64,000 nucleotides of DNA. It comes from Streptomyces sp. 1331.2 (GTDB lineage: Bacteria > Actinomycetota > Actinomycetes > Streptomycetales > Streptomycetaceae). The stretch spans positions 6,069,001 through 6,133,000 of the forward strand of contig NZ_OBMJ01000001.1 in the NCBI RefSeq assembly GCF_900199205.1, written 5' to 3'. Within the stretch, counting starts at the first letter, position 1. Each line of letters begins with the position of its first letter. The notes beneath the pieces are model-generated. The model was not told the DNA's origin. It searched no databases and saw nothing but the letters and a program-made list of their open reading frames with translations. Below, piece by piece: positions 1 to 64,000 of this stretch. The position numbers were made by a program, and so were the translations under genes.

Positions 1-321
1 TGACGGGGTGCAACCCGATTCCGCTCGGAGTGTGGGCAATTCGACGGGCCTCGTGCCGGACCTGGAGAATGCCGTAGGGTCCGGTGCGGTCGTGCCGGTT
101 GCTCCGGGTTGTCGTTGTTTCAGACGATGTGCCGCCCCTTGGGGGTGGTGCGCCCGGCCGGGTGCCGCAGCGCGCCCGAAGGACTTGGGCCGCAGCGCCA
201 CGGCGCGGCGGCCGCGTGTGGTTGAGGGGCGGGTCGGCCAGGCCCGGCCCGTGCGGATGGGCGCTGCGGTCGGTGATCGTGTCGCCAAGGGCGCGGCAGC
301 GGCCTGGAAGGAGCTTTGACA
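1..321. other. Non-coding stretch upstream of the BluB-CobT gene
   Basis: I can support no gene here. The first three bases, TGA, could be the stop codon of a gene outside the window. A TAGGGT hexamer at 75-80 is a possible -10 element, without a convincing -35. I looked for a cobalamin riboswitch because the next gene is a B12 gene and saw no B12-box-like sequence. A strong ribosome binding site (GGAAGGAG, 306-313) ends the stretch. Confidence 0.5.
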
Positions 322-3300
322 ATGACCGATGGCGGCCACGTCCCGGGCGAGGGACTGCCGGAGCACTCGCACACCGGGCCCGCCCCGCTCGGCGGACCGG
401 AGGGCGTCGCGGGCGTTGCCCCCCTGCAGGGCCTCGCGACCGACGGCGGTGCGATCCCGAGCCAGGCGGTCCCGGTCGGCGGCATGCCCGGCGCGGTGCC
501 CCAGGGCGCGGGCGTCATCCCGCCGCAGGGCCAGCCCGGCTTCACCGTCCCCGGTGTCTCCGGCGTGCCTTCTCCCGGTGTCCCCGGCGACGGCTGGGCC
601 CTCGACCAGGGGGCCCCGCGCCCGGCCTTCCACTTCCTCGACCAGCCGGACGGCCTGGACGACGAGGACGACGTGCTGCTGATGCCCGGCCCGCAGGGGT
701 CCTGGGGCGAGCCGGTGGCGACCGTCCCGGCCGACCAGCTGCCGCTCGCGCCGCAGCAGGACGGCGTGCCGGTCGAGCCGTCCTGGCCGCCGGTGGACCC
801 GCCGGTGCTCGGCGCCGAGCACGTCCTGCAGCAGCCCGTCCAGGTACAGCCGTCGGGGCAGCAGCCGATGACGCAGGCTCAGCAGCCGCGTCGCCCGCTG
901 CACGCCGGCCCGCCGATCCCGGACCCGTCGCTGATGACCGGCCAGGTCCCGGTCCGCTCGCTGGCCGACCGCGGCCCGTCGCAGGGCGGCACGCCCGCGC
1001 ACGGCATCCCCGTCGTCGGCCGGCCGCCGGTGCCCGAGGCCGCCGCCCCGGCGCCGGCCGCCGTGCCGCAGGCCGCTCCGGCGGCCCCGATGGCCCCGAC
1101 GGCCCCGGTGCCGTCGGTCGTTCCGGTCACGGAGGGGCAGCAGCTGCCGCACCCGCAGGACGCCCAGCAGGCGGTGCAGGTGCCGCTCGCCTCGCAGCCG
1201 GTCGAGGCCGTGATGGCCGTCGAGACGATCGGGGCGATCGAGGTGGTCGAGGTCGTGGAGCTGCCGGACGCGGCCCAGGCCGTCCAGGGCGCGCACGCCG
1301 CCCCGGCCCCGACGGTGCCCGAGGCCGTGGTCGAGGCCGTCGCGGAGGCCGTCACCATCGCTGTCGCGCCGCAGGACGCCGTGGCCGAGCCGGCCGTGGC
1401 GGAGGCCGCCCAGGCCGCGCCCGTCGCCGTCGAGCCGGTCGCCGTCGAGGGTGGCGCTGCTGAGGGCGCTGTCGCCGAGGGTGCTGCCGTCGAGGATGCC
1501 GCTCAGCCCGAGGCCGGCGCCCAGGCCGGTCAGCCGCGCAGGATCTCCGCCTTCCTGGCCGCACCCACCCCGCACGGCCTGCCCCAGGTCGAGGCGACCG
1601 GGCAGGCTCCGGCGGCCGAGGAGACGGCGCCGCAGCAGCCCGCGCCCATAGCGGCCGCCGACGCGCCGCAGGCCGCCGAGGGCGGCGAGGCGGTCCAGGA
1701 GGCCCAGGCCGCTCCCGGTGCCGAGGCCGTCCAGGCCGTGTCCGAGGCCGTCGTCGCGCCGGTGGCCGAGACTGCCGCCGGCACCGGCGAGATGCCGTCC
1801 GGCCAGGTCGTCGGCGAGTCCGGCACGGAGGCCGAGCAGCCGCAGCAGCAGGAGGCCGTCCCGGCGGAGACCGCCGTCGAGCCGGTCATCGAGCAGGCCG
1901 TACAGACCGAGCACACGGTTCAGGCGGAGCAGGCTCCCGCCGATGCTGCGGCCGAGCCGGCTGCCGAGGCTGCTGCCGAGACCGTCGCACAGGAGCCCGA
2001 GCAGCAGCCCGTCGCCGACACCGCGCCGGAGGCCGTCACCGAGTCGGCCGAGACCGCGGCCGAGCAGGCTGCGGCCGAGTCGGCTGCCGAGACTCCCGTC
2101 GAGGCCGTCACGGAGGTCGTCGCCGCGGCCGTTGCCGAGCAGGCCCCGGCCGAGGCCGTCGCCGAGCAGGTCCAGCCCGCCGCCGAGGCGCCGACCGAGG
2201 CCCCCGTCGAAGCCGCGGCCGAGCCGATCGCGGCAGCCGACAACGCCGAGCCCGCCGAGCCCGCCGAGCCCGGCCAGGAGCAGGCCCCCGGGGCCTCCGC
2301 CGCCGAGGAGCCGCAGGCCGAGCAGTCCGCCGACCAGCAGGCCGAGCAGCCCGCCGCCGAGCAGCCCTCGCCCGAGGAACCGCAGCAGCCGCAGCAGCCG
2401 GAGCCGCAGGACCAGCAGGTCTCGCAGGACCAGCCGCACCCCGAGGAGCCCGCCGAGCCCCGCGGCCCGGCCGCCCCCGGTTACGACGAGGCCGGCCGCG
2501 AGGCCGTCCACCAGGTGATCCGCGAGCGCCGCGACATCCGCAACGGCTTCCGCCCGGACCCGATCCCGCACGAGGTGCTGATCCGGGTCCTGGAGGCCGC
2601 CCACACCGCGCCCAGCGTCGGCTACTCGCAGCCCTGGGACTTCGTGGTGATCCGCTCGCGCAAGACCCGCAAGCGCATGCACGCCCTGGCCGAGCGCCAG
2701 CGCGAGGCGTACGCGGACTCGCTGCCCAAGGGTCGGGCGAAGCAGTTCAAGGAAATCAAGATCGAGGCGATCCTCGAAACCCCGGTCAACATCGTGGTGA
2801 CGGCCGACCGCACCCGCGGCGGCCGGCACACCCTGGGCCGGCACACCCAGCCGCAGATGGCCCCGTACTCGGCCGCCCTGGCCGTCGAGAACCTCTGGCT
2901 GGCGGCCCGCGCCGAGGGCCTGGGCGTCGGCTGGGTGAGCTTCTTCGACGACGAGGAGCTGGTCCGCGAGCTCGGCCTGCCCGAGCACCTGGAGGTCGTC
3001 GCCTACCTGTGCGTCGGCTTCGTCGACTCCTTCCCGGGCGAGCCGGAGCTGGAGCAGCAGGGCTGGGCGAAGAAGCGCCCGCTGTCCTGGGTCGTCCACG
3101 AGGAGCAGTACGGCAACCGCGCGCTGCCCGGCGAGGAGCCGCAGAGCCTGCTCGCCGACACCCTGCGCGGCATCCGCCCGCTGGACGCCAAGGCGCTCGG
3201 CGAGGCCTGGGACCGGCAGAAGCGGATGACCAAGCCGGCCGGCTCGCTCGGCATGCTGGAGATCATCTCCGCCCAGCTGAGCGGCCTGTCCCGCAAGTGC

Positions 3301-4218
3301 CCGCCGCCGATCCCGGAGCCCGCCTGCGTGGCGATCTTCGCCGGTGACCACGGCGTGCACGCCCAGGGCGTCAGCCCGTGGCCGCAGGAGGTGACCGCCC
3401 AGATGGTCGGCAACTTCCTGGCCGGGGGAGCGGTGATCAACTCCTTCGCCAAGCAGATCGGCACCGAGGTCTGCGTGGTCGACGTCGGCGTGGCCGCCGA
3501 GCTGCCGGACGCCGTCCAGCAGGGCCGTGCCACCGGTCTGCTGCCGCGCAAGGTCCGCCCCGGCACGGGGGACATGACCCAGGGCCCGGCGATGACCCGC
3601 GAGGAGGCCCTGCAGGCCATCGAGGTCGGCATCGAGACCGCCCGCGACCTGGTCGCGGCGGGCAACAAGGCGCTGGTCACCGGCGACATGGGCATCGCCA
3701 ACACCACCGCCTCGGCCGCCCTGATCTCGGTGTTCACCGGCCTCGACCCGGCCGAGGTCACCGGCCGCGGCACCGGCATCGACGACGAGACCCACGCCCA
3801 CAAGATCGAGGTCATCCGCGCCGCGCTGGCCCTGCACCGGCCCGACCCGGCCGACCCGATCGGCGTCCTCGCCGCCATCGGCGGCCTGGAGCACGCGGCC
3901 ATCGCGGGCTTCCTGCTGGGCGCCGCCTCGCTGCGCACCCCGGTGATCCTGGACGGCGTCATCGCCGGTTCGGCCGCACTGGTCGCCAAGGCGATCGCCC
4001 CCGAGGTCCTGGCCGCCTGCATCGCCGGCCACCGCTCCGCCGAGCCCGGTCACCAGGCCGCGCTGGCGAAGCTCGGCCTGCGTCCGCTGATCGACCTGGA
4101 CCTGCGCCTCGGCGAGGGCACCGGCGCCCTGCTGGCCCTGCCGCTGGTGCAGAGCGCGGCCCGGGCGATGCACGATGTAGCCACCTTCGACTCCGCCGGG
4201 GTCACCGAGAAGGCCTGA
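322..4218 (+). CDS. cobT: BluB-CobT fusion: DMB synthase plus nicotinate-nucleotide:DMB phosphoribosyltransferase with giant disordered N-terminus
   Basis: About 1298 residues. Residues 1-720 are low complexity, rich in Ala, Glu, Val, Pro and Gln, with no lysine or cysteine that I can find. Residues ~721-935 form a flavin nitroreductase-fold BluB domain (RRDIR, PSVGYSQPW, then AARAEGLGVGWVS), which makes 5,6-dimethylbenzimidazole from reduced FMN. Residues ~942-1298 form a CobT domain (FAGDHGV near its start, GDMGIANTT, and RLGEGTGA holding the catalytic Glu), which makes alpha-ribazole phosphate. The fusion thus couples synthesis and activation of the lower ligand of cobalamin. I chose ATG 322, nine bases after the Shine-Dalgarno; an in-frame TTG at 316 is too close to it. 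The cobA-type gene follows after 109 bp. Usual BluB plus CobT would total about 570 residues, so the extension more than doubles the protein. Confidence 0.93.
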   Translation: MTDGGHVPGEGLPEHSHTGPAPLGGPEGVAGVAPLQGLATDGGAIPSQAVPVGGMPGAVPQGAGVIPPQGQPGFTVPGVSGVPSPGVPGDGWALDQGAPRPAFHFLDQPDGLDDEDDVLLMPGPQGSWGEPVATVPADQLPLAPQQDGVPVEPSWPPVDPPVLGAEHVLQQPVQVQPSGQQPMTQAQQPRRPLHAGPPIPDPSLMTGQVPVRSLADRGPSQGGTPAHGIPVVGRPPVPEAAAPAPAAVPQAAPAAPMAPTAPVPSVVPVTEGQQLPHPQDAQQAVQVPLASQPVEAVMAVETIGAIEVVEVVELPDAAQAVQGAHAAPAPTVPEAVVEAVAEAVTIAVAPQDAVAEPAVAEAAQAAPVAVEPVAVEGGAAEGAVAEGAAVEDAAQPEAGAQAGQPRRISAFLAAPTPHGLPQVEATGQAPAAEETAPQQPAPIAAADAPQAAEGGEAVQEAQAAPGAEAVQAVSEAVVAPVAETAAGTGEMPSGQVVGESGTEAEQPQQQEAVPAETAVEPVIEQAVQTEHTVQAEQAPADAAAEPAAEAAAETVAQEPEQQPVADTAPEAVTESAETAAEQAAAESAAETPVEAVTEVVAAAVAEQAPAEAVAEQVQPAAEAPTEAPVEAAAEPIAAADNAEPAEPAEPGQEQAPGASAAEEPQAEQSADQQAEQPAAEQPSPEEPQQPQQPEPQDQQVSQDQPHPEEPAEPRGPAAPGYDEAGREAVHQVIRERRDIRNGFRPDPIPHEVLIRVLEAAHTAPSVGYSQPWDFVVIRSRKTRKRMHALAERQREAYADSLPKGRAKQFKEIKIEAILETPVNIVVTADRTRGGRHTLGRHTQPQMAPYSAALAVENLWLAARAEGLGVGWVSFFDDEELVRELGLPEHLEVVAYLCVGFVDSFPGEPELEQQGWAKKRPLSWVVHEEQYGNRALPGEEPQSLLADTLRGIRPLDAKALGEAWDRQKRMTKPAGSLGMLEIISAQLSGLSRKCPPPIPEPACVAIFAGDHGVHAQGVSPWPQEVTAQMVGNFLAGGAVINSFAKQIGTEVCVVDVGVAAELPDAVQQGRATGLLPRKVRPGTGDMTQGPAMTREEALQAIEVGIETARDLVAAGNKALVTGDMGIANTTASAALISVFTGLDPAEVTGRGTGIDDETHAHKIEVIRAALALHRPDPADPIGVLAAIGGLEHAAIAGFLLGAASLRTPVILDGVIAGSAALVAKAIAPEVLAACIAGHRSAEPGHQAALAKLGLRPLIDLDLRLGEGTGALLALPLVQSAARAMHDVATFDSAGVTEKA

Positions 4219-4327
4219 CGCACTCCGACACCGCTCCGCGGACCGGCCCGAGGGCGCGCCGGCCCGCGGAGCGGCGTCTCGCCGTCCCCTCCCCCCACAC
4301 CCGCACCCCCGATCAGGAGCACCGCCG

Positions 4328-5575
4328 ATGACCGCGCCCAACCCGCACCCGAGCACCGAGGGCCGTACCCCTTACCCGGTCGGACTGCTGCTGGCCGGCC
4401 GCCGCGTCATCGTGGTCGGTGGCGGTCAGGTCGCGCAGCGGCGGCTGCCCGCCCTGATCGCCACCGGGGCCGACCTCCACCTGATCTCCCCGTCGACCAC
4501 CCCGGCCGTCCAGGCCATGGCCGACGCGGGCGAGCTCACCTGGCACGCCCGCCCGTACCGGGACGGCGACCTGACCGGTGCCTGGTACGCCCTGGTCGCC
4601 ACCGACGACCCGACGGTCAACACGGCCGTCAGCGCGGAGGCCGAGCGCGAGCGGGTGTTCTGCTCCCGCAGCGACGACGCTTCCGCCGCCACCGCCTGGA
4701 CCCCGGCCAGCGGCCGCGACGCCGGCGCCACCGTGGCCGTCCTCACCGGCGACCCGCGCCACTCCGCCGCCCTGCGCGACGCCATCGTGGACGGCCTGCG
4801 GGACGGCTCGCTGGCCGCCCGCCAGTACCGCTCGCACGGCGCCGGCGTCGCCCTGGTCGGCGGCGGCCCCGGTGACCCTGACCTGATCACGGTGCGCGGC
4901 CGCCGCCTGCTCGCCGACGCCGACGTGGTGGTCGCCGACCGCCTCGCCCCGCGCGAGCTGCTCGCCGAACTGCCCGAGCACGTCGAGGTGATCGACGCCT
5001 CGAAGATCCCGTACGGCCGGTTCATGGCCCAGGAGGCGATCAACCGCACGCTGATCGAGCACGCCAAGGCCGGCAAGTTCGTGGTCCGGCTCAAGGGCGG
5101 CGACCCGTACGTCTTCGGGCGCGGCGGCGAGGAACTGCTGGCCTGCGCCGAGGCCGGCCTCCCGGTCACCGTGGTGCCCGGGATCTCCAGCTCGATCAGC
5201 GTCCCCGCCTCGGCCGGCGTCCCGGTCACCCACCGCGGGATGACGCACGAGTTCACCGTGATCTCCGGCCACGTCGGCCCGGACGACGAGCGTTCGCTGA
5301 CCAACTGGGAGGCCGCGGCGAAGATGAGCGGCACCCTGGTGCTGCTGATGGCCGTGGACAAGATCGGCGCGATAGCCGCCCGGCTGGTCGAGTACGGCCG
5401 CTCGGCGGACACCCCGGTCGCGATCGTCCAGGAGGGCACCACCGCCGCCCAGCGCCGGGTGGACGCCACCCTGGGCACCGTCGCCGCCGTGGTCGAGGCC
5501 GAGGGCGTCAAGCCCCCGGCGGTCATCGTCATCGGCGACGTGGTCAACGTCCTGGCCGCCGCCTTCCAGCAGTAG
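4328..5575 (+). CDS. cobA: Uroporphyrinogen-III C-methyltransferase fused to precorrin-2 dehydrogenase (siroheme/B12 branch)
   Basis: 415 residues in two domains. Residues ~15-160 form a Rossmann precorrin-2 dehydrogenase domain (VVVGGGQVAQRR, then ATDD, which matches the CysG N-domain catalytic Asp region). Residues ~172-412 form a SUMT methyltransferase domain (LVGGGPGDPDLIT, RLKGGDPYVFGRGGEE, VPGISSS). The protein should methylate uroporphyrinogen III twice with SAM to precorrin-2 and oxidise it to sirohydrochlorin, feeding siroheme and cobalamin. ATG 4328 has AGGAG at 4315-4319. It lies downstream of the BluB-CobT gene in the same direction, consistent with a cobalamin role. A strong hairpin follows the stop. 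Streptomyces usually annotate this as cobA, although its architecture is that of CysG. Confidence 0.92.
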   Translation: MTAPNPHPSTEGRTPYPVGLLLAGRRVIVVGGGQVAQRRLPALIATGADLHLISPSTTPAVQAMADAGELTWHARPYRDGDLTGAWYALVATDDPTVNTAVSAEAERERVFCSRSDDASAATAWTPASGRDAGATVAVLTGDPRHSAALRDAIVDGLRDGSLAARQYRSHGAGVALVGGGPGDPDLITVRGRRLLADADVVVADRLAPRELLAELPEHVEVIDASKIPYGRFMAQEAINRTLIEHAKAGKFVVRLKGGDPYVFGRGGEELLACAEAGLPVTVVPGISSSISVPASAGVPVTHRGMTHEFTVISGHVGPDDERSLTNWEAAAKMSGTLVLLMAVDKIGAIAARLVEYGRSADTPVAIVQEGTTAAQRRVDATLGTVAAVVEAEGVKPPAVIVIGDVVNVLAAAFQQ

Positions 5576-5586
5576 CGGGAGTCTTC

Positions 5587-5621
5587 GGAGTGGGAAGTCG
5601 GCCCGTCCGACTTCCTACTCC
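5587..5621. terminator. Bidirectional hairpin between converging genes
   Basis: Arms 5587-5601 and 5607-5621 pair over 15 bp with one G-T wobble around a 5-nt loop. The right arm overlaps the last codons and stop of the minus-strand phosphatase gene. Placement between two converging ends fits a shared terminator. Its core recurs at 9351 and 9532. Confidence 0.75.
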
Positions 5622-8356
5622 AGCGGCTGCTCCGTCCAGATGACCTTCCCCGTCGCCGTGTACCGCGTCCCCCAGCGGTCCGCGAACTGCGCGACCAGGA
5701 ACAGCCCGCGCCCGCCCTCGTCCTCGGTCGCCGCGTACCGCAGGTGCGGCGAGGTGCTGCTGCCGTCCGACACCTCGCAGATCAGCGCACGGTCCCGCAG
5801 CAGCCGCACCCGGATCGGCCCGGAGCCGTACCGGATCGCGTTGGTCACCAGTTCGCTCAGGATCAGCTCGGTGACGAACGCGGCCTCGTCCAGTCCCCAG
5901 CCCTCCAGCTGCCGCGCCACCTCCGCCCGGACGGCCCCCACCGCCGCCGGGTCCGACGGCACGTCCCATTCCGCCACCCGGTCCGGCGCCAGCACCCTGG
6001 TCTGCGCCACCAGCAGCGCGATGTCGTCCTGGGGATGCGCCGGCAGCAGCGCCCCGAGCACGTCCGCACAGGTCTGCTCGGGCGTGCGCGACGGCCCGGA
6101 CAGCGCCGAGCGCAGCAGGTCCAGCCCCTCGTCGATGTCCCGCTCGCGGTCCTCCACCAGGCCGTCCGTGTACAGCACCAGCCGGCTGCCCTCCGCCAGC
6201 TCCAGGTCCGCGGTCTCGAACGGCAGCACCGCCAGCCCCAGCGGCGGCCCGGTCGGCAGCTCCGGGAACACCACCCGGCCCTGCGGGTCCACCACGGCCG
6301 GCGGCGGGTGCCCGGCGCTGGCCAGCGTGCAGCGCCGCGACACCGGGTCGTAGATCGCGTACAGGCAGGTCGCCCCAGTCAGCCCGGCGCTGTCCCCGCC
6401 CGCCGCCTCGTCCTGGTCGATCCGGTTCACCAACTCGTCCAGGTGCCCCAGCAGCTCGTCCGGCGGCAGGTCCAGGGTCGAGAAGTTGTGGATCGCCGTG
6501 CGCAGCCGGCCCATCGTTGCCGCCGCGTGCAGCCCGTGCCCCACCACGTCCCCGACCACCAGCGCCACCCGCGCGCCCGGCAGCGGGATCACGTCGAACC
6601 AGTCCCCGCCCACCCCGGCCTGGGCCGGCAGGTAGCGGTGCGCCACGTCCAGCGCGTTCTGCACCGGCAGGCTGCGCGGCAGCAGGCTGTGCTGCAGGGT
6701 CACCGCCATCGCGTGCTCCCGGGTGTAGCGCCGGGCGTTGTCGATGCACACGGCCGCGTGCGCGACCAGCTCCTCCGCCAGCGCCAGGTCGTCCGCCTCG
6801 AACGGCTCCGCCCGCTGCGCCCGCCAGAACCGAGCCACCCCCAGCAGCACCCCGCGCGCCCGCAGCGGCACCCGCACCAGCGAGTGCACCCCGTACGCCA
6901 GCGCCCGAGCCGCCCCCTCGGGATCCTGCTGGCGCCACTCCTGAGCCTCGGACAGGTGCGGCTCCAGGACCGGCTCGCCGCTGTTCAGGGCCCCGGCCAG
7001 CGGGGTCTCGGGCACCACCTCCAGCACGGTGCCGACCGGGTAGAACGGCGCGTCGTCCCGGACCGCGGCGCAGGCCGCCCGCCGCATCTGCCCCAGCAGC
7101 GCGCCCGCCGGAGGCTCCTCACCCGCCAGGACCTGCTCCGCGAGGTCGACCGTGACGATGTCCGCGAACCGCGGCACCGCGACCTGCGCCAGCTCCTCGG
7201 CCGTCCGCGTCACGTCCAGCGTGCTGCCCACCGTCACCCCGGCGTCGTACAGCAGGCGCAGCCGCCGCTGGGCGCCTTCGGCCCGGCCAGCCAGCGCCAG
7301 CAGCTCGGTGGAGTCACGCAGCGTGGCCACGCAGCCGGGCGGTCCGCCCGCCCGGTCGGTCAGCCGGACGTTCACCGCCAGCAGCCGCTCCCCGGACAGC
7401 ACCACCTCGTCGGTCACCTGGCGGTTGCCGGTCAGCAGCTCCAGCGGCGCCGGCTCCAGGCCCAGCTCGGTCACCGGGCGGCCCTCGGCGTCCGGCGGCA
7501 GGTCCAGCAGCCGCCGCGCCTCGTCGTTGCAGAGCAGCAGCAGCCCGTCCCCGCCGACGATCATCACGCCCTCGCGCACCGCGTGCAGCACGGCCGCGTG
7601 GTGCTCGTACATCCGGGTCATCTCGACCGGGCCCAGCCCGTGCGTCTGCCGCCGCAACCGACGGCTGATCAGTGCCGAACCGAGCGTGGCCAGCCCGATC
7701 GCACCCGCCGCCGCACCCAGCACCACCGGCAGCTGGCGCTCGCTCGCCGTGCTGACGTGCGCCAGCGTGACGCCCGCCGAGACCAGCCCGACCACCTGGC
7801 CGTCCGGCGCGTACACCGGCACCACCGCCTGCACCAGCGGCCCGAGCGTGCCGTTGATGTGCTCGGTCACCACCTGGCCGTGCAGTGCCGGCTCGTAGTT
7901 GCCGACGAACTTCTGGCCGATCCGGGCCGGGTTCGGGTGGGTGTAGCGGATCCCCTGGTTGTTCAGCACCACGATGAAGTCGACACCCGAGGCGACCCGC
8001 GCGGACTGCGCCTTCGGCTGCAGGATCGCGGTCGGGTCGGGGGAGCGCAGCGCCTCGACCATGCCCGGCGAGTGGGCGAAGGTCTGCGCGACCGCCACGG
8101 ACCGGTTGCGCGCCTCGTTGTCGGCGTCCCGGTGCGACTGCACCACCAGCGCCACCACGGCCGCCGCGACCAGCAGCAGCACAACCAGGATCTGCAGCGC
8201 GAACACCTGCCCGGCCACCGACCGGTGCCACACCGGCCACCGTCGCCTAGCGCGCGGCAGCTGTGGCCGACCGTGTGGGCGCCCACCGGTGGAGCCGGTG
8301 GAGCCAGTGGCGCCAGAGGCCGACGGAACCCAGGATCGGCCCGGATAACGGGCCAT
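5615..8356 (-). CDS. Membrane sensor SpoIIE-type PP2C phosphatase with PAS, GAF and HATPase domains
   Basis: About 913 residues from ATG 8356 (a GTG at 8392 would add 12). Order: hydrophobic segment ~51-72; extracytoplasmic sCache-like sensor ~75-205, as in CitA/DcuS-type sensors; second membrane segment ~210-232; PAS-like ~245-350; GAF-like ~375-540; SpoIIE/PP2C core with GGDWFDVIPL and VVGDVVGHGL; C-terminal HATPase_c with ELVTNAIRYG and a glycine-rich GGRGLFL. Such proteins dephosphorylate anti-sigma factor antagonists, and the terminal ATPase resembles anti-sigma kinases. No anti-sigma or sigma gene is adjacent, so the partner is unknown. It is divergent from the RNA methyltransferase gene, 89 bp apart. 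Confidence 0.88.
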   Translation of the reverse strand: MARYPGRSWVPSASGATGSTGSTGGRPHGRPQLPRARRRWPVWHRSVAGQVFALQILVVLLLVAAAVVALVVQSHRDADNEARNRSVAVAQTFAHSPGMVEALRSPDPTAILQPKAQSARVASGVDFIVVLNNQGIRYTHPNPARIGQKFVGNYEPALHGQVVTEHINGTLGPLVQAVVPVYAPDGQVVGLVSAGVTLAHVSTASERQLPVVLGAAAGAIGLATLGSALISRRLRRQTHGLGPVEMTRMYEHHAAVLHAVREGVMIVGGDGLLLLCNDEARRLLDLPPDAEGRPVTELGLEPAPLELLTGNRQVTDEVVLSGERLLAVNVRLTDRAGGPPGCVATLRDSTELLALAGRAEGAQRRLRLLYDAGVTVGSTLDVTRTAEELAQVAVPRFADIVTVDLAEQVLAGEEPPAGALLGQMRRAACAAVRDDAPFYPVGTVLEVVPETPLAGALNSGEPVLEPHLSEAQEWRQQDPEGAARALAYGVHSLVRVPLRARGVLLGVARFWRAQRAEPFEADDLALAEELVAHAAVCIDNARRYTREHAMAVTLQHSLLPRSLPVQNALDVAHRYLPAQAGVGGDWFDVIPLPGARVALVVGDVVGHGLHAAATMGRLRTAIHNFSTLDLPPDELLGHLDELVNRIDQDEAAGGDSAGLTGATCLYAIYDPVSRRCTLASAGHPPPAVVDPQGRVVFPELPTGPPLGLAVLPFETADLELAEGSRLVLYTDGLVEDRERDIDEGLDLLRSALSGPSRTPEQTCADVLGALLPAHPQDDIALLVAQTRVLAPDRVAEWDVPSDPAAVGAVRAEVARQLEGWGLDEAAFVTELILSELVTNAIRYGSGPIRVRLLRDRALICEVSDGSSTSPHLRYAATEDEGGRGLFLVAQFADRWGTRYTATGKVIWTEQPLE

Positions 8357-8445
8357 ACGGTCATATTTGCACTCCCGCCAGCCCGGGACCACCCCGTCCC
8401 ATCGGCCGTTTGGCCATCACCACCCCGGCTTGGCAAGATCGCAGG

Positions 8446-9252
8446 ATGTCCGAACCCAGCACCATCACCGACCCGGCCGACCCCCGCCTCGCCGACTACA
8501 CCGGCCTCACCGACGTCGAACTGCGCCGCCGCCGCGAACCCGCCGAGGGCCTGTTCATCGCCGAAGGGGAGAAGGTCATCCGCCGCGCCCTCGCCGCCGG
8601 CTACCGGATGCGGTCGATGCTGCTCACCGCCAAGTGGCTCGACGTGATGGCCGATGTCATCGCCGAGGCCGACGCACCGGTCCACGTGGTCGAACCCGGG
8701 CTCGCCGAAGCCGTCACCGGCTACCACGTCCACCGCGGCGCCCTCGCCTCGATGGAACGCAAGCCCCTCCCCGAGGCCGCCGACCTCCTCACCGGGGCCC
8801 GGCGGGTCGCCGTCCTGGAGGGCTTGGTCGACCACACCAACCTCGGCGCGATCTTCCGCAGCGCCGCCGCCCTCGGCATGGACGCCGTCCTGCTCTCACC
8901 CGACTGCGCCGACCCGCTCTACCGGCGCGCCGTCAAGGTCTCCATGGGCGCCGTCTTCGCGGTCCCGTACGCCCGCCTCGACCCCTGGCCCGCCGCCCTC
9001 GACACGGTCCGCGCCGCCGGCTTCACGCTGCTCGCCCTCACCCCCGCCGACAACGCCGTCGACCTCGCCATCCTCACCCCGCACCGCCTCCCCAAGGCCG
9101 CCCTGATGCTCGGCGCGGAGGGCGACGGCCTCACCCCCCAGGCCATCTCCGCCGCCCACCACCCCGTCCGCATCCCCATGGCCCATGGCATCGACTCCCT
9201 CAACGTAGGCGCCGCCGCCGCCGTAGCCTTCTACGCCGTCACCACCCCCTGA
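8446..9252 (+). CDS. SpoU/TrmH-family (SPOUT) RNA 2'-O-methyltransferase
   Basis: 268 residues. An N-terminal substrate-binding region (GLFIAEGEKVIRRAL) precedes the SPOUT fold with family motifs at VDHTNLGAIFRSAAALG, LMLGAEGDGL and IPMAHGIDSLNVGAAAAV, the last forming the knotted SAM site. It should methylate a ribose in tRNA or rRNA; the exact target cannot be read. ATG 8446 starts at MSEPSTI. There is little ribosome binding sequence in front of it, so the mRNA may be leaderless or weakly initiated. It converges on the kinase gene with a 312-bp repeat-bearing gap between. Confidence 0.9.
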   Translation: MSEPSTITDPADPRLADYTGLTDVELRRRREPAEGLFIAEGEKVIRRALAAGYRMRSMLLTAKWLDVMADVIAEADAPVHVVEPGLAEAVTGYHVHRGALASMERKPLPEAADLLTGARRVAVLEGLVDHTNLGAIFRSAAALGMDAVLLSPDCADPLYRRAVKVSMGAVFAVPYARLDPWPAALDTVRAAGFTLLALTPADNAVDLAILTPHRLPKAALMLGAEGDGLTPQAISAAHHPVRIPMAHGIDSLNVGAAAAVAFYAVTTP

Positions 9253-9266
9253 CCCCCCAACCCGCG

Positions 9267-9555
9267 CACCCCGACTTCCGGCGCAGGCTTCGCCCGCTCC
9301 GGACCGCCATGCTGCTGCCTTCAGCCGCTCCGGGTACCTGAGCACCACCAGAAGTCGGCCGATCCGACCTCCTACGCAGCCAGGGCCTGCCGACGTCTCC
9401 CGGCCACCGGCCCCGCCCGCCGCCATCACGTCCGCAGAAGCCGCCCACCCCGACTTCTGGTGCAGGCCCAGCCCGCTCCGGGTCGCCATGCTGCTGTCTT
9501 CGGCTCCCCCCAGGGAGTCCGGGCACCACCAGAAGTCGGCCGATCCGACCTCCTG
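9267..9555. repeat. Pair of ~110-bp imperfect direct repeats carrying hairpins, between converging genes
   Basis: Copy 1 is 9267-9374 and copy 2 is 9446-9555. They share a similar left part, and an identical 32-nt right end (9342-9373 and 9523-9554). In copy 2 the ends form a perfect 13-bp inverted repeat (CCGACTTCTGGTG at 9450-9462 with its complement at 9527-9539); copy 1 keeps 8 bp of it. Each right end also contains a short GTCGG/CCGAC hairpin closely related to the terminator at 5587-5621. The 312-bp gap 9253-9564 holds nothing else that I recognise, so these may terminate both neighbouring genes. Confidence 0.75.
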
Positions 9556-9564
9556 CTCCGCAGC

Positions 9565-11547
9565 TCAGCCCGCGGCTGCCGTGGGCGGGGCCGGGGCGGC
9601 GGCGGGCGGCGGGGTGAGGCCGCCGGAGGCTCCTGCGCCTGCGCCGGGCCAGGACTCGTCGAGGGTGCCGTCGGCGCGGACGGTGTAGCGGGTGGAGGTG
9701 ACCGCGCCGGTGGCGGCCACGCGCTCCTCACGGACGACCGTGCTGCCGTCGAGCCGCCAGGCGGCCGTCGCCTGCGGGTCGGCCGCCGAGGTGCGGGAGG
9801 TGGTGGCGACCGGGGTGTCCCCGGCGAAGGTGTAGAGCTGGACGAGGTCGACCGGCGCCGACCCCTCTGCTCGCCGCAGGACGACGACTGCGGCCGGCAG
9901 GCTCTTGTACCGGGCCGGCAGCACCGCGCTGAGCGCGACCTGGGGCCCGGCTCCGACGGAGTGTCCGTCCTTCAGCGCGATGGCGGGCCCGCCCGCCCCG
10001 TCGGGGTAGCTGCGGTTCGGCCAGTCGACCGCCGGCACCGGACCCTGCGGTGGCGTCAACGCGCCGTCCGCAGCCGCGCCGCTGCGCGCCGCAACGGGGA
10101 GCGGCGTGGCCGAGGGCTGAGGGACCGGGGGCTGAGGGACCGAGGGCGGCGGGGCGACGTCCACCGAGGTCCCCGGCACCGCCTGCTCGCCGCCACCGCC
10201 CGTCCCGGCCTTCGCGCTCGCGACCGTCCCGGCCGGCGGCCGCAGCCCCTGGTCGCTCCGGTTCTCGCACCCCTGCGCCGCCGCGATGGCCAGCGCCACC
10301 CCGATCGTCACCGTGACGAAGACCACCAGCCGCTGGCGCAGCAGCCGCTGCCGCGCGCTGCCGGGCCGCCCGCCGGGGGCGGGGGTGTGCTGGCGCTCCC
10401 GGGGCCGGGCCCGGTCGCGGGTGCCGGGGCGCGCGGAGGGCGGCGTCTGCGGTCGGTCCGGACGGTCCGTCCGCAGCGGACGGGTCACCGGCGTCGGCTC
10501 GGGCCGGGGGAGCGGTGCGCCCATTCCCTGGGGACGCCGTCCCGCGCCGCCGGACGCCTGCGCCCCCGGTCGACCGGCCGCCGCCCGGGCTCGCGCCGAG
10601 GCGGGCGGCTCGGGCGAGCGTCCGGGCGCCGGAACGTTCTGGCGGGCACCGTCCTGGGGGGCGGGCGCGACCGCCCCGCGGCCCGGACGCGCCGTTCGCG
10701 TCGCGCCGCCGACAGCCCCCGCCGCCGCCCCGCGCGCCGCCAGCTCGCTGAGCCGCTCGTGCAGGGCTGCTGCCCCGGGCCGTTCGGCGGGCTCCTTGGC
10801 CAGGCAGGCCCGGATCAGCGGCGCCAGCTGCGGCGGTACTGCCGACAGGTCGGGCTCCTCGTGGACGACCCGGTACAGCATCACCTCGGAGGAGGCCCCG
10901 GATCCGAACGGGGTGTCCCCGGTGAGGGCGTACGCGAGCGTGGCGCCGAAGGCGAAGACGTCGGTGGCGGGCGTGACGGCGGCCCCGCGCACCTGCTCGG
11001 GTGCGAGGAAGCCGGGGGAGCCGACGGCCGTTCCGACGTGGGTGAGGGTGCTGGCGCCGCGCGACCACGCGATGCCGAAGTCGATGATCCGCGGGCCGCG
11101 GGGGGAGAGCAGGATGTTGGACGGCTTGAGGTCCCGGTGGACGACGCCCGCCTCGTGCACCTTGACCAGCCCGTCGGCGAGAGCGGCCCCGATCCGGGCG
11201 GCCTCGGGCCAGCTCAGCGGCCCTTCGTCGCCGACCTGCTTGTAGAGCGAGGGCCCGGGCACGTAGGCGGTGGCCAGCCAGGGCCGGTCGGCCTCGATGT
11301 CCGAGCCGACGACGCGGGCGGTGCAGCCGCCCCGGATCCGGGAGGCGGCGGCGATCTCGCGGGCGAAGCGGGTGCGGAACTCCAGGTCCTCGGCGAGTTC
11401 GGCGCGGATCAGCTTGAGGGCGACGCGCTGCCCGCGGCGGTCGGAGCCGAGGTACACCACGCCCATGCCGCCGGCGCCCAGTCTCCGGTGCAGGCGGTAC
11501 GGCCCGACGATGCGGGGGTCCTCACGCCTCAGCCGCATCATCGCCAT
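9565..11547 (-). CDS. Hanks-type (PknB-like) membrane serine/threonine protein kinase
   Basis: 660 residues. The kinase domain spans ~16-270: glycine loop GAGGMG, ATP-binding K45, alpha-C E64, catalytic HRDLKPSN (137-144), DFG 156-158, and APE (APEQ) near 182. All catalytic residues are present. A Pro/Arg/Ala-rich linker runs ~280-405, a single membrane segment ~406-424, and an extracytoplasmic domain of about 235 residues follows, without PASTA repeats. The outside ligand is unknown. The start is ATG 11547; other in-frame ATGs follow within four codons. Divergent from a small membrane protein gene. Confidence 0.92.
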   Translation of the reverse strand: MAMMRLRREDPRIVGPYRLHRRLGAGGMGVVYLGSDRRGQRVALKLIRAELAEDLEFRTRFAREIAAASRIRGGCTARVVGSDIEADRPWLATAYVPGPSLYKQVGDEGPLSWPEAARIGAALADGLVKVHEAGVVHRDLKPSNILLSPRGPRIIDFGIAWSRGASTLTHVGTAVGSPGFLAPEQVRGAAVTPATDVFAFGATLAYALTGDTPFGSGASSEVMLYRVVHEEPDLSAVPPQLAPLIRACLAKEPAERPGAAALHERLSELAARGAAAGAVGGATRTARPGRGAVAPAPQDGARQNVPAPGRSPEPPASARARAAAGRPGAQASGGAGRRPQGMGAPLPRPEPTPVTRPLRTDRPDRPQTPPSARPGTRDRARPRERQHTPAPGGRPGSARQRLLRQRLVVFVTVTIGVALAIAAAQGCENRSDQGLRPPAGTVASAKAGTGGGGEQAVPGTSVDVAPPPSVPQPPVPQPSATPLPVAARSGAAADGALTPPQGPVPAVDWPNRSYPDGAGGPAIALKDGHSVGAGPQVALSAVLPARYKSLPAAVVVLRRAEGSAPVDLVQLYTFAGDTPVATTSRTSAADPQATAAWRLDGSTVVREERVAATGAVTSTRYTVRADGTLDESWPGAGAGASGGLTPPPAAAPAPPTAAAG

Positions 11548-11953
11548 GTTCCGTCCCCGTCAGCCTGTGGGTGAGGCCCCGTCGGTTGGGCCGTCGTCAG
11601 TTCCTGTCTGGCACAGCTTACGGACTGCCCGCTGCGGTGTGCTGATACGCAACACCTCAAGCCGCCGTGGGATTGTCTGATCTTGCGTTGACCCGCAGGT
11701 CAGAGGGGTGTCGGATCGCCTCTCGGGGTTACCCCTCAGGGTTCCCCCGGGGGTCGGGTCAACCCTCCCTCCCCCTGCGGTAGTAGTCCCCGCGTCCGGG
11801 CGTCATCCTCCGGGACGTCCGAGGAACAGTACGACGGCATGACGTCCGGAGGACCCCCTGGCCAATAGCGTTGTGTCCAGCGGTGGACGGGGAGCTCGTC
11901 CCCCGAGGTAAGCCGTCCACCGCGCCAGACTCGACCGGATCAGGAGTAAGGGC
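11548..11953. other. Intergenic region between kinase and small membrane protein genes, with inverted repeat
   Basis: No gene is supported in these 406 bp, which must hold the divergent promoters. An inverted repeat with arms 11806-11819 and 11841-11853 (TCCTCCGG and ACGTC blocks, one extra base in the left arm) lies 100-150 bp in front of the plus-strand gene and could be an operator or a leader hairpin. A TTGACC at 11692-11697 resembles a -35, but I find no good matching -10. Confidence 0.45.
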
Positions 11954-12154
11954 ATGGCACCGCAGATCACGGGAACGTCCCGCCGTCGGCCGTCCTCCCT
12001 CCAGTCCCGGTCCACCACCGAGCAGCCCACCCGGCACCCCGCGGTGGCGCTGGCCATGGCCCTGCCGTGCGCGGTGCTCCTGGTGCTCCTCTTCGGAGGA
12101 TGGGAGCAGATGGCGAACCAGGCCCAGGCCGTCGCGGACATGATCAGCCGCTGA
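11954..12154 (+). CDS. Small single-pass membrane protein, function unknown
   Basis: 66 residues. A charged, Arg/Ser-rich N-terminus (~1-27) is followed by one hydrophobic segment (~29-50, PAVALAMALPCAVLLVLLF), then a short polar tail. ATG 11954 has AGGAG at 11942-11946 with good spacing, which is the main support for a real gene of this size. I do not recognise a family. A 13-bp inverted repeat about 155 bp downstream may end its transcript. Confidence 0.6.
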   Translation: MAPQITGTSRRRPSSLQSRSTTEQPTRHPAVALAMALPCAVLLVLLFGGWEQMANQAQAVADMISR

Positions 12155-12309
12155 CGAGGAGCTGCAGAAGGACGCCGTCCCTCCGGGGCGGCCACAGAAC
12201 GGGCACCGGTCCCCTGGGGACGGGGAGCGGTGCCGCCGGGGAGGCCGCGGCCGCGATGACACGCGGACGGGCGAGAGCGGTACGCAGAGCGCCCCGGCAG
12301 GCGGAGATG

Positions 12310-12345
12310 CCGCGTACGGACGTCGGTGAGGGCGTCCGTACGCGG
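12310..12345. terminator. Possible terminator hairpin downstream of the small membrane protein gene
   Basis: Perfect 13-bp arms CCGCGTACGGACG (12310-12322) and its complement (12333-12345) with a 10-nt loop. No U-tract follows on the plus strand. The 292 bp between the small gene and the tRNA array contain this and the next hairpin but no gene I can support. Confidence 0.45.
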
Positions 12346-12394
12346 CTCTTCCACGTCTACGTCCGTACGTCCGGCACCTGTACGAGAAGCCGAC

Positions 12395-12439
12395 GCAAAA
12401 GGGCCGGGGCCGTGATCCCGACGGATCACGGCCCCGGCC
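12395..12439 (-). terminator. Intrinsic terminator of the minus-strand tRNA array
   Basis: Perfect 17-bp arms at 12402-12418 and 12423-12439 with a 4-nt loop. Read on the minus strand the hairpin is followed at once by CTTTTG (12395-12401 on the plus strand is acgcaaa-like), a rare classical U-tract in such GC-rich DNA. It lies 7 bp past the last tRNA-Val. Confidence 0.85.
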
Positions 12440-12446
12440 GTTACTG

Positions 12447-12518
<72 letters not shown>

Positions 12519-12559
12519 CTGGTGAGGCGGTCCTGCAGCAGGCCCCGGAGGGCCCGACG

Positions 12560-12631
<72 letters not shown>

Positions 12632-12672
12632 CTGGTGAGGCGGTCCTGCAGCAGATCCCGGAGGATCCGACG

Positions 12673-12744
<72 letters not shown>

Positions 12745-12788
12745 CTGGTGAGGCAGTCTTGCAGCAGGCCTCGAAGGGCCCGTTACTG

Positions 12789-12860
<72 letters not shown>

Positions 12861-12894
12861 GGGGAGGTCTCCCGGACGAACCGGGTGAGCCTCT

Positions 12895-12968
12895 TGGAGG
12901 TGGAGACGGGATTTGAACCCGTGTACACGGCTTTGCAGGCCGTTGCCTCGCCTCTCGGCCACTCCACC
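12895..12968 (-). tRNA. tRNA-Cys(GCA)
   Basis: Acceptor stem GGTGGAG/CTCCACC, anticodon stem ACGGC/GCCGT with loop CTGCAAA, so the anticodon is GCA. The discriminator is U, as expected for cysteine tRNA. Unlike its neighbours, CCA is encoded (12895-12897 on the complement). It lies between tRNA-Gly and the first tRNA-Val. Confidence 0.95.
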
Positions 12969-13008
12969 AGGCAACACATGAAGAACGATCTTACACTGTT
13001 CTCCATCG

Positions 13009-13081
13009 AGCGGACGACGAGATTCGAACTCGCGACCCTCACCTTGGCAAGGTGATGCTCTACCAACTGAGCCACGTCCGC
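13009..13081 (-). tRNA. tRNA-Gly(GCC)
   Basis: Acceptor stem GCGGACG/CGTCCGC, anticodon stem TCACC/GGTGA with loop TTGCCAA, so the anticodon is GCC, reading GGC/GGU. Discriminator U, no encoded CCA. This is the first gene of the minus-strand array tRNA-Gly, tRNA-Cys, 4 x tRNA-Val. Confidence 0.95.
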
Positions 13082-13431
13082 CTGTCTCCCGGGGTCTTCG
13101 CCGTTTTTCCCGGCTGCGCTCCCTGGCGACGTGTTGAACTCTAGCGGATTCCCGGGCCAGCTAAAAATCCGTTCCCGCAGCGTGCCGAGGGGGTGCCCGT
13201 CGCGTGCCGTTCCGTCAGCCCTCCCGGGCGGTCACCGGCTGCCACCTGCGGCGCTCCCGGACGATCATCCGCAGGCCCCCCGGCGCACACCCGGGCGACG
13301 TCCGGAACTGCTCACGCCCCGCGCCCGCACCCGGTCGCGCGAGTCGGCGCGCGAGGCGGCGCCCGAGCCGGGTCCGCGCCCCCGACCTACACTTCAGGCA
13401 CCGCCGCCCAGCACCACCGCGCAGGAGAACC
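13082..13431. other. Divergent control region between tRNA array and pabB
   Basis: No gene is supported here. On the minus strand a TAGAGT hexamer (13138-13143) is a plausible -10 for the tRNA array, roughly 50 bp before tRNA-Gly; the matching -35 is poor. On the plus strand AGGAG at 13423-13427 serves the pabB GTG. I see nothing else distinct. Confidence 0.4.
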
Positions 13432-14493
13432 GTGTCCGGCCACCCCGACCCCAGAACCCCGCTCGCCCGTTTCGGCGGCCGCCTGGCCACCGGACTGCGC
13501 GACGTCACCTCGGACCCGGCCGCCCTCGACTCCTCCGGCCACTGGGCCGTCGCCTACGACTTCGAGGGCCGACTGACCTGCGCCCGCTTCGACGAGGTCC
13601 GCCCCGCCCCCGCCCCGCCCTCCGGCGCCGGCTGGCGCGGCCCGGACGCCGGCAGCTGGCACAGCTCCATGGACCGCACCGCCTACACCGCGGGCGTGCG
13701 CCGCATCCGCGAGTACATAGCCACCGGTGAGGTCTACCAGGCCAACCTCTGCCGCGTCCTGTCCGCGCCGCTGCCCGACCCGGCCCTGAGCGACATCGAC
13801 GCCCTCACCGGCCTCCTCGCCCACGGCAATCCCGCCCCGTACGCCGGCACCATCCGCCTGCCCGCCCACGGCGTCGAGATCGCCACCGCCTCACCCGAGC
13901 TCTACCTGCGCCGCACCGGCCGCACCGTCTCCTCCGGACCGATCAAGGGCACCGGCCGCACCGAGCACGACCTCCTCGACAAGGACCACGCCGAGAACGT
14001 GATGATCGTGGACCTCGTCCGCAACGACCTCGGCCGGGTCTGCGAGACCGGCAGCGTCACCGTCCCCGACCTCTGCGCCGTCGAGAAGCACCCCGGCCTG
14101 GTCCACCTGGTCTCCACCGTCGAGGGCACCCTGCGCGAGGACGCCGGCTGGCCCGAACTCCTCGCCGCCACCTTCCCGCCCGGCTCCGTCACCGGCGCCC
14201 CCAAGTCCAGCGCCCTGCGGATCATCGAGGCCCTGGAGACCGCCCCGCGCGGCCCCTACTGCGGCGCCGTCGGCTGGGTCGACGCCGACCGCGGCGAGGC
14301 CGAACTCGCCGTCGGCATCCGCACCTTCTGGCTCGACCGGACGGACCCCGGTGCGCCCGTCCTGCGCTTCGGGACCGGCGCCGGCATCACCTGGGGCTCC
14401 GACCCCGAACGCGAGTGGGCGGAAACCGAACTGAAGGCCGCCCGCCTGGTCGCGATAGCGTCGGGCAGCGAACCCGACCCGACCGGGTCGTGA
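13432..14493 (+). CDS. pabB: Aminodeoxychorismate synthase component I (chorismate-binding enzyme)
   Basis: 353 residues from GTG 13432, with AGGAG five bases upstream; in-frame codons before it lack a ribosome binding site. The chorismate-binding fold shows VYQANLCRVL, SSGPIKGT, DLVRNDLGRV and the GSVTGAPK signature. These match PabB/TrpE/isochorismate synthases. The directly following pabC argues for p-aminobenzoate synthesis: amination of chorismate to aminodeoxychorismate with a PabA glutaminase that is not in this window. It is short, lacking most of the N-terminal domain found in TrpE. It could be called anthranilate synthase I by similarity alone; the context makes PabB more likely. 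Confidence 0.88.
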   Translation: MSGHPDPRTPLARFGGRLATGLRDVTSDPAALDSSGHWAVAYDFEGRLTCARFDEVRPAPAPPSGAGWRGPDAGSWHSSMDRTAYTAGVRRIREYIATGEVYQANLCRVLSAPLPDPALSDIDALTGLLAHGNPAPYAGTIRLPAHGVEIATASPELYLRRTGRTVSSGPIKGTGRTEHDLLDKDHAENVMIVDLVRNDLGRVCETGSVTVPDLCAVEKHPGLVHLVSTVEGTLREDAGWPELLAATFPPGSVTGAPKSSALRIIEALETAPRGPYCGAVGWVDADRGEAELAVGIRTFWLDRTDPGAPVLRFGTGAGITWGSDPEREWAETELKAARLVAIASGSEPDPTGS

Positions 14494-14519
14494 GCCCCAC
14501 CGCTGAGGAGCAGCCCCCG

Positions 14520-15350
14520 ATGCACAAGCGCACCACGAGCTGGGTCAACGGCACTCTCGTCGACTCCGCCGACGCCGCCGTCTCGGTCCTCGACCACGGC
14601 CTCACCACCGGCGACGGCGTCTTCGAGACCATGAAGGCCGTCGACGGCGAGGCCTTCGCGGTCACCCGCCACCTCGACCGGCTCACCCGCTCCGCCCGCG
14701 GCCTCGGCCTGCCCGACCCCGACCACGACCTGGTCCGCGAGGCCTGCGCCCAGGTCCTCGCCGCCAACCCCGAGCCGCTCGGGCGCCTGCGGGTCACCTA
14801 CACCGGCGGCAACGCCCCGCTCGGCTCCGAGCGCGGCACCGACGGCCCCACCCTGGTCGTCGCCCTCGGCGCCCTCAATCGCCGACCGGACGAGACCGCC
14901 GCCGCCGTCGTCCCCTGGCGCCGCAACGAGCACAGCGCCGTCGCCGGCCTCAAGACCACCTCGTACGCCGAGAACGTCGTCGCCCTGGCCGCTGCCCACC
15001 GCGTCGGCGCCTCCGAGGCCCTGTTCGCCAACACCGCCGGCCGGCTCTGCGAGGGCACCGGCTCCAACGTCTTCGTGGTCATCGACGGCCGTCTGCTCAC
15101 CCCCACCCTCGGCTCCGGCTGCCTGGCCGGCATCACCCGGCAGCTCGTCATCGACTGGTGCGACGCCGAGGAGGCCGACCTCCCGCTCGACGTCCTCCAG
15201 GACGCCGAGGAGATCTTCCTGACCTCCACCACCCGCGACGTCCAGGCCGTCACCCGCGTCGACGACCGCGAACTGCCCGGCATCGGCCCCGTCACCGCCA
15301 AGGCCATGGCCGTCTTCACCGAGCGCAGCGGCGACGACCTCGACCCCTGA
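14520..15350 (+). CDS. pabC: Aminodeoxychorismate lyase (class IV PLP aminotransferase fold)
   Basis: 276 residues. Class IV aminotransferase features: WVNGTLV start, HGLTTGDGVFETMK, Lys in GLKTTSYAENVVAL as the probable PLP Schiff base, and GTGSNVF plus TSTTRDVQ phosphate-cup motifs. It would release pyruvate from aminodeoxychorismate to give p-aminobenzoate. ATG 14520 has GAGGAG at 14504-14509; a GTG at 14490 that overlaps the pabB stop is an alternative start and would make the two genes translationally coupled. Branched-chain aminotransferase-like activity cannot be excluded from sequence alone. Confidence 0.87.
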   Translation: MHKRTTSWVNGTLVDSADAAVSVLDHGLTTGDGVFETMKAVDGEAFAVTRHLDRLTRSARGLGLPDPDHDLVREACAQVLAANPEPLGRLRVTYTGGNAPLGSERGTDGPTLVVALGALNRRPDETAAAVVPWRRNEHSAVAGLKTTSYAENVVALAAAHRVGASEALFANTAGRLCEGTGSNVFVVIDGRLLTPTLGSGCLAGITRQLVIDWCDAEEADLPLDVLQDAEEIFLTSTTRDVQAVTRVDDRELPGIGPVTAKAMAVFTERSGDDLDP

Positions 15351-15430
15351 TCCGCACGCCCCGGGAGGCCGGACCGGCCGCGTGGGCATGCCCGTGGATA
15401 ACCTCCCCGGCAGGGGGAAAGGACCACCGC

Positions 15431-16279
15431 ATGACCACCACGCTGCGCCCCGAGGGCCCGGAGACACCCACCGCGGCCGGCGGCCGCACCAGACGCTGGC
15501 GGATCCTGTCCAACGGCCACCCGGTCGGTGCGCTGCGCACCACCGCCGATCCGTTGGGTAGTCAACTCGGGGGAAAAATATCCGAGTTGGAGGTCACCGA
15601 GGGGCGCGGTCGGGGGCGCGGCACCTTCGGCGGGCTGGCCGCCGAGGAGGTGCTGCGCACCTGGGGCTGCACCCGGGTCGACGTCAACATCCCCGAGTCG
15701 GCACCGACGGCCCGCGCACTCGCCGTGACCCTCGGCTACGTCGAGCGGGCCCTGATCATGTCCAAGCAGCTGGTCGCCGCCCCCGGCCTCCCCGCCGGGG
15801 TGGGCGTGCGCCCCTTCGACCGGCCGGCCGAGCTCCAGGCCTGGCTCCACCGCTCCACCGAGCGGTACGTCCGCTGGCTGGTGAACTCCGGCCTCACCGA
15901 GGAGCAGGCCCGCGCCCGCGCGGCCGGCGGACCGGAGAACCTCCTGCCGCTGGGCGCGGACACCCCCGGCGTGGTCCTCGGCCACCTTTTCGGCGCCGAT
16001 GCGGCCGAGGGGTCGTACGGTTCGCTCTGGGTGCAGCTGCGCGTGCGCGACCTGCCGAACGGTGAACCGCTCGCCTGGGTGATGATGGTCGAGGTGCCCC
16101 CGGCCCGCCGGGGCCAGGGGCACGGACGCACCCTGATGCTGCTCGCCGAACGCGAGTGCCTGGCCGTCGGCGTGCGCAACGTCGGCCTCAACGTCTTTCC
16201 CGGCAATCAGAACGCCATCCGGCTCTACACCTCGCTCGGCTACCGGGTCACCGAGCGCGTCTACGGCAAGCAGCTGTGA
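15431..16279 (+). CDS. Two-domain GNAT-family acetyltransferase
   Basis: 282 residues from ATG 15431 with GAAAGGA just upstream. The C-terminal domain (~150-280) carries the acetyl-CoA loop VPPARRGQGHGRTLM and the end motif NQNAIRLYTSLGY. The N-terminal half (~35-115) looks like a second, degenerate GNAT domain (GRGRGTFGGLAAEEVL). The substrate is unknown. It follows pabC in the same direction after 80 bp and converges on the DsbA-like gene, with only 12 bp between stops. Confidence 0.85.
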   Translation: MTTTLRPEGPETPTAAGGRTRRWRILSNGHPVGALRTTADPLGSQLGGKISELEVTEGRGRGRGTFGGLAAEEVLRTWGCTRVDVNIPESAPTARALAVTLGYVERALIMSKQLVAAPGLPAGVGVRPFDRPAELQAWLHRSTERYVRWLVNSGLTEEQARARAAGGPENLLPLGADTPGVVLGHLFGADAAEGSYGSLWVQLRVRDLPNGEPLAWVMMVEVPPARRGQGHGRTLMLLAERECLAVGVRNVGLNVFPGNQNAIRLYTSLGYRVTERVYGKQL

Positions 16280-16291
16280 CCTGACATGACG

Positions 16292-16792
16292 TCAGGAAGC
16301 CTTCGCCGCCTCGATGACGGCCACGATCGCGTCCCTCAGCCCGTCCTGGCTCTGCCCGCCGTCGAACCGCTTGCCGCCGATCACGTACGTCGGCGTGCCG
16401 CTGACCCCGATCGCCTTCCCCTCGGCCTGGTCGGCGTCCACGGTCAGCATGTGCCGGCCGTCGATCAGCGCGGTGTCGACCTCCTCGACGTCCGCCCCGA
16501 CCTCGCGGGCGACGTCCAGCAGCACCTGCTGCCCGCGCGCGTCCAGCTCCTCGACCCGGGCCAGCAGGGCTTCCACGAACGGCCAGCCCAGCCCCTGGGC
16601 GAACGCCTCCTCGGCCGCCTCGGCGGCGGCGTAGGCGTGCTTGTGCTTCTCCAGCGGGAAGTGCCGCAGCTCCACGGGCAGTGCGTCGCCGTACTGCGCA
16701 CGCAGCGCCCGTACGTCGTCCAGCGCGGTGCGGCAGTCCGGGCACTGGAGGTCGCACCAGAACTCAAGGCGGGGGAGGGAACCATCGATCAT
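16292..16792 (-). CDS. DsbA-family thioredoxin-fold oxidoreductase
   Basis: 166 residues. The thioredoxin-fold active site is C17-P-D-C20, with another Cys at 13. The cis-Pro region is VSGTPTYVIGG, and the helical insertion lies between, as in FrnE/DsbA-type proteins. No signal peptide or membrane segment is visible, so it is probably cytoplasmic. It should catalyse dithiol-disulfide exchange; the target is unknown. A 6-bp inverted repeat (16280-16296) lies at its 3' end where it meets the GNAT gene. Confidence 0.88.
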   Translation of the reverse strand: MIDGSLPRLEFWCDLQCPDCRTALDDVRALRAQYGDALPVELRHFPLEKHKHAYAAAEAAEEAFAQGLGWPFVEALLARVEELDARGQQVLLDVAREVGADVEEVDTALIDGRHMLTVDADQAEGKAIGVSGTPTYVIGGKRFDGGQSQDGLRDAIVAVIEAAKAS

Positions 16793-16867
16793 TCCCCCAG
16801 TGTTCCACCTGTGGGCGTCCGCTCCGGCCGGCGGTGCGCCCGCGGGCGGACCGACAGGGAGGCACCG

Positions 16868-16909
16868 ATGACCAGGAAGACCGGACGCGAAGGGGTGGCC
16901 TCGTGCTGA
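16868..16909 (+). CDS. Possible 13-codon upstream ORF (leader peptide) coupled to the next gene
   Basis: ATG 16868 is preceded by GGGAGG (16857-16862) at 5 nt, one of the best ribosome binding sites in this area. It encodes MTRKTGREGVASC and stops at TGA 16907-16909, overlapping the GTG start (16903) of the next gene. The arrangement suggests translational coupling. It could instead be chance; the next gene also has its own AGGGG. Confidence 0.4.
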   Translation: MTRKTGREGVASC

Positions 16910-17370
16910 GTGCGACGATCAGCTTCATCCTCACGGCGGGCGGGGTGGCCGTCGCGGGCCTGCGGGCCTACCGGCGGCGCTTCCTCTCGGCGACCCGCTG
17001 GTTCGCGGTGGCCCTGCTGCCTGCCGGGCTCTACCTGACCGGCCTGTTCCCGCTGGCGAGCACGATCGGCCGGGCGTTCACCGACTGGGCGGCGAAGCTG
17101 GTCCTCGACCCCCCGGTGTGGTCCGGCATCGTGCTGCTGGGCGTCTCCGCGCTCCTGCTGGTCACCACCCGCTGGGTGGGCCGCCGCGGCACCGCGCCGG
17201 AGAGCGCGCCCGAGCGCCCCGCGGCCGCCGGCCCGGCACCCGATCGCCCCGCACTGGCGCCGAAGCCCCAGGCGCCCAAGGCGGCCGGGAAGCAGGCCGG
17301 AGACAAGCGGAACGACGGCCTCGGCGACTTCGCCGACATCGAGGAGATCCTCCGCAAGCGCGGGATCTGA
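16903..17370 (+). CDS. Small multi-pass membrane protein, function unknown
   Basis: 155 residues from GTG 16903 (AGGGG at 16891-16895). Three hydrophobic segments at about 2-21, 32-52 and 68-87 are followed by an Ala/Pro/Lys-rich cytoplasmic-type tail ending in DFADIEEILRKRGI. I do not recognise a characterised family. Its first codons overlap a 13-codon ORF. It converges on the CGNR gene, 19 bp apart. Confidence 0.75.
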   Translation: MLSATISFILTAGGVAVAGLRAYRRRFLSATRWFAVALLPAGLYLTGLFPLASTIGRAFTDWAAKLVLDPPVWSGIVLLGVSALLLVTTRWVGRRGTAPESAPERPAAAGPAPDRPALAPKPQAPKAAGKQAGDKRNDGLGDFADIEEILRKRGI

Positions 17371-17389
17371 GCGCGCGGCCGGCCGGCCC

Positions 17390-17959
17390 TCAGGCGGAGG
17401 GGACGGCCTCCGCCGAGCGCTGCCGCGCCCGGTAGGCGGCGACGTGCAGCCGGTTGCCGCAGGTGCGGCTGTCGCAGTAGCGCCGGGAGCGGTTGCGGGA
17501 GAGGTCGACGAAGACCCGCGCGCAGTCCGGCGCCTCGCACCGGCGCAGCCGCTCCCGCTCGCCCGCCATGAGGATGAAGGCCAGCGCCATGCCCAGCTCC
17601 GCCGCCAGGTGGTCGCCGAGCGCGGCGTGCGGCGCGAAGTAGTGGATGTGCCAGTCGTGGCCGTCGTGGTCGGTGAGCCGGGGCGTGGTGCCGGCGGCGG
17701 CGACGATCGCGTTGACGAGTTCGGCGGCCTCCTCGGTGGACTCCGTCCGGAACACCTCGCGCAGCCGGGTGCGCAGCTCGTGCACCCGCTGCAGGTCGTC
17801 CTCGGTCAGCGAGTCGATCTCGCTGATCTCCTGGCCGACCACGAAGGCGTCCAGGGCGGCGACGTCCGGCAGCCGCTCGGCGCCGCACACCTCGGGTGCG
17901 GTGTTGAGCAGCTCCACGAGGATGCTCAGCGCGCACTCGGTGTCATGGGTGATCAGCAC
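17390..17959 (-). CDS. CGNR zinc finger protein (ABATE-type putative regulator)
   Basis: 189 residues from GTG 17959, with GAGGAG about 8 nt upstream. The N-terminal ~135 residues resemble the stress-induced ABATE region. The C-terminal finger has CEAPDC, then YCDSRTCGNR, the four cysteines and CGNR motif of the family, followed by a basic helix. Members are thought to be DNA-binding regulators. The target is unknown. Confidence 0.88.
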   Translation of the reverse strand: MLITHDTECALSILVELLNTAPEVCGAERLPDVAALDAFVVGQEISEIDSLTEDDLQRVHELRTRLREVFRTESTEEAAELVNAIVAAAGTTPRLTDHDGHDWHIHYFAPHAALGDHLAAELGMALAFILMAGERERLRRCEAPDCARVFVDLSRNRSRRYCDSRTCGNRLHVAAYRARQRSAEAVPSA

Positions 17960-18087
17960 GTTGGGGGCTCCTCGCGCAGGGGGACTCCGATACCCCGCGT
18001 CCACGGTTACCCCAGACCATACCGGGCCTTGTGCCAGAAGGGCGGCGTGTTCTTTCGAAGGCTTGTGCGGGATCCCGGCAGAGCATC

Positions 18088-18224
18088 CGAAACCGGGCGC
18101 CGCCCCGGTACCCGGTTTCGAAGCGGCGCCCGACCGGGTGGCTGCGGGCGGCCCCGGAAAGACGTCGGCGCCCGGCACCGAGGCCGGCCACCCGTACGGA
18201 TGACCGGCCTCGGTGCCGGGCGCC
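18088..18224. repeat. Nested inverted repeats, including a perfect 21-bp hairpin
   Basis: Two hairpins: CGAAACCGGG (18088-18097) with its complement at 18111-18120; and perfect 21-bp arms at 18167-18187 and 18204-18224 with a 16-nt loop. They lie in the 428-bp stretch 17960-18387 between ssgB and the CGNR gene, both minus strand. The 21-bp hairpin can stop readthrough from ssgB in either direction. I see no gene in this stretch. Confidence 0.7.
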
Positions 18225-18348
18225 TTCGGTGCTGCGGACCCGCTCCGGTGGGAGCGGGCCGCCACCGGGCCCCGAGACCGCGTCGTGCGCGGCTGAGTCC
18301 GCTGCCGTGCCCCCGAGTAGGACGGCTGCGATGACGGCAGGGGGTGCG

Positions 18349-18389
18349 GCCCCGCCGACGGCGGGGCGTGACCGCCTCCGGGCGGGGTC
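18349..18389 (-). terminator. Terminator of ssgB
   Basis: GCCCCGCC (18349-18356) pairs with its complement at 18360-18367 around a 3-nt loop. A second small stem (about 18370-18389) overlaps the ssgB stop. Position directly after the stop codon supports termination. Confidence 0.6.
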
Positions 18390-18801
18390 AGCTTTCGGCG
18401 AGGATGTGGGACAGCTCCCGGTCGAGGTCGAAGTGACGGTGTTCGGTGCCGGGGGGCACGGCGGCGTCCGTCCGCTTGAGGAACGACTCAAGCGCCCGGG
18501 CCGGGGCCTCCAGCAGGGCCTCTCCTTCCGGAGAGCTCAGTGCGATGCAGACCACCCCTTGCCCGTGGCTGCGCGACGGCCACACCCGGACGTCGCCGGT
18601 ACCGGTGGGTCGGTGCAGCCCCTCCGCGAGGAGATCTCGGGCGAACACCCACTCCACGGTCTCGTCGGCGCCCGTGTGGAACGTGGCGTGCACGGCATAG
18701 GGGTCGGCGGTGTCGTAGCGCAGGCCCGCGGGGACGGGCAGTGAGGACTCGCTGGACACGATGAGGCGCAGGTGCAGCTCGCAGCTGACCGTGGTGTTCA
18801 T
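18388..18801 (-). CDS. ssgB: Sporulation and cell division protein SsgB
   Basis: 137 residues, the canonical SsgB length, from ATG 18801 (MNTTVSCELHLRL); the upstream in-frame ATG at 18810 sits too close to the GAAAGG ribosome binding site. The sequence appears close to identical to Streptomyces SsgB as I remember it, ending DLDRELSHILAES. SsgB is recruited to future septum sites in aerial hyphae with SsgA and in turn recruits FtsZ, so it is essential for sporulation-specific division. It is monocistronic here with hairpins behind it. This gene is the strongest taxonomic marker in the window. Confidence 0.96.
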   Translation of the reverse strand: MNTTVSCELHLRLIVSSESSLPVPAGLRYDTADPYAVHATFHTGADETVEWVFARDLLAEGLHRPTGTGDVRVWPSRSHGQGVVCIALSSPEGEALLEAPARALESFLKRTDAAVPPGTEHRHFDLDRELSHILAES

Positions 18802-18913
18802 AAGCGCCATGGCCTTTCGCTCAGTGTGCGCTCGGGGAATCGCACGTCGGCGAACGGACCATCCCACCCCCAAGACCGATGTAAACCCCTCTGTCCCGAT
18901 TCGGGCGCGAGTC

Positions 18914-18919
18914 GTACCC
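18914..18919 (-). promoter_or_regulatory. Candidate sigma-H type -10 (GGGTAC) for ssgB
   Basis: On the minus strand GGGTAC lies about 113 bp before the ssgB start. The stress sigma factor SigH is known to direct ssgB in Streptomyces coelicolor, with GTTT and GGGTAT/C type boxes. Here the -35 region is only GATT-like, so the match is partial. Confidence 0.35.
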
Positions 18920-18996
18920 CTTACGGCGCATTGCGGAATCGCCGCGGTGCGGCCGGGCCCGGCATTAGCGAGGTACTTCTTGGTTAGTTTCCTGGC

Positions 18997-19455
18997 ATGA
19001 CTGTGCGAAACGACAAGACGGGCGGGAACACGAGAACGGGTGAACCGGCTGCGGCGGATGACGCGGCGGTCGGCGGTGGCCGGGCGGCGGGCTCGCGGGC
19101 TCCGGCCTTCGTCCGTCGCTCCCCGGCGCTGCACCGGGCCTGGCAGGTGGCGGTGTTCCTGGCCGGCCTCGCGGTGGTGGGGCTCGGCGTGGTCATGCTG
19201 CCGCTGCCCGGACCCGGCTGGGTGGTGATCTTCCTGGGCATGGGGATCTGGGCCACCGAGTTCGCCTGGGCCCGGCTGGTCCTGCGCTGGACCCGCCGCA
19301 AGGTCGCCGAGGCCGCCCACCGGGCCATGGATCCGCGGGTGCGCCGCCGCAACCTGACGGTCACCGCGATCGGGCTGGCCGTCCTCGTCGGCGCGGGCGG
19401 CTGGTACCTCGCCCGGTACGGCCTGGTCGTGCCCTGGAGGCTGGACGAGAGGTGA
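18997..19455 (+). CDS. PGPGW-motif (TIGR02611-type) membrane protein
   Basis: 152 residues. The PGPGW motif (LPLPGPGWVVIFLG) lies between two hydrophobic stretches (~51-66 and ~74-86), and a third is at ~122-142. The N-terminal 40 residues are polar. The family has no assigned function. ATG 18997 has no ribosome binding site; TAGTTT at 18985-18990 sits 6 bp before it, so the mRNA is probably leaderless. Divergent from ssgB. Confidence 0.85.
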   Translation: MTVRNDKTGGNTRTGEPAAADDAAVGGGRAAGSRAPAFVRRSPALHRAWQVAVFLAGLAVVGLGVVMLPLPGPGWVVIFLGMGIWATEFAWARLVLRWTRRKVAEAAHRAMDPRVRRRNLTVTAIGLAVLVGAGGWYLARYGLVVPWRLDER

Positions 19456-19482
19456 GCCGCCAGGGCCCGGGGCCGTGGGCCG

Positions 19483-19505
19483 GGAGGGTGTTCGGACCAC
19501 CCTCC
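19483..19505 (+). terminator. Short terminator hairpin after the PGPGW gene
   Basis: GGAGGGTG (19483-19490) pairs with CACCCTCC (19498-19505) around a 7-nt loop, 28 bp after the stop and just before the tRNA-Val promoter region. Confidence 0.5.
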
Positions 19506-19533
19506 GGGATGCGGTAATGTTTTCCCTGCACCC

Positions 19534-19605
19534 GGGCGATTAGCTCAGCGGGAGAGCACTTCGTTCACACCGAAGGGGTCACTGGTTCGATCCCAGTATC
19601 GCCCA
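19534..19605 (+). tRNA. tRNA-Val(CAC), first copy
   Basis: 72-nt cloverleaf: acceptor GGGCGAT/ATCGCCC, anticodon stem CTTCG/CGAAG with loop TTCACAC, giving CAC for GUG codons. T-arm as in the GAC isoacceptors. CCA is not encoded. Followed by a strong terminator; a TAATGT hexamer 15 bp before it may be the -10. Confidence 0.96.
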
Positions 19606-19622
19606 CCGGAATGCATTGTGAT

Positions 19623-19659
19623 ACGTGAGGCCCAGCCGATTATCGGCTGGGCCTCACGT
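19623..19659 (+). terminator. Terminator after tRNA-Val(CAC) copy 1
   Basis: Perfect 17-bp arms at 19623-19639 and 19643-19659 with loop TTA, followed by gtatttcc. It isolates the first tRNA gene from the second. Confidence 0.85.
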
Positions 19660-19770
19660 GTATTTCCGGAATCCTCCTGAAGGGCCGTCCGTAATCGGCT
19701 GAGGCACAGTCATCTTCCGCGTGGAGCGCGAGTTCTGCGGATGTGCCGGCCGCACCCCGGAAGGGGCGAG

Positions 19771-19801
19771 TTGTACGACGACCCCCGAATGGTGCTATGG
19801 T
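19771..19801 (+). promoter_or_regulatory. Promoter of second tRNA-Val(CAC)
   Basis: TTGTAC at 19771-19776 and TATGGT at 19796-19801 with a 19-bp spacer, ending 14 bp before the mature tRNA 5' end. This fits a vegetative promoter with a very short tRNA leader. Confidence 0.55.
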
Positions 19802-19815
19802 TCTTCTCGTTGCCC

Positions 19816-19887
19816 GGGCGATTAGCTCAGCGGGAGAGCACTTCGTTCACACCGAAGGGGTCACTGGTTCGATCCCAGTATCGCCCA
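19816..19887 (+). tRNA. tRNA-Val(CAC), second copy
   Basis: Identical to the copy at 19534-19605, with the same CAC anticodon. The flanks differ completely from those of copy 1, and each copy has its own terminator, so they form two separate transcription units and not a tandem array. Confidence 0.96.
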
Positions 19888-19898
19888 CCGGACAGCAC

Positions 19899-19932
19899 GC
19901 AGGCCCTGACCAGGAAACCGGTCAGGGCCTGC
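19899..19932 (+). terminator. Terminator after tRNA-Val(CAC) copy 2
   Basis: Perfect 13-bp arms GCAGGCCCTGACC (19899-19911) and complement (19920-19932), 8-nt loop. It also sits at the 3' side of the minus-strand exonuclease gene and may serve both. Confidence 0.75.
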
Positions 19933-19969
19933 GGCGCGTCCAGGGGCCGGAGGCCCGGGAGTCGCCAGG

Positions 19970-20737
19970 CTAGGCCGCCGCCTCGCACACGTGCTCCTGC
20001 TCCAGCCGGCGCCCGCAGCCGCACCGGGCCGGTCGCAGCGGCCAGGACAGGTCCACCCGCTCCGTCGCGCCCGAGCGGTCGAACCAGCTCTGCAGCCCGC
20101 GCGCCTGCGCCGCGTGCCAGACCGTCTGCCGCAGGTGCAGTTCGGCCGCCGTCAGACCGCCGAGCGCCGCCGGGTAGCGGGCGCCTATCCGCCGGGTCAG
20201 CGTCAGCGAGGCCGTCGCGTCCGCCGCCGCGTCGTGCGCCCCGGCCAGCTCCACGCCGTAGTGGGCGCACAGGTCGGTCAGCGTTCGGCGGCCCTTGCGG
20301 TAGCGGTCCACGTGCTTGTCCAGCACCCGTGGATCCACCACCAGCAGGCTGCACCCCTCCAGCCCGCCGCCCAGCGTCAGCCCGTGATGGCGGCGCAACT
20401 CCCGGTCCAGCAGCGTCAGATCGTACGGCGCGTTCATCACCACCAGCGGATGCCCGGCCCGGGCCTCGGCCGCCAGCGCGCGGGTGACCTCCGCCACCAC
20501 CGCCCGGGCCGGGCGGCCGTGGGCGCGCACCTGCTCGTCGGAGATGCCGTGCACCGCGCGGGCGCCGTCCGGGATCGGGACGCCCGGATCGGCGAGCCAG
20601 GTGGTGGTCCGCACCGGTGCGCCCGGGGCGAGTTGGACGACCAGGGCGGCCGAGACGATCCGATCGGTCTCGACGTCCACGCCGGTGGTCTCGGTGTCGA
20701 AGGAGGCGAGTGGGCCGGTGTACCAGAGCTGCTGCAT
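19970..20737 (-). CDS. DEDDh-family 3'-5' exonuclease (DnaQ/epsilon-like)
   Basis: 255 residues from ATG 20737 (GAGGGG upstream). Exo I FDTETTG near residue 14, Exo II NAPYDLTLLD near 102, and Exo III HDAAADATAS near 168 give the DEDDh metal-binding set. A C-terminal region with HLRQ..W and four Cys/His-type residues (CGCG, HVC) may bind metal. It should degrade DNA or RNA ends, for repair or RNA processing; it is too small to be a polymerase subunit by itself. Divergent from the DUF4365 gene. Confidence 0.88.
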   Translation of the reverse strand: MQQLWYTGPLASFDTETTGVDVETDRIVSAALVVQLAPGAPVRTTTWLADPGVPIPDGARAVHGISDEQVRAHGRPARAVVAEVTRALAAEARAGHPLVVMNAPYDLTLLDRELRRHHGLTLGGGLEGCSLLVVDPRVLDKHVDRYRKGRRTLTDLCAHYGVELAGAHDAAADATASLTLTRRIGARYPAALGGLTAAELHLRQTVWHAAQARGLQSWFDRSGATERVDLSWPLRPARCGCGRRLEQEHVCEAAA

Positions 20738-20908
20738 GACTGCCCCTCAGACGAGCGTTGCCGCGCCCGGTTGATACCCGGTTCTGACGCCGCTTCAACC
20801 CGTTTGGCCCAGGCCCCGCCGGGGATCCTGCCCATGACCGTCCCGTTTCGCATGACTGGCGCCGTTCGAATCCGGACGGGCCCGGAGCCGGGGGAGGCGA
20901 CGGGGGCG

Positions 20909-21463
20909 ATGGCACTGACACAGCCGCAGCCCGAGGGGGCGGCGGCCGTCCTGCGGGGCAACCTCGCGGTCACCGCCTGCATGGAGACCCTGCAGGTCGG
21001 CTACCTGCACGCGGTCGCCGCCGCGGCCGGCTGCTCGCTCTCCCAGCCGTTCCCGGACAACGGCATCGACTGGCAGGTCAACCACGGCTCCCGGGCGCAC
21101 CAGGTGGACGACGAGGTCACCATCAAGATCCAGCTCAAGGCCACCCAGCAGATCGCCCCCGACCCGGCCGGACGGTTCTTCAGCTTCACCCTGGACAACG
21201 ACCACCTGCGCAAGCTCGCCCGGGCCCGGGTCGCCGTCCCCCGGATCCTGGTCGTGATGCTGCTGCCGAGCCGGGTCGACCACTGGCTCCGGGCCCGCCC
21301 GGACGCCCTGGAACTGCGTCACTGCTGCTACTGGGTCAACCTGGCCGGCCACCCGGTCACCGGACAGCGGCGCACCAACGTCCGGGTGCCCACCGACAAG
21401 GTCTTCGACGACCGGGCGCTCTGCGACATCATGGCCAGGGTCGGCGCGGGCGGCAGCCCGTGA
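20909..21463 (+). CDS. DUF4365-domain protein (putative nuclease-like fold)
   Basis: 184 residues from ATG 20909; GGGAGG upstream and the MALTQPQPEG start fit relatives as I remember them. Earlier in-frame ATGs at 20834 and 20852 are less likely. FPDNGIDWQV and VTIKIQLKAT give the D...QxK pattern of DUF4365, which resembles the PD-(D/E)XK nuclease fold. The function is unknown. The next gene begins with a GTG overlapping this stop, or an ATG 33 bp later. Confidence 0.75.
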   Translation: MALTQPQPEGAAAVLRGNLAVTACMETLQVGYLHAVAAAAGCSLSQPFPDNGIDWQVNHGSRAHQVDDEVTIKIQLKATQQIAPDPAGRFFSFTLDNDHLRKLARARVAVPRILVVMLLPSRVDHWLRARPDALELRHCCYWVNLAGHPVTGQRRTNVRVPTDKVFDDRALCDIMARVGAGGSP

Positions 21464-21495
21464 CGGCCCGGCCCAGGCAGCGAGGAGTCGACCCC

Positions 21496-22659
21496 ATGAC
21501 ACCGCCGCACGGACCGGGCGAGCCGGCCCGCCCCCTGCCCGACCCGGCCACCGTCGACCCCGCGGTGCTGGCCACCCTGCTCGCCCGGCACGGCTGGGTC
21601 CGCCGCGGCGGCCCGGCGGCGCGGTACGGACGCTGGACCCCGCCCGACGGCGAACCGGGCACCAGCCTGCTCGTCCCGGCCGGCGACGGCTTCGACGACG
21701 CGGTCGAACTCCTCGCCGACGCCGTCACGGCGCTCTCCCGCTCCCGCACCCCCTCCGCCCGCTCGATCCTGCTCGCCCTCGCCGTCCCCGGCGACGAACT
21801 GCGCTGGCACCGCGAACCGCCCGGCCCCGCCGACGTCGCCTCCTGGGACGACGCCGAGCGGCTCCGGCAGGCGGCCCGCGGGATGCTCGCCGCCGGGGCC
21901 AAGGCTGCCCGCACCCGGGCCGCCTACTTCGGCGCCCGGCTGGACGCCCTGGCCGGGGACTTCCTGGACCGCGTCCTGGTGGTCGAACAGGGCGCCGCCC
22001 TCACTGCGTACACCCCCGCCCCCGAGGGCCGCGCCGCCGTCACCACCCTCGTCCGCGCCCTGGAGTCGCTGCGAGACGCGGTCGACTACCGCCGGGTCAG
22101 CGGCGGGCCGGAGGCCTTCGAGAACGCCGTCCAGGCCGGGGTCAGCCGGGAACTCGTCCAGTCCGTCGAGGAACTGGTCCGCGATGCCACGGCGGCCCGG
22201 CTCTCCGTCGCCTGGTCGCCCGCCGCCGGGATCCCGGGCGGCTTCGGGGACCGCCGGATCGTCCTCGACTTCTCCCCCGGGGACCTGCCCGCCCTCACCG
22301 AGGCCGCCGAGCTGCTGGAGCGGATCGAGCCCGCCGTCGCCGTCACCGTGATCGGGGTGGTCACCCGGCTCAAGCGCAACGACCCTGCCGGGCCCGGCTC
22401 GGTCCGGCTGCGCGTGCTCGGCGGCGCCGAGGTCCGCGACCTCAAGCTCCGCCTGCCCGACCCCGACTACCGGCTGGCCGCCGAAGCCCACCTCGCGGGC
22501 CTGCCGGTGCGGGTCTCGGGGCGGCTGGAGCGGCACGGCGGCTTCCGCCGGCTCACCCGCGCGCACGGCCTGGAACTGTGCGGCTGGGAGGAGGGCGACC
22601 GGGAGCGGCTGCTGAAGTCGCTCGGCGAGGCGGGCGAGGAAGGGGGAGCGGGGACGTAG
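21496..22659 (+). CDS. Conserved protein of unknown function upstream of thrS
   Basis: 387 residues from ATG 21496 (GAGGAG at 21482-21487, 8-nt spacing); GTG 21460, overlapping the previous stop, would add 12. It is Ala/Arg/Asp-rich without membrane segments. The C-terminal ~100 residues (VTVIGVVTRLKRNDPAGPG to the end) look like a small beta-rich domain, possibly OB-like. I do not recognise a characterised family. It sits in a conserved position between the DUF4365 gene and thrS. Confidence 0.75.
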   Translation: MTPPHGPGEPARPLPDPATVDPAVLATLLARHGWVRRGGPAARYGRWTPPDGEPGTSLLVPAGDGFDDAVELLADAVTALSRSRTPSARSILLALAVPGDELRWHREPPGPADVASWDDAERLRQAARGMLAAGAKAARTRAAYFGARLDALAGDFLDRVLVVEQGAALTAYTPAPEGRAAVTTLVRALESLRDAVDYRRVSGGPEAFENAVQAGVSRELVQSVEELVRDATAARLSVAWSPAAGIPGGFGDRRIVLDFSPGDLPALTEAAELLERIEPAVAVTVIGVVTRLKRNDPAGPGSVRLRVLGGAEVRDLKLRLPDPDYRLAAEAHLAGLPVRVSGRLERHGGFRRLTRAHGLELCGWEEGDRERLLKSLGEAGEEGGAGT

Positions 22660-22660
22660 G

Positions 22661-22691
22661 TGGACGGTGGGGGCGGCGCTCTCGGTACCAT
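22661..22691 (+). promoter_or_regulatory. Candidate thrS promoter
   Basis: TACCAT at 22686-22691 is a good -10. TGGACG at 22661-22666 is a weak -35 at 19 bp. The same CGGTACCAT string precedes relA at 43503-43511. No T-box antiterminator is visible in the ~50-nt leader. Confidence 0.38.
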
Positions 22692-22747
22692 CGTCACGCG
22701 CAGCGCAGTGTTGCGTCCTCTGAAATCCAGCACGTCAGGAGAGACCG

Positions 22748-24727
22748 GTGACGGACGTCCGGGTAATCATCAGCCGCGAACCCGATCGGGAAGAGCGCGT
22801 GGTGACGACGGGCACCACGGCCGCCGAGCTCTTCGCCGACGACCGCTCGATCATCGCCGCCCGCGTCGGCGGCCAGCTCAAGGACCTCGCGTACGCCGTC
22901 CAGGACGGCGACGAGGTCGAGCCGGTCGCGATCGACAGCAAGGACGGCCTCGACATCCTGCGCCACTCCACCGCGCACGTCATGGCCCAGGCCGTGCAGC
23001 AGCTCTACCCCGAGGCCAAGCTCGGCATCGGCCCGCCGGTCAAGGACGGCTTCTACTACGACTTCGACGTCGAGAAGCCGTTCCACCCCGATGACCTCAA
23101 GGCCATCGAGAAGAAGATGCAGGAGATCATCAAGCGCGGGCAGAAGTTCTCCCGCCGCGTGGTCACCGACGAGGACGCCCGCGAGGAGCTGGCCGCCGAG
23201 CCGTACAAGCTGGAGCTGATCGGCCTCAAGGGCTCCGCGGCCACCGCCGGCGAGGGCGCCGACGTCGAGGTCGGCGCGGGCGAGCTCACCATCTACGACA
23301 ACCTGGACGCCAAGAGCGGCGAGCAGTGCTGGGGCGACCTCTGCCGCGGCCCGCACCTGCCCAGCACCCGCCACATCCCGGCGTTCAAGCTGATGCGCAA
23401 CGCGGCCGCCTACTGGCGCGGCAGCGAGAAGAACCCGATGCTCCAGCGCATCTACGGCACCGCCTGGCCGACCAAGGACGAGCTGAAGGCCCACCTCGAC
23501 TTCCTGGTCGAGGCCGAGAAGCGCGACCACCGCAAGCTCGGCAACGAGCTCGACCTCTTCTCCATCCCCGAGGAGATCGGCTCCGGCCTCGCCGTCTTCC
23601 ACCCCAAGGGCGGCATCATCCGCCGGGCGATGGAGGACTACTCGCGCAAGCGGCACGAGGAAGAGGGCTACGAGTTCGTCTACACCCCGCACGCCACCAA
23701 GGGGAAGCTCTTCGAGAAGAGCGGCCACCTCGACTGGTATGCGGACGGCATGTACCCGCCCATGCAGCTCGACGAGGGCGTGGACTACTACCTCAAGCCG
23801 ATGAACTGCCCGATGCACAATCTGATCTTCGATGCGCGCGGCCGCTCCTACCGCGAACTGCCGCTGCGCCTCTTCGAGTTCGGGACGGTGTACCGCTACG
23901 AGAAGTCCGGCGTCGTGCACGGCCTGACCCGCGCCCGCGGCTTCACGCAGGACGACGCTCACATCTACTGCACCCGCGAGCAGATGGCGGAGGAGCTCGA
24001 CTCCACGCTGACCTTCGTGCTCAACCTCCTTCGCGACTACGGTCTGACCGACTTCTACCTGGAGCTGTCGACCAAGGACCCGGTCAAGTACGTCGGCAGC
24101 GACGAGACCTGGGAGGAGGCCACCGCCGTCCTGGCGAGCGTGGCCGAGAAGCAGGGGCTGCCGCTGGTTCCGGACCCGGGCGGCGCGGCCTTCTACGGCC
24201 CGAAGATCTCGGTGCAGGCGCGGGACGCCATCGGCCGGACGTGGCAAATGAGCACGATTCAGCTGGACTTCAACCTGCCCGAACGTTTCGATCTTGAGTA
24301 CACGGCGGCGGACGGCTCGCGTCAGCGGCCGGTCATGATCCACCGCGCGCTCTTCGGCTCGATCGAGCGGTTCTTCGCGGTGCTGCTGGAGCACTACGCC
24401 GGCGCCATGCCGCCGTGGCTGGCCCCGGTCACCGTGACCGGCATCCCGATCACCGACGAGCACGTGCCGTACCTGCTGGAGGTTGCGGCCGAGCTCAAGA
24501 AGCACGGGATCCGGGTCGAGGTCGACACCTCGGACGACCGCATGCAGAAGAAGATCCGCAACGCGCAGAAGACCAAGGTCCCGTTCATGCTGATCGCCGG
24601 CAACGACGACGTCGAGGCGGGTGCGGTCTCCTTCCGCTACCGCAACGGCGAGCAGAAGAACGGCGTGCCCCGTGACGAGGCCATCGCCGAAATCGTCGAT
24701 GCTGTGGCGCGCCGTGTCCAGGTGTGA
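22748..24727 (+). CDS. thrS: Threonyl-tRNA synthetase
   Basis: 659 residues from GTG 22748 with AGGAGAG upstream. Order: N-terminal TGS domain (~1-65), editing domain with [11 protein letters not shown], class II catalytic core with zinc-ligand Cys in MNCPMH, motif 2 around [15 protein letters not shown], motif 3 at [15 protein letters not shown], then the C-terminal anticodon-binding domain. It charges tRNA-Thr and edits Ser-tRNA-Thr. Full length, all motifs intact. A terminator follows. Confidence 0.98.
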
Positions 24728-24814
24728 CGTGGTCCCCGTCTGAGCGGGGGAAATCCGTCGAGTTGGATCGTGGAGATCCGACAGGTGCGGCAGGCCCCGC
24801 CCTGGCGGGGATGT

Positions 24815-24845
24815 GCGGGGCAGGCTCTCGATGAGTCTGCCCCGC
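24815..24845 (+). terminator. Terminator after thrS
   Basis: GCGGGGCAG (24815-24823) pairs perfectly with CTGCCCCGC (24837-24845), 13-nt loop. A smaller CCCCGC/GCGGGG hairpin lies just upstream at about 24795-24810. Confidence 0.6.
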
Positions 24846-24850
24846 GCGGC

Positions 24851-24878
24851 TTTGCAAGCCCGGTCGGGCGAATATGCT
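24851..24878 (+). promoter_or_regulatory. Promoter of the HIT-family gene, giving a leaderless mRNA
   Basis: TTTGCA at 24851-24856 and TATGCT at 24873-24878 with a 16-bp spacer. The expected start site, about 7 bp past the -10, falls on the ATG at 24886, and there is no ribosome binding site. Confidence 0.55.
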
Positions 24879-24885
24879 GATCAGC

Positions 24886-25434
24886 ATGACGACTGAGCCG
24901 GAACTGCAGCGGGGCGTCGGTGAGCCGGACGGCTTCCGCCGCCTGTGGACCCCCCATCGGATGGCGTACATCCAGGGTGAGAACAAGCCCACCGGCCCGG
25001 CTCCGGACGACGGTTGTCCGTTCTGCTCGATCCCGTCGCTGAGCGACGAGGACGGGCTCGTCATCGCCCGGGGGAGCGCCGTGTTCGCGGTGCTGAACCT
25101 GTACCCGTACAACGGCGGCCACTTGATGGTGGTCCCGTACCGGCACGTGGCCGACTACACCGACCTGGACGAGGCGGAGACGGCCGAGCTGGCCGACTTC
25201 ACCAAGAAGGCGATGACCGCGCTGCGCGCGGCCTCCGGGGCGCACGGGTTCAACATCGGGATGAACCAGGGCGCCGCGGCCGGCGCCGGGATCGCGGCGC
25301 ACCTGCACCAGCACGTGGTGCCGCGCTGGGGCGGGGACACCAACTTCATGCCGGTGGTGGGCCACACCAAGGTGCTGCCGCAGCTGCTGGCGGACACCCG
25401 CAAGATGCTGGCCGAGGTCTGGCCGCAGGGCTGA
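24886..25434 (+). CDS. HIT-family nucleotide-binding protein (AP4A phosphorylase/FHIT-like)
   Basis: 182 residues from ATG 24886 (an ATG at 24874 lies inside the putative -10). Histidine triad HLHQHVVPRW near the C-terminus; N-terminal CPFC suggests a metal- or redox-sensitive pair. The spacing around VLNLYPYNGGHLMVVPYRHV is typical of the actinobacterial Ap4A phosphorylase-like HIT proteins. It should cleave or transfer NMP from a dinucleoside polyphosphate or adenylate. It lies between thrS and a converging membrane protein gene. Confidence 0.88.
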   Translation: MTTEPELQRGVGEPDGFRRLWTPHRMAYIQGENKPTGPAPDDGCPFCSIPSLSDEDGLVIARGSAVFAVLNLYPYNGGHLMVVPYRHVADYTDLDEAETAELADFTKKAMTALRAASGAHGFNIGMNQGAAAGAGIAAHLHQHVVPRWGGDTNFMPVVGHTKVLPQLLADTRKMLAEVWPQG

Positions 25435-25447
25435 CCCCGGGTACGAG

Positions 25448-25486
25448 GAGGGGCCCGTCACCGAGACGTTCGGTGGCGGGCCCCTC
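25448..25486. terminator. Bidirectional terminator between converging genes
   Basis: 17-bp arms at 25448-25464 and 25470-25486 with one G-T pair and a 5-nt loop, midway between the HIT gene stop and the membrane protein stop. Confidence 0.8.
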
Positions 25487-25513
25487 TCCGTGCGTGCGGG
25501 TGTGCGTACGGGC

Positions 25514-27160
25514 TCAGCCGGCGTTGAAGGTGTCGACGTCGTACGGCCGGCTGCCCTGCGCCTCGGACTTGATGATCGAGGTGCGGTTCTTGAAGAAGCG
25601 GTCGGCGTCGAGGTCGTGCTCCTGCAGGAACTCCAGCGTGGCGGTGTGGACCGCGTTGAGGACCGGCACGGAGGCGTTCATGGCGTTGTCGATCATGGTG
25701 CGGCTGTCCCAGGCACGGCCGACCCAGACGTGCCGCAGGCCGAACGGCTCGGGCAGGCCGAGCCCGCCGCCGAGCCAGCCGAGCAGGCCGGGCATCCGGT
25801 AGAAGGGGGCCCGGACGGCCTGGCGGACGACCTCGTCGTTGTCGATCAGGGGGAGCTTGACCGTCCGCTCCTCCCAGAACTTCACGGTCTTGTTGACCGT
25901 CTTCTCCTTGTCCTTGGGCTTGTCGAAGAAGACGCCCTTGACCGGGCCGAGCGCGTAGCCGGCCACCGAGATGGTCAGCACGTTGGCGAGCAGGGTGACC
26001 GTGACGGTGAAGGTGATGACCAGCTTGCCGTCGTGGGTGATGAATTGGGTGGCGAGGTAGTGCCGGGGGCCGCCCGGGAAGGTCTGCTTGTCGGCGATGC
26101 TCTGCACGGCGAAGTCGCGCATCCGGTCGCCGTCCATGTCGGCGTTGCCGGGGCGGCTGATCTCGTCGGCGCCGGCGCCGATGTCGAAGACCACCCACTG
26201 CTTGATCGCCACGTTGGGGATGCCGCTGTTGGCGACGTGGCTGACGCCGAGGCCCTTGAGGTGGGAGGAGATCCGGCGGACCAGGTCCCAGGGGTGGAAG
26301 GCGCGGAAGTCGGCGTGACCCTCGGCGGGGTGGAGGGTGTCGGCCAGGCGCCACTCGCCCCAGCGGCGGCCGGCGCCCAGGATGCCCTTGGGGACGGCGT
26401 AGTGCTGGACGTTGGTCTCCTGCTCGGCGTCCAGCCGACCCAGCTTGTCGCGCAGGTCGACGGCCTTCTTGTCGAGGTCGTCGCGCGGGACGGCCTTGGC
26501 GACGGTGGCGGCCACGGCGCTGCCCTCGACCAGGGACTGCCAGCGGGCGCGCAGGTCCTTGGCGGAGCGCAGGACCACCCGGCGGGCGAGGTACCAGCCG
26601 ATGACCGGGGCGAGCATGGTGACCCGCAGGTAGACGCCCAGCGGGCCGGTGGCCGGCGGGCGCACCGTGAGGATGACGGCCAGGACGGCGGCCAGCACGA
26701 GGGTGATGGCGCCGTAGACGGCCGCGTTCTTCGGGTTGTCCCGCTTGAGCCAGGCCCGGACCTGGAAGGCGGCGAGCCAGAGCACGGTGCCGGGCAGGGC
26801 GAGCAGGCCGGTGAGGAGGGTGATGCCGGTGAGCTTGCGGTCGCGGGTGTGGCGCAGTTCCTCGGCGGCCAGGCAGTGCTCGACGACCTGGCGGGTGTCG
26901 ACGCCGAAGGACGGGACGAGGGGTTTGCGCTTGCTGCCGAGGGCGCGGGAGACGAGCGCCTTGCTGAAGGCCTCGCCGGCGTTGGGGCGGAAGAGGGCGA
27001 AGCGGCCCTTCTTCTCCGTGGCGTCGGTGACGGCCTCCACGAAGGCGCCGACCTCGCCGTCGCGGTAGGCGGCCGAGGAGAGCGCCTGGGTGACGGCGGT
27101 CTGCGGGCCGGCGTCCGTTCGGGGTATCTGCGCACCCGGGGTCATGTCGAGCGTGGTCAC
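25514..27160 (-). CDS. Large membrane protein of unknown function
   Basis: 548 residues from GTG 27160, chosen because GGAGGAGGGG lies 8-9 nt upstream. Hydrophobic segments at about 117-143, 150-172 and 178-198, and another at ~372-398. Between the third and fourth lies a soluble region (~200-370). The last ~110 residues, ending GSRPYDVDTFNAG, are soluble. I recognise no domain or catalytic motif. It is divergent from a DCC thiol-oxidoreductase gene with 205 bp between, and flanked downstream by the HIT gene terminator. Confidence 0.75.
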   Translation of the reverse strand: MTTLDMTPGAQIPRTDAGPQTAVTQALSSAAYRDGEVGAFVEAVTDATEKKGRFALFRPNAGEAFSKALVSRALGSKRKPLVPSFGVDTRQVVEHCLAAEELRHTRDRKLTGITLLTGLLALPGTVLWLAAFQVRAWLKRDNPKNAAVYGAITLVLAAVLAVILTVRPPATGPLGVYLRVTMLAPVIGWYLARRVVLRSAKDLRARWQSLVEGSAVAATVAKAVPRDDLDKKAVDLRDKLGRLDAEQETNVQHYAVPKGILGAGRRWGEWRLADTLHPAEGHADFRAFHPWDLVRRISSHLKGLGVSHVANSGIPNVAIKQWVVFDIGAGADEISRPGNADMDGDRMRDFAVQSIADKQTFPGGPRHYLATQFITHDGKLVITFTVTVTLLANVLTISVAGYALGPVKGVFFDKPKDKEKTVNKTVKFWEERTVKLPLIDNDEVVRQAVRAPFYRMPGLLGWLGGGLGLPEPFGLRHVWVGRAWDSRTMIDNAMNASVPVLNAVHTATLEFLQEHDLDADRFFKNRTSIIKSEAQGSRPYDVDTFNAG

Positions 27161-27365
27161 GGTGGCGTCCCCTCCTCCCCTTGTCAGCGGCAGGTTACCG
27201 TGCCGCGCCACCCCGGCGCCGATGATCGTCTGAAGTACCGTCACGATCGAGCCGTGCCGGGCCCGGGAGGCATGATGCCCGGTTGGAGGGCGGTCGATAC
27301 CCGCCGGGGCGGGCCGGGACGGGGTGGAGGAGGATGGTGGGGGAATCGAGGAAAGGGGAGCCGCG

Positions 27366-27797
27366 GTGAAGGATCCGGTGCTGGTCTTCGACGGGGACTG
27401 CGCGTTCTGTTCGTCCTGTGTGCGGTGGGCCGAGCGGTACCTGCGGCAGACGCTGGCCTCGGGGGGCTGGGAGGCGGTGGCGTTCCAGTTCGCGGATCTG
27501 GCGGGGCTGGACGCGCTCGCGGGCGGCCGGGGTGAGGTGTCGGCCGAGCGGGCGGAGCGCGAGGTGCTGTGGGTGACGCCGACCGGGCGGGTGTACGGGG
27601 GCGCGCAGGCGGTCGCGCGGCTGCTGATGCGCTCCGGCGGGGCGTGGGCGTACCTGGGCGCGGTGTTGACGGCGGCGCCGGTGCGGCCGGTGGCGGCGCT
27701 GGCCTACCGGTGGGTGGCGCGCAACCGGCACCGGCTGCCGGGGGGTACGGCGGCGTGCGCGCTGCCGAACCGGCCCGGGGCTGCTCAGTCGGTGTAG
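27366..27797 (+). CDS. DCC (DUF393) thiol-disulfide oxidoreductase-like protein
   Basis: 143 residues from GTG 27366 (AAGGGGAG upstream). The diagnostic N-terminal DGDCAFCSSC is at residues 9-18, a thioredoxin-like start with CxxC pairs; VTPTGRVYGGAQAV and a C-terminal ARNRHRLPGG complete the family pattern. It is presumed to exchange thiols; the substrate is unknown. Its 3' end overlaps the converging EF-G-like gene by 13 bp. Confidence 0.87.
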   Translation: MKDPVLVFDGDCAFCSSCVRWAERYLRQTLASGGWEAVAFQFADLAGLDALAGGRGEVSAERAEREVLWVTPTGRVYGGAQAVARLLMRSGGAWAYLGAVLTAAPVRPVAALAYRWVARNRHRLPGGTAACALPNRPGAAQSV

Positions 27798-29833
27798 CGC
27801 TCGGCCAGGGCGGCGGGCATGGGTTCGTGGCGCAGGTAGGCGCGGGAGAACTCGGCGGTGCCGTGGGTGAGGGAGCGCAGGTCGACCGGGTAGCGGACGA
27901 GTTCGAGTTCGGGGACCTCGGCGCGCAGCAGGGTGAGGCCGTGGCCGCCGGTCTCGGTGCCGAGGACGCGGCCGCGGCGGGCGGAGAGGTCGCCGAGGAC
28001 GGCGCCGAGGTAGTCGTCGGGCAGCAGGACGCTGACGGCGGCGACGGGTTCGAGCAGGCGGATGACGGCGTGTTCGGCGGCGTCGCGCAGGGCGAGGGCG
28101 GCGGCGTTCTGGAAGGACGCGTCGGAGGAGTCGACGGAGTGGGCCTTGCCGTCGGTGAGGGTGACCCGGACGTCGACGAGCGGGTGTCCGGTGGCGATGC
28201 CCTTGGCGAGCTGGGCGCGGACGCCCTTCTCGACGGAGGGGATGAAGTGCTTGGGGACGGCGCCGCCGACGACGTGCTCCTGGAACTCGAAGCCCGAGCC
28301 GGCCGGGAGGGGTTCGACCTCCAGGTCGCAGATGGCGTACTGGCCGTGGCCGCCGGACTGTTTGACGAGGCGGCCGTGGCCGGCGGCGGCGGTGCCGAAG
28401 GTCTCGCGCAGGGCGACCTTGGGTTCGACGGTGTCGACGTGGACGCCGTGGCGGGTGCGGAGGCGGTCGAGGACGACCTCGGCGTGGGCCTCGCCGGTGC
28501 ACCAGAGGACGAGCTGGTGGGTGTCGGGGTTCTGTTCGAGGCGTAGCGCCGGGTCCTCGGCGCTGAGGCGGGTGAGGGCCTGGGAGAGCTTGTCGTCGTC
28601 GGCCTTGCTGTGGGCTTCGACGGCGATCGGGAGCAGGGGTTCGGGGAGCGTCCAGCCGTCGAGTTCGACGGGGTGTCCGGGGTCGTGGACGGTGTCGCCG
28701 GCCCGGGCGGTGGTGAGTTTGGCGGCGCAGACGAGGTCGCCGGCGACGGCGTGCGGGACGGGGCGCTGGAGCTTGCCGAAGGGGCTGGTGAGGGCGGTGA
28801 CGCGTTCGTCGCCGTCCTGGCCGGCGGTGTGGGCCGGGCCGAGCAGGTGGATCTTGGTGTCGGGGCGCAGGGTGCCGGCGTACAGGCGCAGCAGGCTGAT
28901 CCGGCCGACGTAGGCGTCGCCGGTGATGCGGACGACCTGGGCGGCGAGCGGGGCGTCGGGGTCGCAGTCGGGGGCCGGGCGGGTGCGTTCGGTGGGGTCG
29001 GGGAAGGTGTGCGCGATGAGGTCGAGGAGTTCGGTCGCGCCCAGGCCGTTCTCGCTGGTGGGGACGGCGGGGTGGAGGGCGCAGGCGAGGACTTCGCGGC
29101 GCAGGCCGGCTTCGAGGGAGTCGGTGTCGAGGGTGTCGCCGGCGAGGTAGCGCTCCATGAGGGTGTCGTCCTGGCCGGAGATGGCCTCGACGAGGCTGTC
29201 GTGGGCGGGGCCGGTCTCGGGGAGCGGGCTGGCGTCGCCGTAGGTGTCGCCGGTGAGCAGGTCGACGCTGCCGTCGGGCCGGCCGTCGTGGAGGACGGGC
29301 AGGAAGAGCGGGCGGAGGGTGTCGGGGCCCAGGTCGAAGGCGTCGTGGCAGGCGGTGAGGATGTCGTCGAAGCTCGTGCGGGCGAGGTCGAGTTTGGCGA
29401 CGGCGACGGCGCGGGGGATGCCCTCGGCGGCGCACTCGCGCCACAGGGCGCGGGTGGGGGCGGTGACCGGGTCGGTGGCGGAGACGACGAAGACGGCGGC
29501 GTCGGCGGCGTGCAGGGCGGCGCGCAGGTCGGCGGTGAAGTCGGGGTGGCCGGGCGGGTCGAGCAGGTTGATCTTGACGCCCTTCCATTCGAGCGGGAGC
29601 AGCGAGAGCTGGACGGAACGCTGCTGCTGGTGCTCGATGTCCTCGTGGTCGGAGACGGTGGTGCCGTCGGTGACGCGGCCGGCCCGGCCGGTGGCGCCGG
29701 CGGCGAGGGCGAGGGATTCGGCGAGGGTGGTCTTGCCCACACCGCTGGAACCGATCAGGACGACGTTGCGCAGGTCCCGGGGGCCGGTGACGGCGGGTGC
29801 CTGGCCGGCTCGTGCCGTGCTGCGGTCGGGCAT
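27785..29833 (-). CDS. EF-G-like translational GTPase (EF-G paralogue)
   Basis: 682 residues from ATG 29833 (GGGAGGAG upstream). EF-G domain order: GTPase, domain II, III, IV and V. The G1 loop reads GSSGVGKT in place of the usual GHxDxGKT, G3 reads DPPGHPDF, and G4 reads AKLD in place of NKxD. Domain IV has GGHGQYAICDLEVEP and domain V LLEPVAAVSVLLPDDYLGAVLGDLSARRG. This matches the EF-G2-type paralogues of actinobacteria, whose role is unclear; it is not the main elongation factor. It converges with the DCC gene (13-bp overlap). Confidence 0.88.
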   Translation of the reverse strand: MPDRSTARAGQAPAVTGPRDLRNVVLIGSSGVGKTTLAESLALAAGATGRAGRVTDGTTVSDHEDIEHQQQRSVQLSLLPLEWKGVKINLLDPPGHPDFTADLRAALHAADAAVFVVSATDPVTAPTRALWRECAAEGIPRAVAVAKLDLARTSFDDILTACHDAFDLGPDTLRPLFLPVLHDGRPDGSVDLLTGDTYGDASPLPETGPAHDSLVEAISGQDDTLMERYLAGDTLDTDSLEAGLRREVLACALHPAVPTSENGLGATELLDLIAHTFPDPTERTRPAPDCDPDAPLAAQVVRITGDAYVGRISLLRLYAGTLRPDTKIHLLGPAHTAGQDGDERVTALTSPFGKLQRPVPHAVAGDLVCAAKLTTARAGDTVHDPGHPVELDGWTLPEPLLPIAVEAHSKADDDKLSQALTRLSAEDPALRLEQNPDTHQLVLWCTGEAHAEVVLDRLRTRHGVHVDTVEPKVALRETFGTAAAGHGRLVKQSGGHGQYAICDLEVEPLPAGSGFEFQEHVVGGAVPKHFIPSVEKGVRAQLAKGIATGHPLVDVRVTLTDGKAHSVDSSDASFQNAAALALRDAAEHAVIRLLEPVAAVSVLLPDDYLGAVLGDLSARRGRVLGTETGGHGLTLLRAEVPELELVRYPVDLRSLTHGTAEFSRAYLRHEPMPAALAERYTD

Positions 29834-30101
29834 CGGGGTCTCCTCCCGTGGCGCCGAGGCTGTCCATCGCAGTCTAGGGGCGGGTGTCACGGCGGCGCGT
29901 GTCGTAGGGCTGGTCGGTCGGCCACTCGGTGACCGGACGGATGCGTGCGGTGGGCGGGGGCCGGTGCGCCGCGGTGCGTGCGGCGGAGCGTGTCGTCGGC
30001 GTGGCTACGATGGGTGCGCCGGACGGGCTGATCCGTTCGGCCGTCTGCCGCGCGTGCTGCGCCAGGCGGGTATCCGGTAGATCGGAGCGGCTGGGAAGGC
30101 C

Positions 30102-30749
30102 ATGCTCAACAAATACGCGCGTGCCTTCTTCACACGTGTTCTGACCCCGTTCGCCGCGTTCCTGATCCGGCTGGGCGTGAGCCCGGACGCCGTGACGCTG
30201 ATCGGTACCGCCGGTTCGGTGGCCGGTGCGCTGGTGTTCTTCCCGCGTGGGGAGTTCTTCTGGGGCACCATCACGATCACGCTGTTCATCTTCTCCGACC
30301 TGGTGGACGGGAACATGGCCCGCCAGCTGGGCCGGACCAGCAAGTGGGGGGCGTTCCTGGACTCCACGCTGGACCGGGTCGCGGATGCGGCGATCTTCGG
30401 CGGGCTGGCGATGTGGTACGCGGGCAAGGGTGACGACAACCTGCTGTGCGCGGTGGCGATCTTCTGCCTGGCGAGCGGACTGGTGGTGTCGTACACCAAG
30501 GCGCGGGCGGAGAGCCAGGGCCTGCCGTGTGATGTGTCGGGGCTGGTGGAGCGGGCCGAGCGGCTGGTGGCGAGCCTGGTGGCGGCCGGGGTCGCGGGTC
30601 TGCACAAGTTCGGTGTGCCGTACGTGGAGTGGCTGCTGCCGGTGGCGCTGTGGCTGGTCGCGGCGGGCAGCCTGGTGACGGTGTTCCAGCGGATGCTGAC
30701 CGTGCGCCGCGAGGCGTTCGAGGCCGACCGAGCGGCGGCCGGGAGCTGA
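30102..30749 (+). CDS. pgsA: Phosphatidylinositol phosphate synthase (CDP-alcohol phosphatidyltransferase)
   Basis: 215 residues. The CDP-alcohol phosphotransferase signature D-x2-D-G-x2-A-R-x8-G-x3-D-x3-D is complete (DLVDGNMARQLG to LDRVAD). Several hydrophobic helices follow. It should join CDP-diacylglycerol and inositol phosphate in the membrane to give PI phosphate. The next two genes are the PIM acyltransferase and PimA, the same order as in mycobacterial PIM clusters, which supports the inositol substrate over glycerol phosphate. Confidence 0.92.
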   Translation: MLNKYARAFFTRVLTPFAAFLIRLGVSPDAVTLIGTAGSVAGALVFFPRGEFFWGTITITLFIFSDLVDGNMARQLGRTSKWGAFLDSTLDRVADAAIFGGLAMWYAGKGDDNLLCAVAIFCLASGLVVSYTKARAESQGLPCDVSGLVERAERLVASLVAAGVAGLHKFGVPYVEWLLPVALWLVAAGSLVTVFQRMLTVRREAFEADRAAAGS

Positions 30750-30765
30750 TGGGGGGCGTCCTGCG

Positions 30766-31728
30766 GTGACGGACCGACTGGTGTACTGGGCGTACGCGCT
30801 GGGCTGGGGGGTGCTGAAGCACCTGCCGGAGCCGGTGGCGCGGGGGCTGTTCGACCGGCTGGCGGACTACGCGTGGCGCAAGCGCGGCAAGCGGGTGCTG
30901 CAGCTGGAGGCGAACCTGCGCCGGGTCCGGCCGGGGCTGGAGGAGGCGGCGCTGCGGTCGCTGTCGCGGGCCGGGATGCGCTCCTACCTGCGGTACTGGA
31001 TGGAGTCGTTCCGGCTGCCGGTGTGGAGCCGGGAGCGGGTGGCGCGGGACGTCCGGGTGGAGGGCTTCGAGCACCTGCGGGCGCCGATGGAGGCCGGGCG
31101 GGGCGCGGTGATAGCGCTGCCGCACATGGGGAACTGGGACCTGGCGGGTACCTGGGTCGCGCAGCAGGGCTACCCGTTCACCACGGTCGCCGAGCGGTTG
31201 AAGCCGGAGCGGCTGTTCGACCGGTTCGTGGCGTTCCGGGAGGGCCAGGGCATGGAGGTCCTGGCGTTGACCGGTGGCGGGGTGAACGTGATCGGCACGC
31301 TGGCGCGGCGGCTGCGCGAGGGCCGGCTGGTGTGCCTGGTGGGGGACCGGGACCTGTCGGAGGCGGGCATCGGGGTGTCGTTCTTCGGCGAGGCGACCCG
31401 GATGCCGGCCGGTCCGGCGGCGCTGTGCCAGCGGACCGGGGCGGCGCTGCTGCCGGTGACGCTCTGGTACGACGGTCCGGTGATGAGGGCGCGGATCCAC
31501 CCCGAGGTGGCGGTGCCCGAGGAGGGCAACCGCAAGGAGCGCACGCAGGCGATGACCCAGGCGATGGCGGACGTGTGGGAGCGCGGGATCCGCGAGTACC
31601 CGCAGGACTGGCACATGCTGCAGAAGTTCTGGCTCGCCGACCTTCCCGTCCGTGAGACGGTGAAGGAGGCGGCCGCGGTGCGCACGGAGGCGGCTCCGGA
31701 GCCGGCGGCCGAGGCCTCCGGGTCCTGA
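30766..31728 (+). CDS. Phosphatidylinositol mannoside acyltransferase (LpxL/HtrB family)
   Basis: 320 residues from GTG 30766, 16 bp after pgsA. The acyltransferase H-x4-D motif is in PHMGNWDLAG (~residue 125), with the second block VGDRDLS and FFGEATRMPAGPA. It should acylate the mannose of PIM1/PIM2 (PatA role) at the cytoplasmic membrane. The C-terminal ~25 residues are an Ala/Glu-rich tail. The same-strand, close spacing with pgsA and pimA indicates one operon. Confidence 0.9.
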   Translation: MTDRLVYWAYALGWGVLKHLPEPVARGLFDRLADYAWRKRGKRVLQLEANLRRVRPGLEEAALRSLSRAGMRSYLRYWMESFRLPVWSRERVARDVRVEGFEHLRAPMEAGRGAVIALPHMGNWDLAGTWVAQQGYPFTTVAERLKPERLFDRFVAFREGQGMEVLALTGGGVNVIGTLARRLREGRLVCLVGDRDLSEAGIGVSFFGEATRMPAGPAALCQRTGAALLPVTLWYDGPVMRARIHPEVAVPEEGNRKERTQAMTQAMADVWERGIREYPQDWHMLQKFWLADLPVRETVKEAAAVRTEAAPEPAAEASGS

Positions 31729-31796
31729 AACCCGTCCGGTCGCTGTTCCGGCCGGTGCTGAGCCGGTACGACTGTCCGAAGGAGCTTGAGGAACCC

Positions 31797-32981
31797 GTGA
31801 AGATCGGCATCGTCTGCCCGTACGACTGGGACGTCCCCGGTGGGGTCCAGTTCCACATCCGGGACTTGGCCGAGCATCTGATCGGCCTGGGGCACGAGGT
31901 GTCGGTGCTGGCGCCGGCCGAGGACGACGAGGCGCTGCCGCCGTACGTGGTCTCGGCCGGGCGGGCGGTGGCGGTGCCGTACAACGGGTCGGTGGCGCGG
32001 CTGAGCTTCGGCATCCTGTCGGCGGCGCGGGTGCGGCGGTGGCTGCACGACGGGCGCTTCGACATCCTGCACGTGCACGAGCCGGCCTCGCCGAGCCTGT
32101 CGATGCTGGCCGCCTGGTCGGCGACCGGGCCGATGGTGGGGACCTTCCACACCTCCAACCCGCGCTCGCGGGCGATGATCGCGGCCTCGCCGATCCTGCA
32201 GCCCGGCCTGGAGAAGATGCGGGCCCGGATCGCGGTGTCGGAGTACGCCCGCCGGACCCTGGTGGAGCACCTGGGCGGGGACGCGGTGGTGATCCCCAAC
32301 GGCGTGGACGTGGGCTTCTTCGCGGACGCGGAGCCGGACGGGCGCTGGATGGGCCACGCGGCGAAGGGGGAGCCGGGCACGATCGGCTTCATCGGCCGGA
32401 TCAACGAACCGCGCAAGGGCCTGCCGACGCTGCTGGCGGCGCTGCCCGGGATCCTGGCCGAGCGTCCGGGGGTGCGGCTGCTGGTGGCGGGCAAGGGCGA
32501 CGAGGAGGAGGCCGTCGCGGGCCTGGCGCCGGAGGTGCGCCGGCAGGTGGAGTTCCTCGGGATGGTGAGCGACGAGGAGAAGGCCCGGCTGCTGCGCAGC
32601 GTGGACCTGTACGTGGCGCCGAACACCGGGGGCGAGAGCTTCGGGATCATCCTGGTCGAGGCGATGTCGGCGGGCGCCCCGGTGCTGGCGAGCGACCTGG
32701 ACGCGTTCAAGCAGGTGCTCGACGGCGGGGACGCCGGCGAGCTGTTCCCGGTGGAGGACGCGGACGCGCTGGCCCGTACGGCGCTGCGGTTGCTGGGCGA
32801 TCCGGCGCGGCTGGAGGAGCTGCGGAAGGCGGCCTCGCGGCACGTGCGGCGGTTCGACTGGTCGACGGTCGGCGCGGACATCCTGGCGGTGTACGAGACG
32901 GTCACGGCGGGGGCCGCAGCGGTGGTCGAGGAGGACGAGCGCAGCGGGCGGTGGAGCCGGTTCGGGTTGGCCCGGGACTGA
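31797..32981 (+). CDS. pimA: GDP-mannose phosphatidylinositol alpha-mannosyltransferase PimA (GT4)
   Basis: 394 residues from GTG 31797 (VKIGIVCPYDWDVPGG), with a GAGGA site upstream. GT-B fold: N-domain with GGVQFHIRDLAEHL and YNGSVARLSFG; C-domain with the GT4 nucleotide-sugar motif NTGGESFGIILVEAM (E-x7-E type). Very close to mycobacterial PimA along its length, including IPNGVDV and EPRKGL. It transfers the first mannose to phosphatidylinositol. Third gene of the PIM operon. Confidence 0.94.
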   Translation: MKIGIVCPYDWDVPGGVQFHIRDLAEHLIGLGHEVSVLAPAEDDEALPPYVVSAGRAVAVPYNGSVARLSFGILSAARVRRWLHDGRFDILHVHEPASPSLSMLAAWSATGPMVGTFHTSNPRSRAMIAASPILQPGLEKMRARIAVSEYARRTLVEHLGGDAVVIPNGVDVGFFADAEPDGRWMGHAAKGEPGTIGFIGRINEPRKGLPTLLAALPGILAERPGVRLLVAGKGDEEEAVAGLAPEVRRQVEFLGMVSDEEKARLLRSVDLYVAPNTGGESFGIILVEAMSAGAPVLASDLDAFKQVLDGGDAGELFPVEDADALARTALRLLGDPARLEELRKAASRHVRRFDWSTVGADILAVYETVTAGAAAVVEEDERSGRWSRFGLARD

Positions 32982-33042
32982 CCCCGGCTGTCCGCGGGGT
33001 TAGGGTCGGGCGACCGTACCGCTGTGAACCATGGGGGCAACG

Positions 33043-33408
33043 ATGCCGCAGATCTCCGTCGACTACTCGTCCGGCCTGGCCGGTTCCTTCGACCGCCGGG
33101 CGCTGGGCCTGGCGATCAACCGGCTCGCGGTGAAGACGATCGACGCCAAGCCGGAGGCGTGCAAGACGCTGTTCCGGGCGAGCGACGACTTCGTGGTGGG
33201 GGAGGCCGAGGAGCCCGCCGCGCAGGTGTACGTCGAGTTCCAGATCTTCCCGGGCCGCACGCCGGAGGCGAAGGCGGCGCTCAGCGAGGGCGTACTGGCG
33301 CTGCTGGCCGAGCACGTCGCGCCGGCGGCCGGCACCCGGCTGTACACCGCGGTGAACATCTCGGACATCGATCGGGAGAGCTACCGCAGCACGACCGCCG
33401 CAGGCTGA
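33043..33408 (+). CDS. Tautomerase-superfamily (CHMI-like) small protein
   Basis: 121 residues from ATG 33043. This start is chosen because it puts proline directly after Met (MPQIS): tautomerases use the N-terminal Pro exposed after Met removal, and GGGGG lies 5 nt upstream. An ATG at 33031 would bury it. The pattern resembles 5-carboxymethyl-2-hydroxymuconate isomerase (VEFQIFPGRTPEAKAAL, YTAVNISDID). No aromatic degradation genes are nearby, so the substrate is open. Confidence 0.75.
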   Translation: MPQISVDYSSGLAGSFDRRALGLAINRLAVKTIDAKPEACKTLFRASDDFVVGEAEEPAAQVYVEFQIFPGRTPEAKAALSEGVLALLAEHVAPAAGTRLYTAVNISDIDRESYRSTTAAG

Positions 33409-33437
33409 GCCGGTGACACCCGGTAGCGTTGCGCCCC

Positions 33438-33983
33438 GTGACTACCTGGATCTGGGCCGGCGTGGCCGTGGTGCTCTTCGGCATGTACCTGAGTTGGACG
33501 GCCGGCCGCTTGGACCGGCTGCACGCCCGGATCGACGCCGCGCGGGCGGCGCTGGACGCGCAGCTGGTGCGTCGGGCCTCGGTGGCGATGGAGCTGGCGA
33601 CGTCCTCGCTGCTGGACCCGGCGGCCTCGCTGCTGCTGCTGGACGCGGCGCACGCGGCCCGGCAGGCCGACGACGAGCAGCGCGAGGTGGCGGAGAGCCA
33701 GTTGAGCCTGGCGCTGCGGGCGGTGCTGGAGGAGCCGGAGCAGGTGGCGGCGCTGGTGGCGGAGCCGGGTGGCGAGGACGCGGTTCGTGATCTGACGGCC
33801 GCGGTGCGCCGGGTGCCGATGGCCCGGCGGTTCCACAACGACGCGGTGCGGGCGGCGCGGGCGGTGCGCGAGCACCGGTTGGTGCGGTATTTCCGGTTGG
33901 CCGGGAAGGCCCCGTTCCCGATGGCCTTCGAGATGGACGACGCCCCGCCGCCCGCCCTCACGCCCGAGGGGGCGCCTGCTTAG
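33438..33983 (+). CDS. LemA-like protein with N-terminal membrane anchor
   Basis: 181 residues from GTG 33438. A hydrophobic segment at ~3-20 is followed by a helical region; ARIDAARAALDAQLVRR and MARRFHNDAVRAARAV resemble the paired helices of LemA proteins, and the C-terminal FEMDD also fits. Function of the family is unknown. TAGCGT at 33424-33429 lies 8 bp before the GTG with no ribosome binding site, so it may be leaderless. Confidence 0.6.
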   Translation: MTTWIWAGVAVVLFGMYLSWTAGRLDRLHARIDAARAALDAQLVRRASVAMELATSSLLDPAASLLLLDAAHAARQADDEQREVAESQLSLALRAVLEEPEQVAALVAEPGGEDAVRDLTAAVRRVPMARRFHNDAVRAARAVREHRLVRYFRLAGKAPFPMAFEMDDAPPPALTPEGAPA

Positions 33984-34037
33984 GGTGTTCCACGGATACG
34001 GCCCGTTTGTCGTGTCCCGTCGTTCGGGCTGGACTGG

Positions 34038-34057
34038 GTGGCACATGGAGGTGCCAC
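34038..34057 (+). promoter_or_regulatory. Inverted repeat in the pdxS promoter region
   Basis: GTGGCAC (34038-34044) and its complement GTGCCAC (34051-34057) with a 6-nt gap, ending 10 bp before a TACCAT -10 (34068-34073). It would cover the -35 region, so it is a candidate operator for the PLP synthase genes. No regulator gene is next to it. Confidence 0.38.
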
Positions 34058-34112
34058 TCCGTCCGCCTACCATAGGGCGATAGCACTGGTTCATCTTCGA
34101 GTGAGGTCTCAC

Positions 34113-35024
34113 GTGTCCACCACCCCCACCACCGCAGACCAGCCGCAGATCGGCACCGCCCGGGTCAAGCGCGGCATGGCCGAGCAGCTCAAGGGCGGTG
34201 TGATCATGGACGTGGTCAACGCCGAGCAGGCCAAGATCGCCGAGGACGCCGGCGCGGTGGCCGTCATGGCGCTTGAGCGGGTTCCGGCCGACATCCGCAA
34301 GGATGGCGGCGTGGCCCGCATGTCCGACCCGAACATGATCGAGGAGATCATCGAGGCGGTCTCCATCCCGGTGATGGCCAAGTCCCGCATCGGTCACTTC
34401 GTCGAGGCCCAGGTCCTGCAGTCGCTGGGTGTCGACTACATCGACGAGTCCGAGGTGCTGACCCCGGCCGACGAGGTCAACCACTCGGACAAGTGGGCCT
34501 TCACCACTCCCTTCGTCTGCGGCGCCACCAACCTGGGCGAGGCCCTGCGCCGCATCGCCGAGGGTGCGGCCATGATCCGTTCGAAGGGTGAGGCCGGCAC
34601 CGGCAACGTGGTCGAGGCCGTCCGCCACCTGCGCCAGATCAAGAACGAGATCGCCAAGCTGCGCGGCTTCGACAACAACGAGCTGTACGCCGCCGCCAAG
34701 GAGCTGCGCGCCCCGTACGAGCTGGTCAAGGAGGTCGCCGAGCTCGGCAAGCTGCCGGTCGTGCTGTTCTCCGCCGGTGGCGTGGCCACCCCGGCCGACG
34801 CCGCGCTGATGCGCCAGCTGGGCGCCGAGGGCGTCTTCGTCGGCTCCGGCATCTTCAAGTCGGGCGACCCGGCCAAGCGCGCCGCCGCCATCGTGAAGGC
34901 CACCACCTTCTTCGACGACCCGAAGATCATCGCGGACGCCTCCCGCAACCTCGGCGAGGCCATGGTCGGCATCAACTGCGACACCCTGCCGGAGACCGAG
35001 CGCTACGCCAACCGCGGCTGGTAA
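34113..35024 (+). CDS. pdxS: Pyridoxal 5'-phosphate synthase, PdxS subunit
   Basis: 303 residues from GTG 34113 (GAGG upstream). TIM-barrel PdxS family with [30 protein letters not shown] (catalytic Lys) and [14 protein letters not shown]. It makes PLP from ribose 5-phosphate, glyceraldehyde 3-phosphate and ammonia delivered by PdxT. Nearly invariant family, full length. A hairpin lies between it and pdxT. Confidence 0.97.
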
Positions 35025-35041
35025 TCCCGCAGCTTCCGAGT

Positions 35042-35078
35042 CGGCCCGCCGCAGCGCCTCGGCGCCTGCGGCGGGCCG
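35042..35078 (+). terminator. Hairpin between pdxS and pdxT
   Basis: 13-bp perfect arms (35042-35054 and 35066-35078) extended inward by a GCGC/GCGC stem with one bulge. It may partly terminate or process the pdxS transcript, giving more PdxS than PdxT mRNA. Confidence 0.55.
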
Positions 35079-35121
35079 CGCCACGTACTCCCGTAGTAAC
35101 GATCGATTGAGGTTGAAGACC

Positions 35122-35742
35122 GTGAGCACTCCAGTCATCGGCGTCCTCGCCCTGCAGGGCGACGTCCGCGAGCACCTCGTGGCGCTGGCCGAGGCCGACG
35201 CGCTCGCCCGCCCGGTGCGCCGTGCCGAGGAACTGGCCGAGGTCGACGCGCTGGTGATCCCCGGCGGGGAGTCGACCACCATGTCCAAGCTGGCGCTGCT
35301 GTTCGGCGTGATGGGCCCGCTGCGCGAGCGCGTCGCCGCCGGGATGCCGGTGTACGGCACCTGCGCGGGCATGATCATGCTGGCGGACAAGATCCTCGAC
35401 GGCCGCGAGGACCAGGAGACCGTCGGCGGCATCGACATGACGGTGCGCCGCAACGCCTTCGGCCGGCAGAACGAGTCCTTCGAGTCCGGGATCGCCTTCA
35501 AGGGCATGGACGACGCGCCGGTGCACGGCGTCTTCATCCGCGCCCCCTGGGTCGAGGCGGTCGGCGCGGGCGTCGAGGTCCTGGCCGAGCTGCCCGCCGC
35601 GGACGGCCCGGAGAGCCGGATCGTCGCCGTGCGCCAGGGCAACCTGCTGGCCACCTCCTTCCACCCGGAGCTGACCGGCGACCACCGGGTGCACGGGTAC
35701 TTCGTGCGGATGGTCGAGGAGCACCTCAGCGCCGCGAAGTGA
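35122..35742 (+). CDS. pdxT: Pyridoxal 5'-phosphate synthase glutaminase subunit PdxT
   Basis: 206 residues from GTG 35122; GAGG at 35109-35112 supports it over the TTG at 35107. Class I glutamine amidotransferase with [11 protein letters not shown], nucleophile Cys in GTCAGMI, and the His-Glu pair in FHPELTGD. It releases ammonia from glutamine for PdxS. 97 bp after pdxS. Confidence 0.96.
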
Positions 35743-35820
35743 CGGCGGTCCTACCACCGGTGGCGACACCGGTAAGATCTCTTCTGTTCATTTCCCTTTG
35801 GCGACGTAAAGGAGCTGGCG

Positions 35821-36579
35821 ATGTCCGGCCACTCTAAGTGGGCTACCACCAAGCACAAGAAGGCCGTGATCGACGCCAAGCGCGGCAAGCTCTTCGCCAA
35901 GATGATCAAGAACATCGAGGTGGCGGCGCGCACCGGCGGTCCCGACCCGGCGGGCAACCCGACCCTCTACGACGCCATCCAGAAGGCGAAGAAGAGCTCG
36001 GTCCCGATCGACAACATCAACCGCGCCGTCAAGCGCGGTGGCGGTCTGGAGGCCGGCGGCGCCGACTACCAGACCATCATGTACGAGGGCTACGGCCCGA
36101 ACGGCGTCGCGGTCCTGATCGAGTGCCTCACCGACAACCGCAACCGCGCCGCCTCCGACGTGCGCGTCGCGATGACCCGCAACGGCGGCTCGATGGCCGA
36201 CCCGGGCTCGGTGTCGTACCTGTTCACCCGCAAGGGTGTCGTCATCGTCCCCAAGGCCGACGGCGTGGACGAGGACAAGCTCTTCGAGGTCGTCCTCGAC
36301 CAGGAGCCCGAGGAGATCAACGACCTCGGCGACTCGTTCGAGATCGTCTCCGAGGCCTCCAAGATGGTCGCCGTGCGCACCGCGCTGGTGGACGCCGGCG
36401 TCGACTACGACTCGGCCGAGGCCAACTTCCTCCCGAGCATGCAGGTCGAGCTGGACGTCGACGGCGCCCGCAAGATCCTCAAGCTGATCGACGCCCTGGA
36501 GGACAGCGACGACGTGCAGAACGTCTTCGCCAACTTCGACATCTCCGACGAGGTCGGTGCGCAGCTCGACGCCGAGTGA
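35821..36579 (+). CDS. yebC: YebC/PmpR-family protein
   Basis: 252 residues from ATG 35821, with AAAGGAG upstream. Start [20 protein letters not shown] is invariant in the family, and three domains are expected. YebC proteins were long called transcription regulators; some are now linked to translation of proline-rich stretches. TAAGAT at 35773-35778 is a plausible -10. It lies between pdxT and the ruv operon, as in many bacteria. Confidence 0.95.
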
Positions 36580-36667
36580 CACGGCATCGATCGATCGACG
36601 GTGAGTGATCGTTCTCACTGCCCGGCCCGGTGGTCCCAGGACCGCCGGGCCGGTGTCGTCGGTCGCG

Positions 36668-36690
36668 TTGTCGGACCCGAACGATAGCCT
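36668..36690 (+). promoter_or_regulatory. PafBC/RecA-NDp-like DNA damage promoter of ruvCAB
   Basis: TTGTCGGAC (36668-36676), exactly 8 bp (36677-36684), then TAGCCT (36685-36690). This follows the mycobacterial LexA-independent consensus TTGTCRGTG-N8-TANNNT with 7 of 9 matches in the first box and the exact spacing. The expected start, about 36697, leaves a 40-nt leader with GGGAGG. Confidence 0.65.
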
Positions 36691-36738
36691 GCGCAGGTCA
36701 CTCCGGTGAGTGGCGAGTCGACGGGAGGCAGAGCTGTG

Positions 36739-37302
36739 GTGCGGGTACTGGGCGTGGACCCGGGGCTGACCAGGTGCGGGGTCGGCGTGGTCGAGGGCGC
36801 GCCGGGCCGGCCGTTGCGGATGGCCGGGGTCGGCGTGGTGCGCACGCCCGCCGAGGCCGAGATCGGGCAGCGGCTGCTCCTGGTCGAGCAGGGGATCGAG
36901 GCCTGGCTGGACGAGCACCAGCCCGACCTGGTCGCCGTCGAGCGGGTCTTCGCCCAGCACAACGTGCGCACCGTGATGGGCACCGCGCAGGCCAGCGCGG
37001 TCGCGATGCTCTGCGCGACGCGCCGCGGCATCCCCGTCACCCTGCACACCCCGAGCGAGGTCAAGGCAGCCGTCACCGGCTCCGGCCGGGCCGACAAGGC
37101 CCAGGTCACGGCCATGGTGCAGCGCCTGCTGCGGCTGGACGCCCCGCCCAAGCCCGCGGACGCCGCCGACGCCCTGGCGCTGGCGATCTGCCACATCTGG
37201 CGCGGCGGGGCGACCAACCGGCTTGAGGCTGCCGTCCTGGCCGCCCGCGCCACGCCCCGCTCCACCCCGCGCTCCACGCCCCTGAGAGGAACAATCCGGT
37301 GA
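36739..37302 (+). CDS. ruvC: Holliday junction endonuclease RuvC
   Basis: 187 residues from GTG 36739, giving the family start [17 protein letters not shown] 36736 in frame is nearly equal, both served by GGGAGG at 36723-36728. Acidic active-site residues are the Asp in GVDPG, Glu in AVERVF and Asp in [12 protein letters not shown]. It cuts Holliday junctions on the RuvAB complex. First gene of ruvCAB; its stop overlaps the ruvA start by 4 bp. Confidence 0.96.
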
Positions 37303-37910
37303 TCGCCTTCGTGCAAGGGCCCGTGGCGGCCATCTCCGCCGGGACGGCGGTGGTCGAGGTCGGCGGGGTGGGCATGGCGGTGCAGTGCACTCCGAACACC
37401 CTGGCCGGCCTGCGGCTGGGCGAGCCGGCCCGGCTGGCGACCTCGCTGGTGGTCCGGGAGGACTCGCTGACCCTCTTCGGGTTCGCGGACGACGACGAGC
37501 GCGCCGTCTTCGAGATCCTGCAGGCCGCGCCGGGTGTCGGCCCCAAGCTGGCGCAGGCGATCCTCGGGGTGCACAGCCCCGACGCGCTGCGGGCCGCGGT
37601 CGCCGGCGGGGACGAGAAGGCGCTGGTCGCCGTGCCCGGCATCGGCAAGGCCAAGGCGGCCAAGCTGTTGCTGGAATACAAGGACAAGCTCGGCGCCCCG
37701 CACGGCGCGGTGCCCGCGCAGAAGCCGCTCGCGGCCGGCCCGGCGCCGTGGAGCGAGCAGCTGCACTCCGCGCTGACCGGTCTCGGCTACGCCCCGCGCG
37801 AGGCGGACGAGGCGGTCGCGGCCGTCACCCCGGAGGCGGAGGCGCAGCAGACGCCGGACGTCGGGGCGCTGCTGCGGCTCGCGCTGCGCGGCCTCAACCG
37901 GGCCCGCTGA
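37299..37910 (+). CDS. ruvA: Holliday junction branch migration protein RuvA
   Basis: 203 residues. GTG 37299 overlaps the ruvC stop (GTGA), indicating translational coupling. N-terminal OB domain; two helix-hairpin-helix motifs ([16 protein letters not shown] and [16 protein letters not shown]); a charged linker; C-terminal domain III ([15 protein letters not shown]) that contacts RuvB. Forms tetramers on the junction. Confidence 0.96.
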
Positions 37911-37935
37911 GGCCAACTGACGATCTGTCCATTTG

Positions 37936-37980
37936 TCGACCGTATCGACGGTATCGACCGTGTCGACCACGTCGACCACG
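37936..37980 (+). repeat. Five tandem 9-bp repeats (TCGACSRTR-like) between ruvA and ruvB
   Basis: Units TCGACCGTA, TCGACGGTA, TCGACCGTG, TCGACCACG and TCGACCACG follow each other without gaps in the 91-bp gap between ruvA and ruvB. Read in the ruvB frame they would encode Ser-Thr-Val-type repeats, but the likely ruvB start is downstream. Confidence 0.85.
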
Positions 37981-38001
37981 GAGACTTGGGAGCCCGCGAC
38001 G

Positions 38002-39087
38002 ATGTACGACTCGGAACCCGCCGACCGGCTGGTCACGGCGGCCGCCGATGGTGAGGACCAGGCGGTGGAGGCGGCGCTGCGCCCCAAGCTGCTGGACGAG
38101 TTCATCGGCCAGGAGCGGGTGCGCGAGCAGCTGTCCCTGGTGCTCCAGGCCGCCCGCAAGCGCGGCAGCGCACCCGACCACGTGCTGCTGAGCGGGCCGC
38201 CCGGGCTGGGCAAGACCACCCTGTCCATGATCATCGCCGCCGAGCTGGGCGCCCCGATCCGGATCACCTCCGGCCCGGCCATCCAGCACGCGGGGGACCT
38301 CGCGGCGATCCTCTCCTCGCTCACCGAGGGCGAGGTGCTCTTCCTCGACGAGATCCACCGGATGTCCCGGCCGGCCGAGGAGATGCTCTACATGGCGATG
38401 GAGGACTTCCGGGTCGACGTGATCGTCGGCAAGGGCCCGGGCGCGACCGCCATCCCGCTGGAGCTGCCGCCCTTCACCCTGGTCGGCGCCACCACCCGGG
38501 CCGGCCTGCTGCCGCCCCCGCTGCGGGACCGCTTCGGCTTCACCGGGCACATGGAGTTCTACGCCCCGAGCGAGCTGCAGCGGGTGGTGCACCGCTCGGC
38601 GGCCCTGCTGGACGTCGAGATAGACCCGGCCGGCGCCGCCGAGATCGCCGGGCGCTCGCGTGGCACCCCGCGCATCGCCAACCGGCTGCTGCGCCGGGTC
38701 CGCGACTACGCGCAGGTGCGGCACGACGGCGTGGTCACTCCCGAGATCGCCGCCCAGGCGCTGGACGTCTACGAGGTGGACGCCCGTGGTCTGGACCGGC
38801 TGGACCGTGCGGTGCTGGACGCGCTGCTGCGGCTGTTCGGCGGCGGCCCGGTCGGTTTGTCGACACTCGCGGTCGCCGTGGGGGAGGAGTCCGAGACGGT
38901 CGAGGAGGTGGCGGAGCCCTTCCTGGTGCGCGAGGGCCTGCTCGCCCGGACCCCGCGCGGGCGGATCGCCACCGCCGCCGCCTGGCAGCACCTGGGCCTG
39001 ACCCCGCCGGCCCAGGCAGGGTCGGCCCAGACCTCGCGCGGCAGCGTGCCGGCCCAGTCGGAGCTGTTCCCCGCCGACGAAAGTTGA
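38002..39087 (+). CDS. ruvB: Holliday junction branch migration ATPase RuvB
   Basis: 361 residues from ATG 38002 (GGGAG at 37988-37992). AAA+ core with Walker [11 protein letters not shown], Walker B LFLDEIHR, sensor [10 protein letters not shown] and arginine finger in PLRDRFGF; the C-terminal winged helix binds DNA. It drives branch migration with RuvA. An upstream in-frame extension from 37933 would run through the 9-bp repeats and is unlikely to be natural. Last gene of ruvCAB. Confidence 0.96.
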
Positions 39088-39347
39088 CCGCCGTCGGCTG
39101 AACGGGTGAGTCGGACCCGGAGGTTCCCGCCCGGCGGCGGCGCCGCGCCGCATGGAGGAGCCGGGATCGAAGCCCGGGGAAACAGTGCAGGCGGAGGCTC
39201 GCCACTTTCGGCGGCAGGATGCGATGCTTGGCGTTGTCCGATCGAATCGGGGTCGCCTAGACTCCGCCGGACCGCCCCTCTCACCTGACGGGCCGACCAA
39301 TACCACACAGGCCGCCGGCCGGCGGCCCGTAAAGGACCCTGGCTGCA

Positions 39348-39755
39348 GTGAACCTCATCATCCTTCTCCTCCCGATCATCGCGATCGTGCTCATGTTCCG
39401 GTCGCAGAAGAAGCGCCAGTCGCAGATGCAGCAGATGCAGACGGCGCTGGAGCCGGGGGCCGGAGTGCGCACCATCGGCGGTCTGTACGCCCAGGTGAAG
39501 GCGGTCAACGACGAGACCGTCGAGCTGGAGATCGCGCCCGGCGTGGTCACCCACTTCACCAAGAGCGCGATCGCGGCCGTCCTGGACCCCCAGGAGTACG
39601 ACGCGATCATCAACGGCCGCCCCGCCGACGACGAGCTCCCCGAGCCGGAGGCCGAGGACGCCGACGCCGCGCCGGTCGAGGACAAGCCGCTGACGCTGAC
39701 CAAGGACAGCGCCGCGAAGGGCGATGCCGAGGGCGGGGCTCCCGCGAGCAAGTAG
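39348..39755 (+). CDS. yajC: Sec translocase accessory protein YajC
   Basis: 135 residues from GTG 39348. One N-terminal hydrophobic segment (~2-17, LIILLLPIIAIVLMF) followed by FRSQKKRQ, the YajC core (GAGVRTIGGLYAQVKAV) and an acidic, Ala-rich tail. YajC binds SecDF and the SecYEG channel. It is followed by secD and secF, and preceded by 260 bp without a gene I can support. Confidence 0.93.
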   Translation: MNLIILLLPIIAIVLMFRSQKKRQSQMQQMQTALEPGAGVRTIGGLYAQVKAVNDETVELEIAPGVVTHFTKSAIAAVLDPQEYDAIINGRPADDELPEPEAEDADAAPVEDKPLTLTKDSAAKGDAEGGAPASK

Positions 39756-39827
39756 TACGGACGGGCAACCCGCCCGGCCGCGCGGCGCAGTGCCGCGAGC
39801 CCACAGGACCTCAGGGCCGCAGAACCG

Positions 39828-39866
39828 CCGGACCCCCGTTCCGCCACGAGCCGGACGGGGGTCCGG
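39828..39866 (+). terminator. Hairpin between yajC and secD
   Basis: Perfect 12-bp arms CCGGACCCCCGT (39828-39839) and complement (39855-39866), 15-nt loop, 37 bp before the secD start. It could terminate partly or protect the secD mRNA end. Confidence 0.5.
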
Positions 39867-39902
39867 TCGGGGAAGTGGCATGGACAGGGAGAAACGAGCA
39901 AG

Positions 39903-41726
39903 GTGGCAACACCCAAGTCGCGCCCGCGCGACGGCTACCCAGGACGGGCGCTGGCCCTCATCCTGGTCGTCACCGTCGGACTGGTCGCCCTCATGTTCGG
40001 GACGGGCAACACCAAGCCCCGGCTCGGGATCGACCTCGCCGGCGGCACCAGCATCACGCTGACCGCGAAGTCGACCGACCCCAAGGCGATCAACAAGTCC
40101 AACATGGACATCGCCACCGGGATCATCGAGCGCCGTGTCAACGGGATGGGTGTCTCCGAGGCGGAGGTCCAGACCCAGGGCGAGAACACGATCATCGTGA
40201 ACATCCCCAAGGGTGGCGACCGGCAGAACGCGGCGGACCAGGTCGGTACCACCGCCAAGCTGTTCTTCCGTCCGGTCCTGGCCGTGGCGCCCAGCGGCGT
40301 CACCGTCCCGGCGCCCACCGGCACCCCGTCCGCCGGTGCCTCCGGCACCCCGGCCGCGACCCCGTCGGCCGCCGCCGGCGCCGCGACCGGCACGCCGTCC
40401 GCGACCGCGAGCGCCACCAAGCAGGGCCGCACCGTCGGCGAGGCACTGGCCGCCGAGGGCGCCAGCCCGTCGGCCGCCGCCACCGGCGCGAGCACGGCCC
40501 CGTCCGCCCCCGCGGCCGGCGCGCCGTCGGCCGCCGCCACCGGCGCCCCGAGCGCCGCGGCCACCCCGCCGAGCGCCGCCGACCTCAGCGCCGCGATGAC
40601 CCAGGGCACCGTGCCGCCGGAGCTGTCCGCCGCCTTCGCCGCCCTCGACTGCTCCAAGCCCGAGGTCCGCGCCGCGCAGACCGGCCCCGAGGACAAGGCC
40701 GTCGTCGCCTGCTCCCAGAAGGCGGGCAAGAACGGCTACTACGAGAAGCTGGCGCTCGGCCCGGCGGCCGTGAAGGGCGCGGACGTCTCCAAGGCCCAGG
40801 CCACCTTCGACACCCAGACCGCTCAGGGCTGGCAGGTCCAGCTGCAGTTCAACGGCACCGGCACCGACGCCTTCGCCAAGGTCACCGGCCAGCTGGCCAG
40901 CCAGACCCCGCCGACCAACCAGTTCGCCATCGTGCTGGACAACCAGGTCGTCTCGCACCCGCAGGTCAACGGCCCGATCCCGGGCGGCACCGCGGTCATC
41001 ACCGGCGGCTTCACCCAGGCCGAGGCGCAGGACCTGTCCAACGTGCTGAGCTACGGCGCCCTGCCGCTGGAGTTCGTCAAGAGCGACATCACCACCGTCT
41101 CCCCGGCGCTCGGCAGCGACCAGCTCAAGGCCGGCCTGGTGGCCGGCGCGATCGGCATGCTGCTGGTGGTCGCCTACTCGCTGGTCTACTACCGCGGCCT
41201 CGGCCTGGTCTCGATCGCCGGTCTGGTCGTCTCGGCGATCCTGACCTACTCGATCATGAGCCTGCTCGGCGGCGGGATCGGCTTCGCGCTGAACCTGCCC
41301 GCGGTCTGCGGTGCGATCGTCGCGATCGGCATCACCGCCGACTCCTTCATCGTGTACTTCGAGCGCATCCGCGACGAGGTCCGCGAGGGCGCCCCGCTGC
41401 GCCCGGCGGTCCAGCGGGCCTGGCCGCGCGCCCGGCGCACCATCCTGGTCTCGGACTTCGTCTCCTTCCTCTGTGCCGCCGTGCTCTACGTGGTCTCGGT
41501 CGGCAAGGTCCAGGGCTTCGCGTTCACGCTGGGCCTGACCACCGCGCTCGACGTGGTGGTGATCTTCCTCTTCACCAAGCCGCTGATCACGCTGCTGGCC
41601 CGTCGCAAGTTCTTCCTGGACGGCCACCCGTGGTCCGGCCTGGACCCGAAGCGGCTGGGCGCCCGCCCGCCGCTGCGCAGCAGCCGTCGCCGTAGCTCCT
41701 CCTCTGCCGCCGTGAAGGAGGCCTGA
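39903..41726 (+). CDS. secD: Protein translocase subunit SecD
   Basis: 607 residues from GTG 39903. First membrane segment ~15-33, then LGIDLAGGTSITL and the P1 domain, and five further membrane helices from ~420 (AGLVAGAIGMLLVVAY onward; GITADSFIVYFERIRDE is the conserved D4 region). Residues ~130-225 are an Ala/Pro/Thr/Ser-rich insertion within the P1 region on the outer face. It works with SecF and the proton motive force to pull proteins across the membrane. Confidence 0.96.
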   Translation: MATPKSRPRDGYPGRALALILVVTVGLVALMFGTGNTKPRLGIDLAGGTSITLTAKSTDPKAINKSNMDIATGIIERRVNGMGVSEAEVQTQGENTIIVNIPKGGDRQNAADQVGTTAKLFFRPVLAVAPSGVTVPAPTGTPSAGASGTPAATPSAAAGAATGTPSATASATKQGRTVGEALAAEGASPSAAATGASTAPSAPAAGAPSAAATGAPSAAATPPSAADLSAAMTQGTVPPELSAAFAALDCSKPEVRAAQTGPEDKAVVACSQKAGKNGYYEKLALGPAAVKGADVSKAQATFDTQTAQGWQVQLQFNGTGTDAFAKVTGQLASQTPPTNQFAIVLDNQVVSHPQVNGPIPGGTAVITGGFTQAEAQDLSNVLSYGALPLEFVKSDITTVSPALGSDQLKAGLVAGAIGMLLVVAYSLVYYRGLGLVSIAGLVVSAILTYSIMSLLGGGIGFALNLPAVCGAIVAIGITADSFIVYFERIRDEVREGAPLRPAVQRAWPRARRTILVSDFVSFLCAAVLYVVSVGKVQGFAFTLGLTTALDVVVIFLFTKPLITLLARRKFFLDGHPWSGLDPKRLGARPPLRSSRRRSSSSAAVKEA

Positions 41727-41730
41727 CACC

Positions 41731-42831
41731 GTGTCGCGCTTCTCCAATCTGGGCCACCGGCTCTACCAGGGCGAGGTCAGTTTCGACTTCGTCGGGCGCC
41801 GCAAGCTCTGGTACTCCATCTCCGGCGTGATCGTGCTGGTCGCGGCGATCGGCCTGGCCATGGGCCTGCACCTGGGCATCGAGTTCAAGGGCGGCTCGGT
41901 CTACACCGTGGCCAAGCCCGGTCTGACCGTCTCGCAGGCGCAGGAGAAGGCCGACCAGGTCGTCTCCTCGCACCCGCTGGTGCAGTCGACGGACAACGGC
42001 AAGATCCGGATCCAGGTCAGCACCGAGGAGCCGAAGAGCTCCGACGAGGTGCGTTCGCAGCTCGCCGAGAAGATCGGCGTTCCGCTGGACACCGTCGAGG
42101 CCCAGGTGATCGGCCCGAGCTGGGGCAAGCAGATCTCCAACAAGGCGCTCACCGGCCTGATCATCTTCATGATCCTGGTGACGGCCTACCTGGCGATCGC
42201 CTTCGAGTGGCGGATGGCGGTGGCCGCCCTGGTCGCCCTCATCCACGACCTCCTGATCACCATCGGCGTCTACGCCCTGGTCGGCTTCGAGGTCACCCCG
42301 GGTACGGTGATCGGCTTCCTGACGATCCTCGGTTACTCCCTCTACGACACGGTCGTCGTCTTCGACACCGTGAAGGAGAACACCAAGGGGCTCACCAAGC
42401 AGAACAAGCTCACCTACAGCGAGGCCGCCAACGCGGGCCTCAACCAGACCCTGGTGCGTTCGCTCAACACCACCGTGGTCGCGCTGCTGCCGGTCGCCGC
42501 ACTGCTGTTCATCGGCGGTGGCCTCCTGGGCGCCGGCACGCTGAACGACATCTCGCTGGCGCTGTTCATCGGCCTCGCGGCCGGTGCCTACTCCTCGATC
42601 TGCGTCGCCACCCCGCTGCTGGCGCAGCTCAAGGAGGAGCAGCCGGAGCTGAAGGCGCTGCGCAAGCGCGTCCTGCAGCACCGGGCCGCCGCGGCCGCCA
42701 AGGGCGAGGTCGCGGACGCGGTGTCCGAGGGCGAGCTCGCGGAGGACGGCCAGCCTGCGGGTATGGTCGGTCAGCGCGGCCGGGCGGCCGGCACCTCGCG
42801 TGCCAAGGGCCGTCCGTCCACCAAGCGCTGA
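41731..42831 (+). CDS. secF: Protein translocase subunit SecF
   Basis: 366 residues from GTG 41731, 4 bp after secD. SecF family: first membrane helix ~28-48 followed by LGIEFKGGSVYTV, then five helices with VALIHDLLITIG, GYSLYDTVVVFDTVKEN and NTTVVALLPVAALL. The cytoplasmic tail is Ala/Gly/Arg-rich. Partner of SecD; yajC-secD-secF form one unit. Confidence 0.96.
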   Translation: MSRFSNLGHRLYQGEVSFDFVGRRKLWYSISGVIVLVAAIGLAMGLHLGIEFKGGSVYTVAKPGLTVSQAQEKADQVVSSHPLVQSTDNGKIRIQVSTEEPKSSDEVRSQLAEKIGVPLDTVEAQVIGPSWGKQISNKALTGLIIFMILVTAYLAIAFEWRMAVAALVALIHDLLITIGVYALVGFEVTPGTVIGFLTILGYSLYDTVVVFDTVKENTKGLTKQNKLTYSEAANAGLNQTLVRSLNTTVVALLPVAALLFIGGGLLGAGTLNDISLALFIGLAAGAYSSICVATPLLAQLKEEQPELKALRKRVLQHRAAAAAKGEVADAVSEGELAEDGQPAGMVGQRGRAAGTSRAKGRPSTKR

Positions 42832-42859
42832 TCCGCACCACGAACCCCGAGGACACACC

Positions 42860-43411
42860 GTGACCACCGCCGACATCGCACTGGCCGAGCTGCTGAACAG
42901 CCGCATCCGGGACGTCCCGGACTACCCGAAGCCGGGTGTGCTGTTCAAGGACATCGCGCCGCTGCTCGCCGACGCCGAGGCCTTCGGCGCCCTCACCCGG
43001 GCGCTGGCGGACCGGGCCAAGGAGCTCGGAGCGACCAAGGTGGTGGGCCTGGAGGCCCGCGGCTTCGTGCTGGCGGCCCCGGCGGCCTTCGCGGCCGGGC
43101 TCGGCTTCGTGCCGATCCGCAAGCAGGGCAAGCTGCCCGGCGAGGTGTTCCGGCGCTCGTACGAGCTGGAGTACGGCTCGGCGACGCTGGAGGTGCAGTG
43201 CGACGCCTTCGCACCCGGTGAGCGGGTGCTGGTGGTGGACGACGTGCTGGCCACCGGCGGGACCATCGGCGCCTCGCTGGACCTGGTCAAGGAGGCCGGG
43301 GCCGAGCTGGCGGGCGTCGTGGTGCTGATGGAGCTGGGCTTCCTGGACGGCCGCGAGCGGCTGGCCGGGCACCTGGCGGGCGCTCCGCTGGAGACGCTGG
43401 TCACGGTCTGA
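42860..43411 (+). CDS. apt: Adenine phosphoribosyltransferase
   Basis: 183 residues from GTG 42860 (GAGGA upstream). Type I PRTase: IRDVPDYPKPGVLFKDI, VGLEARGFVLAAPAA and the PRPP motif VLVVDDVLATGGT. It recycles adenine to AMP. It sits between secF and relA; a strong terminator separates it from relA, so it belongs to the sec unit transcriptionally. Confidence 0.95.
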   Translation: MTTADIALAELLNSRIRDVPDYPKPGVLFKDIAPLLADAEAFGALTRALADRAKELGATKVVGLEARGFVLAAPAAFAAGLGFVPIRKQGKLPGEVFRRSYELEYGSATLEVQCDAFAPGERVLVVDDVLATGGTIGASLDLVKEAGAELAGVVVLMELGFLDGRERLAGHLAGAPLETLVTV

Positions 43412-43422
43412 GGTACGTGTGC

Positions 43423-43461
43423 GAAGGGGCGGCGGTCGGGACACCCGGCCGCCGCCCCTTC
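43423..43461 (+). terminator. Terminator after apt
   Basis: 18-bp arms at 43423-43440 and 43444-43461 with one T-G pair and loop ACA, followed by cgttt. Among the strongest hairpins in the window. Confidence 0.85.
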
Positions 43462-43481
43462 CGTTTCCGGGCCCGGCCGGA

Positions 43482-43511
43482 TGAACACCGGGCCGCCCGG
43501 CTCGGTACCAT
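43482..43511 (+). promoter_or_regulatory. Candidate relA promoter
   Basis: TACCAT at 43506-43511 is a good -10, with TGAACA (43482-43487) as a partial -35 at 18 bp. It lies after the apt terminator and about 80 bp before the relA start. Confidence 0.45.
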
Positions 43512-43589
43512 GAAGATTCATCCCCTCCCGGTTGTCCCCGTCCGTTCGGGCCCCGGCAGGGGCCGGCCCGGTGCCCCGAGGAGTTGTCC

Positions 43590-46019
<2,430 letters not shown>

Positions 46020-46031
46020 CGACGGCATGAG

Positions 46032-46065
46032 GAAGGCCCCCGGGGAGGTTTCCCCGGGGGCCTTC
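46032..46065. terminator. Bidirectional terminator between relA and DUF349 gene
   Basis: Perfect 15-bp arms GAAGGCCCCCGGGGA (46032-46046) and complement (46051-46065) with loop GGTT, between converging stops. Confidence 0.88.
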
Positions 46066-46080
46066 GTCGTCCATGCGGGA

Positions 46081-47310
46081 TCAGCCGCTGAACTCCTCCT
46101 GGCTCTTGTGCGCCTGCTCCAGCAGGGTCTGCACGCCGGCCAGCTCGGACTCCAGCTTGGCGGTCCGGCCGGCGTTGCCGGCCGCGCGGGCCTTGGCCAG
46201 GTCGGCCTGGAGCTTGTCGGCCTTGGCCTGGAAGAGGCCGACCATGCCGGCCGCGCGGGCCTTGGCCTCCGGGTTGGAGCGCTTCCACTCGGCGTCCTCG
46301 GCCTCGCGGATGGCCCGCTCGACCGCGTTCAGCCGGCCGTCCAGCTTCGGGCGGACCTCGCGCGGCACGTGCCCGATCGCCTCCCAGCGCTCGTTGACCT
46401 CGCGCAGCGCGGCCTTGGCGGCCTTCAGGTCGGTGATCGGCAGGATCGCCTCGGCCTCGGCGGCCAGCGCCTCCTTGAGCTTCTGGTTCTCCACCTGCTC
46501 GGCGTCCCGCTCGCTGAACACCGCGGAACGGGCCTGGAAGAAGACGTCCTGCGCGCCGCGGAACCGCGCCCACAGCTCGTCCTCGATGTCGCGCTGGGCC
46601 CGGCCGGCGGCCTTCCAGCGCGCCATCAGGTCGCGGTAGGCGGCCGCGGTGCTGCCCCAGTCCGTGGACGAGGACAGCGCCTCGGCCTCGGCGACCAGCG
46701 CCTCCTTGGTCTGCCGCGCCCGGTCGCGCTCGGCGTCCAGGGTGGCGAAGTGGGCCTTGCGGTGCTTGGAGAAGACCGAGCGGGCGTGCGAGAAGCGGTG
46801 CCACAGCTCGTCGTCGCTCTTGCGGTCCAGCCGCGGCAGGCCCTTCCAGGTGTCCACCAGCGCACGCAGCCGGTCCCCGGCCTCCCGCCACTGGGTGGAC
46901 TCGGCGAGCTGCTCGGCCTCGGAGACCAGCGCCTCCTTGGCCGCGCGGGCCTCGTCCTGGGCCTTGGCGCGAGCGGCCTTGCGCTCCTCGCGCCGGCTCT
47001 CGATCTCGCCTGCGAGCGTGTCCAGCCGCTTGGCCAGGGCCTCCAGGTCACCGACCGCGTGCCCCTCGACCACCTGGGCGCGCAGGTGCTCCAGCGCGGT
47101 CAGGGCGTCCTTGGCGGCCAGGTCGGTGGTGCGCACCCGCTTCTCCAGCAGGCCGATCTCCACCTCGATGCCCTGGTACTTGCGCTCGAAGTAGGCGAGG
47201 GCCTCCTCGGGCGAGCCGGCCTGCCAGGAACCCACGACGCGTTCGCCGTCGGCCGTCCTGACGTAGACCGTGCCCTGCTCGTCCACACGGCCCCACGGGT
47301 CGCTGCTCAT
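46081..47310 (-). CDS. DUF349-repeat coiled-coil protein
   Basis: 409 residues from ATG 47310 with GGAGGA upstream. Three or four DUF349 repeats of about 65 residues (LVDTWKGLPRLDRKSDDELWHRF, LMARWKAAGRAQRDIEDELWARF, VNERWEAIGHVPREVRPKLDGRL) lie in a mostly helical, charged protein. The function of such proteins is not settled. It is followed by a shared terminator with relA and preceded by 264 bp up to the cyclophilin gene. Confidence 0.85.
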   Translation of the reverse strand: MSSDPWGRVDEQGTVYVRTADGERVVGSWQAGSPEEALAYFERKYQGIEVEIGLLEKRVRTTDLAAKDALTALEHLRAQVVEGHAVGDLEALAKRLDTLAGEIESRREERKAARAKAQDEARAAKEALVSEAEQLAESTQWREAGDRLRALVDTWKGLPRLDRKSDDELWHRFSHARSVFSKHRKAHFATLDAERDRARQTKEALVAEAEALSSSTDWGSTAAAYRDLMARWKAAGRAQRDIEDELWARFRGAQDVFFQARSAVFSERDAEQVENQKLKEALAAEAEAILPITDLKAAKAALREVNERWEAIGHVPREVRPKLDGRLNAVERAIREAEDAEWKRSNPEAKARAAGMVGLFQAKADKLQADLAKARAAGNAGRTAKLESELAGVQTLLEQAHKSQEEFSG

Positions 47311-47574
47311 AGCGCGTCCTCCACATGACGTCGCGCCCGCGCCGGGGCGGCGCGCGTCCGTCGTCCACAGTTGATGTGCGGCGGACCGATGAGTCCGCCG
47401 TCCCCGTCCGCCGTGCCTTTCTGCCGAGGGTGACGGCCAGGCGGGTCCGGGCACCCTATACAACGCCAACATAGGCGACCAGGCCCGGTGCTGTCCGCAT
47501 CCGGGCCGGGCGATTTCGGGCCGGGGCCGGGCGGGGATGTCGCGGACATCGCTCGCCGGCGGCCCCGGGGCTGG

Positions 47575-48420
47575 TCAACCCTTCGACACCGTAGCCGAGT
47601 TGAAGGTGACGTCGGCCATCGGGTGGCCGTCCGGGGAACCTTCCAGGGTGCCGGCGGCGGCGATCTTCTGCACCACGTCCAGGCCGCCGGTGATCTTGCC
47701 GAAGGGGGTGTACTTCGGCGGCAGCTGGGTGTCCTTGTAGACCAGGAAGAACTGGCTGCCGTTGGTGCCCGGACCGGAGTTGGCCATTGCCACGGTGCCC
47801 GCCGGGTAGGTCGCGCCGGTCAGGTTCTCGTCCGCGAACTTGTAGCCGGGGCCGCCGGTGCCGCCGGGGACGGTCGCGCTGGCGGTCGGGTCGCCGCACT
47901 GCAGCACGAAGATGCCGTCGGTGGTGAGGCGGTGGCACTTGGTGTGGTCGAGGTACTTCTCGCCGGCCAGGAAGGCGAAGGAGTTGACCGTGTGCGGGGC
48001 CTTGGCCGCGTCCAGCGCGATCGTCACCTTGCCGCAGTTGGTGTCCAGCGCCATGGTGTACGAGCCGCTGGGGTCGATCGACATGGCCGGTTCGGCCTGC
48101 CACTGCTTGCCGTTGGGCGCACCCGGCGCCGGGTCGGTGCAGCCCTCGACCGGCTTGCGGGTGGGCGTCGTCGGCTCGGTGGCCTTGGTCGGCGCCGCCT
48201 GCGCGGAGTCGGCCGCCGAGGCCGACTTGCCCTTGTCGTCCGAGCTGAACGCGCCGGTGGCGAACAGCGTTCCGCCGCCGGCCAGGACCACGACGGCGAG
48301 CGAGGCGCCCAGGATCGTGTTGCGGCGCTTGCGCGCGGCCGCCGCCTCGGCGCGGCGCTGCATCTGGCGCTCGTACTTGTCGCGGGCGAGCTGCCGCCGC
48401 CGCTGTTCGCTGCTGACCAC
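47575..48420 (-). CDS. Membrane-anchored cyclophilin-type peptidyl-prolyl isomerase
   Basis: 281 residues from GTG 48420 (AGGAG upstream). Basic cytoplasmic N-terminus, one membrane segment ~36-56 (ILGASLAVVVLAGGGTLFATG), a Thr/Ala/Lys linker, then a cyclophilin domain (~105-278) with YLDHTKCHRLTTDGIFVLQCGDP and NGSQFFLVY. The usual catalytic Arg of FHR is present as the R in CHR. It should fold exported proteins on the outer face. Divergent from the MBL hydrolase gene. Confidence 0.9.
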   Translation of the reverse strand: MVSSEQRRRQLARDKYERQMQRRAEAAAARKRRNTILGASLAVVVLAGGGTLFATGAFSSDDKGKSASAADSAQAAPTKATEPTTPTRKPVEGCTDPAPGAPNGKQWQAEPAMSIDPSGSYTMALDTNCGKVTIALDAAKAPHTVNSFAFLAGEKYLDHTKCHRLTTDGIFVLQCGDPTASATVPGGTGGPGYKFADENLTGATYPAGTVAMANSGPGTNGSQFFLVYKDTQLPPKYTPFGKITGGLDVVQKIAAAGTLEGSPDGHPMADVTFNSATVSKG

Positions 48421-48681
48421 CGGCCGTGTCTCCTACGGATGTGCGGGAAAAGTGGATGGATTCCGGAGCGGATCATCGCATCCATCGGCGGCCAAGTGTA
48501 GGGACCGGGGCCGTAAGAACACGGTGAACCCGGTGGTGAACCCGTCGGACGGCCGCGCCAGGCCCGCTATCTGGTTCGCTACCGGGACCGGACCGCCGGT
48601 AGGCTGCCCCTGGACAACTGATTCGCAGCATCACTCCTGGTGGTCCTCGCCGACCGACCGCCGCACACCCGAAGGACGCGC

Positions 48682-49389
48682 GTGTTCATCGCCGGATTCC
48701 CCGCTGGAGCCTGGGGCACCAACTGCTACCTGGTCGCTCCGGCGGCGGGCGAGGAGTGCGTCATCGTCGACCCCGGGCACCAAGCGGCGCGCGGCGTCGA
48801 GGAGATGGTCCGCGAGCACCGGCTGAAGCCCGTCGCCGTGCTGCTCACGCACGGGCACATCGACCACGTGGCCTCGGTGGTCCCGGTCTGCGGCGCCCGC
48901 GGCGTCCCGGCCTGGATCCACCCCGAGGACCGGTACATGATGTCCGACCCGGAGAAGGCGCTCGGCCGCTCCCTGGGCACCCAGCTGATGGGCGAGCTCA
49001 CCGTCGGCGAACCCGACGACGTGCGCGAACTCACCGACGGCAGCGTGCTGGAGCTGGCCGGCCTGCAGCTCACCGTGGACCACGCCCCGGGCCATACCAA
49101 GGGGTCGGTGACCTTCCGGACGCCCGGTGCCGAGGACCTCCCCCCGGTGCTGTTCTCGGGCGACCTGCTGTTCGCCGGCTCCATCGGGCGTACCGACCTC
49201 CCGGGCGGGGACAGCGAGGCGATCATGACGTCGCTGGCCCGGGTGTGCCTGCCCCTCGACGACACCACCGTGGTCCTCTCCGGCCATGGCGGACAGACCA
49301 CCATCGGCCGTGAGCGCGCCACCAACCCCTACCTCCGACAGGCAGCGGGGGCGGTCGGCGCCCCGGCTTTCCCGCGACGAGGAATGTGA
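48682..49389 (+). CDS. MBL-fold metallo-hydrolase (glyoxalase II-like)
   Basis: 235 residues from GTG 48682 (GAAGGA 5 nt upstream). Metallo-beta-lactamase fold: THGHIDH (first metal site), [16 protein letters not shown] and [11 protein letters not shown]. This is the small single-domain type seen next to hisS in many actinobacteria. The substrate, perhaps a thioester, is not clear. hisS follows 12 bp after the stop. Confidence 0.9.
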
Positions 49390-49401
49390 CGGATAGAGAA
49401 G

Positions 49402-50664
49402 TTGAGCACCTTCACCGCCCCCAAGGGCACCTACGACCTGCTGCCCCCCAGCTCCGCGACCTTCCTGGCGATCCGCGAGCGCATCGCCGCGCCCGCCCGG
49501 CGGGCCGGTTACGGCTACGTCGAGACCCCGGTCTTCGAGGACGTGAAGCTGTTCTCCCGCGGCGTCGGCGAGTCCACCGACATCGTCAGCAAGGAGATGT
49601 ACACCCTCACCACCAAGGGCGGCGACGAGCTCGCGCTGCGCCCGGAGGGCACCGCCTCGGTCCTGCGCGCCGCGCTCCAGGCCAACCTGCACAAGCAGGG
49701 CAACCTGCCGGTCAAGCTCTGGTACTCCGGCTCGTACTACCGCTACGAGCGCGCCCAGAAGGGCCGCTACCGCCAGTTCTCCCAGGTCGGCGCGGAGGCG
49801 ATCGGCGCCGAGGACCCGGCGCTGGACGCCGAGCTGATCATCCTGGCCGACGACGCCTTCCGCTCGCTGGGCCTGAGCAACTACTCGCTGCTGCTCAACA
49901 GCCTCGGCGACAAGCAGTGCCGCCCGGTCTACCGCGCCGCGCTGATCGAGTTCCTCTCCGGCCTGGACCTGGACGAGGACACCCGCCGCCGCGCCGAGAT
50001 CAACCCGCTGCGCGTGCTGGACGACAAGCGCGAGTCGGTGCAGGCCCAGCTCACCGACGCCCCGATGCTGCGCGACTTCCTCTGCGAGGAGTGCAAGGCC
50101 TACGACGAGAAGGTCCGCGAGCTGCTCACCGCGGCCGGCGTGGCCTTCGTCGACGACCCGAAGCTGGTCCGCGGCCTGGACTACTACACCCGCACCACCT
50201 TCGAGTTCGTGCACAACGGCCTCGGCGCGCAGTCCGCGATCGGCGGCGGCGGCCGCTACGACGGCCTGTCCGAGATGATCGGCGGCCCGGCGCTGCCGTC
50301 CGTCGGCTGGGCCCTCGGAGTGGACCGCACCTACCTCGCCCTGGAGGCCGAGGGCGTCACCCTCGACCTGCCGCCGGCCACCGCCGTGTACGCGGTCGCG
50401 CTGGGCGAGGAGGCCAAGAACGTCCTGTTCGCCAAGGTGATCGAGCTGCGCCGGGCCGGCGTGGCCACCGACCTCGCCTTCGGCGTCAAGAGCATCAAGA
50501 ACGCCATGAAGTCCGCCGACCGGTCCGGCGCCCGCTTCGCCCTGATCGCCGGGGACCGGGACCTCGCCGAGGGCGTCGTCCAGCTCAAGGACATGAGCAC
50601 CGGCGAGCAGACCCCCGTCGCCCTCGACGCACTCGTCACCACCCTGAAGGAGAAGCAGCTGTGA
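49402..50664 (+). CDS. hisS: Histidyl-tRNA synthetase
   Basis: 420 residues from TTG 49402 ([16 protein letters not shown]). Class II core with motif 2 in [16 protein letters not shown] and the histidine-specific [14 protein letters not shown] and [10 protein letters not shown]-terminal anticodon-binding domain. It charges tRNA-His. The stop overlaps the aspS start (GTGA), so translation is coupled. TTG start and a weak AGAGAAG site suggest modest initiation. Confidence 0.96.
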
Positions 50665-52451
50665 TCCGCACGCACGACGCGGGCACGCTCCGCCCGGAGC
50701 ACGCAGGCACCACCGTCACCCTGGCCGGCTGGGTCGCCCGCCGCCGCGACCACGGCGGCGTGGCCTTCATCGACCTGCGCGACGCCTCCGGCACCGTGCA
50801 GATCGTGGTCCGCGACCTGGACTCCGTCCACGGCCTGCGCGCCGAGTACTGCGTCAAGGTCGTCGGCGACGTCCGGGTCCGCCCCGAGGGCAACGAGAAC
50901 CCGGACATCCCGACCGGCGCGGTCGAGGTCGTCGTCAGCGCGATCGAGGTGCTCTCCGAGGCCGCCCCGCTGCCCTTCCCCGTCGCCGAGTACGAGCCGG
51001 GCACGGTCAACGAGGAGGTCCGGCTGCGCTACCGCTACCTGGACCTGCGCCGCGAGGGCCCGGCCAAGGGCCTGCGGCTGCGCTCGAAGGTCAACAACAT
51101 CATCCGCCGGGTGATGGAGGAGAACGACTTCCTCGACATCGAGACCCCGTACCTCACCCGCTCCACCCCCGAGGGCGCCCGCGACTTCCTCGTCCCGGTC
51201 CGCCTGCAGCCCGGCCACTGGTACGCGCTGCCGCAGTCGCCCCAGCTGTTCAAGCAGCTGCTCATGGTGGCCGGCATGGAGCGCTACTACCAGATCGCCC
51301 GCTGCTTCCGCGACGAGGACTTCCGCGCCGACCGCCAGCCGGAGTTCACCCAGCTGGACATCGAGGCCTCCTTCGTCGACCAGGAGGACATCCTGGCCCT
51401 CGGCGAGAAGATCATCGGCGCCATCTGGCGCGAGGTGCACGGCTACGAGGTCCCCAACCCGCTGCCGCGGATGACCTACGCCGACGCCATGGGCCGCTAC
51501 GGCTCCGACAAGCCGGACGTCCGCTTCGGCCAGGAACTCACCGACCTCACCGAGTACTTCAAGGGCACCGAGTTCCGCGTCTTCCAGGCCCCGTACGTCG
51601 GCGCCGTGGTCATGCCCGGCGGTGCCTCGCAGCCGCGCAAGCAGCTGGACGCCTGGCAGGACTGGGCCAAGGCGCGCGGCGCCAAGGGCCTGGCCTACGT
51701 GCTCATCGACGCCGAGACCGGCGAGCTGCGCGGCCCCGTCGCCAAGAACCTCTCCGAGGAGCACCTGGCCGGCCTGGCCGCCGCCGCCGGCGCCAAGAAC
51801 GGCGACGCGGTGTTCTTCGCGGCCGGCAAGGAGCGCGCCTCGCAGGAGCTGCTGGGCGCCGCCCGCCTGGAGATCGGCCGCCGCTGCGGCCTGATCGACG
51901 AGTCCAAGTGGGCGTTCCTCTGGGTCGTCGACTTCCCGATGTTCGAGCCGATCGAGGACGACAAGGGCGCGTTCCAGGGCTGGCACGCGGTGCACCACCC
52001 GTTCACCGCTCCGACCCCGGAGTCGCTGGACACCTTCGACACCGACCCGGGCGCGGCGCTGTCCAACGCCTACGACCTGGTCCTCAACGGCTCGGAGCTG
52101 GGCGGCGGTTCGATCCGTATCCACCAGCGCGACGTGCAGAAGCGGGCGTTCGACGCGATCGGCCTCTCCGAGGAGGAGGCGGCCTCGCAGTTCGGCTTCC
52201 TGCTGGACGCCTTCAACTACGGCCCGCCGCCGCACGGTGGCGTCGCCTTCGGCCTGGACCGCATCGTCACCCTGCTCGGCGGCTACGACACCATCCGCGA
52301 CGTCATCGCCTTCCCGAAGACGTCCACCGGTGGCGACCCGCTGACCGGCGCCCCGACCCCGATCACCCCGGCGCAGCGCCGCGAGGCCGGCGTGGACGCC
52401 CAGCCCAAGGTCCGCGAGGACGCCAAGTCCGAGGCGCAGCCCAAGGCCTGA
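50661..52451 (+). CDS. aspS: Aspartyl-tRNA synthetase
   Basis: 596 residues from GTG 50661 overlapping the hisS stop; AAGGAG lies 8 nt upstream. N-terminal OB anticodon domain ([18 protein letters not shown]), class II core with motif 2 around [22 protein letters not shown] region, bacterial GAD insertion and motif 3 ([15 protein letters not shown]). Ends with an Ala/Lys/Glu tail. It may be non-discriminating if the genome lacks AsnRS, which cannot be told here. Confidence 0.96.
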
Positions 52452-52477
52452 CGCCTCGTCATCCGCTAGCCTGCAAC

Positions 52478-52509
52478 GGCCCCGGACGGTCCACCCACCG
52501 TCCGGGGCC
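52478..52509 (+). terminator. Terminator after aspS
   Basis: Perfect 13-bp arms GGCCCCGGACGGT (52478-52490) and complement (52497-52509) with a 6-nt loop. Confidence 0.8.
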
Positions 52510-52545
52510 GGTCCACAACGGTGTGAGACACAGGGAGGGTGACTC

Positions 52546-53055
52546 ATGCAGGTCACTACGAGAGTCGAATGTCCGCAGGACGCCCCGGCCACCAGACGCG
52601 TCCACATGGCCGCGTTCCCCGGCCCGGACGAGGCGGACCTGGTGGACGCGCTGCGCCGCGATCCCGCCTGGCTGCCCGGGTTCTCGCTGGTCGCCGTCGA
52701 CGAGACCGGGCTGGTGGTCGGACACGCGCTGCTGACCCGGCTGCGGGTCGGGGACGGCGAGGCGCTGGCGCTCGCGCCGGTCGCGGTGGCGCCCGAGTGG
52801 CAGCGCAGGGGCGTCGGTGAACTCGTCGTCCGGGCCGCGCTGTCGGAGGCCGAGGAGGCGGGGGAGAAGCTCGTGGTGGTCCTCGGCGACCCGGCGTACT
52901 ACGCGCGGTTCGGCTTCACGCCGGCCGGGCGGCACGAGGTCGTCGGCCCGTTCGAGGTGCCGGAGGCCTACTTCCAGGCGCTGCCGCTGGCGGCGTACGA
53001 CGGCGGCCCGCGCGGGCTCTGCCGCTACCCCGAGCCCTTCGTCGTCGCGGTCTGA
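52546..53055 (+). CDS. GNAT-family N-acetyltransferase (YhbS-like)
   Basis: 169 residues from ATG 52546, with GGGAGGG 6 nt upstream. Acetyl-CoA motif VAVAPEWQRRGVGELVVRAAL, then VVLGDPAYYARFGFTPA, which is typical of YhbS-type proteins. The substrate is unknown. Same strand as aspS and ppk2 but with its own terminator in front. Confidence 0.88.
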   Translation: MQVTTRVECPQDAPATRRVHMAAFPGPDEADLVDALRRDPAWLPGFSLVAVDETGLVVGHALLTRLRVGDGEALALAPVAVAPEWQRRGVGELVVRAALSEAEEAGEKLVVVLGDPAYYARFGFTPAGRHEVVGPFEVPEAYFQALPLAAYDGGPRGLCRYPEPFVVAV

Positions 53056-53154
53056 GCTCCCGCTTCCTTCCTGCGGTCCGGTCCGGCCTGCGGGCTCGCC
53101 GTGCTGCGCCTACGGTGAGGGTGCATCAGCAGCAGCCGGACGGAGGGTCAGAGG

Positions 53155-53973
53155 GTGGCCGAGAAGCAGCGGACCGCGAAGCCGGAGCGACTGGGGAGGA
53201 AGCCGTACGAGCGGGAGCTGCTGCGGCTGCAGCAGGAGCTGGTGAAGCTCCAGGAGTGGGTGCGGGTCGAGGGCGCCCGGCTCGTGGTGGTCTTCGAGGG
53301 GCGTGACGCCGCGGGCAAGGGCGGAGCGATCAAGCGGGTCACGGAGTACCTCAACCCGCGCATCGCCCGGGTCGCGGCGCTGCCCACGCCGACCGAGCGG
53401 CAGAAGTCCGAGTGGTACTTCCAGCGGTACGTCGAGCACCTGCCGGCGGCCGGGGAGATCGTGCTGTTCGACCGCAGCTGGTACAACCGCGCCGGGGTCG
53501 AGCGGGTGATGGGCTTCTGCACCGACGAGGAGTACTGGCAGTTCCTGCACCAGTGCCCGACCTTCGAGCGGATGCTGACCGAGGCGGGCATCCTGCTGCG
53601 CAAGTACTGGTTCTCGGTGAGCGACACCGAGCAGGAGCGCCGCTTCCGGGACCGGCTGGAGGACCCGATGAAGCGCTGGAAGCTCTCCCCGATGGACGTC
53701 GAGTCGATCACCCACTGGGAGGACTACTCGCGGGCCAAGGACGAGATGTTCGTCCACACGGACGTCCCGGACTCGCCCTGGCACGTGGTGGAGAGCGACG
53801 ACAAGCGCCGGGCCCGGATCAACATGATCGCCCACCTGCTCTCCACCGTGCCGTACCAGGAGATCATGGCGCCGCGGATCGAGCTGCCGCCCCGCCCGGC
53901 CCCGCGCGGCTACCAGCGGCCGCCGCGCGATCTGCAGAAGTACGTTCCGGACCACGCTGCCAGACTGGAGTAG
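53155..53973 (+). CDS. ppk2: Polyphosphate kinase 2 (PPK2)
   Basis: 272 residues from GTG 53155 (GGAGGG upstream). Walker A FEGRDAAGKGGAIKR, lid region LPTPTERQKSEWYFQRY and Walker B VLFDRSWYNRAGVERVMGF are all intact. Single-domain class I-type length. It should move phosphate between polyphosphate and nucleotides (GDP or ADP). Upstream GNAT gene and downstream stress-type protein give no clear pathway. Confidence 0.93.
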   Translation: MAEKQRTAKPERLGRKPYERELLRLQQELVKLQEWVRVEGARLVVVFEGRDAAGKGGAIKRVTEYLNPRIARVAALPTPTERQKSEWYFQRYVEHLPAAGEIVLFDRSWYNRAGVERVMGFCTDEEYWQFLHQCPTFERMLTEAGILLRKYWFSVSDTEQERRFRDRLEDPMKRWKLSPMDVESITHWEDYSRAKDEMFVHTDVPDSPWHVVESDDKRRARINMIAHLLSTVPYQEIMAPRIELPPRPAPRGYQRPPRDLQKYVPDHAARLE

Positions 53974-54044
53974 ACGGGGCTCACCGGGCGCTGCTACCGA
54001 GACCGGCCCCGCGTGGCGCCCGGGCGTCCACAGGAGGCGCGCTC

Positions 54045-54662
54045 ATGTTCGTCCGTACCGTCTACGCCACCGGCGACCCGGACCGGATCGACCGGACCCT
54101 CGACGGCCTGGCCACCGAGGCCGTCGAGCTGCTCTCCGGCCAACCCGGGTACCGCGGCTACGGCCTGTTCGCGGACCGGAGCGTCGGCAAGATCACGATG
54201 GGCTCGTGGTGGGAGTCCGAGGAGGCCGAGCGCGCCAGTGACGAGGCGCTCGGTGAGCGCCGCCGCGAGCTGCTGGCGCCGCTGGCCGGCACGGTGACCA
54301 CCGAGGTCTGGGAGGCCGTGGCGACGGCGCCGCCCGGTGTGGCCGGGCCCGGCGCGAGGTTCCGGCTGTCGCGGTCCGACGTCGACCCGGCCACGGTGGA
54401 CACGGCCGCCGAGGTCTTCCGCGACCGGGTGCTGCCGGTGCTGGCGAAGCAGCCCGGCTTCGTGACCGGCGCGATGCTGGCCGACCGCGCGACCGGCCGG
54501 CTCTCCGTGGGCGCGATCTACGCGGACCAGGCGACCTTCGACGCCTCGCGGGGGCCGACGGCCGACTCCCGGGCGAAGGCGTTGACCACGCTGGGCGGCA
54601 CCCTGCGGTCGCTGGAGGAGTTCGAGGTCGTCGTGCTGGACCGCCGGGCGCCGCAGCAGTGA
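54045..54662 (+). CDS. Two-repeat protein resembling ABM monooxygenase-like domains
   Basis: 205 residues from ATG 54045 with AGGAGG upstream. Two similar halves of about 95 residues, each with a pattern like QPGYRGYGLFADRSVGKITMGSWW and QPGFVTGAMLADRATGRLSVGAIY, suggest a tandem dimeric alpha-beta barrel domain as in antibiotic biosynthesis monooxygenases. No catalytic residues can be assigned. It may bind a small ligand. Confidence 0.65.
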   Translation: MFVRTVYATGDPDRIDRTLDGLATEAVELLSGQPGYRGYGLFADRSVGKITMGSWWESEEAERASDEALGERRRELLAPLAGTVTTEVWEAVATAPPGVAGPGARFRLSRSDVDPATVDTAAEVFRDRVLPVLAKQPGFVTGAMLADRATGRLSVGAIYADQATFDASRGPTADSRAKALTTLGGTLRSLEEFEVVVLDRRAPQQ

Positions 54663-54665
54663 GGA

Positions 54666-54688
54666 GTGTCGGAGGCCTCGCATAGGCT
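54666..54688 (+). promoter_or_regulatory. PafBC/RecA-NDp-like promoter of rarA, leaderless
   Basis: GTGTCGGAG (54666-54674), exactly 8 bp (54675-54682), then TAGGCT (54683-54688), against the consensus TTGTCRGTG-N8-TANNNT: 7 of 9 plus both fixed -10 bases. The predicted start site, about 54695, is the GTG itself. Confidence 0.6.
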
Positions 54689-54694
54689 TCCGGT

Positions 54695-56044
54695 GTGGAC
54701 GAACCGGACCTCTTCACCGCCGCCGCCGAGGAACGCCAGGCCAAGGAGCCAGGGCGGGCGCCCCTGGCCGTGCGGATGCGCCCGCGCACCCTGGACGAGG
54801 TGGCCGGGCAGCGGCAGCTGCTGAAGCCCGGCTCGCCGCTGCGGCGGCTGGTCGCGGGCTCGCGCGGCCCGGCCGCGACCAGCTCGGTCATCCTCTGGGG
54901 ACCGCCCGGCACCGGCAAGACCACCCTGGCGCACGTGATCAGCCAGGCCGTCGAGGGGCGCTTCGTCGAGCTGTCCGCGATCACCGCCGGGGTCAAGGAG
55001 GTCCGGGCGGTGATCGACGGCGCCCGGCGGGCGGTCGGGATGTCGGGCCGGGAGACGGTGCTCTTCCTGGACGAGATCCACCGCTTCTCCAAGGCCCAGC
55101 AGGACTCGCTGCTGCCGGCCGTGGAGAACCGCTGGGTCACCCTGATCGCGGCGACCACCGAGAACCCGTACTTCTCGGTGATCTCCCCGCTGCTGTCCCG
55201 TTCGCTGCTGCTCACGCTGGAGTCGCTGACCGACGATGACATCCGTGCGCTGCTGCGCCGCGCGGTCGCCGACGAGCGCGGCCTGGAGGGCGCGCTGGAG
55301 CTGACCGAGGAGGCCGAGGACCACTTGGTGCGCCTCGCCGGCGGGGACGCCCGGCGGGCGCTCACCACGCTGGAGGCGGCGGCCGGGGCCGCGCTGGAGA
55401 AGGGCGAGCCGGCCATCACGCTGGCCACCACCGAGACGGCCGTCAACCAGGCGGCGGTGCGCTACGACAAGGACGGCGACCAGCACTACGACGTGGCGAG
55501 CGCGCTGATCAAGTCGATCCGCGGCAGCGACGTGGACGCCACCCTGCACTACCTGGCCCGGATGATCGAGGCGGGCGAGGACCCGCGGTTCATCGCCCGC
55601 CGGCTGATGATCTCGGCCAGCGAGGACGTCGGCCTGGCGGACCCGACGGCGCTGCAGACGGCCGTCGCCGCCGCGCAGGCGGTGGCGCTGATCGGCTTCC
55701 CGGAGGCGCGGATCATCCTCTCCCAGGCGGCGATCGCGCTCGCCCTCGCGCCCAAGTCCAACGCGGCCTACCTGGCCATCGACGCGGCCCTGGCGGACGT
55801 CCGGCAGGGCCTGGCGGGCGCGGTGCCGGCGCACCTGCGGGACGCGCACTACGGCGGCGCGGGCAAGCTCGGCCACGGCAAGGGCTACCAGTACCCGCAC
55901 GACCTGCCGGAGGGCATCGCCACCCAGCAGTACGCGCCGGACGCGGTGCACGGCCGGGAGTACTACCAGCCGACCAGGCGCGGCGGCGAGGCCCGGTACG
56001 CGGACGTCGTGGAGTGGACGAGGGCCAGGCTCAGGGGCGAGTGA
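54695..56044 (+). CDS. rarA: Replication-associated recombination protein A (RarA/MgsA)
   Basis: 449 residues from GTG 54695. AAA+ clamp-loader-like ATPase: Walker [13 protein letters not shown], Walker [12 protein letters not shown], sensor ATTENP, and the C-terminal tetramerisation part with [19 protein letters not shown] and GYQYPHD. It acts at stalled replication forks. No ribosome binding site is at a usable distance, consistent with a leaderless transcript from the motif just upstream. Confidence 0.95.
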
Positions 56045-56051
56045 CGGGCGG

Positions 56052-56083
56052 GTGACACGGGTGGTCGATCACCCCGGTATACT
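56052..56083 (+). promoter_or_regulatory. rpsD promoter
   Basis: TATACT at 56078-56083 is a near-consensus -10, rare in this GC-rich window. GTGACA (56052-56057) matches TTGACA at 5 of 6, though the 20-bp spacer is long. It lies directly after the rarA stop; transcription should begin near 56090. Confidence 0.65.
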
Positions 56084-56089
56084 CGATCG

Positions 56090-56381
56090 GAGTGCCGTGT
56101 CCCGGGACGGCGGCGGGGGAGACCCCACCGACCGGCCGCACCAGCGGGGCACCGGCCGTAGGCCCCTCTTTCGAGGGGCCCGCACCAGGAGCGTCGCGCA
56201 CCGTTTCGGTGTCGCGGGCAGCCCGGATTCCGGGTCGGCCCGTGTGACCAGCACTTTCGTGCCCGGCTCCGGAGAGCGGCTGATCCCACCGTGCAGGCGG
56301 CGGGGTTTTCTCCGGGTCGCGAGATGCGACCTCCGTCAACACCTGGTGAAGCCGTATTCGTAAGCAAGGAAGGTTTGGTTC
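56090..56381 (+). promoter_or_regulatory. Long structured leader of rpsD, possible S4 autoregulation site
   Basis: About 290 nt without a gene. Clear stems: GGCCCCTC/GAGGGGCC with loop TTTC (56161-56180) and CACCG/CGGTG flanked by CGCG/CGCG with one bulge (about 56195-56218). S4 is known to repress its own mRNA by binding structured leaders in other bacteria, with different structures. Ends in AAGGAAGG before the ATG. Confidence 0.5.
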
Positions 56382-56996
56382 ATGGCGAACCAGAAGCGTC
56401 CCAAGGTCAAGATCGCGCGTGCGCTCGGCGTGCCGCTGACCCCGAAGTCCGTCAAGTACTTCGAGGCCCGCCCGTACCCGCCCGGCCAGCACGGCCGTGG
56501 TCGCAAGCAGAACTCGGACTACAAGGTCCGTCTGATGGAGAAGCAGCGTCTGCGCGCTCAGTACGACCTGAGCGAGAAGCAGATGGCGCGCGCGTTCGAC
56601 CGCGCGAAGAAGGCCGAGGGCAAGACCGGTGAGGCGCTCGTCGCCGACCTGGAGACCCGTCTGGACTCCCTGGTCCTGCGTTCGGGCATCGCCCGCACCA
56701 TCTACCAGGCCCGCCAGATGGTCGTCCACGGCCACATCGAGGTCAACGGTGGCAAGGTCAACAAGCCGTCGTTCCAGATGAAGCCGGGCTACGTGGTGAC
56801 CGTCCGCGAGCGCAGCAAGGAGAAGGTCCCGTTCCAGGTCGCCCGTGAGGGTGGCTACGCGGGCGAGGGCCAGACCCCGAAGTACCTTGAGGTCAACCTG
56901 AAGGCCCTGGCCTTCCGCCTGGACCGTGCGCCGCAGCGCAAGGAGGTCCCGGTGATCTGTGACGAGCAGCTGGTCGTCGAGTACTACTCGCGCTGA
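56382..56996 (+). CDS. rpsD: 30S ribosomal protein S4
   Basis: 204 residues from ATG 56382 with a strong AAGGAAGG site. S4 fold with RPYPPGQHGRGRKQNSDYKVRL, the S4 RNA-binding domain (LETRLDSLVLRSGIARTIYQARQMVVHGHIEVNG) split here only for its key residues, and C-terminal VVEYYSR. It has no cysteine ribbon at the N-terminus, so it is the zinc-free form. It nucleates 16S rRNA folding. The gene stands alone, not in the S13-S11-rpoA operon. Confidence 0.97.
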   Translation: MANQKRPKVKIARALGVPLTPKSVKYFEARPYPPGQHGRGRKQNSDYKVRLMEKQRLRAQYDLSEKQMARAFDRAKKAEGKTGEALVADLETRLDSLVLRSGIARTIYQARQMVVHGHIEVNGGKVNKPSFQMKPGYVVTVRERSKEKVPFQVAREGGYAGEGQTPKYLEVNLKALAFRLDRAPQRKEVPVICDEQLVVEYYSR

Positions 56997-57027
56997 CCCG
57001 CCGCCGTTCCGGCACCTGCAGTACCCA

Positions 57028-57072
57028 GCGAGCCCCCGTCGCCTTTCGAGGCGGCGGGGGCTCGCCCCTTTT
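57028..57072 (+). terminator. Terminator after rpsD
   Basis: 16-bp arms (57028-57043 and 57050-57065, one T-G pair), 6-nt loop, followed by CCCTTTT (57066-57072). A classical intrinsic terminator. Confidence 0.9.
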
Positions 57073-57089
57073 CCGGTTCCCGCTGACCG

Positions 57090-57149
57090 GGTCTCGCCGG
57101 TGCCTACGGGGTCTCGCCCGTACCTACGGGGTCTCGCCGGTCATCGCGG
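57090..57149. repeat. Three tandem ~20-bp units at the 3' end of the TPR gene
   Basis: GGTCTCGCCGGTGCCTACGG starts at 57090 and recurs at 57110 with two changes and again, truncated, at 57130. The third unit covers the last codons of the TPR gene, and the stop codon lies within the repeat, so the coding end was duplicated into the non-coding side. Confidence 0.8.
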
Positions 57150-57450
57150 CGGCCAGCCGCAGGTGCGGGCGGGCCTCCTCGGCGCGGCCCTGGCGCTCCA
57201 GGGTGCGGCCGAGCATCAGCCGGGCGTAGTCCTCGGCCGGGTCGGCCTCCAGGATCCGGAGCAACTCGGCCTCGGCGCGGCCGAGTTGGGCGGAGTGGTA
57301 GTAGCTGCGGGCGAGCAGCAGCCGGACGGAGAGGTTGGCCGGCTCCTCGGCCAGTACGCCTTCGAGCATGCGGGCGGCGTCGGAGTACGCCTTGGAGTCG
57401 AAGTAGAACTTCGCCATGCGGTACTCGTCGGCTGCGGTGTGGGCGGCCAT
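57124..57450 (-). CDS. Small tetratricopeptide repeat protein
   Basis: 108 residues from ATG 57450 (GGAAGGAG 6 nt upstream). Nearly the whole protein is TPR-like: KAYSDAARMLEGVLAEEPANL and LGRAEAELLRILEADPAEDYARLMLGRTLERQGR give two to three helix pairs. It is probably a scaffold for protein contacts. It lies between rpsD and the NTPase-TPR gene, which also has TPR-like repeats. Confidence 0.85.
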   Translation of the reverse strand: MAAHTAADEYRMAKFYFDSKAYSDAARMLEGVLAEEPANLSVRLLLARSYYHSAQLGRAEAELLRILEADPAEDYARLMLGRTLERQGRAEEARPHLRLAAAMTGETP

Positions 57451-57546
57451 GGTGCTCCTTCCGGGTGGTTCCTTGCCTCCTCAAGCAATGGACAAGTTTC
57501 AACTATTCCGGGTCGGCCGTCGCGGGTCGGCCGTCACGGCCGGCGC

Positions 57547-59850
57547 TCAGCTGTTCCGGACCGGTGAGGGCGCCGGAGCGGGCGGCACCGAACAGGGCCC
57601 CGGCCCCGGCTCCGAGCCGTCCGCCGGGCCCCCGCCGCCGAGCGCCCGGGAGACGGCGGCGTCCAGGTCCAGCCGGGTACCGGCCTGGTAGCACTCCTCG
57701 TACTCCTGCTCGGTCAGCCCGGCCCGGGCCCGCTCGGCGCACTCCCGGTGCGTGCCGAAGAAGTTCCGCGAGCCCAGGAACGGCGTGCCGACCGCGCGCC
57801 AGATCCGGTGCGCGGCGCCCTGCAGCACCCGGGCCTCGCGCAGGTCGCCCGGCTCGCCCGGGCCGTTCGGCTCGGTCTCCAGCAGGGCCAGCAGGTCGAT
57901 CCCCAGCACGATGCCCAGCAGGTCGTGGAAACGGTGGTTCAGCCGGACGCACTCCCTGGCCAGCGCGCGGGCCGGCTGGACGGCGCCGTCCAGCCAGTGC
58001 GAGTACGCCATCGCGAACAGCACGTACGCGTACGCCCACTGCTCGCCGTGCTCCTCGCACAGCTCGCGGGCCCGGCCGAACCAGAGCTCGCCGCTGTCCA
58101 GGTCGCCCTGGAAGAGGTAGGCCAGGCCCAGCTCCAGCATCGCCATCACCACGTTGCTGTTGAGCTCGCCGATGGTCCGGTAGTGCCAGAGCGCCTCCTC
58201 GAACAGGTCGGCGGCGCGGTCCGGGTCGTCGCCGATCAGCGCGGCGCAGCCCTGCCGGTGGACGGAGTAGGCGAGGGCGCGGTCGTCGCCGGTGTCCAGG
58301 GCCTGGCGGCGGCACTCCTCCAGGGCCGGGCGGGCGGCGCCCAGGTCCCCCTGGAGCGTGGCCATGTAGCCGGTCACCCAGAGCGCCTTGGCGCGGGCTT
58401 CGGTGGGTTCGCGGTCCAGGGCGAGCGCGCGGTCCAGCCAGTACCGGCCCTCGCCGAGGTGGCCGCAGCCGACCCAGTAGAACCAGAGCGTGCCGGCCAT
58501 CAGCAGGGCGATCTGCTCCTCGCCGGGCTCGGCGAGGCAGAACTCCAGCGCCGCGCGGAGGTTGGTGTGCGCCAGCTCGGTGCGTTCGGCGGTCTCCGCC
58601 TGGCGGGGGCCGAACCACTCGACCTCGCCCCAGGTGGCGACGCCCAGGTACCAGTCCCGGTGGCGGCGCAGCAGCCGCGGCTCCTCGCCGGCGGCGCGCA
58701 GCCAGTGGCCGCCGTACTCGCGCAGGGTGTCCAGCAGGCGGAAGCGGACGCCGAAGGCGCTGTCCTCGCGCAGGACGACCGACTTGGCGACCAGTTCGTC
58801 CAGCAGGTCGAGCACGTCCTCGGTCTCGATGCCCTCGCCGGCGCAGACGTACTCGGCGGCCTCCAGGTCGAAGCTGCCGGCGAAGACCGACAGGCGGGCC
58901 CAGAGTAAACGTTCCTGCACGGTGCAGAGCTCATGACTCCAGCCGATCGTCGTCCGCAGGGTCTGGTGCCGCGGCAGGGCCGTGCGGGAGCCTCCGGTGA
59001 GCAGCCGGAAGCGGTCGTCCAGCCGGGCGGTGATCTGCTCCACCGACAGTGCGCGCAGCCGGCCGGCGGCCAGCTCCACGGCCAGCGGGATCCCGTCCAG
59101 CCGGCGGCAGAGCAGGCCGACCGCCTCCGCGTTGGCCGCAGTCACCTCGAAGGAGGGCAGCACCGCCCGGGCCCGCTCGGCGAACAGCCGTACCGCGTCC
59201 GGGAGTTCGCCCACCGGCAGCGGGCCGTCGGGCGGCGGGCCTGCAGGCCGTGGGCCTTCGGGGAGCGGGCCTTCGGAGAGCAGGCTCCCGGAGAGTCGGC
59301 CCTCGGGCAGCGGCCCGACCGGCAGCGGCGCGAGCGTCAGCAGGTGCTCGCCCGAGGCCCGCAGGGCGGTGCGGCTGGTGGCCAGCAGCCGCAGCCCGGG
59401 CAGCGCCCGCAGCAGCGCGTCCGCCAGTTCGGCGCAGGCCTCCACCAGGTGCTCGCAGCCGTCCAGCACCAGCAGCAGGCGCCGGCCGGCCAGCCGCTCG
59501 GTCAGGACGTCCAGCGGCGGACGGGCGGTGCCGTCGGTCAGCCGCAGGGCCTCCAGGAGGGCGTGGCCGAGCAGCAGCGGGTCCTGCACCGGCGCCACGT
59601 CCACCAGCCAGGCGCCGTCCGGGAACGCCTCGCCCGCGTGGGCCGCCGCGCGCACCGCCAGCCGGCTCTTGCCCACCCCGCCCGCCCCGGTGACGGTCAC
59701 CAGCCGGGCGGCGGCCAGCAGCTCCGCCACCTCGGCCAGTTCCCGCTGCCGCCCGACGAAGCCGGTCACCTCGGCCGGCAGCCGGCCGGGCTCCGGCTCG
59801 CGCGGCCCCGCCGCGGGCTCCCGCGGCTGTGCTGTCCAGTCGCCGGCCAA
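57547..59850 (-). CDS. STAND-type P-loop NTPase with TPR-like C-terminus, no DNA-binding domain seen
   Basis: 767 residues. After a Pro-rich start: FVGRQRELAEV, Walker A TVTGAGGVGKSRLAVRAA (~50-60), Walker B LLLVLDGCEHL, and LLATSRTALRASGE. A Pro/Gly repeat (LPEGP, LSEGPLPEGPRPAGPPP and similar) is inserted at ~175-220. Then the winged-helix-like region with GIPLAVELAAGRL, and a long TPR-type half. This is the core of AfsR/LuxR-type ATPase regulators, but I see no OmpR-type domain in front and no LuxR HTH at the end, so it may act through proteins. Confidence 0.82.
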   Translation of the reverse strand: MAGDWTAQPREPAAGPREPEPGRLPAEVTGFVGRQRELAEVAELLAAARLVTVTGAGGVGKSRLAVRAAAHAGEAFPDGAWLVDVAPVQDPLLLGHALLEALRLTDGTARPPLDVLTERLAGRRLLLVLDGCEHLVEACAELADALLRALPGLRLLATSRTALRASGEHLLTLAPLPVGPLPEGRLSGSLLSEGPLPEGPRPAGPPPDGPLPVGELPDAVRLFAERARAVLPSFEVTAANAEAVGLLCRRLDGIPLAVELAAGRLRALSVEQITARLDDRFRLLTGGSRTALPRHQTLRTTIGWSHELCTVQERLLWARLSVFAGSFDLEAAEYVCAGEGIETEDVLDLLDELVAKSVVLREDSAFGVRFRLLDTLREYGGHWLRAAGEEPRLLRRHRDWYLGVATWGEVEWFGPRQAETAERTELAHTNLRAALEFCLAEPGEEQIALLMAGTLWFYWVGCGHLGEGRYWLDRALALDREPTEARAKALWVTGYMATLQGDLGAARPALEECRRQALDTGDDRALAYSVHRQGCAALIGDDPDRAADLFEEALWHYRTIGELNSNVVMAMLELGLAYLFQGDLDSGELWFGRARELCEEHGEQWAYAYVLFAMAYSHWLDGAVQPARALARECVRLNHRFHDLLGIVLGIDLLALLETEPNGPGEPGDLREARVLQGAAHRIWRAVGTPFLGSRNFFGTHRECAERARAGLTEQEYEECYQAGTRLDLDAAVSRALGGGGPADGSEPGPGPCSVPPAPAPSPVRNS

Positions 59851-60071
59851 GCGCTGCTCCCCGTGTTCCAGGCCGGACCGTCGCGGTCCGGACGTGCATC
59901 GGGCCGTACGGGCGACGGCCTGCCTGGCAGAACGAGGTGACCGGCCGGTAGGTTACGCGCGCGGATCGTACACCCGGTCGGATCGCCCGCGCGGAGAACC
60001 CGGTCCGGAAACCGGGCGTCGGCGCGATAGGGTTCCGTCTGGAGAACAGTGAGGCGAGGGAGCGCGCAAAG

Positions 60072-60551
60072 GTGTCCGTGGGAGAGCTGGCCGGATTGCT
60101 CGTCGCCGTTTTCTGGGCGGTCCTGGTCACCCTGCTCGCCGTCGTGCTGGTCCGCCTCTCCCGGGTCCTGAAGGAGGCCGCCGTCCTGGTCTCCGCGGTC
60201 ACCGAGCAGGCCGTGCCGCTGCTGACCGACGCGGGCGCCGCGGTGCGCAGCGCCAACCAGCAGCTGGAGCGGGTGGACGAGATCACCGCCAACGTGCAGG
60301 ACGCCGCCGCCAACGCCAACGCGCTCTCCTCCACCGTGGCCGCCACCCTGGGCGGACCGCTGGTGAAGGTCGCGGCCTTCAGCTACGGCGTCCGCAAGGC
60401 CGTCGCCAAGCAGCAGGGCCACCTGCCGTCCGTACCGCTGCAGAGCGGCGAGCGCGAGGAGCTGGCCCGGCTGATCCGGGCCGAGGTGCGCGCCGCGAGC
60501 GCGCCGCGCGGCGGCCTGCTCTCCCGGGTCCGGCGAGCGGTGAGGGGCTGA
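60072..60551 (+). CDS. DUF948 membrane-anchored protein
   Basis: 159 residues from GTG 60072. One N-terminal membrane segment (~7-30, GLLVAVFWAVLVTLLAVVLVRL) is followed by an amphipathic helical region (ANQQLERVDEITANVQDAA) and a basic tail. The family is general in actinobacteria and Firmicutes, with unknown function. First gene of a run DUF948-DUF6167-alaS-ruvX with close spacing. TAGGGT at 60028-60033 may be the -10. Confidence 0.88.
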   Translation: MSVGELAGLLVAVFWAVLVTLLAVVLVRLSRVLKEAAVLVSAVTEQAVPLLTDAGAAVRSANQQLERVDEITANVQDAAANANALSSTVAATLGGPLVKVAAFSYGVRKAVAKQQGHLPSVPLQSGEREELARLIRAEVRAASAPRGGLLSRVRRAVRG

Positions 60552-60555
60552 CGGC

Positions 60556-60993
60556 ATGGTGCGACGCATCTTCTGGATGGCGGTCGGCGCCGGCGCCACC
60601 GTCTGGGCCATGAACAAGGCCAACGAGGCCGTGCACCGGCTCACCCCGGACAGCCTCTCCGGCACCGCCGCACGCGGGGCGCTGCACCTGGGCGACCTGG
60701 CCAAGCAGTTCGCCCTGGACGTGAAGGCCGGCATGGCCGAGCGCGAGGAACAGCTGAAGGACGACCTCGGCCTGCACGGCACCGCCGTGGTGGAGCCCCG
60801 GCAGCGCCGAGTGCTCAGAGGCGAGCCGCAGTACCGAGCTATCTCGGCGGCGCCCGGCAGCCCGGCCGCCGCCCTGCCTCCGTCCGGCGCCCTGCCCAAC
60901 GGCAGGGGCCGCACCATCCCCCAGACCACTGAAGAAACGCCCCGCCGCGCCCTGCCGCCGCGGGGCGGCACCCCGAACCGGAAGGACCACTAA
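60556..60993 (+). CDS. DUF6167-type protein upstream of alaS
   Basis: 145 residues from ATG 60556, 4 bp after the DUF948 gene. A weak N-terminal hydrophobic helix ([20 protein letters not shown]) precedes [23 protein letters not shown], and the C-terminal ~60 residues are Pro/Arg-rich and probably disordered. I recognise it as the small gene often found in front of alaS in Streptomyces. Its stop overlaps the alaS ATG by 1 bp. Confidence 0.78.
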
Positions 60994-63662
60994 TGGAGTC
61001 GGCAGAGATCCGCCGCCGCTGGCTGCGCTTCTTCGAGGAGCGCGGCCACACCGTCGTTCCGTCGGCGTCCCTGGTCGCCGACGACCCCACCCTGCTGCTC
61101 GTCAACGCCGGCATGGTGCCGTTCAAGCCGTACTTCCTGGGCGAGGTCAAGCCGCAGTTCTCGCGCGCCACCAGCGTCCAGAAGTGCGTGCGCACCCTGG
61201 ACATCGAGGAGGTCGGGAAGACCACCCGGCACGGCTCCTTCTTCCAGATGTGCGGCAACTTCTCCTTCGGTGACTACTTCAAGGAAGGAGCCATCAAGTT
61301 CGCGTGGGAGCTGCTCACCACCCCCGTCGCGGACGGTGGCTACGGCCTGGAGAAGGAGAAGCTCTGGATCACCGTCTACAAGGACGACGACGAGGCCGAG
61401 CAGATCTGGCGTGACGTCATCGGCGTCCCCTCCGAGCGCATCCAGCGCCTCGGCATGAAGGACAACTTCTGGTCGATGGGCGTCCCCGGCCCGTGCGGCC
61501 CGTGCTCGGAGATCAACTACGACCGCGGCCCCGCGTACGGCGAGGAGGGCGGCCCGGCCGTCAACGGCGAGCGCTACCTGGAGATCTGGAACCTGGTCTT
61601 CATGCAGTACGAGCGCGGCCACGGCGACGGGAAGGACGGCTTCGAGATCCTCGGCGACCTGCCGAGCAAGAACATCGACACCGGCCTCGGCCTGGAGCGC
61701 CTCGCCGCCATCCTGCAGGGCGTCGACAACCTCTTCGAGATCGACACCAGCCGGATGATCCTCGACCGCGCCGCCGAGCTCACCGGCCACACCTACGGCG
61801 CCGACCACAAGTCGGACGTCTCGCTGCGCGTGGTCACCGACCACATCCGCACCGCGCTGATGCTGATCGGCGACGGCGTCACCCCCGGCAACGAGGGCCG
61901 CGGCTACGTGCTGCGCCGCATCCTGCGCCGCGCCATCCGCAACATGCGCCTGCTGGGCGCGACCGGCGTGGTGGCCAAGGACCTCACGGACACCGCCATC
62001 AAGGCGATGGCCCCGCAGTACCCGGAGCTGGAGACCGACCGCAAGCGCATCGAGACGGTCGTCGTCGGCGAGGAGGCGGCCTTCCTCCAGACCCTGAAGG
62101 CCGGCACCAGCCTGCTGGACGCCGCGGTCACCGAGACCAAGCAGGCCGGCGGCGCCGTCCTCTCCGGCGACCAGGCGTTCAAGCTGCACGACACCTACGG
62201 CTTCCCGATCGACCTGACCCTGGAGATGGCCGAGGAGCAGGGCCTCCAGGTCGACGAGGCCGGCTTCCGCCGCTTGATGCAGGAGCAGCGGGACCGCGCC
62301 AAGGCGGACGCCAAGGCGAAGAAGATGGGCCACGCCGACGTCGCCGCGTACCGCGAGGTCGCCGACAAGTCCGGCGCCAGCGTCTTCACCGGCTACACCC
62401 GCACCGAGGGCGAGGCCACCGTGGTCGGCCTGCTGGTGGACGGCGTCCCCTCGCCGGCCGCCACCGAGGGCGACGAGGTCGAGATCATCCTCGACCGCAC
62501 CCCGTTCTACGCCGAGGGCGGCGGCCAGCTCGCCGACCACGGCCGGATCCGGCTGGAGTCCGGCGCGGTGGTGGAGATCCGCGACGTGCAGCAGCCCGTC
62601 CCGGGCGTCGTCGTGCACTCCGGCGGGGTGCTGTTCGGCGAGGTCGTGCTGGGCGCCTCGGCGTACGCCACGATCGACACCGAGCGCCGCCGGGCGATCG
62701 CCCGCGCCCACTCGGCCACCCACCTGACCCACCAGGCGCTGCGCGACGCGCTCGGCCCGACGGCCGCCCAGGCCGGCTCCGAGAACGCCCCCGGCCGCTT
62801 CCGCTTCGACTTCGGCTCGCCCGCCGCCGTCCCGGGCAGCGTGCTGGTCGACGTCGAGCAGAAGATCAACGACGTGCTGGGCCGCGAGCTCGACGTCACC
62901 GCCGAGGTCATGACGATGGACCAGGCCCGCAAGGCCGGCGCCATCGCGATGTTCGGCGAGAAGTACGGCGACGAGGTCCGGGTCGTCACCATCGGCGACT
63001 TCTCCAAGGAGCTGTGCGGTGGCACCCACGTCGGCAACACCGCCCAGCTGGGCCTGGTGAAGCTGCTCGGCGAGTCCTCGATCGGCTCCGGGGTGCGCCG
63101 CGTGGAGGCGCTGGTCGGCGTCGACGCGTACAAGTTCCTGGCCCGGGAGCACACCGTGGTCTCCCAGCTCACCGAGTTGGTCAAGGGCCGCCCGGAGGAG
63201 CTGCCGGAGAAGATCTCGGGCATGCTCGCCAAGCTCAAGGACGCCGAGAAGGAGATCGAGCGCTTCCGCGCCGAGAAGGTCCTGGCCGCCGCGGCGGGCC
63301 TGGCCGACTCGGCCGAGGACGTGCACGGCATCGCCGTGGTCGCCGCGCAGGTCGCCGACGGCGTGGGCGCGGACGAGCTGCGCAAGCTGGTCCTGGACGT
63401 GCGCGGCCGGCTCGGTTCGCGCCCGGCCGTGGTCGCCGCCTTCACCGTGGCCAACGACCGCCCGCTGACCGTCATCGCCACCAACGAGGACGCCCGCGGC
63501 CGCGGCATCAAGGCCGGCGAGCTGGTCCGGACCGCTGCCAAGACCCTCGGCGGCGGCGGTGGCGGCAAGGACGACGTCGCCCAGGGCGGCGGCTCCAACC
63601 CGGCGGCGGTCGGCGAGGCCATCGCCGCGGTGCACGGCCTGGTCGCGGAGCGCGCCAGCTGA
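60993..63662 (+). CDS. alaS: Alanyl-tRNA synthetase
   Basis: 889 residues. ATG 60993 overlaps the previous stop (TAATG). Class II catalytic core ([28 protein letters not shown]), editing domain with [14 protein letters not shown] and CGGTHVGNT zinc/editing motifs, and the C-Ala domain at the end ([15 protein letters not shown]). It charges tRNA-Ala and clears Ser/Gly-tRNA-Ala. All key motifs are intact. ruvX begins 10 bp later. Confidence 0.97.
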
Positions 63663-63672
63663 TGGAGTCCTG

Positions 63673-64000
63673 ATGGAGTTCGAGGAGAAGCCCTTCCGGC
63701 GGGGGCGGCGGATCGCCGTCGACGTCGGGGACGCCCGGATCGGGGTCGCGTCCTGCGACCCCGACGGGGTGCTCGCCACGCCCGTGGAGACCGTGCCGGC
63801 CGGTGTGAAGTCGCAGGCCAGGCTCGCCGCCATCGTCGAGGAGTACGGCGCGATGGAGGTGATCGTCGGGCTGCCGCGCTCGTTGAGCGGCAAGGAGGGC
63901 CCGGCGGCGGAGAAGGTGCGGGCGTACGCGGCGCGGCTGGCGAACCGGCTCTACCCGGTGCCGGTGCGGCTGGTGGACGAGCGGATGACGACCGTCACCG
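63673..64000 (+). CDS. ruvX: Holliday junction resolvase-like protein RuvX/YqgF, cut by window end
   Basis: 109 residues are visible from ATG 63673; the 3' end lies outside the window. RNase H-like fold with RIAVDVGDARIGVASCDPDG, VIVGLPRSLSG and VDERMTTV, the family signatures with their acidic residues. It acts in 16S rRNA 5' end processing or in junction resolution. It follows alaS closely, as in most actinobacteria. An ATG at 63662 overlapping the alaS stop leads only to a 4-codon ORF. Confidence 0.93.
   Translation, partial: MEFEEKPFRRGRRIAVDVGDARIGVASCDPDGVLATPVETVPAGVKSQARLAAIVEEYGAMEVIVGLPRSLSGKEGPAAEKVRAYAARLANRLYPVPVRLVDERMTTVT

Follow-up and report, generated by a model that had tools for sequence, protein, structure and literature searches.

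RecA-NDp promoters were found at the recA gene of Streptomyces rimosus and then generalised in Mycobacterium tuberculosis, according to the accounts of that work given in PMC5087735 and PMC8223512. Their regulator is PafBC, which acts by sigma adaptation upon binding single-stranded DNA (PMC11804915). The PafBC regulon of M. smegmatis takes in ruvA and ruvC (PMC8223512), and RecA-independent induction of ruvC has been published for M. tuberculosis (Dawson 2010, as cited in PMC8151990). The S. coelicolor macrodomain gene SCO6735 has a RecA-NDp promoter and is UV-inducible (PMC5087735), and in an initial search published in 2022 the M. smegmatis PafBC motif seemed not to be conserved in S. venezuelae (PMC9380542).

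The window analysed here is a stretch of 64,000 nucleotides (C1:6069001-6133000 within the 8.43-Mb genome), in which a preliminary description had placed a LexA-independent DNA damage promoter in front of ruvCAB. Judged from sequence, positions 36668-36690 are very likely the promoter of the ruvCAB operon, of the PafBC (RecA-NDp) class. This reading is supported by enrichment of the motif in the genome, by the repair genes behind it, by the presence of both PafB and PafC, and by deep conservation of the site at ruvC.

The ruvCAB promoter region

The site reads TTGTCGGAC-N8-TAGCCT, exactly at positions 36668-36690 upstream of ruvC. The features of the region, and a second promoter of the same kind found elsewhere in the window, are the following.

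35821..36579, plus strand: yebC, the upstream neighbour, with its stop at 36579
36620..36653, plus strand: strong hairpin behind yebC with a folding energy of -37 kcal/mol (z -4.7), resembling a terminator that lacks a T run
36668..36676, plus strand: -26 box TTGTCGGAC, which with the following CC gives the recurrent form TTGTCRGACCC
36677-36684: spacer CCGAACGA, 8 bp between the boxes
36685..36690, plus strand: -10 hexamer TAGCCT, nearly invariant across Streptomycetaceae
36695..36698 (near 36697), plus strand: predicted transcription start, about 6-7 nt past the -10, placed from leaderless relatives
36723..36728, plus strand: ruvC Shine-Dalgarno sequence GGGAGG, read directly
36736..37302, plus strand: ruvC, Holliday junction resolvase, GTG start with Shine-Dalgarno support
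37299..37910, plus strand: ruvA, overlapping the ruvC stop
37933..39087, plus strand: ruvB, completing the gene order yebC, ruvC, ruvA, ruvB
54666..54688, plus strand: second PafBC-like promoter GTGTCGGAG-N8-TAGGCT, 6 nt 5' of a RarA-like GTG

The likeness to the mycobacterial PafBC motif that had been claimed, in spacing and in seven of nine bases of the first box (compared with TTGTCRGTG), is borne out: the TTGTCRG core is exact, the change from TG to AC is a recurrent one, and both the 8-bp gap and the TANNNT -10 are perfect. The site was also said to have no conventional -35 at 17 bp, and the search for a sigma-70-like -35/-10 pair indeed came up empty there, with no TTGAC-like -35; the hexamers 17-18 bp 5' of the -10 read directly as GTCGCG and GGTCGC. 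Additionally, the -35 positions at ruvC are not conserved among Streptomyces relatives. The distance to ruvC, previously given as 49 bp, is correct to within one base for the GTG at 36739 (48 nt) and does not hold for the GTG at 36736, which lies 45 nt away. The hairpin behind yebC probably insulates ruvC from that gene. At the second promoter, the RarA-like AAA ATPase gene (54695-56044) is apparently leaderless.

Distribution of the motif, conservation at ruvC and the regulator

Likeness to the consensus by itself is weak evidence, because the mycobacterial consensus at three mismatches or fewer has 38 matches in the window, where about 17 would be expected; four of the 38 have two mismatches or fewer. 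The more specific pattern TTGTCGG-N10-TANNNT has exactly one match within the window. The preliminary description had called for a scan of the whole genome and had warned that equally good hits might lie at random throughout it. In pattern searches of the genome, with the reversed pattern and a Markov simulation as controls, the 8.4 Mb contain 31 matches to TTGTCRG-N10-TANNNT, as against 2 to the reversed pattern and 3 in the simulation. The genes directly 3' of the 31 sites, assigned by coding-frame composition together with family searches, include recA, uvrB, radA, recD2, sbcD, pcrA/uvrD and ung, and also polA, dnaX, an AlkZ-like glycosylase, greA, a macrodomain protein and ruvC itself. At about half of the sites an ATG or GTG stands 5-11 nt past the -10, a position that fits leaderless transcripts, with some of these matches being due to chance. 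Two further sites have the perfect consensus, C1:6635185 and C3:293710 (L007 and L011). The gene behind the first encodes a SUKH-4 domain protein, and the one behind the second, on contig C3, a protein with no Pfam match.

A naive 23-column matrix that included the spacer gave 97 chance matches and discriminated much worse, and it was therefore replaced by one restricted to the functional columns. With the ruvC site left out of its training, the functional-column matrix yields 5-12 equally good chance matches per 8.4 Mb, which corresponds to roughly 0.0001 for a promoter of 160 bp. When a full-length matrix is trained on the remaining sites, the ruvC site scores poorly. It is conservation, rather than the matrix score, that settles that the site is real.

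We compared the best forward match to TTGTCRGTG-N8-TANNNT at 138 ruvC loci. A subset of 113 represents Streptomycetaceae and close relatives (L031-L110 without L054, L066, L070 and L107, together with L111-L140 and L162-L168); it includes at least three genomes twice, and S. venezuelae is not among the ruvC loci. The consensus is perfect at 59 of the 113 loci, has two mismatches or fewer at 104 and four or fewer at all of them, and the reverse strand of the ruvC regions rarely has fewer than four mismatches. Both boxes and their spacing persist while the distance from the -10 to ruvC spans 6 to 196 nt, and repeats are inserted 3' of the -10 with the promoter left intact. In the window's genus, which is Kitasatospora-like, the -10 averages 1.93 bits per column and the first box 1.53. 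The corresponding values at Streptomyces loci are 1.76 and 1.68 bits, and the sequence upstream averages 0.35; the box values are raised by the choice of a set having at most two mismatches. Outside the family the ruvC site is absent in most members of the class, a few of which keep a related form.

In two species of Streptacidiphilus the ruvC ATG stands 6 nt past the -10, and its position points to the likely start site. Leaderless starts 6-8 nt past the -10, at Streptacidiphilus ruvC, at radA and at several genes of the regulon, fit the -10 as assigned. Ten Streptomyces loci (L059, L061, L073, L074, L077, L082, L086, L088, L090 and L096) carry a conserved insert of about 82 nt between the ruvC promoter and the Shine-Dalgarno sequence. 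It was considered as a structured leader RNA of ruvC and rejected: no match to it was found in Rfam, and it proved to be a dispersed repeat, present 2-9 times in a genome and hence not specific to ruvC. Short hairpin repeats of the type CTGGGGG...GCTGGGGGAG lie between the -10 and the Shine-Dalgarno sequence in the ruvC leaders of L058, L069, L079, L093 and L099.

The host genome encodes a protein with an HTH_PafC match (E 6e-31) that follows PafB. PafB itself matches the PafB chain of M. smegmatis in PDB entry 7p5x (E 8.5e-55) and retains the helix AF-RMFERDK. The pafBC pair is downstream of ARC-, dop-, prcB-, prcA- and pafA-like genes, assigned by reading N-terminal sequences, in a Pup-proteasome locus. 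Across the class, HTH_PafC is present in 110 of 118 genomes, and the class scan gave 17-51 motif sites in each of the seven further family members that it covered, as against 0-5 in controls.

The GACCC box and the SOS box

The window's box has GACCC in place of GTG, and Kitasatospora ruvC mostly has TTGTCGGACCC where the consensus has TTGTCRGTGG. Rather than a decayed GTG, this is a second form of the box that recurs: TTGTCRGACC-N7-TANNNT is found in 76 of the 81 family genomes searched, where the control totals stay in single digits, and TTGTCRGACC far exceeds its reversed control in the same 81 genomes. In relatives this form precedes ligA, radA and genes for a MazG-domain protein, peptidases, acetyltransferases and others. 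Among the non-repair genes behind TTGTCRGACCC we observed those for an S9 peptidase, acetyltransferases and a moaA-like protein (L219-L238; L150, L152 and L153), often with the start codon 6-7 nt past the -10. A gene for a CAP12/Pycsar-type TIR effector (L227:1554-2513) lies directly behind a GACCC-form promoter, which suggests that a gene for phage defence is linked to damage signalling.

Since GACCC departs more from the mycobacterial consensus, and since some genes behind it in relatives are not repair genes, a different factor could read it. The form TTGTCRGACCC, with the palindrome GTCNGAC inside, would then be recognised by another WYL regulator, for example a SiwR-like homodimer at -26. 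The strong enrichment of the GACCC form in its own right and its mixed gene content are in keeping with such a reader, as are the four further weak HTH_PafC matches in the host genome and the GGA-containing palindrome to which SiwR binds at -26 (PMC10693628). A SiwR-like operator would be a 19-bp imperfect palindrome reaching from -35 to -10 beside a WYL gene; the comparison with it took in GTCGGAC at the site, by direct reading a short palindrome, and the neighbouring genes, yebC and ruvCAB, which are not WYL genes. Set against this, at ruvC and radA the GTG and GACCC forms interchange between close relatives with unchanged spacing, and intermediates such as GAG occur, which argues that one regulator reads both; moreover, the GACCC form precedes the core repair genes ruvC, radA and ligA. 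We regard another WYL reader as unlikely. It also seems improbable that TTGTC[AG]GACCC-N6-TANNNT constitutes a distinct, undescribed sigma-adapted class in Streptomycetaceae, with a WYL reader other than PafBC and with Kitasatospora ruvCAB freed of joint control by LexA and PafBC.

A further explanation is that ruvCAB is mainly an SOS operon repressed by LexA, with the conserved motif merely its constitutive core promoter. In S. venezuelae, ruvC has a LexA ChIP peak and a 2.78-fold induction by mitomycin, and is counted in the LexA regulon (PMC9380542). Most Streptomyces ruvC regions carry an SOS-like box, approximately GGAAC-N4-GANCGA, whose best register is 2 nt past the -10; the best match falls exactly there at 39 of 79 loci, and four mismatches or fewer are found at 49 of 79 as against 5 of 79 after shuffling. 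This box fits the S. venezuelae LexA peak, though the box named in that report is a different one. In the window the situation is as the preliminary description had it: the best match to the SOS box TCGAAC-N4-GTTCGA in the yebC-ruvC gap has 4 mismatches in 12 (36591), the match that overlaps the promoter (36677) has 5, and matches at ruvC in the window's genus are no better than in shuffled sequence. The conserved upstream element, moreover, is a -26 box common to other repair genes and not a -35, and LexA and PafBC can act jointly, as they do in mycobacteria (PMC8223512). A purely SOS-type operon is thus quite unlikely. The term LexA-independent suits the window's genus, where no SOS box stands out, better than the family, since in most Streptomyces relatives an SOS-like box adjoins the motif. 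As for other elements near the promoter, CGAACGATAGCC, which overlaps it, was considered as a LexA half-site and dropped, being not kept in the genus. In Kitasatospora (L111-L140) CGCAGGTC is strongly conserved past the -10 near the predicted start, at the place where Streptomyces has the SOS-like box.

Finally, it is hardly credible that the likeness arose by chance inside a common housekeeping promoter whose -35 is poor. The GC-rich window does hold many consensus matches with several mismatches, but the exact core is enriched and the site is conserved despite its variable distance from the gene.

Proposed mechanism and comparison with described systems

Under the PafBC reading, and by analogy with the M. 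smegmatis complex, DNA damage would give rise to single-stranded DNA, which would activate PafBC. PafB would read the -26 box TTGTC[AG]G, and PafC would contact domain 4 of the housekeeping sigma factor, substituting for the -35 element. RNA polymerase would open the DNA at TAGCCT, and transcription would start near 36697. The sequences themselves show the site and its conservation, the set of similar promoters on repair genes across the genome, the pafBC pair, and the exchange of GTG for GACCC at orthologous promoters; from these we infer PafBC binding, the start site and the induction of ruvC through PafBC in the host. In most Streptomyces the SOS-like box just 3' of the -10 probably adds repression by LexA; because no such box is detectable in Kitasatospora, damage signals may reach ruvC there mainly or solely through PafBC. 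The family offers a natural contrast: in most Streptomyces ruvCAB carries both a PafBC and a LexA element, in Kitasatospora the PafBC element only. The results also provide family-wide sequence evidence for a PafBC damage regulon in Streptomycetaceae, against the published remark on non-conservation in S. venezuelae, and they define GACCC as a concrete, testable promoter form.

The closest described counterparts are the RecA-NDp/P1 promoters of recA in Streptomyces rimosus and M. tuberculosis (Ahel 2002, Gamulin 2004), which are controlled by PafBC. They share with the site the TTGTCRG core, the 8-bp gap, the TANNNT -10 and the lack of a -35, as well as the association with DNA repair genes and a pafBC pair in a Pup-proteasome locus. 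Unlike them, the site has AC followed by CC, rather than TG, at positions 8-9, and its ruvC leader contains a Shine-Dalgarno sequence. The ruvC genes of M. tuberculosis and M. smegmatis represent the same gene under the same class of control (RecA-independent induction, Dawson 2010; PafBC regulon, Mueller 2018), but M. tuberculosis ruvC also has an SOS box and none is detectable in Kitasatospora. S. venezuelae ruvC is the same operon in the same family and is damage-inducible, yet it is described only as a LexA target (PMC9380542). SiwR and DriD are WYL factors that likewise sense single-stranded DNA; they act as homodimers, SiwR at the -26 position, where its operator is a 19-bp palindrome at one operon. 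Since PafBC control of ruvC is known in mycobacteria, the present finding is a new case with a variant box and not a new type of system; what is new here is its breadth across the Streptomyces/Kitasatospora family and the variant form of the box.
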